Origin: a virus
IMG/VR virus record: IMGVR_UViG_3300010157_000259
Location: 1 to 23,404 of that record
DNA length: 23,404 bases
Direction: 5' to 3' (one strand)
Both the position numbers and the translations under genes were made by a program. The notes under the pieces were generated by a model. That model searched no databases. It was not told the DNA's origin and was given only the letters and a program-made list of their open reading frames with translations. Positions 1-23,404 of this stretch are shown piece by piece. Numbering within the stretch: position 1 is the stretch's first letter; each line of letters begins with the position of its first letter.

Positions 1-143
1 CCGCCTGGAGCAATCATTGAGCCAGGGTCTTTAATTACACCAGCACTAATGGCTTGTTGCTGTGACAATGACTCAGTATGTCCATCAGTATACTTAACAA
101 CATACTGACCATTAACTACTGACCAACTCTTTATGCCTGCCAT
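1..143 (-). CDS. Hypothetical protein, N-terminal part (runs off window)
   Basis: This is the first 47 residues of a gene that continues past the left edge. It starts with ATG directly after the stop of the 1477-residue gene (no gap), and an AAGGTGGG stretch upstream serves as ribosome binding site. The visible protein begins MAGIKSWSVVNGQYVVKYTDG and is hydrophilic, without a recognisable motif. Its position, downstream of a giant virion-type protein on the same strand, suggests a structural or assembly role. That is context only; no family is recognised. Confidence 0.6.
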   Translation of the reverse strand, partial: MAGIKSWSVVNGQYVVKYTDGHTESLSQQQAISAGVIKDPGSMIAPG

Positions 144-3100
144 TTAACCCACCTTTGAGAATACTGTATTGATAACGCTACTTAGACGTGTATCTTGTGT
201 CTTGAGATTCTCAAGATATGTCTGCCAGTTCTGGTTTTCCATATTGACAACTTGACCTGTAATTCCTAGTTGCTTGTATTGATTGACGATATTCATATGT
301 GCTTGATAATCATTTAACAAACCTTGAACTAATTGAGCCTGCTCATGCTTAGGAGCAGTCTTTGGGTCAGCAAAAATACTTTGTAATTGTCCAAGGGCAA
401 GGGCTGCATTATCTCGCCCTGCGCCGCTAGTATAATTTTCATACCAGGTTGGCTGCATTGTCTTCATTTTTGTCATAAAATCAGACCAGTTAGCATTTTC
501 TTGTTGAAGCATAAAACTATTTTGTTGTTGTTTGTATTCATTAACAGTTGCTGTATGCTGAGCAAGATAAGGTGCTACAAAGTTATTACCAGCAGCAATA
601 AAGAACTGATTCATAAATTCTAGTGGTGTACGCTGTTCACGTAAGTGCTCACGAATTAATTGCTGATGAATAGCAAGAGTATTACCTGGACCTGCATCTT
701 CTGGGATTAAGAATACTGCACCAGTTGAGGTAGTAGGGTTAGTTAATAACCCACCTGACTTGCGGTTTTCTTCAATCCAGTCAATGGCTTTTTGAGTATA
801 TGGAAAATTTGCTCCACGTACAGAAGGTGTTGTTGATGCTACCGTGTATGAAACAGCGTTAGTGCCATGGGTGCCAAGGAATTCAAGCATGGCATCATTG
901 TAATTACCTTTAGATTTAACCAACTTTAAGAATTCATCACGAAGGCCAACATCTGTCTGTTCTACTCGTGGAGACAATGGAGATAGCATTCCAGTAATAG
1001 CCTTGAGGATTAATATACTTCTAGCGTTATTACGGATACGGTCAATAAATGCTTCTTTTTCTTGAGTAGAAGAAGAACCAGTAGGAACTTGTTGACCTAA
1101 TTCATCTTGATGATAATAAGCAGAAGCAAGTGCACCCATAAGAGCATTAGTCATAGCAGCATTCTTTTGGTCTGGACTAATGGTATTCCAAACATTCATA
1201 ATGGGCTTTGATGGAATTAACGATTCCCATATACCGCGATTAGCGGCTAGTCCTAGCCCACCCTCAATTGCTGGTGCAAGATGTGGGAACCAATCTGCAA
1301 TAATGTTTGCGGGAACTGCTGCTATTGGTCCAAGTCCTGGAAGGTCTAAACCTGGAACAACGCTTTTGAGCGATGTCATGCTTCCTTGTGCTGTGATTGG
1401 TAAACCAGAAACCAACGGAATACCAAATGAATTCATTGCGCCTTGCAAACTTTTTCCAAAAGTTCCCACTAATGGAAGGTATGCATAACTGTTACCATTA
1501 GCATCTGTACTGACAAATGATGGGTTATTCATTACCTGTTCTGCCATCTGGTAAAGACGGACAGAACGAGAAAAGGCTGGAGATACTATGCTTGTATCTT
1601 TAGCGGCACGGAATGCACGTTTGATTGACTGTTCTTGAGCAAAGTAAAACGGCATAAAGTTTTGAGCCAACTGAGAAAACTGTGTGCGTAATGCAGTATT
1701 GTGAATCTGTGGAAGCATTGCATGTGTTGCACGATACTGAGCAATGCGTACTGCCTGGTCATGTGTTAATACATCAGTGTTTTCAAGATACTTAAGTGAT
1801 TGCATTTCATTTGAAAAATGTACTAAATATAAAGGCTCACGAGATAAGTTATTAATTACTGGGTCAATTAACTTATTAAAGCCTAAATCAACGGCAGTGT
1901 TAATAAGGCTTTGAATGGTTTTTCCCGCTGGGATATAAGACTCAATTTGATGACCAGCCACAGTTGCTGGCAACTGACGTTTATCTATATCTTTAAGAAC
2001 TTGTAAATCAGGTGCGGAACCTTTAGCAATACCTGCAGCGATATTGTTATGATAAGTTCCATCTTTACCAATGGTTAAACCAAGAACAGAATCAACACGG
2101 TCAGCAGCAAATGCTGCTGGGTCCTGGTCCTTCCAACGCTGCCCTAGAATTGATTCATTCTTGTAAGCATCATAAGTTCCAGCCTTGGTATCCATAATGC
2201 GTTTGTACTCACGATTGATAAGTTCTTGGCGCATTGATTGATACTGTTCAAATTTAGAATTGCCAAGTTCTTTTTCAAGTGTTACCTTTTTGGTTCCACC
2301 AAATACATCCGCAATATCTGCAGCAATGTTCTTACCTTTAGCAATGTTGGCTTCTTTAGAAAGAGCGGTTGCATAAGTTGGCAAGAAATGCGCAGAGTCT
2401 GCTTGAAAAGTTGTAAACTCAGGCAAATCTCTATGTAATAATTTTTTTGATTCTTGTTGAAAAAATGCGTGTGCAGCATTAGCCATGTCATAGCGTGTTG
2501 ATGCTGTTCCACCGCCGCCTGTGCTTACTGCTTCGGAAAGAATGTGTCCATCGTTTGCACGAATTAAATCAATAGCGTGAGCAACTTGGTCCTCTGGTGC
2601 AATCTTAGCAAGTCCTTTGGCAAATGCTTCCCTAAATGCTGGAAAGCCAGTTGTAATAGCATCTGGTGAAATACCTTTAGCGGCTCCAAGAGATGTAAGA
2701 ACTGCTGCAGCAATATGATTGCCTTCACCTGCAATAAGTGGGTCTGCCTTAGCAGCAGATGCAGCAAGTTTAGATTTAATCATATTAGTTACACCATAAC
2801 GGGCAACTGCTGGAATTAATTCTGCAGCAGCAACACGTGTACCGAAACCTAATGTAGCCAATGCTAAAGGCTTAAAGATACTGTTGGTGTATGCCTTAGC
2901 GGTAAATGTATCTAACTTGCCATAACCACGTTGAATAAGATTACCCGAACTGCGGAATGCTTTTTTAGCAGCATTAAAATCTGGAATAGAAAAATCATCA
3001 GTAAATTGATGAGAAGATATACCAGCAGTGGCTGTTCTTCCATCAATAGTTTGATAGGTGCCAATGGTATTTCCTAATGGGTCAGAACCATAAGCCTGGC

Positions 3101-4577
3101 CGCCGATTGTTGGATGATTAAGTTTTTCTAATTCATCTTTAGCGTTCATTACCAAGACGTTATCATCTGGCAATCCCATAGCCTTAAAAGAATCAAATGT
3201 CGTTTGTGCTTTAATAGCACGTGCTAAAGCAATGTCGCCATCAGCAACTGCCTGAGCATATTGTCCAGCCATTTCAGTACCAAATTGATGGTTACCACCA
3301 AATCGCGCAATACGATAAATGACGCTTGTGGCATCTGGGCTGTCCCATTTGAAAGATTTGGTTGATAATTGACGAGTTACTGGGTCAATACTAAACGGCA
3401 TATAACCACTGAATGTTTTATATCCTTTACGTACCCAATTCATTTCCTCTGTTGTAGCATCACCGCGAAGTACTTTTTGAATAGGCTCTAATCCTACAGC
3501 ACGAATAAGTGTGCGCGAAGGCAATACTGCTGAGCCAGCAAGGGTTTTAACCAAATCACCAAAGTATACTGAGTCACGAAGAAAATTATGAATTTCATCT
3601 GCGGATTTAAGATTAGCAATACGAGCAGGTACAATAGTTCCAAGTTCTGGATATTTCTGTGCAATCGTTCCAGCGATTTTTGCTTTTGTTAAAGTTTTAT
3701 CTGCAATGATATTTTCCATATCATTAAGAGAGTTATTATACCCACGAGAAGTAGCGTTAAATACGCCACCTTCTTTAACTAAATCTAATTGCTGCGGAGT
3801 AAACACGCGGCCTGAACGTGCATCAAGAAAATTCTTTGCACCAGGAATACTATCCATCATTGGATATTTAACTTGAGTGGCAATTGCTTCATCACCCATT
3901 TTAAGGTATTTGCCAGATTTCATTAATTGATTAAACTTACCAAGTACAGATATTGGGTCTGTAGTTACGTCAAAACCTGCATCAGCAATACCTGAAACAA
4001 ATTTGCCGATACCAGCATTGGTATTTTTAAGTGCGGCAGATACACCATCAATGCCAATGGCACCTGTAATTTTAGAAAGAGCGTTTGAGAAATCGCGCCC
4101 AGCAGAAATTTGATAATTAGGATTTTCTGAATCCGCGTAAGAATCCTGATACTTAACACCCATTAACTTACGAGTAATGCTGCCTGCCAAATCCGCACCA
4201 GCAATAATTCCTTCTGGACCAAGAGCGGCGCCTGCAACTCCACCTGCTACTGTTCCAATTGTTGCTAAGAACCCAGGGAGGAAACCTTGCTTTTGATATA
4301 CAGAATGAATAAACTTGTAGTCTCGTTGTACTTCTTGCAACGGCTTTGCTAAAAAATTCAAACCTTTGAATACGTCAATGCCTGTTTTAGACCAAAATGA
4401 AGTAGAGTCATTATTAGCCATGTGTTCTGCAACAACGTCATTAGCGACAACACCATTAAGTGCATGAGATGTTAAGACGCCATTTACGGTAGGGTTAGAA
4501 GAATTCATAACCCCCGCTGCTATTGCAGGGTTTTTGGCAAGTTCAGGTGTAATCCAACTGTAATCAATGCCAGCCAA
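144..4577 (-). CDS. Giant virion-associated protein (putative internal/ejection protein)
   Basis: A 1477-residue protein, by far the largest in the window, encoded in the structural block after the portal. It appears to start at TTG (MAGIDYSWITPEL), directly after the stop of the preceding gene, with AGGGG six bases upstream. Residues about 99-132 form a Gly/Ala-rich hydrophobic stretch (GFLATIGTVAGGVAGAALG) that could enter a membrane. The rest is mostly helical in character, rich in Ala, Asn and Gln, with a Gln/Asn-rich C-terminal third. No catalytic motif was identified. Very long, Ala-rich proteins with membrane-seeking segments near portal and tail genes are often internal virion or DNA-ejection proteins, or polyvalent phage proteins. 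A tape-measure role is less likely because the protein lacks long heptad repeats. The family is inferred from size and context. Confidence 0.6.
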   Translation of the reverse strand: MAGIDYSWITPELAKNPAIAAGVMNSSNPTVNGVLTSHALNGVVANDVVAEHMANNDSTSFWSKTGIDVFKGLNFLAKPLQEVQRDYKFIHSVYQKQGFLPGFLATIGTVAGGVAGAALGPEGIIAGADLAGSITRKLMGVKYQDSYADSENPNYQISAGRDFSNALSKITGAIGIDGVSAALKNTNAGIGKFVSGIADAGFDVTTDPISVLGKFNQLMKSGKYLKMGDEAIATQVKYPMMDSIPGAKNFLDARSGRVFTPQQLDLVKEGGVFNATSRGYNNSLNDMENIIADKTLTKAKIAGTIAQKYPELGTIVPARIANLKSADEIHNFLRDSVYFGDLVKTLAGSAVLPSRTLIRAVGLEPIQKVLRGDATTEEMNWVRKGYKTFSGYMPFSIDPVTRQLSTKSFKWDSPDATSVIYRIARFGGNHQFGTEMAGQYAQAVADGDIALARAIKAQTTFDSFKAMGLPDDNVLVMNAKDELEKLNHPTIGGQAYGSDPLGNTIGTYQTIDGRTATAGISSHQFTDDFSIPDFNAAKKAFRSSGNLIQRGYGKLDTFTAKAYTNSIFKPLALATLGFGTRVAAAELIPAVARYGVTNMIKSKLAASAAKADPLIAGEGNHIAAAVLTSLGAAKGISPDAITTGFPAFREAFAKGLAKIAPEDQVAHAIDLIRANDGHILSEAVSTGGGGTASTRYDMANAAHAFFQQESKKLLHRDLPEFTTFQADSAHFLPTYATALSKEANIAKGKNIAADIADVFGGTKKVTLEKELGNSKFEQYQSMRQELINREYKRIMDTKAGTYDAYKNESILGQRWKDQDPAAFAADRVDSVLGLTIGKDGTYHNNIAAGIAKGSAPDLQVLKDIDKRQLPATVAGHQIESYIPAGKTIQSLINTAVDLGFNKLIDPVINNLSREPLYLVHFSNEMQSLKYLENTDVLTHDQAVRIAQYRATHAMLPQIHNTALRTQFSQLAQNFMPFYFAQEQSIKRAFRAAKDTSIVSPAFSRSVRLYQMAEQVMNNPSFVSTDANGNSYAYLPLVGTFGKSLQGAMNSFGIPLVSGLPITAQGSMTSLKSVVPGLDLPGLGPIAAVPANIIADWFPHLAPAIEGGLGLAANRGIWESLIPSKPIMNVWNTISPDQKNAAMTNALMGALASAYYHQDELGQQVPTGSSSTQEKEAFIDRIRNNARSILILKAITGMLSPLSPRVEQTDVGLRDEFLKLVKSKGNYNDAMLEFLGTHGTNAVSYTVASTTPSVRGANFPYTQKAIDWIEENRKSGGLLTNPTTSTGAVFLIPEDAGPGNTLAIHQQLIREHLREQRTPLEFMNQFFIAAGNNFVAPYLAQHTATVNEYKQQQNSFMLQQENANWSDFMTKMKTMQPTWYENYTSGAGRDNAALALGQLQSIFADPKTAPKHEQAQLVQGLLNDYQAHMNIVNQYKQLGITGQVVNMENQNWQTYLENLKTQDTRLSSVINTVFSKVG

Positions 4578-5060
4578 TTAAAACCCCTGACCAATCCTCA
4601 TTGCTAAATACTTCATTGCTGGAGATGCATCGGGATTTGAAGCCATTTGAGTAAACATTTGATAAGCATCTTGATATTGACCTTGCACTGCATTAGGCAA
4701 AATTAATGCTTCTGAACCTGCACCTGCTCCAGCATCAGCACCATGTGTAACTGGCTGAGTTGGATACTGTGACATAACATCAAGTGGGGTTGCCGTAATT
4801 GGGTTTGACACTGGTTGCTGTTGCATAGGCTGTTGCTGTTGTGCTTGCATTCCAGCCTGAGCAATTTGTGAAGGTGCCATCTTTTTTGAATCAGGAGTTT
4901 TAGCCATTGGCGCTTGACCTTGCAAGTTTGCAAAATCTTCTGCTCCAGGTTCTCCTGCTGCGTAACGTACTGCTTGTCGTGATGCTGGTCCACCATCGGT
5001 TCGTGATGCCATAGCACCTGGGAGAGATGGTGTCGCACTTGGATTAACAGGTGTGGCCAT
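4578..5060 (-). CDS. Low-complexity Gln/Pro/Ala-rich structural-block protein
   Basis: A 160-residue protein with a clear ribosome binding site (AAGGAG seven to eight bases before the ATG). Residues 1-65 are rich in Pro, Ala, Ser and Gly. Residues about 70-85 form a Gln/Met tract (QAQQQQPMQQQPVSN). The C-terminal 35 residues look ordered and helical (DAYQMFTQMASNP, then PAMKYLAMRIGQGF). No family is recognised. Its place between portal and a giant virion protein would fit a small virion, scaffold or assembly-chaperone protein, but nothing in the sequence proves this. It lies two bases after the stop of the preceding gene, so the two are probably co-translated. Confidence 0.65.
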   Translation of the reverse strand: MATPVNPSATPSLPGAMASRTDGGPASRQAVRYAAGEPGAEDFANLQGQAPMAKTPDSKKMAPSQIAQAGMQAQQQQPMQQQPVSNPITATPLDVMSQYPTQPVTHGADAGAGAGSEALILPNAVQGQYQDAYQMFTQMASNPDASPAMKYLAMRIGQGF

Positions 5061-5062
5061 AT

Positions 5063-5278
5063 CTATTCTCCTTCTTGTAATGTTTCAATGGTTCGAGCGG
5101 CATACTCGTGGAAGTTTTCTTTATCATCCACGAAACTTGCTTGGTGTTCTAACATTCGAGTAAGAGTATCAAATGCTCCACCAACTACTATAAAAATTTC
5201 AGATGTTAAATCTGAGAGCAGGGACAAGTAATCCCATTTAGTTACCCGTGTAGGTACTCGACCCTGCTCGTCAGACAT
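5063..5278 (-). CDS. Small acidic hypothetical protein
   Basis: A 71-residue acidic protein (MSDEQGRVPTRVTKWDYLSLL...) ending in Glu-rich sequence. It starts three bases after the stop of the 68-residue gene and ends two bases before the next ATG, so it belongs to the terminase-portal transcription unit. The ribosome binding site is weak, which fits translational coupling. The middle contains a predicted amphipathic helix (residues 17-45). No family is recognised. A head-completion or assembly role is possible from position only. Confidence 0.6.
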   Translation of the reverse strand: MSDEQGRVPTRVTKWDYLSLLSDLTSEIFIVVGGAFDTLTRMLEHQASFVDDKENFHEYAARTIETLQEGE

Positions 5279-5281
5279 AAT

Positions 5282-5488
5282 TTACTTAGAGCCTGGGTTA
5301 GTACCTTTAGTACCTGAAGGCATCTTTGAGAATAGTTGTGTTGTTGCGCCAGCCTTTGTTGCACTTGCTTTTGGCTGAATCTTTGTCTTCTGTGTTACTG
5401 CATCAGATGAACCTAGTCCACCTTGGTTTGCTGGTGAAGGCTTCTTAGTTGTAAGATTCGCCTTCATCATTGGGGCTACTTTTGCCAT
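5282..5488 (-). CDS. Small basic Lys/Ser/Thr-rich protein
   Basis: A 68-residue basic, probably disordered protein (MAKVAPMMKANLTTKKPSP...). A longer reading upstream exists, but the ATG at 5488 is preferred. It carries a textbook AGGAG ribosome binding site eight bases upstream, whereas a longer form would overlap the end of the portal gene in another frame and add unrelated sequence. It has no Cys and few aromatic residues, and is rich in Lys, Thr, Ser, Gly and Ala. The function is unknown. Basic tails of this kind occur in small virion or DNA-binding proteins, but that is speculation. Confidence 0.6.
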   Translation of the reverse strand: MAKVAPMMKANLTTKKPSPANQGGLGSSDAVTQKTKIQPKASATKAGATTQLFSKMPSGTKGTNPGSK

Positions 5489-5537
5489 GTGTTTTCTCCT
5501 ATAGGGTTTATTTTTTACTTGACAACCAAAACGCGTT

Positions 5538-7013
5538 TTAGATTGGTTGCCTTCTGATAACTCCCGCAGACATCTGCGCGTTGCCAGAAGATGAAATTCC
5601 TGCAAGTAATGTTTGCAGTGATGGACGTCCACCTGGAGCCATACCTTCTTGGCCTGGTGCTACGCCTTGCATACGTCCTGATGCTTCTAAGCCTTGTGGA
5701 AGTTGTCCAGGCTGTCCTGGAGAACCCCCAGGAGGAACCTGTCCTGGGGCACCTGCCTCACCAGCGGCTGCAACTCCTGGGGGAACCTGTTCTGGTTGAG
5801 GAGCAAATGCCGCAGCAACTACTTCCTCAACATCTTTACCTTCTTGACGTCCATTAATAATAGATGCCATAGCGGTTAGAATTTTAGACGGGTCTTGTCC
5901 CTGTGCAACCATTGCTGGTAATGCTTGTGCATAACCTGCAACCGCTTGAATTAAAGCATCGCGTAATTGTTCAACTTCAACTTTTTCTTCTTCCATGGTG
6001 ACGTTCATTTCCCATGGCATCTGACGACGTAAGAAGTCACGTGAGATTAATTTATCTCCACGCGCTTGCAAACCAAATACTAATGCGCGGTTAGGGTCAA
6101 GACCAGCCATAAGGCCATAGGTAACATCGCACCAGTGGTCGCCCTGAATATCTTTAATTGGTGTGTATGTAATTTCATAAGGAGCGCCAGCGTTAACGCC
6201 GCGTACTTCCTTAGTTACATTACCAAACAATTTTTCATCCATCATAAACATCAAGCGCATAACGTGACGGAATGATTCAGCAAATACTGCTTGTGCTGTT
6301 TTAACTTGTGTATCAAATCCACCCATAAGGGCTTCAACACCACGGCCAGTTACAATAGAACCAGACTGAACGCCAAGGCGTCCCTGCGGATAACGAGAAC
6401 CTACACGAAGTTCCTGGTCAAGTAATTGTGACTCTTGGAAAATTCCTTGAGGAATGTCAAGTGCTACACGACGAATCTTTTCAGGATTGGCAGAACGGAT
6501 AGTTGCATCTGGACCAATCTCAAGTACGTTAACATCTGAAGGTAAAGCAAACGGAGCCTGTACAGATTTCTGTGCTGCTTCTAGTTGCAATGTTGCAAAG
6601 CGTGAGCGGGCAACTTGTACCCACATGATGTCATCGAACTGACCGCGTTGGTGCTCATCAGAGTCAACGCCAGGACGTACAGCAATGACAACTGGAATCT
6701 CACCAAGAAAATTCTTAGCACGGTCAAGGATTAAATTCTTACGCTCTGGTACAAAAAGAATTGTTTCATCTTTGTCAACAAAACGAAATACTTCAAGCAT
6801 ACGTTCTGAGTTTGCTTGCTCATAAGGACCACGGATAACACTCTCATGCTCAGGAAAATCATTACACAATTCGCGTACAGTCTTTTGGTAGCGGCGTGTG
6901 TATGAGCGTAACTTATTGAAACGGTCAAACTCTGGGTATGCACCAATTGGATTATCAATGCGAATCATTGGGCGATTGTTTTCAAAATCTGGCTCAATGA
7001 TGAATGCAAGCAT
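5538..7013 (-). CDS. Portal protein, C-terminal part (491 residues, frame-shifted from N-terminal part)
   Basis: The body of a phage portal protein, the dodecameric ring at the packaging vertex through which DNA enters and leaves the head. It follows the large terminase, as is usual. Features consistent with portals include a central stem/clip-like region (QELRVGSRYPQGRLGVQSGS...) and a Pro/Gly/Gln-rich, probably disordered C-terminus (residues about 400-465). The apparent ATG at 7013 has no ribosome binding site (AACCTTGG lies before it). Its sequence (MLAFIIEPDFENNRP) reads like the middle of a domain. It overlaps the 137-residue upstream reading frame by 49 bases and continues it in the -1 frame, so the two together make a normal-sized portal of about 613 residues. 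The cause may be a base-call error, a real lesion or a programmed frameshift. Confidence 0.75.
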   Translation of the reverse strand: MLAFIIEPDFENNRPMIRIDNPIGAYPEFDRFNKLRSYTRRYQKTVRELCNDFPEHESVIRGPYEQANSERMLEVFRFVDKDETILFVPERKNLILDRAKNFLGEIPVVIAVRPGVDSDEHQRGQFDDIMWVQVARSRFATLQLEAAQKSVQAPFALPSDVNVLEIGPDATIRSANPEKIRRVALDIPQGIFQESQLLDQELRVGSRYPQGRLGVQSGSIVTGRGVEALMGGFDTQVKTAQAVFAESFRHVMRLMFMMDEKLFGNVTKEVRGVNAGAPYEITYTPIKDIQGDHWCDVTYGLMAGLDPNRALVFGLQARGDKLISRDFLRRQMPWEMNVTMEEEKVEVEQLRDALIQAVAGYAQALPAMVAQGQDPSKILTAMASIINGRQEGKDVEEVVAAAFAPQPEQVPPGVAAAGEAGAPGQVPPGGSPGQPGQLPQGLEASGRMQGVAPGQEGMAPGGRPSLQTLLAGISSSGNAQMSAGVIRRQPI

Positions 7014-7378
7014 ACCAAGGTTACATAGCGGTCAGCACCTGTGTACATCTGTGTCTGTAGGTTACATGAGTCACGATAACCAGCAGCAATCATTGTGCGC
7101 TTATCTGCGCGACGACGTGCTCTATCTGAAATAGAATCTGTTGTGTCGCAATTAAATGCTGGCAGTGGAGCAATAACTTCTGCTACGTCGCGTGCTGCAA
7201 CGTCAATAAAGTTTGCAACCATTGGCTTAGGAAAGTCTGATGAGAATAATTCTGGGAAGACTTGCTGAATGTTGCCTTGGCGAATTGAAAGTAGGTCTGC
7301 CCAGCGTGCATCACGAAGATGATAGTGGTCGCGTAGTTTACGTACGCGTACACCTAACTCATCAATATCTAGCGCCAT
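6965..7378 (-). CDS. Portal protein, N-terminal part (137 residues)
   Basis: The N-terminal section of the portal. It starts at ATG 7378 with a strong GGAGG ribosome binding site eight bases upstream, inside the last codons of the terminase gene (17-base overlap). Residues 1-121 (MALDIDELGVRVRKL... to TGADRYVTL) look like a normal portal N-terminus. The last 16 residues (VCLHSSLSQILKTIAQ) are read after the junction and look like out-of-frame noise. Stepping back one base near 7016 would give ...VTLGMLAFIIEP and join it smoothly to the 491-residue frame. No classical slippery heptamer (X XXY YYZ) is present at the junction. Confidence 0.7.
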   Translation of the reverse strand: MALDIDELGVRVRKLRDHYHLRDARWADLLSIRQGNIQQVFPELFSSDFPKPMVANFIDVAARDVAEVIAPLPAFNCDTTDSISDRARRRADKRTMIAAGYRDSCNLQTQMYTGADRYVTLVCLHSSLSQILKTIAQ

Positions 7379-9281
7379 ACCAGGTTCCTCCGTTGACTGC
7401 CATCTGCTCTTGCATCTTGGCGTATTCTTCTAAGTTAACAACTTTGCGTTGGGCAAGTTGTCCTTTTGTAGCAAACGGGTTCTTAACAAAAGAACCGCCG
7501 TATGCACCCATCTGATTGATATAGTCACGCATTTGAGTCTCTGCAAACCACAGAGCCATCGGACCATCTTGCTTTGCTTTGGTTCCAGCCGACCAAGTAA
7601 TCAACTGCTCAATAAGAGCCTTGATGTGTTCGTTATCGGTACGAGGTAACTCCAGGAGATTTGAACCTTTAATGTGTTTGCCTTGGTTGTCCGTCGTACC
7701 GAATAGTGGTGCCATAGATGCAACGCCAAATTCTGCGTCCATCTTGTTTGAACCCGTATAGTGCTGAACTAAACGGATACCGCGAGTTGCTAAAAATTTA
7801 TTAATTTGTTCGTCTTGAGTTAAGAACAATTGGAAAGCGTTCTTCTCAATTACCCAAACCTTAGGCTTATACTTTTCAGTCCATGAGAAGATAAGTTCAC
7901 GAATCATTTGAGGCGTAGGTGCTGGCATACGTGATGCATCTAGCAAGTAACGCTTCTGGGTAGTCTTATCTCCAGCATAGACAACGGAGAAAGTATCTCC
8001 TGACATGGCTGGGTCCATAGAGCAAACAATGTACTGGTCGTTTAATACTGCTGGTTGACCAGGAGCACCAGGGATAAGCGGGCCAACAGGTCTCATACCT
8101 GAGACAGAGCCGCGTACATTTTCAGGTGCAAAGATTGCAGTAGATTCAACATCTTGCTGCTGATAAACCATTGCCCAGGTCTTTGGGTCTAAGACACCGC
8201 GACGCTTCTTAAGGTTAAGTCCATCCCAACGAGGATAGAGTCCGCTTTCATCTGCTGGTGTATCATCGGCATTCCAAGGTCTATCAGATTTAGGCCATAA
8301 GGTTTGCCAGTCTTCTGCTTTGTCTGCAAACTCAAGGACTGCTGGCATGGCCAAGTAAGTCCAAGGTGAGACGTTATCAGGATAGCGTTCAGGATTTCGC
8401 ATCTCACGATACATGTCAATTGGGTCTACGCGAGTACCTACAACTAGAATCTTACCTGTAGGACCAACGCGAGTTAAGACTTCCTGTTGAATCCAACGGA
8501 TTTGCTTTTCGTACTCATTAGCATTTGCCAAAGTAACGCAGTCGTCCAGGATGATGAGGTCAGCACGTGCACCATAAATCTGACCGCCGATACCCAACGC
8601 TTGAAGGGTAGGGTCCTTTTCACCTGAGTCGCGTTCAATGTAGATTGCATCTTGCGTCCACTTTTCAGCAGTAGCCTTGAAGCCTTCCACAGGAGCATAA
8701 CGTCTTTGAAGTTCAGCCCATTGAGGCGAGGTAAGTCTTTGCTTGACGGCATAGAGAAACTCCTTAGCCATCTGCTGGGTCTTAGAAACTAATTTGATAC
8801 GAACGTTTGGGTCGGTCACAATACGGTAGGTGACATAATCAATCGAAACGGTCATGGATTTCGCGTGCTCTGGTGGCATATTGCAGAGCACGTAATTCTT
8901 AAAGCCTTGCTCAAAAATCATATTAGGATGAAGCCAGGCTGGTTGGCCTTCTTCCAGAAGGCTGATAACATTTCTTTGGTGTGGAAAAGTCTGAGAGGCT
9001 AGGTATTTGAGTCTAAAGTCTTCAAAGGAGATTTCTTTGTCTTCATCAGAGACTACACCCTGACGACGCTTGATAACTCTGGCAAGGTCAATGGCTTCTT
9101 TGAACTGTGGGTCAGAGGAGCGATAATACTCATAAGACTTAACAGATTTGCCTACGGCGCGACAGGCATCCTCAACCGTGACTCCATCTTCGATGAGAGC
9201 GATGAGACGCTTCTTGGCATCTTTGGGCGCGAGAGATGCGCCCTCGGCTAAGTCGTAACTGGTTGAGCGTATTCTTGCCAC
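7362..9281 (-). CDS. terL: Large terminase subunit with N-terminal helix-turn-helix
   Basis: The DNA-packaging motor ATPase and nuclease, which acts at the portal vertex. I chose GTG 9281 (639 residues) because AAGGAG lies about ten bases upstream. The frame could extend to a TTG at 9353, but that start lacks a ribosome binding site. Residues about 20-75 resemble a helix-turn-helix of the small-terminase type (VEDACRAVGKSVKSYEYY). The ATPase P-loop is unusual (MPPEHAKSM, 135-143). Walker B is LIILDD (242-247). The C-terminal RNase-H-like nuclease begins with an Asp in VCSMDPAMSGD (D423), followed by VIEKNAF. No separate small terminase gene is seen nearby, so the N-terminal domain may supply DNA recognition. 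The stop overlaps the portal start by 17 bases. Confidence 0.9.
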   Translation of the reverse strand: MARIRSTSYDLAEGASLAPKDAKKRLIALIEDGVTVEDACRAVGKSVKSYEYYRSSDPQFKEAIDLARVIKRRQGVVSDEDKEISFEDFRLKYLASQTFPHQRNVISLLEEGQPAWLHPNMIFEQGFKNYVLCNMPPEHAKSMTVSIDYVTYRIVTDPNVRIKLVSKTQQMAKEFLYAVKQRLTSPQWAELQRRYAPVEGFKATAEKWTQDAIYIERDSGEKDPTLQALGIGGQIYGARADLIILDDCVTLANANEYEKQIRWIQQEVLTRVGPTGKILVVGTRVDPIDMYREMRNPERYPDNVSPWTYLAMPAVLEFADKAEDWQTLWPKSDRPWNADDTPADESGLYPRWDGLNLKKRRGVLDPKTWAMVYQQQDVESTAIFAPENVRGSVSGMRPVGPLIPGAPGQPAVLNDQYIVCSMDPAMSGDTFSVVYAGDKTTQKRYLLDASRMPAPTPQMIRELIFSWTEKYKPKVWVIEKNAFQLFLTQDEQINKFLATRGIRLVQHYTGSNKMDAEFGVASMAPLFGTTDNQGKHIKGSNLLELPRTDNEHIKALIEQLITWSAGTKAKQDGPMALWFAETQMRDYINQMGAYGGSFVKNPFATKGQLAQRKVVNLEEYAKMQEQMAVNGGTWYGARY

Positions 9282-9303
9282 TGGGCGTACTCTCCTTTTG
9301 GGT

Positions 9304-9354
9304 TCTGCCGCCAGGCAGAGATATCCCGATTGAAAAGTGTTGCCTATGGGCAAC
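9304..9354 (-). promoter_or_regulatory. Two hairpins in the terminase leader
   Basis: Two perfect six-base stems lie just before the terminase ribosome binding site: TCTGCC/GGCAGA (9304-9309 with 9314-9319, loop GCCA) and GTTGCC/GGCAAC (9339-9344 with 9349-9354, loop TATG). The first is about seven bases upstream of the AAGGAG motif. They may stabilise the mRNA or tune translation. No U-run follows, so they are not terminators. Confidence 0.45.
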
Positions 9355-9372
9355 GCTATGTATAACTATGGG

Positions 9373-9405
9373 GGCGCCTAAAGCGCCAATTTTGTTTTTT
9401 AATTT
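9373..9405 (+). terminator. Terminator-like hairpin with long T-tract, plus orientation
   Basis: A GGCGC/GCGCC stem (9373-9377 with 9383-9387, loop CTAAA) is followed by a run of about 17 bases that is nearly all T (9389-9405). Read on the plus strand this is a good intrinsic terminator. No plus-strand gene ends here; the neighbouring gene (terminase) runs the other way, so its job may be to stop antisense transcription or to end a short RNA. Confidence 0.5.
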
Positions 9406-9412
9406 TCCTTAT

Positions 9413-9440
9413 GGGAAGCCTTCAACGCTTACGGCTTCCC
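9413..9440. repeat. Eight-base inverted repeat
   Basis: GGGAAGCC (9413-9420) and GGCTTCCC (9433-9440) pair perfectly around a 12-base loop. It sits at the predicted start of the terminase transcript and belongs to the cluster of stems in this region. Confidence 0.5.
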
Positions 9441-9442
9441 CT

Positions 9443-9468
9443 ATTATAGCAAGCCCTTAAAGGCTTGC
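9443..9468 (-). promoter_or_regulatory. Extended -10 promoter for terminase operon, overlapped by inverted repeat
   Basis: On the minus strand TGCTATAAT (9451 down to 9443) matches a consensus extended -10 element. A start point near 9436 would give a leader of about 155 bases to the terminase GTG. No good -35 is present, which extended -10 promoters tolerate. Directly upstream is a perfect seven-base inverted repeat, GCAAGCC/GGCTTGC (9449-9455 with 9462-9468), covering the spacer and touching the -10. It could be an operator. Confidence 0.45.
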
Positions 9469-9477
9469 ACCGTATTA

Positions 9478-9534
9478 CCAATCGTCTCATTGGCTTCGTT
9501 CGCTTTAAGGCTCACTCTGCCGTGAGCCGATTGG
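9478..9534. repeat. Nested inverted repeats
   Basis: An outer arm pair, CCAATCG (9478-9484) with CGATTGG (9528-9534), encloses an inner perfect stem, GGCTCAC (9509-9515) with GTGAGCC (9522-9528). The plus strand continues with GGAGGGATTTTTATTTTG, so a terminator role in the plus direction is conceivable though the T-run is set back. Confidence 0.45.
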
Positions 9535-9569
9535 AGGGATTTTTATTTTGTTCTCTACTTATATTAAGG

Positions 9570-9597
9570 GCGGGATAAGTCGTTTTATCCCGCTTTT
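9570..9597 (+). terminator. Nine-base stem with short T-run, plus orientation
   Basis: GCGGGATAA (9570-9578) and TTATCCCGC (9585-9593) pair perfectly around a six-base loop and are followed by TTTT on the plus strand. This is a second terminator-like structure in the same orientation with no known gene upstream of it. It could equally be a regulatory stem. Confidence 0.4.
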
Positions 9598-9602
9598 AGG
9601 TG

Positions 9603-9618
9603 TGTGATGTTAGTCACA
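9603..9618. promoter_or_regulatory. Exact Crp/GlxR-type palindrome
   Basis: TGTGATGTTAGTCACA matches the TGTGA-N6-TCACA consensus shared by Crp-family regulators, including actinobacterial Crp/GlxR, at all ten fixed positions and with the exact six-base spacer. It lies midway in the divergent control region, about 150 bases upstream of the terminase promoter candidate. Binding by a host Crp-type protein is inference. Confidence 0.5.
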
Positions 9619-9783
9619 TCTTTATTGTATTTATGGCTAATACGGCTTTGACCTGCGCTTTTATTTATCGGGCAGCCTATATTTAGAAAAAATAATTGGG
9701 TGGATAGTAACCTAGGTACACGTGCGAATGTTAAAACCCTGGGGTTCTCCTAGACGCGCAGGCCAGTCCTAGCGTGCAAAGCC

Positions 9784-9841
9784 TTACCCGCCCCACCCTT
9801 GAGATATACCTGCAGCCCTGCAGGATTACCGCCCACCCTTG
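9784..9841. repeat. Direct repeat pair flanking a CCTGCAG inverted repeat
   Basis: TTACCCGCCCCACCCTTG (9784-9801) and TTACCGCCCACCCTTG (9826-9841) are near-identical, their starts 42 bases apart. Between them CCTGCAG-CC-CTGCAGG (9809-9824) is a perfect inverted repeat. A direct-repeat pair bracketing a palindrome looks like a protein-binding array or origin element. Confidence 0.45.
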
Positions 9842-9907
9842 GAATTGCAGGCATGTAACTCACCCATATAGTGGCCTTGCCGATACGTATAAGGACGGGG
9901 CGAGGGC

Positions 9908-9940
9908 GTTGCTTGGTGTCGTTGTGGTGTTGCTTGGTGT
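9908..9940. repeat. Direct repeat GTTGCTTGGTGT x2
   Basis: The 12-base word GTTGCTTGGTGT occurs at 9908-9919 and 9929-9940, start to start 21 bases (two helical turns). The region around is a G/T-rich strand with further partial copies (GTTGTGGTGT, TAAGGTGTAAGG). The spacing suits a protein bound on one face of the DNA. Confidence 0.4.
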
Positions 9941-9962
9941 TGTAAGGTGTAAGGCAGGGGAC

Positions 9963-10006
9963 TCTAACCAGTGCCCAACCCGTGTCCTAATTCTAACCAG
10001 TGCCCA
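9963..10006. repeat. Direct repeat TCTAACCAGTGCCCA x2
   Basis: A perfect 15-base direct repeat occurs at 9963-9977 and 9992-10006, start to start 29 bases. Together with the repeats at 9784 and 9908 it makes an iteron-like array upstream of the plus-strand promoter. Confidence 0.45.
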
Positions 10007-10128
10007 CTATGTCCGCATTGACCATAAGCCCTAAAGTAGTTGAACCTTCAATCATTAAGCCTTAATTCTCTCAGGATTCTCCCAGGATATTGTTATCAAA
10101 CCGTTATCGTGTTGAGCGTGTCTATCTA

Positions 10129-10157
10129 TTGACATGCCTAAATTAGGCGCGTATCTT
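10129..10157 (+). promoter_or_regulatory. Promoter for plus-strand block with palindromic operator in spacer
   Basis: A perfect -35 (TTGACA, 10129-10134) is followed after 17 bases by TATCTT (10152-10157), a fair -10. The spacer holds a 13-base palindrome, GCCTAA-A-TTAGGC (10136-10148), well placed for a repressor that would block RNA polymerase. A start near 10164 gives a 36-base leader to the ATG at 10200. Confidence 0.55.
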
Positions 10158-10199
10158 TCACTTATCGCCACAACGGCGAACCTATGGAAGGGTAGAAAA

Positions 10200-10496
10200 A
10201 TGGGATATAGTTGCACAGCACTAGCGGGAGATACTCTCGAACTATGGCAAGAATCTTGCTATGAGCAAACAGGCATGACTAACCGATACAATGGCAATGA
10301 CGGCGCTTCTTACTTCTTCGAGATAGGCAAAGAAAGACTAGACGGCGCTATTGTGGGAAGTGTGCACAAGTTTAACCGCGAGATGACAGGGTGCCACCGT
10401 GTCGGTTCATTCAAGATTAAACCTAATGGCGATATCGAGGTTAAGCCTATATCAATGCCTAAGTCATACCTACCTAAGAAAGTGAAGGTGGCTTAA
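10200..10496 (+). CDS. Hypothetical protein, first gene of plus-strand block
   Basis: A 98-residue protein starting MGYSCTALAGDTLELWQESC. The ATG at 10200 is chosen because GGAAGGG lies seven bases upstream. An in-frame ATG at 10134 overlaps the -35 element of the likely promoter, so it cannot be in that transcript. The protein has three Cys residues, an aromatic-rich middle (NDGASYFFEIGKERLDG) and a basic C-terminus (KSYLPKKVKVA). No family is recognised. As the first gene after a strong, operator-bearing promoter it is probably made early. Its stop overlaps the next ATG by one base (TAATG). Confidence 0.65.
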   Translation: MGYSCTALAGDTLELWQESCYEQTGMTNRYNGNDGASYFFEIGKERLDGAIVGSVHKFNREMTGCHRVGSFKIKPNGDIEVKPISMPKSYLPKKVKVA

Positions 10497-10672
10497 TGCG
10501 CACCTCACCTCAAAATGTAATCGCATGCCTAGCGGGAGACTTGCTAATTGATGAGATGCTAGTAATTGAAGCCATACGAGAAGAAGAGGAGGTGCGCGGG
10601 CTTTTTCGCGACACCGTAGAAGACTTCACAGAATATGCGACGCTTCGCGACGCTGTGGGAGGTTTATTCTAA
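10496..10672 (+). CDS. Small acidic hypothetical protein
   Basis: A 58-residue acidic, mostly helical protein (MRTSPQNVIACLAGDLLIDEM...) with a Glu-rich run near residues 29-32. It is linked by TAATG overlaps to both neighbours, which supports its being a real, translationally coupled gene. No family is recognised. Small acidic early phage proteins are often DNA mimics or inhibitors of host enzymes, but nothing here proves that. Confidence 0.55.
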   Translation: MRTSPQNVIACLAGDLLIDEMLVIEAIREEEEVRGLFRDTVEDFTEYATLRDAVGGLF

Positions 10673-10815
10673 TGAAGCGAATCACCGCGCTAGTTATCGC
10701 CCTATTGATTCTTCTTGTGGGCTTTCGCCTAACTCATCACCCCGTGTACGGCCATTGTCACAAGCAAGGGGCAGACACTATCTGCACATTGATTAAATGG
10801 GAAGGGAATAAGTAA
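10672..10815 (+). CDS. Small membrane or secreted protein
   Basis: A 47-residue protein with a basic start (MKRITA) followed by a hydrophobic stretch (LVIALLILLVGF, residues 7-18): a single membrane anchor or signal segment. The short outer part contains two Cys (residues 29 and 38) and His-rich sequence (THHPVYGHCH). It starts by TAATG overlap and ends directly before the next GTG start. The function is unknown. Superinfection-exclusion or envelope roles are typical for such phage proteins but remain speculation. Confidence 0.55.
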   Translation: MKRITALVIALLILLVGFRLTHHPVYGHCHKQGADTICTLIKWEGNK

Positions 10816-11121
10816 GTGGAGACTATTAAAGTGAGTAATTTATTGAGTAGTGACGCCTATAGTGACGCCATGAAGTGGGAGCAGGCTGGCCAGGGCATAG
10901 GCTTAGGCCACAAGATACGCGTTACTTTCACGGGCTTAAAGCCCAAAACGGGTTATGCATACAAGGAGGAAGGGGCTTGGCTAGGTGTGCGCTATACATG
11001 GCGCTCTATGCGTTGGTGGAGTCTGCTTAGTTATAATAACCCTCTTGTAAAATTAGAGGTGCAAGATATGAGTGAGCAAGGCGTCACCACGTGGCGCACT
11101 GTATGGGAGAAAATAGCCTAA
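10816..11121 (+). CDS. Hypothetical Trp-rich protein
   Basis: A 101-residue protein with a GTG start directly after the preceding stop; GGGAAGGG lies upstream in the end of that gene. It is rich in Trp and Tyr (WLGVRYTWRSMRWWSLLSYNN, with a further TTWRTVWEKIA end). It looks like a small beta-sheet domain: IRVTFTGLKP, YAYKEEGAWL, VRYTWRSM and VKLEVQDM read as strands. No family is recognised. Confidence 0.6.
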   Translation: METIKVSNLLSSDAYSDAMKWEQAGQGIGLGHKIRVTFTGLKPKTGYAYKEEGAWLGVRYTWRSMRWWSLLSYNNPLVKLEVQDMSEQGVTTWRTVWEKIA

Positions 11122-11133
11122 GTGCTTGACTAT

Positions 11134-11180
11134 CCTCGACGGTTCTAGTACCGTCGGGGGTGGCCTCCACTTAGGGAGGA
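11134..11180 (+). promoter_or_regulatory. Structured leader between genes
   Basis: The 84-base gap between two small genes folds into a strong stem (CCTCGACGGT 11134-11143 with ACCGTCGGGG, 11150-11159, one wobble pair, loop TCTAGT) and a second stem, CCTCC (11164-11168) with GGAGG (11175-11179). No U-run follows. A GGAAGGGG ribosome binding site comes 12 bases later. It could be an RNA-processing or stabilising element, or a cis-regulatory leader. Confidence 0.4.
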
Positions 11181-11205
11181 CTAACTACCTTGGAAGGGGT
11201 ACAAA

Positions 11206-11433
11206 ATGCTTATTTATATTGGAACAACAAACGACACAAACGGCAACCCGCGCCGTGGCTGGATTCGCACAACATCAGCGGGGCAACCGCTCGGCTGGAT
11301 AGAGGAAGGCTACGAAGGGCACGGCGCTATTCGTGGCTATGACGACGGCGAAAGCATGAAAATTACCGTAGTACCGTCAGAGTTTAAGCGCCTTAAGGGA
11401 TTAGCCCTACGGTTCGAGAAGGCGGGCGCATAA
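11206..11433 (+). CDS. Small hypothetical protein
   Basis: A 75-residue protein (MLIYIGTTNDTNGNPRRGWIR...) with a strong GGAAGGGG ribosome binding site six bases before the ATG, so it can be translated independently of the upstream genes. The composition suggests a small beta-rich fold (LIYIGTTND, GWIRTTSAG, MKITVVPSEF). No family is recognised. Its stop overlaps the next ATG (TAATG). Confidence 0.6.
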   Translation: MLIYIGTTNDTNGNPRRGWIRTTSAGQPLGWIEEGYEGHGAIRGYDDGESMKITVVPSEFKRLKGLALRFEKAGA

Positions 11434-11837
11434 TGACTACTGCAACAAAAGAAAAAACACTGCCTCAATTATGCGAGGAGTTCGGCATTAAATTACAACT
11501 CAAGAAGGCAAAAGTGCCACACGACGCAACCAAGTGGGAAAAAAACTGCGCTAACTCATGGCTGGCCGTCGTATCGTTCAACGGTTATTCAATGGCCGTT
11601 CCATACTTTACGGGTAAAGCAATCCAGAAAACTACCGCAGCCGATGTCGTCTACTCTTTAACTTCAGATTGGAGCACTTGGAAGTCATGCGAAAACGTGC
11701 AAGGCTTTGCCAGTGAGTTCGGCTGGGACGATAACACATTAGACACATGGCAGGCAGTCGAACGACTATCAAAGCAGTGGGAGCACTTCATCGGTGACGC
11801 TTCTATCCTTGAAACATTAGTCCAGGTAAACTATTAA
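11433..11837 (+). CDS. Hypothetical phage protein, 134 residues
   Basis: A soluble, mixed alpha/beta-looking protein. The N-terminal 35 residues are basic (LQLKKAKVPHDATKWEKN) and the rest is Trp-rich (WLAVVSFNGYSMAVPYFTGKAIQ, SDWSTWKSC, FGWDDNTLDTWQAVERL, KQWEHFIGD). The C-terminal half reads as a helical bundle. The pattern resembles small conserved accessory proteins common in actinophages, but I cannot name the family. It is coupled by one-base overlaps on both sides. Confidence 0.6.
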   Translation: MTTATKEKTLPQLCEEFGIKLQLKKAKVPHDATKWEKNCANSWLAVVSFNGYSMAVPYFTGKAIQKTTAADVVYSLTSDWSTWKSCENVQGFASEFGWDDNTLDTWQAVERLSKQWEHFIGDASILETLVQVNY

Positions 11838-11995
11838 TGAGCCTGAACCCTACATGCGAGGACTGCAAGAGTGCAGTATCTATCAACTTTGAACCCTACG
11901 GCTCAAGCCTTATGGCCGTTATCAACTGCCCGACCTGTGGCACTTCATACGATACCAACCTAGACCCCGTAGACGTGAAGGCGGTGCAACTATGA
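11837..11995 (+). CDS. Zinc-ribbon microprotein 1
   Basis: A 52-residue protein with two knuckles, C7-x2-C10 (CEDC) and C31-x2-C34 (CPTC), separated by 20 residues: the classical layout of a four-Cys zinc ribbon. The start overlaps the preceding stop (TAATG) and the end overlaps the next gene (ATGA). Stand-alone ribbons of this size usually bind nucleic acid or another protein. It is the first of four consecutive Cys-rich microproteins. Confidence 0.6.
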   Translation: MSLNPTCEDCKSAVSINFEPYGSSLMAVINCPTCGTSYDTNLDPVDVKAVQL

Positions 11996-12132
11996 GCAAT
12001 TTAACTACTTGCAAAAAATGCAAGCAACAGGGTTACTTGGTGCTAAGCACTGCCCTAGCCGATATGGTGTGCGAAGGCTGTGGGACATGGCAAGGAGCAA
12101 CATTAAACAGCGCATGGGAAAGGATAGCCTAA
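11992..12132 (+). CDS. Zinc-ribbon microprotein 2
   Basis: A 46-residue protein with C7-x2-C10 (CKKC) and C27-x2-C30 (CEGC), almost the same layout as its upstream neighbour but with little sequence identity outside the Cys pairs. The end (TWQGATLNSAWERIA) is helical. It is coupled by ATGA upstream and TAATG downstream. The function is unknown. Confidence 0.6.
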   Translation: MSNLTTCKKCKQQGYLVLSTALADMVCEGCGTWQGATLNSAWERIA

Positions 12133-12263
12133 TGAGTAAAGTTAAAGAGTGCGTAGAGCCAGATGAGATGATATGGGAGGACTGCGACAAGCCAGAACAT
12201 GACGGCTGTTATGTCATGGTATGCCCTGGCTGCGATACACGCTTCCCAGATTGCGAGGACTAA
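12132..12263 (+). CDS. Cys-rich microprotein 3
   Basis: A 43-residue acidic protein with six Cys (7, 18, 26, 31, 34, 41), including CPGC, and a His. I take ATG 12132 because it overlaps the preceding stop by one base. A longer in-frame start at 12009 would run out of frame through microprotein 2. It could bind one zinc ion or more. The function is unknown. Confidence 0.6.
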   Translation: MSKVKECVEPDEMIWEDCDKPEHDGCYVMVCPGCDTRFPDCED

Positions 12264-12265
12264 GC

Positions 12266-12385
12266 ATGAGTTTTGGAAGGTGTTTTGTGTGTGGTTCGGT
12301 TATGTCTGGCGATAGTCAAACGCCAGAGAATAAAGTCAAATGCCAAAAATGTGGCTGGATATCAAACAAGGACGGGAGTTACTAA
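12266..12385 (+). CDS. Zinc-ribbon microprotein 4
   Basis: A 39-residue protein with C6-x2-C9 (CFVC) and C26-x2-C29 (CQKC), again a four-Cys ribbon (MSFGRCFVCGSVMSGDSQ...). It begins two bases after the preceding stop and ends directly before the next ATG. No ribosome binding site stands out, which suggests coupled translation. Confidence 0.55.
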   Translation: MSFGRCFVCGSVMSGDSQTPENKVKCQKCGWISNKDGSY

Positions 12386-12622
12386 ATGAACGAAGAAACA
12401 AGCACTGCGGGGCGCCTTGCCTATTGGAAGGCCAAGGCTAAACTGTGCAAGGATTTATTTGACATACAAGTCGAGGACAAAAACACACAGAGTGAGGCAC
12501 TTGCCAACCTTGAGAGATTTATCGAGGCTAATCGGCAAGTGGATAGATTAACTCATGGCGTGGATTTTTCCTGGCTATATCCAACAATAGAAGGGCAAGA
12601 GCATGGCATTGAGCAACGCTGA
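12386..12622 (+). CDS. Small helical hypothetical protein
   Basis: A 78-residue, charged, helix-rich protein (MNEETSTAGRLAYWKAKAKLCKDLF...) with possible coiled-coil character between residues 8 and 55. No family is recognised. Its last 20 bases overlap the start of the next gene in another frame. Confidence 0.55.
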   Translation: MNEETSTAGRLAYWKAKAKLCKDLFDIQVEDKNTQSEALANLERFIEANRQVDRLTHGVDFSWLYPTIEGQEHGIEQR

Positions 12623-12791
12623 AAAGATAGCGCAAAAAACTACCGACGCACTGCACGAAGCGATTCGCCTTGCATGGCAGGCAGGTTATGACCAAGCCTT
12701 GCAAGATATGGTCAGAGATAAGGACTTCGGGGCGGGGCGCGTATTACATCGCGCAGTTATCCAAGAGTTGAGCATGGAGGACGGCGAGTGA
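12603..12791 (+). CDS. Small helical hypothetical protein
   Basis: A 62-residue protein (MALSNAEKIAQKTTDALHEAIRLAWQAGYDQALQDM...) predicted to be almost all helix. It starts inside the preceding gene, and a GTG start of the next gene overlaps its stop (GTGA). No family is recognised. Confidence 0.5.
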   Translation: MALSNAEKIAQKTTDALHEAIRLAWQAGYDQALQDMVRDKDFGAGRVLHRAVIQELSMEDGE

Positions 12792-12883
12792 TTATTTTCT
12801 TAGCACTTGTCGCAACTCTCATCGGCTTAAGCCTAGACATACTCATGGAGAGGATAGAGCGACATGCTAAAGCCCAACGATAA
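12788..12883 (+). CDS. Single-pass membrane microprotein
   Basis: A 31-residue protein from GTG 12788 (GTGA overlap with the preceding stop). Residues 2-16 (IIFLALVATLIGLSL) form one membrane segment, followed by a charged tail (DILMERIERHAKAQR). It overlaps the start of the WhiB-like gene by 20 bases. It is too short for family assignment; the coupled start and the coherent hydrophobic-plus-charged layout support it. Confidence 0.45.
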   Translation: MIIFLALVATLIGLSLDILMERIERHAKAQR

Positions 12884-13238
12884 ACCTATCTGCGCTGATA
12901 AAGCCTACAATCCTGAAGCATGGCACCCTGAAGCCCTCTTGCGTGACCCTGAAGGCTCGCGCTTGTCCATATTAAACGCCGTTGAAGCACTGCGCCTATG
13001 TATGGTCTGCCCAGTAAGGCAAGCCTGCTTAGAGTATGCTTTAGCAGATATGAGCACGACAAACTACGGGATATATGGCGGGACTTTAGCCTATGAACGC
13101 CAAGCAGTAACATCATTTGGCAAAATGGAAACGAGCAAAGAATTTCTGCAACGCATTAGAAGCATCGCAACTAAGGCAGGGATTCCCACCCCAGAGATAG
13201 GAGCCAAGTCATCAAAAGGATTACGCAAAACGGCATAG
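12864..13238 (+). CDS. whiB: WhiB-family transcriptional regulator
   Basis: A 124-residue protein with the WhiB signature: four Cys (10, 46, 49, 55) in the order C...CxxCx5C, which hold a 4Fe-4S cluster, followed by a GIYGGT turn (69-74), the counterpart of the G[VI]WGG motif that contacts sigma factor. The C-terminal tail is basic (AKSSKGLRKTA), as expected for DNA binding. WhiB proteins are confined to Actinobacteria and their phages, so this gene is the best host marker in the window. Phage WhiB homologues are known to compete with host WhiB proteins; such a role here is inferred. It overlaps the preceding microprotein gene by 20 bases. Confidence 0.9.
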   Translation: MLKPNDKPICADKAYNPEAWHPEALLRDPEGSRLSILNAVEALRLCMVCPVRQACLEYALADMSTTNYGIYGGTLAYERQAVTSFGKMETSKEFLQRIRSIATKAGIPTPEIGAKSSKGLRKTA

Positions 13239-13309
13239 CCACACTTTCTATAGCAATTATACTAGCAAGCGGGGCAACTGCCCTGTATGAGCCTGACAAG
13301 GCTTCTAAA

Positions 13310-13639
13310 GTGCACCACGTACCCGTTAAGGGAGCACCTATAACCGTGCAAACCCTACAAAAATGGACAAAAAAGCACTACATCAGAGATGAGATTCAAT
13401 TCTCATGTCTGCTTACTTTATGGACAATGGAAAGCCATTGGAACTACAAAGCACACAACAAGGGCGGGGCATACGGCATAGCCCAAGCATTACCCGCCAG
13501 TAAGATGAGAGTATCGGGGCACGATTATTTAACTAACCCATATACTCAAATTCGCTGGGGTCTGCGCTATATTAAGACTCGTTATTCTAATCGTGCGTGC
13601 TGGGCGCTACGCTCAGAGTTAGTGAAGGGTTGGTATTAA
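13310..13639 (+). CDS. SLT-type lytic transglycosylase-like protein (start uncertain, probably longer)
   Basis: It resembles the lysozyme-like SLT fold that cleaves peptidoglycan glycan strands. From GTG 13310 the likely catalytic Glu is E41 in TMESHWN, followed by GAYGIAQ (53-59) and YIKTRY (87-92), all typical of small SLT domains. The GTG has no clear ribosome binding site. In frame upstream, from 13211, lies a segment that reads like a signal peptide (KRITQ, then a hydrophobic core TLSIAIILASGATA). No ATG, GTG or TTG precedes it after the in-frame stop; an ATC sits seven bases after GGAG. If used, the protein would have 142 residues and be exported. It is separate from the lysis cassette, so it may act in entry or early envelope change. 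Confidence 0.75.
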   Translation: MHHVPVKGAPITVQTLQKWTKKHYIRDEIQFSCLLTLWTMESHWNYKAHNKGGAYGIAQALPASKMRVSGHDYLTNPYTQIRWGLRYIKTRYSNRACWALRSELVKGWY

Positions 13640-13640
13640 A

Positions 13641-13709
13641 ATGTTCGTTGCATACTTTTGTATATTTACAGGACTTGCATTATATCTATACTTATGGCTA
13701 CAAAAATGA
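13641..13709 (+). CDS. Membrane microprotein, 22 residues
   Basis: A tiny frame (MFVAYFCIFTGLALYLYLWLQK) that is a single hydrophobic segment with a Gln-Lys end. It begins one base after the SLT gene's stop and overlaps the next frame. The coherent membrane profile and tight packing favour a real gene, but at this length chance cannot be excluded. Confidence 0.35.
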   Translation: MFVAYFCIFTGLALYLYLWLQK

Positions 13710-13792
13710 AGAAGGATAACCTTATCAGTATCTTGATGATTACTGCAATTATTCTAGCCTTTATTCTAGGCCACATCTCAAGGGCACACTAA
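13694..13792 (+). CDS. Membrane microprotein, 32 residues
   Basis: Starts with MATKMKKDN and then a hydrophobic segment (LISILMITAIILAFILG), ending HISRAH: positive-inside, one membrane pass. A second possible start, ATG 13706, overlaps the preceding stop (ATGA). The stop overlaps the next ATG (TAATG). Together with the 22-residue frame it forms a pair of small membrane proteins just after the SLT protein, so a partner role in envelope change is conceivable. Confidence 0.45.
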   Translation: MATKMKKDNLISILMITAIILAFILGHISRAH

Positions 13793-13974
13793 TGGAAAAA
13801 ACTATTGAGATTCTATTGGCAGACCAACGCCAAGTGATATACAAACAACTATTGGTTGCCAGTAATAAGACATACAAAGATGAGCACCCTGGTTGGTGCG
13901 CCTCAACTAATAGCCCTGAAGATGCCTGCGATTGTCTTATCTCTACCCTATTGGAGATAGTGAAGGGTCAGTAA
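13792..13974 (+). CDS. Small hypothetical protein
   Basis: A 60-residue, mostly helical protein (MEKTIEILLADQRQVIYKQLLVAS...) with three Cys near the middle (GWCAS, DACDCL). It is coupled on both sides by TAATG. No family is recognised; the Cys spacing could bind a metal. Confidence 0.55.
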   Translation: MEKTIEILLADQRQVIYKQLLVASNKTYKDEHPGWCASTNSPEDACDCLISTLLEIVKGQ

Positions 13975-14732
13975 TGAAAGAACCTATTGTATTCGTGGCT
14001 ATCTTAGCCAAGCAGAAGGCTAAGATGTTACCTGCATGGCTGCAATCTCTATCTCAATGGGATTACCCTAAAGATAGAATCATTTTATATGTGCGAAGCA
14101 ATAATAATACCGATGATACTGAACAAATACTGCGTGATTGGGTAGCAGAAAATGGCAAGTGGTATCGCCATGTGACAGAGGATTATCGTGACATAGATGC
14201 AAACGTGCAAGACTTCTTAGTACATGAATGGAATCCGACAAGATTCAAGGCACTGGGACAGATACGAGAAGACAGTATCAACCTTGCATGGCAAGCAGAT
14301 GCAGACTTTTATTGGGTTGTAGATGTGGACAACTTTGTAAAGCCACACACGTTACGGCGTATGGTAGGCCACAACTTGCCAGTGATTGCACCTATGCTTT
14401 ACAGTGCAGATGTAGAACAAACTGCTTATTCAAATTATCATATAGTCACTACTCAATTTGGATATTACTTTGAAGATGTGCGCTACTACCAAATACTTAA
14501 GCAAGAGATTAAAGGTTTGATTGTCTGCGACGTAGTGCACTGCACCTATCTTGTACGCAAAGATGTCTTTGAACATGTGCGATACCTTGATGATACTCAA
14601 GACTATGAGTATGTAATCTTCTCTCGCACCTTACGCAACTTAGGCATACCGCAGTACTTGGATAATCAAGAAGTGTACGGCTGGCTCTCAACGCGAGAGA
14701 ATCTAAAGGCTATACAGGAGAAGTTAAGTTGA
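13974..14732 (+). CDS. Glycosyltransferase, GT-A fold, DxD type
   Basis: A 252-residue enzyme predicted to transfer a sugar from a nucleotide-sugar donor. The start at ATG 13974 overlaps the preceding stop. The N-terminus (KEPIVFVAILAKQKAKMLPAW) and IILYVRSNNNTDDT (36-49) form the nucleotide-binding half. DADFYWVVDVDN (109-120) contains the metal-binding DVD. VVHCTYLVRKDVF (187-199) and the end (PQYLDNQEVYGW) resemble the acceptor side of collagen-type or Anp1-like transferases. The acceptor is unknown: modified phage DNA bases, a virion protein or host surface sugar are the usual choices. It is the largest gene of the plus-strand block. Confidence 0.8.
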   Translation: MKEPIVFVAILAKQKAKMLPAWLQSLSQWDYPKDRIILYVRSNNNTDDTEQILRDWVAENGKWYRHVTEDYRDIDANVQDFLVHEWNPTRFKALGQIREDSINLAWQADADFYWVVDVDNFVKPHTLRRMVGHNLPVIAPMLYSADVEQTAYSNYHIVTTQFGYYFEDVRYYQILKQEIKGLIVCDVVHCTYLVRKDVFEHVRYLDDTQDYEYVIFSRTLRNLGIPQYLDNQEVYGWLSTRENLKAIQEKLS

Positions 14733-15028
14733 GCGCCAAGCCAACCGAACTTAAGAAGTTAATTGCCCTGCTTGATGCAGAGGCTCCCGATGTGGAGTGG
14801 TTAGCCAAAGCAGTATGGGAATTGGTAGAGCAATGCCAAGCACAACGTCAGCAGTACGTGGCTATTGCATACCATCCAGACCTAGAGTTATGGCAAGCAG
14901 TTGGACCATACCCAACACGCGATAGATTATTAAAAGATTATCAAAAAAGATTGCACGCACCAGACCCAAACTCTAAAGCAGCAATTGCGCTTTTGCGAAA
15001 CCCTGCTACAATTAATTTAGATGTCTAG
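14729..15028 (+). CDS. Hypothetical protein, last gene of plus-strand block
   Basis: A 99-residue protein with a TTG start (overlap TTGA with the preceding stop) and AGGAG eight bases upstream. The first half is helical (LKKLIALLDAEAPDVEWLAKAVWELVEQ). The second half has a WQAVGPYPTRDRLLKDYQKRL segment. No family is recognised. An eight-base inverted repeat spans its stop codon and the main terminator follows 61 bases later. Confidence 0.6.
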   Translation: MSAKPTELKKLIALLDAEAPDVEWLAKAVWELVEQCQAQRQQYVAIAYHPDLELWQAVGPYPTRDRLLKDYQKRLHAPDPNSKAAIALLRNPATINLDV

Positions 15029-15048
15029 TTAGTTCCTATCCTAACTAG
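15025..15048 (+). repeat. Hairpin over the stop codon
   Basis: CTAGTTAG (15025-15032) and CTAACTAG (15041-15048) pair perfectly around an eight-base loop, and the TAG stop of the preceding gene lies in the first arm. No T-run follows. It could protect the 3' end of the message. Confidence 0.4.
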
Positions 15049-15088
15049 CAGTTGGCTCCCAGCCCTTCCACTGGTTGTAGACAACATT

Positions 15089-15128
15089 AAAGAGGACCAG
15101 CCAGGTTAACCCCGAACTGGTCCTCTTT
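15089..15128. terminator. Strong terminator between convergent gene blocks
   Basis: A perfect 12-base stem, AAAGAGGACCAG (15089-15100) with CTGGTCCTCTTT (15117-15128), with a 16-base loop, is followed by TTATTT on the plus strand. The arms end in A/T runs on both sides, so it can act in both directions. It lies in the 129-base gap between the last plus-strand gene and the last minus-strand gene of the replication operon. Confidence 0.85.
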
Positions 15129-15157
15129 TATTTGTGTCTTCCCCAAGTAACACAAAC

Positions 15158-15328
15158 CTAATTGCTGGTGCTATAAAATCCTGGTGCGTTAAACTTAATT
15201 GCTGGTGATGTGTAGTTGCGTCCCATTATCTGGTTGCAACACAGTGGATTATCTGCCTCGGCGTGGATGCTACGCTCTAAAGATAATTGTGCACCACACA
15301 ATGCACATGCATAATCATAAGTTGCCAT
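15158..15328 (-). CDS. FmdB-like zinc-ribbon protein
   Basis: A 56-residue protein resembling the FmdB regulatory-domain family. The start MATYDYACALCG carries the first knuckle (C8, C11), followed by a CC pair (30-31) and the family's closing motif (IKFNAPGFYSTSN). The second knuckle is CC rather than CPxC, so metal binding may differ. I chose ATG 15328; an in-frame GTG at 15349 would add seven residues. It is the last gene of the minus-strand operon, before the shared terminator. Members probably bind zinc; their role in phages is unknown. Confidence 0.75.
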   Translation of the reverse strand: MATYDYACALCGAQLSLERSIHAEADNPLCCNQIMGRNYTSPAIKFNAPGFYSTSN

Positions 15329-15434
15329 TAACCTTACACCCTTCAACACAGTTCCAAACTAATTCGTGATAAGACTTTCCTTCTACTCTGACTACCTCAG
15401 TATAGCAATCAGCGTGATGGATTGGCTCTCTCAA
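15315..15434 (-). CDS. Small Cys-containing hypothetical protein
   Basis: A 39-residue frame from TTG 15434, overlapping the sigma-like gene's stop (TTGA), ending 13 bases inside the FmdB-like gene. It contains three Cys and three His (REPIHHADCY, NCVEGCKV), so metal binding is possible. The only support is the coupled start, the filled gap and the motif-like composition. The TTG start and size leave real doubt. Confidence 0.4.
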   Translation of the reverse strand: MREPIHHADCYTEVVRVEGKSYHELVWNCVEGCKVNGNL

Positions 15435-16054
15435 TCCTCATTACCTGCCCAAGGATTAGGCCCACCTAATGCGTTAGTCAAACGCCTAATGGCACCATCA
15501 ACTTTACGATGTGCAGTTGTATCTGATACCGCTAACTCTTCTGCCAATTCCTTATAGGATAGTTGGTCAAAGAACTTTTTGCGAAGCACATCCCTGTCAC
15601 CTTCTGACATGTGAAGCATAGCCCTGCGTATATCAAAGAGTTGAATAACATAGTTGCCACCTTCTGCTGGGTTACCGCCACCTGATACCTTAGGCTTAGT
15701 GCTATCACTGGTTGCAACTGTATCAACCCATACAAATGGGAGCAACTCTGCCAATGTAACTGCTGAATAGAACTGCTCATCTCGTAGTTCATAGCCACAC
15801 TTCTGTGCTTTCATACGACGACAATACTTATCAGCATGACGAGTAAGAGTCTTACCTAATTTACGTACACCAAACTTATACTCATCAGAATCCAATGGGT
15901 GGTCTAGCCACTCTTGAATTTTATCATTTCGCTTGAGAATCCACACAGTTAGTTCTTGCGTTACATCAGATACATCAAAATAAGTATGATATCTGCGGTG
16001 CACTTTACGCGCAACGGTAACAGCAATTTCTTGTGAGTCCTCGAACCAAGTCAT
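15431..16054 (-). CDS. Sigma-70-like RNA polymerase factor
   Basis: A 207-residue protein. The C-terminal 45 residues (about 152-196) form a sigma region-4-like helix-turn-helix (DVLRKKFFDQLSYKELAEEL, then AVSDTTAHRKVDGAIRRL). The N-terminal part (AVTVARKVHRRYHTYFDVSD, then VTQELTVWIL) resembles region 2, which binds core polymerase and the -10 element. The start at ATG 16054 overlaps the preceding stop (TAATG). It may redirect host RNA polymerase to late phage promoters, as other phage sigma factors do. The linker is long and Gly-rich (KVSGGGNPAEGGN), and region 2 is divergent, so a plain DNA-binding regulator is the alternative. Confidence 0.7.
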   Translation of the reverse strand: MTWFEDSQEIAVTVARKVHRRYHTYFDVSDVTQELTVWILKRNDKIQEWLDHPLDSDEYKFGVRKLGKTLTRHADKYCRRMKAQKCGYELRDEQFYSAVTLAELLPFVWVDTVATSDSTKPKVSGGGNPAEGGNYVIQLFDIRRAMLHMSEGDRDVLRKKFFDQLSYKELAEELAVSDTTAHRKVDGAIRRLTNALGGPNPWAGNED

Positions 16055-16791
16055 TACCAACGCCAGACTTTATTATCTACCACAAATGAGTTGTTGACAA
16101 TAGGTACTAACTGAGGATAAACATTTTGTCCATCCACTCGCAAAATACCAAAGCCCTGATTCCAAGTAAACAAACCAGCCTTAATATAGCGTGCATGTTT
16201 GACATCCATGAGATGTCCAACTTCCATACCCCACACTGTCTTGCTACGCCCAGCCCATGACTGAGTAAAATGTGTAAGACCCATGCGGTGTGTGTGTCCA
16301 CATACAACTGATACACCTGAACGCTTGGCTAAACCAAGCGCAGTTGCACCAGCAGTAGGCTGGACATTACCTTCATCTCCGTGTACTAGAATCCAATTGG
16401 GTGCCAACTCGTATGGTTCATAGTGATACTTAATACCAAGTTCATCTAACTTCAAAAACTTTTCAATCTTTAATTCTGGTAAGCCAAGAAAACCTGGAGC
16501 CTTTGTAATAATTTTATTGTATAATCTATCGCTATGATTGGAACGAGAGATGTGTTTAATCTGTAACTTCTCAAGCACCTTTACTGTAATGTCACGGTGT
16601 CGTCCTAAATCTTTTTGCCATTCACCTTCCTTGCCTTCTTCCCAACGGGAGATTTGAGGTAGGTCAATCTCATCACCAACTGATACAACATTGTCTGGCT
16701 TGTACGCCTTAATGAATCGAGCAAGTGCATTGACTGCACCTTCGCTATGGTATGGAGATTGAATGTCTGAGACGACAACGATGTGTTTCAT
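16054..16791 (-). CDS. Calcineurin-like metallophosphoesterase
   Basis: A 245-residue enzyme with the metal-binding motifs in order: D9 in SDIQSPYH, GDEID (39-43), SNHSD (84-88, usually GNHE/D), H137 in VHGDE, and GHTH (165-168). It would hydrolyse a phosphomono- or diester. The first motif has Gln where His is usual (DxQ rather than DxH), which may alter metal binding. Its place in a DNA-metabolism operon suggests a nucleic-acid or nucleotide substrate. It overlaps its neighbours by one to four bases. The exact substrate cannot be told. Confidence 0.8.
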   Translation of the reverse strand: MKHIVVVSDIQSPYHSEGAVNALARFIKAYKPDNVVSVGDEIDLPQISRWEEGKEGEWQKDLGRHRDITVKVLEKLQIKHISRSNHSDRLYNKIITKAPGFLGLPELKIEKFLKLDELGIKYHYEPYELAPNWILVHGDEGNVQPTAGATALGLAKRSGVSVVCGHTHRMGLTHFTQSWAGRSKTVWGMEVGHLMDVKHARYIKAGLFTWNQGFGILRVDGQNVYPQLVPIVNNSFVVDNKVWRW

Positions 16792-16934
16792 TTAACTTCC
16801 ACCCATTCGCTATCTGGAATAAGATTAGAACAACCAGTACAACATAAACAATCGCTGTTAAATAAACAACTTTTGCAACACTCATAATCAAATGATTTTA
16901 AGTGAAAAATTTTTTTAATAAAATCAAGCATCAT
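16788..16934 (-). CDS. Cys-rich small protein
   Basis: A 48-residue protein with seven Cys packed into residues 19-35 (YECCKSCLFNSDCLCCTGC), after a basic, hydrophobic start (MMLDFIKKIFHL). Both ends are coupled (ATGATG at the start, ATGA at the stop), which makes it very likely real. The Cys cluster could hold one or two metal ions. No family is recognised. Confidence 0.5.
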   Translation of the reverse strand: MMLDFIKKIFHLKSFDYECCKSCLFNSDCLCCTGCSNLIPDSEWVEVK

Positions 16935-17317
16935 TCTTTAGGCCACGTGCCATCTATAACCATGAGTGCAATAGCACTGTAGTTAAGTAAGTCTATAAAT
17001 GAATCACGCAATGACTCATGCTCTGGTGTCTTGCCACTATCAATAAGATTATTAATGCGTGCTATCTTGTCATGCATACGCACACGTAGTCCATTGAGTG
17101 GACCACCTGGTGAGTCAGAGATATTCTTTGGGCCGTAGTCATTGTGTTTGGTAACAAGTAAGTTACCTGCACGGTCCATTACTTCCCAGACGTCGGATGC
17201 AAAGGCGGAATTTGGACGGTAATAAGGTTCTCGGACTCGTTGATTGACTTGATAATCAATCCCATTTTTCGTAAAAGCAGCAACGCTATCTCCATATCTT
17301 CCGTCATTCATCATCAT
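16931..17317 (-). CDS. Nucleotide modification-associated domain 1 (Nmad1/DUF1599-like) protein
   Basis: A 128-residue protein with the pattern I associate with this MazG-like helical family: HNDYGPKNI (58-66), RVRMHDKIARINNL (78-91) and ESLRDSFIDLLNY (101-113). The family is linked to phage nucleotide metabolism or DNA-base modification and may act as a nucleotide pyrophosphatase or a binding module. The nearby metallophosphoesterase and the glycosyltransferase of the other block would fit modified phage DNA, but this is inference. It overlaps its neighbours by four bases. Confidence 0.7.
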   Translation of the reverse strand: MMMNDGRYGDSVAAFTKNGIDYQVNQRVREPYYRPNSAFASDVWEVMDRAGNLLVTKHNDYGPKNISDSPGGPLNGLRVRMHDKIARINNLIDSGKTPEHESLRDSFIDLLNYSAIALMVIDGTWPKE

Positions 17318-17505
17318 TCTCCTTTAGGGTCAAATGAACCCGCGTAGTAGTAGGACTTGTCTTCATAATTTATGATGTACTTGTGGATAATTATACCAGT
17401 AACTGATGTTTCTTGTAGTTCTATTTCATCTAGTATCCACAACATTTCGGGCACACGTGCCCCATCCTTTGGACCCCACATAAAAGTTGGGTACTTATCT
17501 GGCAC
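17314..17505 (-). CDS. Small hypothetical protein
   Basis: A 63-residue protein (MPDKYPTFMWGPKDGARVPEM...). The WGPKDGARVPE start and the middle strands (GIIIHKYIINYEDKSYYYAG) suggest a small beta-sheet domain often found as short phage proteins of unknown role. It overlaps the preceding gene by 11 bases and the next by four, so it is coupled. Confidence 0.55.
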   Translation of the reverse strand: MPDKYPTFMWGPKDGARVPEMLWILDEIELQETSVTGIIIHKYIINYEDKSYYYAGSFDPKGE

Positions 17506-17872
17506 GCTGTACTGCCATCAAGTCATCAATGGTAATGAGAAAACCTTTACTTGGATTAGGTTCTTTCTCATTAGAGATGGGTCTGCCATACTTATTAATG
17601 GCTGTCTTTAAGTCATCTGTCGTTGCAATAATAACTAAACTTTCTAGGACAAAGGCCCACCTATCTGCCTTAGTCTTCATCAACCCTGACTCAATCCAAT
17701 TGTAGGTTGAGCGAGAATAGAATGCTGTCTCAATGTAGATGTTGCCTGTCTGTATCCAGCGCCTGTCTCTTTTAACTTCTACTGTCAACCCACCAGTAAG
17801 AATCTCTCTAACCAACTGCTCACCTTCATGGCCGTAAGCAAAGTCTAAATCAAAATCGGATAGGTCAGCCAC
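17495..17872 (-). CDS. PD-(D/E)XK-superfamily nuclease-like protein
   Basis: A 125-residue protein with a nuclease-like core: an acidic start (DFDLDFAYGHEGE), then TVEVKRD with the E32-x-K34 pair of the active site, followed by WIQTGNIYIE (39-48), a layout seen in small phage resolvase- or recombination-type nucleases. It is probably a DNA endonuclease or exonuclease of the replication-recombination module. It sits directly after the proteasome-like gene (eight-base overlap). The family assignment rests on the motif only. Confidence 0.65.
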   Translation of the reverse strand: MADLSDFDLDFAYGHEGEQLVREILTGGLTVEVKRDRRWIQTGNIYIETAFYSRSTYNWIESGLMKTKADRWAFVLESLVIIATTDDLKTAINKYGRPISNEKEPNPSKGFLITIDDLMAVQRAR

Positions 17873-18434
17873 TGGATACCACGTTTACAGTTATCTTTCC
17901 ACCAGTAAAAGCATCACGTCTAATGGCAATCTGAATAGCCTTGGTTGCAATCTTCTTAGCCTTAACCAAGTCATCGCAGTTGCTACCACCTAGCGCCTCC
18001 ATTGCACCTAATGCAAAGTTAGCCCCACTACCTGCAGCATATAAGCCATCCACGCTACGCTCCCATGAATAGTCCTCTGCCATAAGATAAGCCTTAGCAT
18101 GTACCACAATAACCCACACATTATCATTCATTACCGAAGCCTCTGGCTTGGGAAACTCATAGCCTGCCTCAATAAAAGTTCTGCGTATGGCTGGGATTAA
18201 TTGACGGGTAATATACTTATCAGTATCACGTATCTTTGATGGGTCTGGAACAGTAAAGTCATGCTGAAGGATATTGATACCACGCACTGCACCAGCAGCA
18301 GCAAAGACTACTCCGCCGTTCTTAAATACTTTACCATCTGGAATCATTATTGATGAACCATCCTCATCAGAGGACTGCGAATCAGCGGCGATGACAACCC
18401 AAGTAGGCCCTTGTATCACAGCAACTGTAGTCAT
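17865..18434 (-). CDS. Proteasome beta/HslV-like Ntn hydrolase
   Basis: A 189-residue protein with the whole plan of a 20S-proteasome beta subunit. The start MTTVAVI places Thr at position 1 after Met removal, as in HslV, with no propeptide. AAD (16-18) supplies the Asp-17 counterpart and K35 in DGKVFKN the Lys-33 counterpart. GSG (135-137), then ALGAMEAL, and RRDAFTGGKITV (172-183) match the conserved C-terminal half (Ser-129 and Asp-166 region). It should therefore be an N-terminal-nucleophile peptidase, perhaps a self-assembling ring. Its start overlaps the primase gene by four bases. No ATPase partner is seen nearby, so it may work alone, with host Mpa, or have another amidohydrolase role. 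Confidence 0.8.
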   Translation of the reverse strand: MTTVAVIQGPTWVVIAADSQSSDEDGSSIMIPDGKVFKNGGVVFAAAGAVRGINILQHDFTVPDPSKIRDTDKYITRQLIPAIRRTFIEAGYEFPKPEASVMNDNVWVIVVHAKAYLMAEDYSWERSVDGLYAAGSGANFALGAMEALGGSNCDDLVKAKKIATKAIQIAIRRDAFTGGKITVNVVSSG

Positions 18435-19066
18435 GCCGCTAGTCTACCATGAAACCAGTCAGCGCCGTAATGTAGAAACGTGTCGTTGACATCTAAATTT
18501 GCATCCAGATGTACAACTTCTGCTTTATCTAAATCTTCTTTAATACGTTTAGCCAACTCTTGGCCAGGATTGCGTCCGTCTTCTTTAACGTCATTGTCTG
18601 CAAAGACGAGAATGCGATTGTATGATTCGAAAAGTTTTGGGAACCAGGGTTTCCATTGGCTAACTCCCGCCACTCCAACTGCAGGTATGCCAACGATTCC
18701 CGATAATATAATTGTGTCAATCTCGCCTTCGCAAATGGCAATCGTATCGCTATTGATGTGCAAGTCAACAACATTAAATAGCCCAACCTTTTGACCTGTA
18801 GGCCAAAGGTACTTAGGTGTGCCATCATCTAATCTCCTAAACTTTAGACCAACAATTCCTGCTGGTGTGCGATACGGTATTGATAACATCCCACCTGCAA
18901 GTTCATGTCCTGCTATTGGGTCAACGACGCTTCCAAGAAGGAATGTACTTGCGACTTCCTGAGTTATTCCTCGTCCCGCTAGGTAAGAGAGAGCCTGTGG
19001 TGTTAGATTGCTGGAGTATCTTTGTGCTGCGTCCGTGAGCGATAGCCTCTGCTTTTCGTTTAGCAT
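18431..19066 (-). CDS. DNA primase, TOPRIM part
   Basis: A 211-residue protein with the catalytic TOPRIM fold of DnaG-type primases: EGEIDT (113-118) with the metal-binding Glu, and ADND (156-159) as the DxD motif. The N-terminus (LTDAAQRYSSNLTPQALSYL, then AGRG) is the conserved segment that precedes TOPRIM in such proteins. It overlaps the zinc-finger frame upstream by 146 bases, so the primase is either two polypeptides or one joined by a frameshift. The ribosome binding site is distant (AAGGA 13 bases before ATG). Confidence 0.8.
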   Translation of the reverse strand: MLNEKQRLSLTDAAQRYSSNLTPQALSYLAGRGITQEVASTFLLGSVVDPIAGHELAGGMLSIPYRTPAGIVGLKFRRLDDGTPKYLWPTGQKVGLFNVVDLHINSDTIAICEGEIDTIILSGIVGIPAVGVAGVSQWKPWFPKLFESYNRILVFADNDVKEDGRNPGQELAKRIKEDLDKAEVVHLDANLDVNDTFLHYGADWFHGRLAA

Positions 19067-19283
19067 CTTTGAATTCCAATCCTTCTTTTGCTTGCACTAA
19101 TGTGTATACATCTCCAAGTACTTGACATACTAAGCAGTTGTAGGCTTGGTTATCCAAGTTGTATGCTGCACTTGCATGTCCATCGTCATGGATAATGCAC
19201 TTGCATGGTGTCCAACCATGCCTGTCTATAACATTGACTCCATAATGTTCTAACACTGCCGCTAGGTCTGGCTTAGATATCAC
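18921..19283 (-). CDS. DNA primase, zinc-finger part
   Basis: A 120-residue protein whose first 82 residues are a CHC2-type primase zinc finger: C29-x2-H32 and C50-x2-C53 around a beta-sheet (CKCIIHDDGHASAAYN, AYNCLVCQVLGD), which recognises the template. The final 38 residues (from HGRSTKIL) are Ser/Asn/Arg-rich and unlike the family. Meanwhile the +1 frame carries a conserved primase segment over the same bases, so the true product may shift frame near residue 74-84. It overlaps the resolvase-like gene by 11 bases. Confidence 0.75.
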   Translation of the reverse strand: MISKPDLAAVLEHYGVNVIDRHGWTPCKCIIHDDGHASAAYNLDNQAYNCLVCQVLGDVYTLVQAKEGLEFKDAKRKAEAIAHGRSTKILQQSNTTGSLLPSGTRNNSGSRKYIPSWKRR

Positions 19284-19644
19284 CTTGCACTCTTAACCAT
19301 TGGTCTAAATCTTGAATAACCCATGACTGTTCTAACCCTGCCATACGACGTTTGACTATGACATAGGCAGGTGGTGTTGCTTTTAAGTCTCTAGCCTTTG
19401 CATAGTTTTCAGCCTCAATGCAAGCCTCTCGCCAGAACTGTGGCAAGTCCATTTTGATTGTAGCCTTCAACTCAAAAACATACGGTTGGCCTGCAACGAT
19501 AGCAACGATGTCACCCTCATCATCTTTGCCTGCCAACCGTAATCTTTCTGCTGATACACCACGAGAACGTAGGTACTTCAGTATGCCAGTTTCAAACAGT
19601 GCACCCTTGGCTTTATTTTTAGCACTCACTGCTGATTTCCCCAC
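19273..19644 (-). CDS. Holliday-junction-resolvase-like PD-(D/E)XK nuclease
   Basis: A 123-residue protein with the Hjr-type layout: AKGALFETGILKYLRSRGV (12-30) with E18, then GDIVAI (44-49) with D45, then YVFELKAT (55-62) with the E58-x-K60 pair. These are the metal-binding residues of small archaeal and phage resolvases, which cut branched DNA before packaging. It overlaps the helicase gene upstream by 19 bases and the primase gene downstream by 11. A structure-specific nuclease of other preference is the alternative. Confidence 0.75.
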   Translation of the reverse strand: MGKSAVSAKNKAKGALFETGILKYLRSRGVSAERLRLAGKDDEGDIVAIVAGQPYVFELKATIKMDLPQFWREACIEAENYAKARDLKATPPAYVIVKRRMAGLEQSWVIQDLDQWLRVQGDI

Positions 19645-20453
19645 TTCTTTTCCATCTCTAGTATTGCTTTATTGGAATAGATAGACATTCTACTAGCGTC
19701 AGACCATAAAGTTACGTATTGACTACCCGAAGCCGAGTGTTTTGCAAAACGATTCTTGACTGCTGCCACTCTAAACTCACCAGTGTAAGGAAGAAGTGCA
19801 ACGGTTAGAATCATTTCAGGTAACTGGGAAATCTTTCCTTGAATAGCCTTGCGACTAGGCGGCATATCTGCCGAACCTTCATTCTCGGATGTATGGTGGA
19901 GAAGAATAACTGCTGCATCTGTCTCACGTGCTATGTGGTGCATGGCTTTGGCAATCTCACGAAGGCCAGACCATTCATCATTGTGCATAGACACTACGTT
20001 CATAGCGTTATCAACAATAATCATGTGAGGATACTGTCCATAGGCTTCAGCGTATGCGCGGATTGCTAAATCAATTTCATCTAAAGTTGGACTAGGAGCA
20101 AAGTCAAACTGTAAATGTTTAATACTTGTCAGTTCCTCTGTGTAAAATTCTTTACCTTCGCCAGTGGTAAAGGCTTCTTCTACCGATGAAACTTGATGTC
20201 CAGTAATCATTGCCGCAGCACGAAGTGATGTTGTATATGCATCTGTATCTGCGGATATGTAGAGCGTAGGCACTTCCATTTTCACCGCCATCCAAAGAGC
20301 AATCAATGATTTACCAGCGTTAGGCTGGCCTGCAATCATTGTCATCTGTCCTCTGCGGAACTTAATTCCCTCCGCAGTTAGCGGAGGAAATAGTTCTGGC
20401 AATATCTGGAATTCATTAGTGCTTTTCGCTGCCGCTTGGGTGAGTGACAGCAT
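19626..20453 (-). CDS. RecA/DnaB-like replicative ATPase (helicase-type)
   Basis: A 275-residue ATPase with one RecA-type core: Walker A GQPNAGKS (42-49), Walker B MIIVDN (144-149) and a LLHHTSE segment (184-190), like the DnaB/RepA motif that senses nucleotide. It lacks the DnaB N-terminal domain, so it resembles the compact phage helicase or RepA form. With the primase next door it probably opens the fork. The ATG follows a perfect hairpin that overlaps the preceding stop, and no ribosome binding site is visible. Confidence 0.8.
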   Translation of the reverse strand: MLSLTQAAAKSTNEFQILPELFPPLTAEGIKFRRGQMTMIAGQPNAGKSLIALWMAVKMEVPTLYISADTDAYTTSLRAAAMITGHQVSSVEEAFTTGEGKEFYTEELTSIKHLQFDFAPSPTLDEIDLAIRAYAEAYGQYPHMIIVDNAMNVVSMHNDEWSGLREIAKAMHHIARETDAAVILLHHTSENEGSADMPPSRKAIQGKISQLPEMILTVALLPYTGEFRVAAVKNRFAKHSASGSQYVTLWSDASRMSIYSNKAILEMEKKWGNQQ

Positions 20454-20477
20454 CTAAGTTCTATCGCAAGAACTTAG
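20454..20477 (-). repeat. Intercistronic hairpin before the helicase start
   Basis: CTAAGTTCT (20454-20462) and AGAACTTAG (20469-20477) pair perfectly around a six-base loop. The stem covers the stop of the upstream gene and ends directly at the helicase ATG (20453), where the ribosome binding site would be. It may limit or couple helicase translation. Confidence 0.5.
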
Positions 20478-20832
20478 GAGCGCACTGGTCTGGTGTGCCC
20501 TGTGGTGATGGGCAGAACCAACCTTTCCAAGACTTAGGAGCACCTGGCTTTGACTCACGGTATACCAGTTTGCCATGCTTACAATGTCCTTCTTCAATAA
20601 CGCTAGATGATTGTGCTGCTGGTGCATTGAACTGCGCTGCAATTGAAGCAGCAGTTGGTGCAGGCGCTCCGCCACCTAAATCATTTGATGTTGCTTTGAT
20701 AAGTGTTGAAACCATACCGACGTCCATAAGAGAAGTTTCAAGTTCCTTAATGTTATCTGCATAGATATTGATTAGAGTACCGTCAGCCAACTTAAAGTTG
20801 ACCTGTAGTTTGGTGCTAGGTGATGCGCTCAT
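20461..20832 (-). CDS. Zinc-ribbon protein of the replication operon
   Basis: A 123-residue protein with an N-terminal beta-rich part (KLQVNFKLADGTLINIYADN), a Pro/Ala linker (GGGAPAPTAAS) and a C-terminal metal-binding part: CKH (84-86), C107 and C117 in YRESKPGAPKSWKGWFCPSP and QGTPDQCAPKFLR. This C-terminal pattern recurs beside helicase genes in actinophages, as far as I recall. It may bind single-stranded DNA or load the helicase, but that is inference. AAGGA six bases before the ATG is a good ribosome binding site. Confidence 0.6.
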   Translation of the reverse strand: MSASPSTKLQVNFKLADGTLINIYADNIKELETSLMDVGMVSTLIKATSNDLGGGAPAPTAASIAAQFNAPAAQSSSVIEEGHCKHGKLVYRESKPGAPKSWKGWFCPSPQGTPDQCAPKFLR

Positions 20833-21017
20833 GTGTTTTCCTTTTCTGTTGTATTTGACTTGATTATATGGTTTCTTAAAAATTCTACTTCAAACTTAAG
20901 ATTCTTGTTTTCATACTTTAATGCTGATAATTCTTTATTCTTTGTAATATCAGCAACGATTTCCAATGCTGCTTCTAATACTTCCTTGCTTTGTGTATCC
21001 CATCTATTGTTACCCAT
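20829..21017 (-). CDS. Small coiled-coil protein
   Basis: A 62-residue protein (MGNNRWDTQSKEVLEAALEIV...) in which residues 10-55 read as a continuous charged helix with heptad-like Leu/Ile spacing (ELSALKYENKNLKFEVEFL). It probably dimerises. The start overlaps the nuclease gene by eight bases and the stop overlaps the next gene by four. No family is recognised. Confidence 0.55.
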   Translation of the reverse strand: MGNNRWDTQSKEVLEAALEIVADITKNKELSALKYENKNLKFEVEFLRNHIIKSNTTEKENT

Positions 21018-21672
21018 TGCTTAAACCTGCTAATGGGTCATACACTTGTGCTAGTTGTCCGCCTACTGCGTAGCAGTATTCCTTTACCCCACAAGTGGAG
21101 CAAGACATTCCGATGTTAGGTAAAAAGATTTCATTGCGGATACCAATATCAAACTTGGTAAATAATTCTGTCAATACTGGAATAGTCCAACGCTCTAACC
21201 CTGATGCCTCAATGAACTGTGCCTTACGTGCATCATAGTAGTAGCCCTTGGTTGGACGGAAACCAAACTGCATCTCCATCAATGAGGCGTAGACACCCAG
21301 TTGCAAAGATGAATCAGGAATGTATGAGCCAGTCTTAAAGTCCACAACTGCAACTTCATTACCTGCCATCACTACTGCATCTGCAAATGCTTTGACTGGT
21401 ACTGCACCAAAATTATTATTAAATCCTATTTCAATTCCAGGTACACCTTCTGGTGATACCCAAACTTCAAAACCAGATTCTTGCCAAGCATTAATGAAAT
21501 CAAAAAACATGCGCTTGCCGTTCTCATCCCACCACGCTTTGTTTTCTTTATCTGGATTTGCTTTAGTAGAACGTCCACCAACTCTCCAGTCAACTGGATT
21601 GGTATTGTTCTTGGCTGAGACTTCTGCTATCTGTTCTAGGAATGATTCATCCCACATTAAATCCCATGTCAT
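21010..21672 (-). CDS. Cas4/RecB-like PD-(D/E)XK exonuclease, catalytic part
   Basis: A 220-residue protein with the nuclease core of the Cas4/RecB family: D98 in AFADAVV, D111-x-K113 in VVDFKTG, Q124 and Y128 in LQLGVYA, then a C-terminal triple-Cys group C191-x2-C194-x5-C200. These three Cys and one Cys near the N-terminus hold a 4Fe-4S cluster in intact family members. Here the N-terminal part is absent from this chain; it is encoded about 400 bases upstream by another cistron, with two unrelated small genes in between. The start is a TAATG overlap. Confidence 0.8.
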   Translation of the reverse strand: MTWDLMWDESFLEQIAEVSAKNNTNPVDWRVGGRSTKANPDKENKAWWDENGKRMFFDFINAWQESGFEVWVSPEGVPGIEIGFNNNFGAVPVKAFADAVVMAGNEVAVVDFKTGSYIPDSSLQLGVYASLMEMQFGFRPTKGYYYDARKAQFIEASGLERWTIPVLTELFTKFDIGIRNEIFLPNIGMSCSTCGVKEYCYAVGGQLAQVYDPLAGLSNG

Positions 21673-21860
21673 TATTCTTCCACTTTCCCAAACACTATCT
21701 CTTTCGCTTTTAGAAGTCCCGACTTTACACCTTCATCGGTTGTTTTGTCAACTTCAGCCTGAATACTAGCCGCTAAGTTACGGCGCATTACTACTTCCGC
21801 TTCAACAAATGACTTCATAAAAGCATCACGACTAACTATCTTTGCGTGCTTGCGTCCCAT
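21672..21860 (-). CDS. Small helical hypothetical protein inside the split nuclease locus
   Basis: A 62-residue, fully helical-looking protein (MGRKHAKIVSRDAFMKSFVEAEVVMRRN...) with alternating charges. It begins three bases after the preceding stop and ends in a TAATG overlap with the catalytic nuclease part. No family is recognised. Its place between two halves of one enzyme suggests either an inserted cargo gene or a subunit of the complex. Confidence 0.55.
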   Translation of the reverse strand: MGRKHAKIVSRDAFMKSFVEAEVVMRRNLAASIQAEVDKTTDEGVKSGLLKAKEIVFGKVEE

Positions 21861-21863
21861 AAT

Positions 21864-22079
21864 TTAATCTCCTAACTTTGGTATTGGAGCGACGGCGATG
21901 CTACTGCATAATGCACATCGCATGTCGAGGAAGTAGATACCCAACTCCCCGTCATCGTCGAACTTACACTTGACGTCCCACAAGTCACTACCACACGGAC
22001 AGATACGTATTGGACCAAGGCTACGATAGTCTGCTTCTTGACCGCTGGTGGGTTTAATGTTAGCAATCTCTTCTGCCAT
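21864..22079 (-). CDS. Small zinc-ribbon protein inside the split nuclease locus
   Basis: A 71-residue protein with Cys at 27, 29, 38, 55 and 58 (ICPCGSDLWDVKCKF, MRCALCSS), a zinc-ribbon layout with an acidic strand between the knuckles. The start overlaps the nuclease N-terminal cistron's stop (TAATG). Similar short ribbons stand alone in many actinophages. It probably binds metal; its role is unknown. Confidence 0.6.
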   Translation of the reverse strand: MAEEIANIKPTSGQEADYRSLGPIRICPCGSDLWDVKCKFDDDGELGIYFLDMRCALCSSIAVAPIPKLGD

Positions 22080-22300
22080 TAGAATGGAACATCAGAGGTT
22101 GCTGTTTTGTTTTGAGTCTTTGCGAATTCAGCCAGTAGATATTTTTCTGCTGCTGAATGAAATGCAGAACCTCCCACGAACCACCATGCAGGTTCTGAAG
22201 GTGCTTGTAATTCTCTCTCTAGTTGCCATGCTTTACCACAGCGAATCCATGAAGAGAACGATGAAAAACTTCTATGCGCGATTGTTGTTTCTGTTGTCAT
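22079..22300 (-). CDS. Cas4/RecB-like nuclease, N-terminal part
   Basis: A 73-residue protein matching only the N-terminus of Cas4/RecB-like nucleases: RSFSSFSSWIRCGKAWQLER (10-29) with the single Cys (C21) that pairs with three C-terminal Cys in the iron-sulphur cluster, then FVGGSAFHSAAEKYL (the helix ending in the conserved FH). It stops after KTATSDVPF, where the intact family continues into the catalytic domain. No ribosome binding site precedes the ATG, but an extended -10 lies six bases upstream, so the mRNA may be leaderless. This is the first gene of the operon. Confidence 0.7.
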   Translation of the reverse strand: MTTETTIAHRSFSSFSSWIRCGKAWQLERELQAPSEPAWWFVGGSAFHSAAEKYLLAEFAKTQNKTATSDVPF

Positions 22301-22306
22301 GGCTTA

Positions 22307-22315
22307 ATGTTAGCA
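22307..22315 (-). promoter_or_regulatory. Possible leaderless promoter of the replication operon
   Basis: On the minus strand TGCTAACAT (22315 down to 22307) resembles an extended -10 element. Six bases separate it from the ATG at 22300, so transcription would start at or next to the A of the start codon. No -35 is apparent. Leaderless messages are common in Actinobacteria. Confidence 0.4.
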
Positions 22316-22374
22316 GATGGTTAAGGCGTGTAAGCACAGCGCGACACGCCGAAGGAAGCAACTGGGTTGAGGAT

Positions 22375-22405
22375 TTGACAATACGCTAATGGGTGGGACT
22401 ATAAT
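22375..22405 (+). promoter_or_regulatory. Consensus sigma-70-type promoter, plus strand
   Basis: TTGACA (22375-22380) and TATAAT (22400-22405) are both perfect consensus boxes, 19 bases apart, slightly longer than the ideal 17. They point away from the replication operon and into a gene-free stretch that ends at a hairpin, so they most likely drive a short non-coding RNA. Confidence 0.55.
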
Positions 22406-22411
22406 ATGAGC

Positions 22412-22537
22412 GAAGCGAATGCAATTGGGGAGTGCTCCGCACTCTAATGGGAAAGGCGCGGCGCTTTGGATAGCGCCTTAAGAGAAAAACAAAAACAAAA
22501 AAAGCCCCCTCGGTTTTATCCGAAGGGGCTTTGTCTT
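22412..22537 (+). ncRNA. Candidate phage small RNA, about 125 nt
   Basis: Between the consensus promoter and a terminator-type hairpin, the predicted transcript contains no gene but has three stems: GAGTGC/GCACTC (22430-22435 with 22439-22444), AAGGCGC/GCGCCTT (22453-22459 with 22473-22479), an A-rich single-stranded linker (about 22480-22500) and the 13-base terminator stem. This promoter-hairpins-linker-terminator order is typical of small regulatory RNAs. The target is unknown. The alternative is that the promoter only produces aborted antisense RNA against the lysis operon. Confidence 0.45.
22501..22532. terminator. Terminator of the lysis operon (works in both directions)
   Basis: AAAGCCCCCTCGG (22501-22513) and CCGAAGGGGCTTT (22520-22532) pair over 13 bases with one mismatch and a six-base loop. 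On the minus strand the stem is followed by a long T-rich run (complement of AAAACAAAAACAAAA), a strong intrinsic terminator 20 bases after the holin stop. On the plus strand TTTGTCTTG follows, a weaker but usable end for the candidate small RNA. Confidence 0.85.
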
Positions 22538-22552
22538 GCTATTAAGTTTTAG

Positions 22553-22801
22553 TTATGCTTGTACTGCAGCATCTGCAGCAACCAACGCTTTATTAGGCGC
22601 TGGGAAGGTATCGCTTGGATTTACATAGCGATAGATGAGTGGAACTACAGCAGCAACTCCAGCACCAAGAAGTGCTTTAAGTGATGTTGTGTGGTGGACG
22701 ATGTATTCAGTAAGAATACCGCCAATGAGTACGTGAAACCATGCCGCAAGTACTGTCCATACTTTTGGTGGTACGTTGAGTAGATATTTATTTTGAGCCA
22801 T
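22553..22801 (-). CDS. Putative holin
   Basis: An 82-residue protein with two hydrophobic segments, about residues 14-35 (VWTVLAAWFHVLIGGILTEY) and 40-58 (SLKALLGAGVAAVVPLIYRY), and a soluble tail: the layout of a class II holin, which forms the membrane lesion at the end of infection. AAGGAG seven bases before the ATG is a strong ribosome binding site. It lies 11 bases after the endolysin gene and directly before the operon terminator. No holin family signature is claimed; the call rests on topology and neighbourhood. Confidence 0.75.
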   Translation of the reverse strand: MAQNKYLLNVPPKVWTVLAAWFHVLIGGILTEYIVHHTTSLKALLGAGVAAVVPLIYRYVNPSDTFPAPNKALVAADAAVQA

Positions 22802-22812
22802 TGCTTATCTCC

Positions 22813-23313
22813 TTAGGATGTCCACTTTGGACTACCAAAGCCTACAACAAATACTGGCAAATGACGTTTGTTTGAGGATTGATAGGCACGTGTCTTCATG
22901 CAAACTTCTCCGCCATTTGCTTGACTGCCAGTAGGCTTGGTATCTGGGCTGGTGTTGCCTTCTACAGTTACTACCGTGCCATCTCCGTTGTCTTTAACTA
23001 CAATACCCACATGCTCGGTACCCTTGCCGTCAAAGGAGAAGAAGACTATATCGCCAGGCTGAGGCTTGGCTGTCTCATGGTTGGACCATTTACCCTGCCC
23101 TTGGAAGACAGTGACTCCAGCGGGCGTATAGACGCAATTAGGCATAGCCTTAAAGCCGATCTGTGCCGCACACCACATGACAAATGAGCCACACCAAGGC
23201 TGCCCATCATGGCCTGTGAACTTGCCATAGATAGTCTTGTTGCTGTTGGCTGGGCTTTCCTTGACACCCTCTTGGCTGCGTGCCTTTGCTACAAAATCAG
23301 ATGCTTGCGTCAT
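22813..23313 (-). CDS. Endolysin, CHAP domain
   Basis: A 166-residue protein that is one CHAP-type amidase/endopeptidase, which cuts the peptide part of host peptidoglycan. The catalytic Cys is C41 in QPWCGSFVMW, the His is H101 in EHVGIVV, and E118/N120 in VEGNTS complete the site. PGDIVFFSF (86-94) is the conserved strand before the His. No separate cell-wall-binding domain and no signal peptide are visible, so it depends on the neighbouring holin for release. The start overlaps the end of the upstream gene by 17 bases. Confidence 0.9.
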   Translation of the reverse strand: MTQASDFVAKARSQEGVKESPANSNKTIYGKFTGHDGQPWCGSFVMWCAAQIGFKAMPNCVYTPAGVTVFQGQGKWSNHETAKPQPGDIVFFSFDGKGTEHVGIVVKDNGDGTVVTVEGNTSPDTKPTGSQANGGEVCMKTRAYQSSNKRHLPVFVVGFGSPKWTS

Positions 23314-23404
23314 ACTTAGCCTTCATCACTTCTACGTCTACCTTAATAATGTTCTGGTTCTCAATGAGTTGATCCACCTTGTTGATAAGACCAGTATGAC
23401 CATC
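23297..23404 (-). CDS. C-terminal end of a gene upstream of endolysin
   Basis: The last 35 residues of a gene that enters from the right edge (DGHTGLINKVDQLIENQNII, then KVDVEVMKAKYDASI). They look like a charged helix with coiled-coil spacing. The stop (TGA 23299-23297) lies inside the endolysin gene. Short membrane-anchored coiled-coil proteins often precede phage endolysins, but too little is visible to assign one. Confidence 0.6.
   Translation of the reverse strand, partial: DGHTGLINKVDQLIENQNIIKVDVEVMKAKYDASI

Follow-up and report, generated by a model that had tools for sequence, protein, structure and literature searches.

Iron-staple nucleases (Cas4, AddB, AdnA and Dna2) have been described as single chains, in which the cluster holds the two ends of the domain to each other. 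In AdnA and AddB the nuclease domain lies within a large helicase chain, with all four cluster Cys on one polypeptide. CRISPR-associated Cas4 is a single chain encoded with cas genes; in the solved Cas4 proteins the cluster is ligated by one N-terminal and three C-terminal Cys, and a His in the N-terminal part is a metal ligand, observed in SSO0001 and proposed in Pcal_0546 (PMC4176176). Every Cys to Ala change in Sso0001 gave insoluble protein (PMC3466216). In Pcal_0546 and SSO1391, by contrast, Cys to Ala changes removed the cluster and activity persisted (PMC4176176), so the cluster may be dispensable for catalysis. Cas4-like exonucleases are also encoded by actinophages, and those of Mycobacterium phage Toaka (gp75), Rhodococcus phage Hiro (gp56) and Propionibacterium phage PHL151M00 are single chains of approximately 263-318 aa.

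A locus of a different layout was examined in a 23,404-nucleotide stretch of viral DNA (IMG/VR record IMGVR_UViG_3300010157_000259, positions 1 to 23,404; hereafter the window). The genes for which coordinates are given here lie on its minus strand. The N cistron (22300-22079) encodes a 73-aa chain with a single Cys (C21), a His (H48) and a C-terminal DVPF tail. It is followed by a zinc-ribbon gene (22079-21864; 71 aa), a gene for a helical protein (21860-21672; 62 aa) and, immediately 3' of the latter, the C cistron (21672-21010; 220 aa), which carries a PD-(D/E)XK core (D98, D111, K113 and Q124) and three further Cys (C191, C194 and C200). An earlier note on this DNA had described the junctions as TAATG, a three-base gap and TAATG, with one Cys in the first cistron and three in the last, and both descriptions were confirmed in window coordinates.

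Downstream of the C cistron are a 123-aa gene (20461-20832; phrog_364, E 8.6e-8), a homologue of which is also next in the phage E7 described below and occupies the same place in locus L065, then a DnaB-like helicase of the same operon (19626-20453; phrog_243, E 6.3e-72), a RusA-like Holliday junction resolvase (19273-19644; phrog_244, E 3.3e-21) and a primase; upstream of the N cistron is an endolysin. The nuclease is thus adjoined by lysis, helicase, RusA and primase genes, with no cas1 or cas2 neighbours, which sets it apart from CRISPR-associated Cas4, and, like the nucleases of the actinophages named above, it is located before a DnaB-like helicase. Elsewhere the window encodes a WhiB-like regulator, of a kind known only from Actinobacteria and their phages, and this suggests that the host is an actinobacterium.

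The N and C chains match complementary parts of the same profiles, as expected from the proposal in the earlier note that a Cas4-like nuclease is encoded here in two pieces. On the 247-position PDDEXK_1 profile (PF12705), N aligns at 3-51 and C at 79-246 (E 4.2e-9); with a curated cut-off of 22 bits, C passes at 37.2 and N falls below at 16.5. N also matches phrog_69 (E 6.8e-12). In the phrog_1870 exonuclease family, N covers 14-69 and C covers 79-293 (E 6.2e-32). The halves are thus complementary, and hardly any of the family profile is left uncovered. The RecB motifs are present and invariant, with H48 in N and D98, D111-x-K113 and Q124-x3-Y128 in C. The four-Cys pattern is also found, distributed over two chains as one N-terminal Cys (C21) and a C-terminal C-x2-C-x5-C motif (C191/C194/C200). 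The earlier note did not mention H48, an invariant His within GGSAFH that is the counterpart of the metal ligand in the active site of Cas4; its presence on the N chain suggests that the catalytic site, like the cluster, is divided between the chains. It follows C21 by 27 residues, compared with 30 in both solved Cas4 proteins (SSO0001 and Pcal_0546). By sequence, the pair belongs to the Cas4-like PF12705 family of iron-staple nucleases. The family, the catalytic residues and the four Cys are shared with the actinophage exonucleases, and the one-plus-three Cys arrangement, the N-terminal His and the RecB motifs are shared with CRISPR Cas4 (PMC4176176, PMC3466216). Judged from its genes, the window nuclease departs from the described family members examined in that it is two chains, cut in the linker after the His-bearing helix and with two genes in the gap.

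Intact relatives, for which the earlier note had suggested a search in related phages, were found, and they contain the N segment, so its absence from intact members, named in that note as a refutation, was not borne out. In a group of viral loci designated clade III, N and C are in one frame in all 80 loci fetched, and single-frame homologues also occur in Mycobacterium, Rhodococcus, Gordonia, Thermobifida and Propionibacterium phages. From this breadth, the unsplit gene is most likely the ancestral state. One further locus (L063, 1029-2020, in a 47-kb record) has an otherwise fused homologue with a frameshift near the end of the core, the Cys motif lying in another frame. A scan seeded with one intact homologue (L234) recovered only L234 itself, and no bacterial relatives were confirmed.

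The structure predicted for L234 was of high confidence (pLDDT 94.9, pTM 0.90). It matched AdnA with a Z score of 17.4 over residues 1-267, with further matches over nearly the whole length to an Argonaute-associated Cas4 (16.2), AddB (16.0), Dna2 (13.5) and Cas4 (12.7); SSO0001 and Pcal_0546 gave 11.5 and 8.8. The N segment is included in the AdnA and AddB matches, which are the best, and the four Cys align with AdnA. The N segment thus belongs to the predicted fold. Two parts that did not form one fold, which the earlier note had put forward as evidence against a split enzyme, were not what was obtained: the intact protein was predicted as one confident fold over both. When the C chain was modelled alone, a confident core was obtained for approximately residues 50-180, with the Cys loop (184-220) at pLDDT 30-45 and a best Z score of 9.1. 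The contrast between C alone and the intact protein is suggestive only, because the models used different alignments.

The split is widespread. When C was used to search public viral contigs, 61 loci were recovered, and an alignment-seeded scan gave at least 219 matching stretches. All four genes were present in 187 fetched loci, a set that draws also on a separate scan seeded on N and that includes contigs fetched repeatedly, so that 84 distinct N and C protein pairs are the safer count. The order N, zinc ribbon, helical protein, C was found in 187/187. The distance from the N stop to the C start ranged from 209 to 738 nt across the window's clade, a variation due to the gain and loss of additional small genes in the gap; L038 is the only complete locus of the clade that lacks the zinc ribbon. 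C21, the GxAxH His, D-x-K and C-x2-C-x5-C were retained in all 84 distinct pairs. These pairs, together with two isolated and sequenced phages described below, rule out a sequencing or assembly slip, as the earlier note had argued from the tidy junctions.

The presence of genes between the halves could mean that an insertion broke the nuclease gene, leaving a C half that works alone or is dead and an N half that is a decaying relic. Such a reading would accommodate the activity of some Cas4 Cys mutants (PMC4176176) and the good catalytic core predicted for the C half alone, and in one locus (L034, 790-992) the N half does carry a frameshift; it is the single such locus, and either an error or real decay could account for it. 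Several observations argue against decay. By Nei-Gojobori counting over 133 pairs, N had a dN/dS ratio of 0.158 and C one of 0.162, so N is under purifying selection equal to that on C, which is not the behaviour of a relic. The Cys and His are invariant in the 84 distinct pairs, N is present in every complete locus, and N accompanies C wherever the contig runs on: the N-seeded scan returned just two loci without C, and their contigs stop 248 and 593 nt downstream.

N also diverges in step with C. Across 54 non-redundant loci, divergence in N and divergence in C were correlated (r = 0.75), compared with 0.47 for N and the adjacent zinc ribbon and 0.39 for N and the helical gene; the helical gene, which touches C, correlated with it at only 0.44. 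The partial N-C correlation given both intervening genes was 0.64 (permutation p 0.001), and 0.54 in the window's subclade, although the co-divergence may in part mirror shared history. These values indicate that the intervening genes have been exchanged more freely than the halves that flank them. No second copy of the nuclease domain was found in ten records of 33-43 kb, which are possibly incomplete genomes. The relic reading is therefore considered very improbable, and of the two outcomes offered in the earlier note, assembly in trans or a relic, the constraint on N, its constant company with C and their co-divergence favour the former. The split itself is real, old and maintained by selection.

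The closest match among named phages, 'Caudovirales sp. ct2KA10' (OX376640/OX376641), has a split nuclease too, with N and C overlapping by 17 nt. The ct2KA10 record is Planktophila phage LanE43AprE7 (E7), and we infer that OX376641 is phage F5. 'Ca. Planktophila' LanE-43, a freshwater actinobacterium, was the host on which both phages were isolated (PMC10202952), and the main text of that report does not mention the exonuclease. Because the split is present in these cultivated phages, the idea of a two-chain enzyme is directly testable. They belong to a second split clade (clade II), a scan for which gave at least 305 matching relatives. The best 80 of these were fetched, and all 80 loci in which N was visible, with ct2KA10 counted in, were split. 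The split lies at the same linker as in the window's clade, and the genes around the nuclease are ordered as in the window. In 75/80 the N and C frames overlap by approximately 8-20 nt, always with the +1 relation. The remaining five hold other genes between the halves, with approximately 0.93 kb in three and 0.3 kb in two, and the gap in clade II seems to have acquired genes repeatedly. The inserts at L176 (3045-4017), L204 (3682-4011) and L210 (3661-4005) are unrelated genes of 107-114 aa, with one additional ORF in L176.

Given the constant +1 overlap, programmed frameshifting might operate in clade II, and it may be asked whether the halves are generally joined after transcription, by intron splicing, an intein or frameshifting, into one protein. 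Frameshifting is ruled out in the window, where approximately 400 nt and two genes with operon-like junctions separate N from C. Joining by any of these routes is also at odds with the variable gap length and gene content in the window's clade, the 0.3-0.9 kb between the halves in five clade II loci, the separate start and stop codons of N and C and the lack of any Rfam intron. It is accordingly regarded as a long shot.

In a tree of 68 rows, each split group was monophyletic (100/100). In the best tree, two intact sequences were the neighbours of clade II (92/86), a topology that would imply two splits; a single joint clade of both split groups was not rejected (AU p 0.205), and long branches are in play.

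Phage genes in pieces have a precedent in the ribonucleotide reductase of Aeromonas phage Aeh1, which is split by a homing endonuclease and functions as two chains. The window resembles Aeh1 in that an interrupted gene is kept as two chains, and differs in that there is no recognised endonuclease between the halves and in that the cut falls between ligands belonging to the same metal cluster and to the same active site. A split by a homing endonuclease or an intron was considered for the window and rejected, as neither the zinc ribbon nor the helical protein has a Pfam match and no Rfam match was obtained.

The earlier note had described the genes between the halves as two unrelated small genes. 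Their position was as described, and 'unrelated' does not hold for the zinc ribbon. In 67/80 clade III loci (L237-L307), the gene next upstream of the intact nuclease is a homologue whose Cys positions match; it is on the other strand, head-to-head with the nuclease. In the window's clade the zinc ribbon is inside the split gene and on the nuclease strand. It is thus an old companion of the nuclease that in the window's clade has ended up inside the split gene, and a functional link between the two is likely from this gene neighbourhood. The helical gene is always immediately before C in the window's clade and had no credible match outside it.

N might instead have been repurposed, for instance as an adaptor, so that it no longer completes the nuclease. 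Most N chains of the window's clade end in (D/E)(V/I/L)PF or PPF with codons that vary synonymously, such ends were exclusive to N-half ORFs among 5325 ORFs scanned, and the tail in the window (22082-22093, minus) resembles the C-terminal tip of bacterial SSB. Against this, the tail is missing from basal members and from clade II and is under weaker constraint than the core (pN/pS 0.42 and 0.20, respectively), and the conserved part of N is the nuclease-fold segment with its Cys and His. Loss of the original role of N is consequently given little credence.

The identity of the metal bears on a further alternative, a two-chain nuclease whose four Cys hold zinc, or no metal at all, in place of an iron-sulphur cluster. 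The related fold 3L0A has the same four-Cys arrangement and carries Zn instead of Fe-S (PMC3466216). The closest structural matches (AdnA, AddB and Cas4) are nonetheless Fe-S proteins, and the C-x2-C-x5-C spacing equals that of Cas4, so this version is thought unlikely.

The explanation that we consider probable is that N and C form an obligate two-chain exonuclease, in which the Fe-S cluster and the active-site metal are each ligated from both chains. The products of the two cistrons, made from one operon, would be the two chains of a single DNA exonuclease of RecB/Cas4 type and would fold together. N would supply the initial helices, along with C21 as the first Cys of the cluster and H48 as the His that binds metal; C would supply the PD-(D/E)XK core and the remaining three Cys, such that the iron-staple cluster (C21 with C191/C194/C200) and the active-site metal site (H48 with D98/D111/K113) would both be completed in trans. 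Its probable role is the resection of phage DNA ends for recombination, with the adjacent helicase, RusA and primase as neighbours in that task, and the role rests with the enzyme as a pair; the zinc ribbon is a possible accessory partner. We infer the physical assembly, Fe-S content, activity and end-resection role of the pair from the comparisons above.

A broader account, which we favour with rather less assurance, is that a heteromeric RecB/Cas4-type nuclease with its staple and catalytic site spread across two products is present in two large lineages of freshwater actinophages, was split at the same inter-helix linker, perhaps twice independently, and has a gap that serves as a landing place for genes, with an SSB-tip-like N tail in one lineage that may dock host repair proteins. 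The literature searched contained no account of a Cas4-like phage nuclease in two pieces, although one may exist elsewhere, and the word 'split' is absent from a paper on Cas4 phylogenomics (PMC5704561). If the two-chain reading is true, this natural version would show that the staple can glue a heteromer, would allow the function of the cluster to be addressed cleanly, and would constitute a natural split nuclease that is active only on assembly. A small conserved ORF (N) that annotation would call hypothetical would gain a function. The split is a widespread one, with at least 219 and at least 305 matching stretches in the two clades.

Several other features of the window were recorded. An ORF of 1477 aa (144-4577, minus) has no PHROG match. 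In a promoter and terminator scan of the operon, the number of matches was about equal to that in shuffled sequence; a strong 13-pair terminator-like hairpin with a T run (22501-22532, minus) lies upstream of N and divides it from the lysis genes. A protein of the HslV-like (proteasome-type) peptidase family (17865-18434, minus; phrog_1040, E 1.6e-30) is encoded by a gene that overlaps the primase gene. The primase is likewise in two overlapping ORFs (18431-19283, minus), one zinc-binding (phrog_360, 18921-19283) and one catalytic (phrog_849, 18431-19066).
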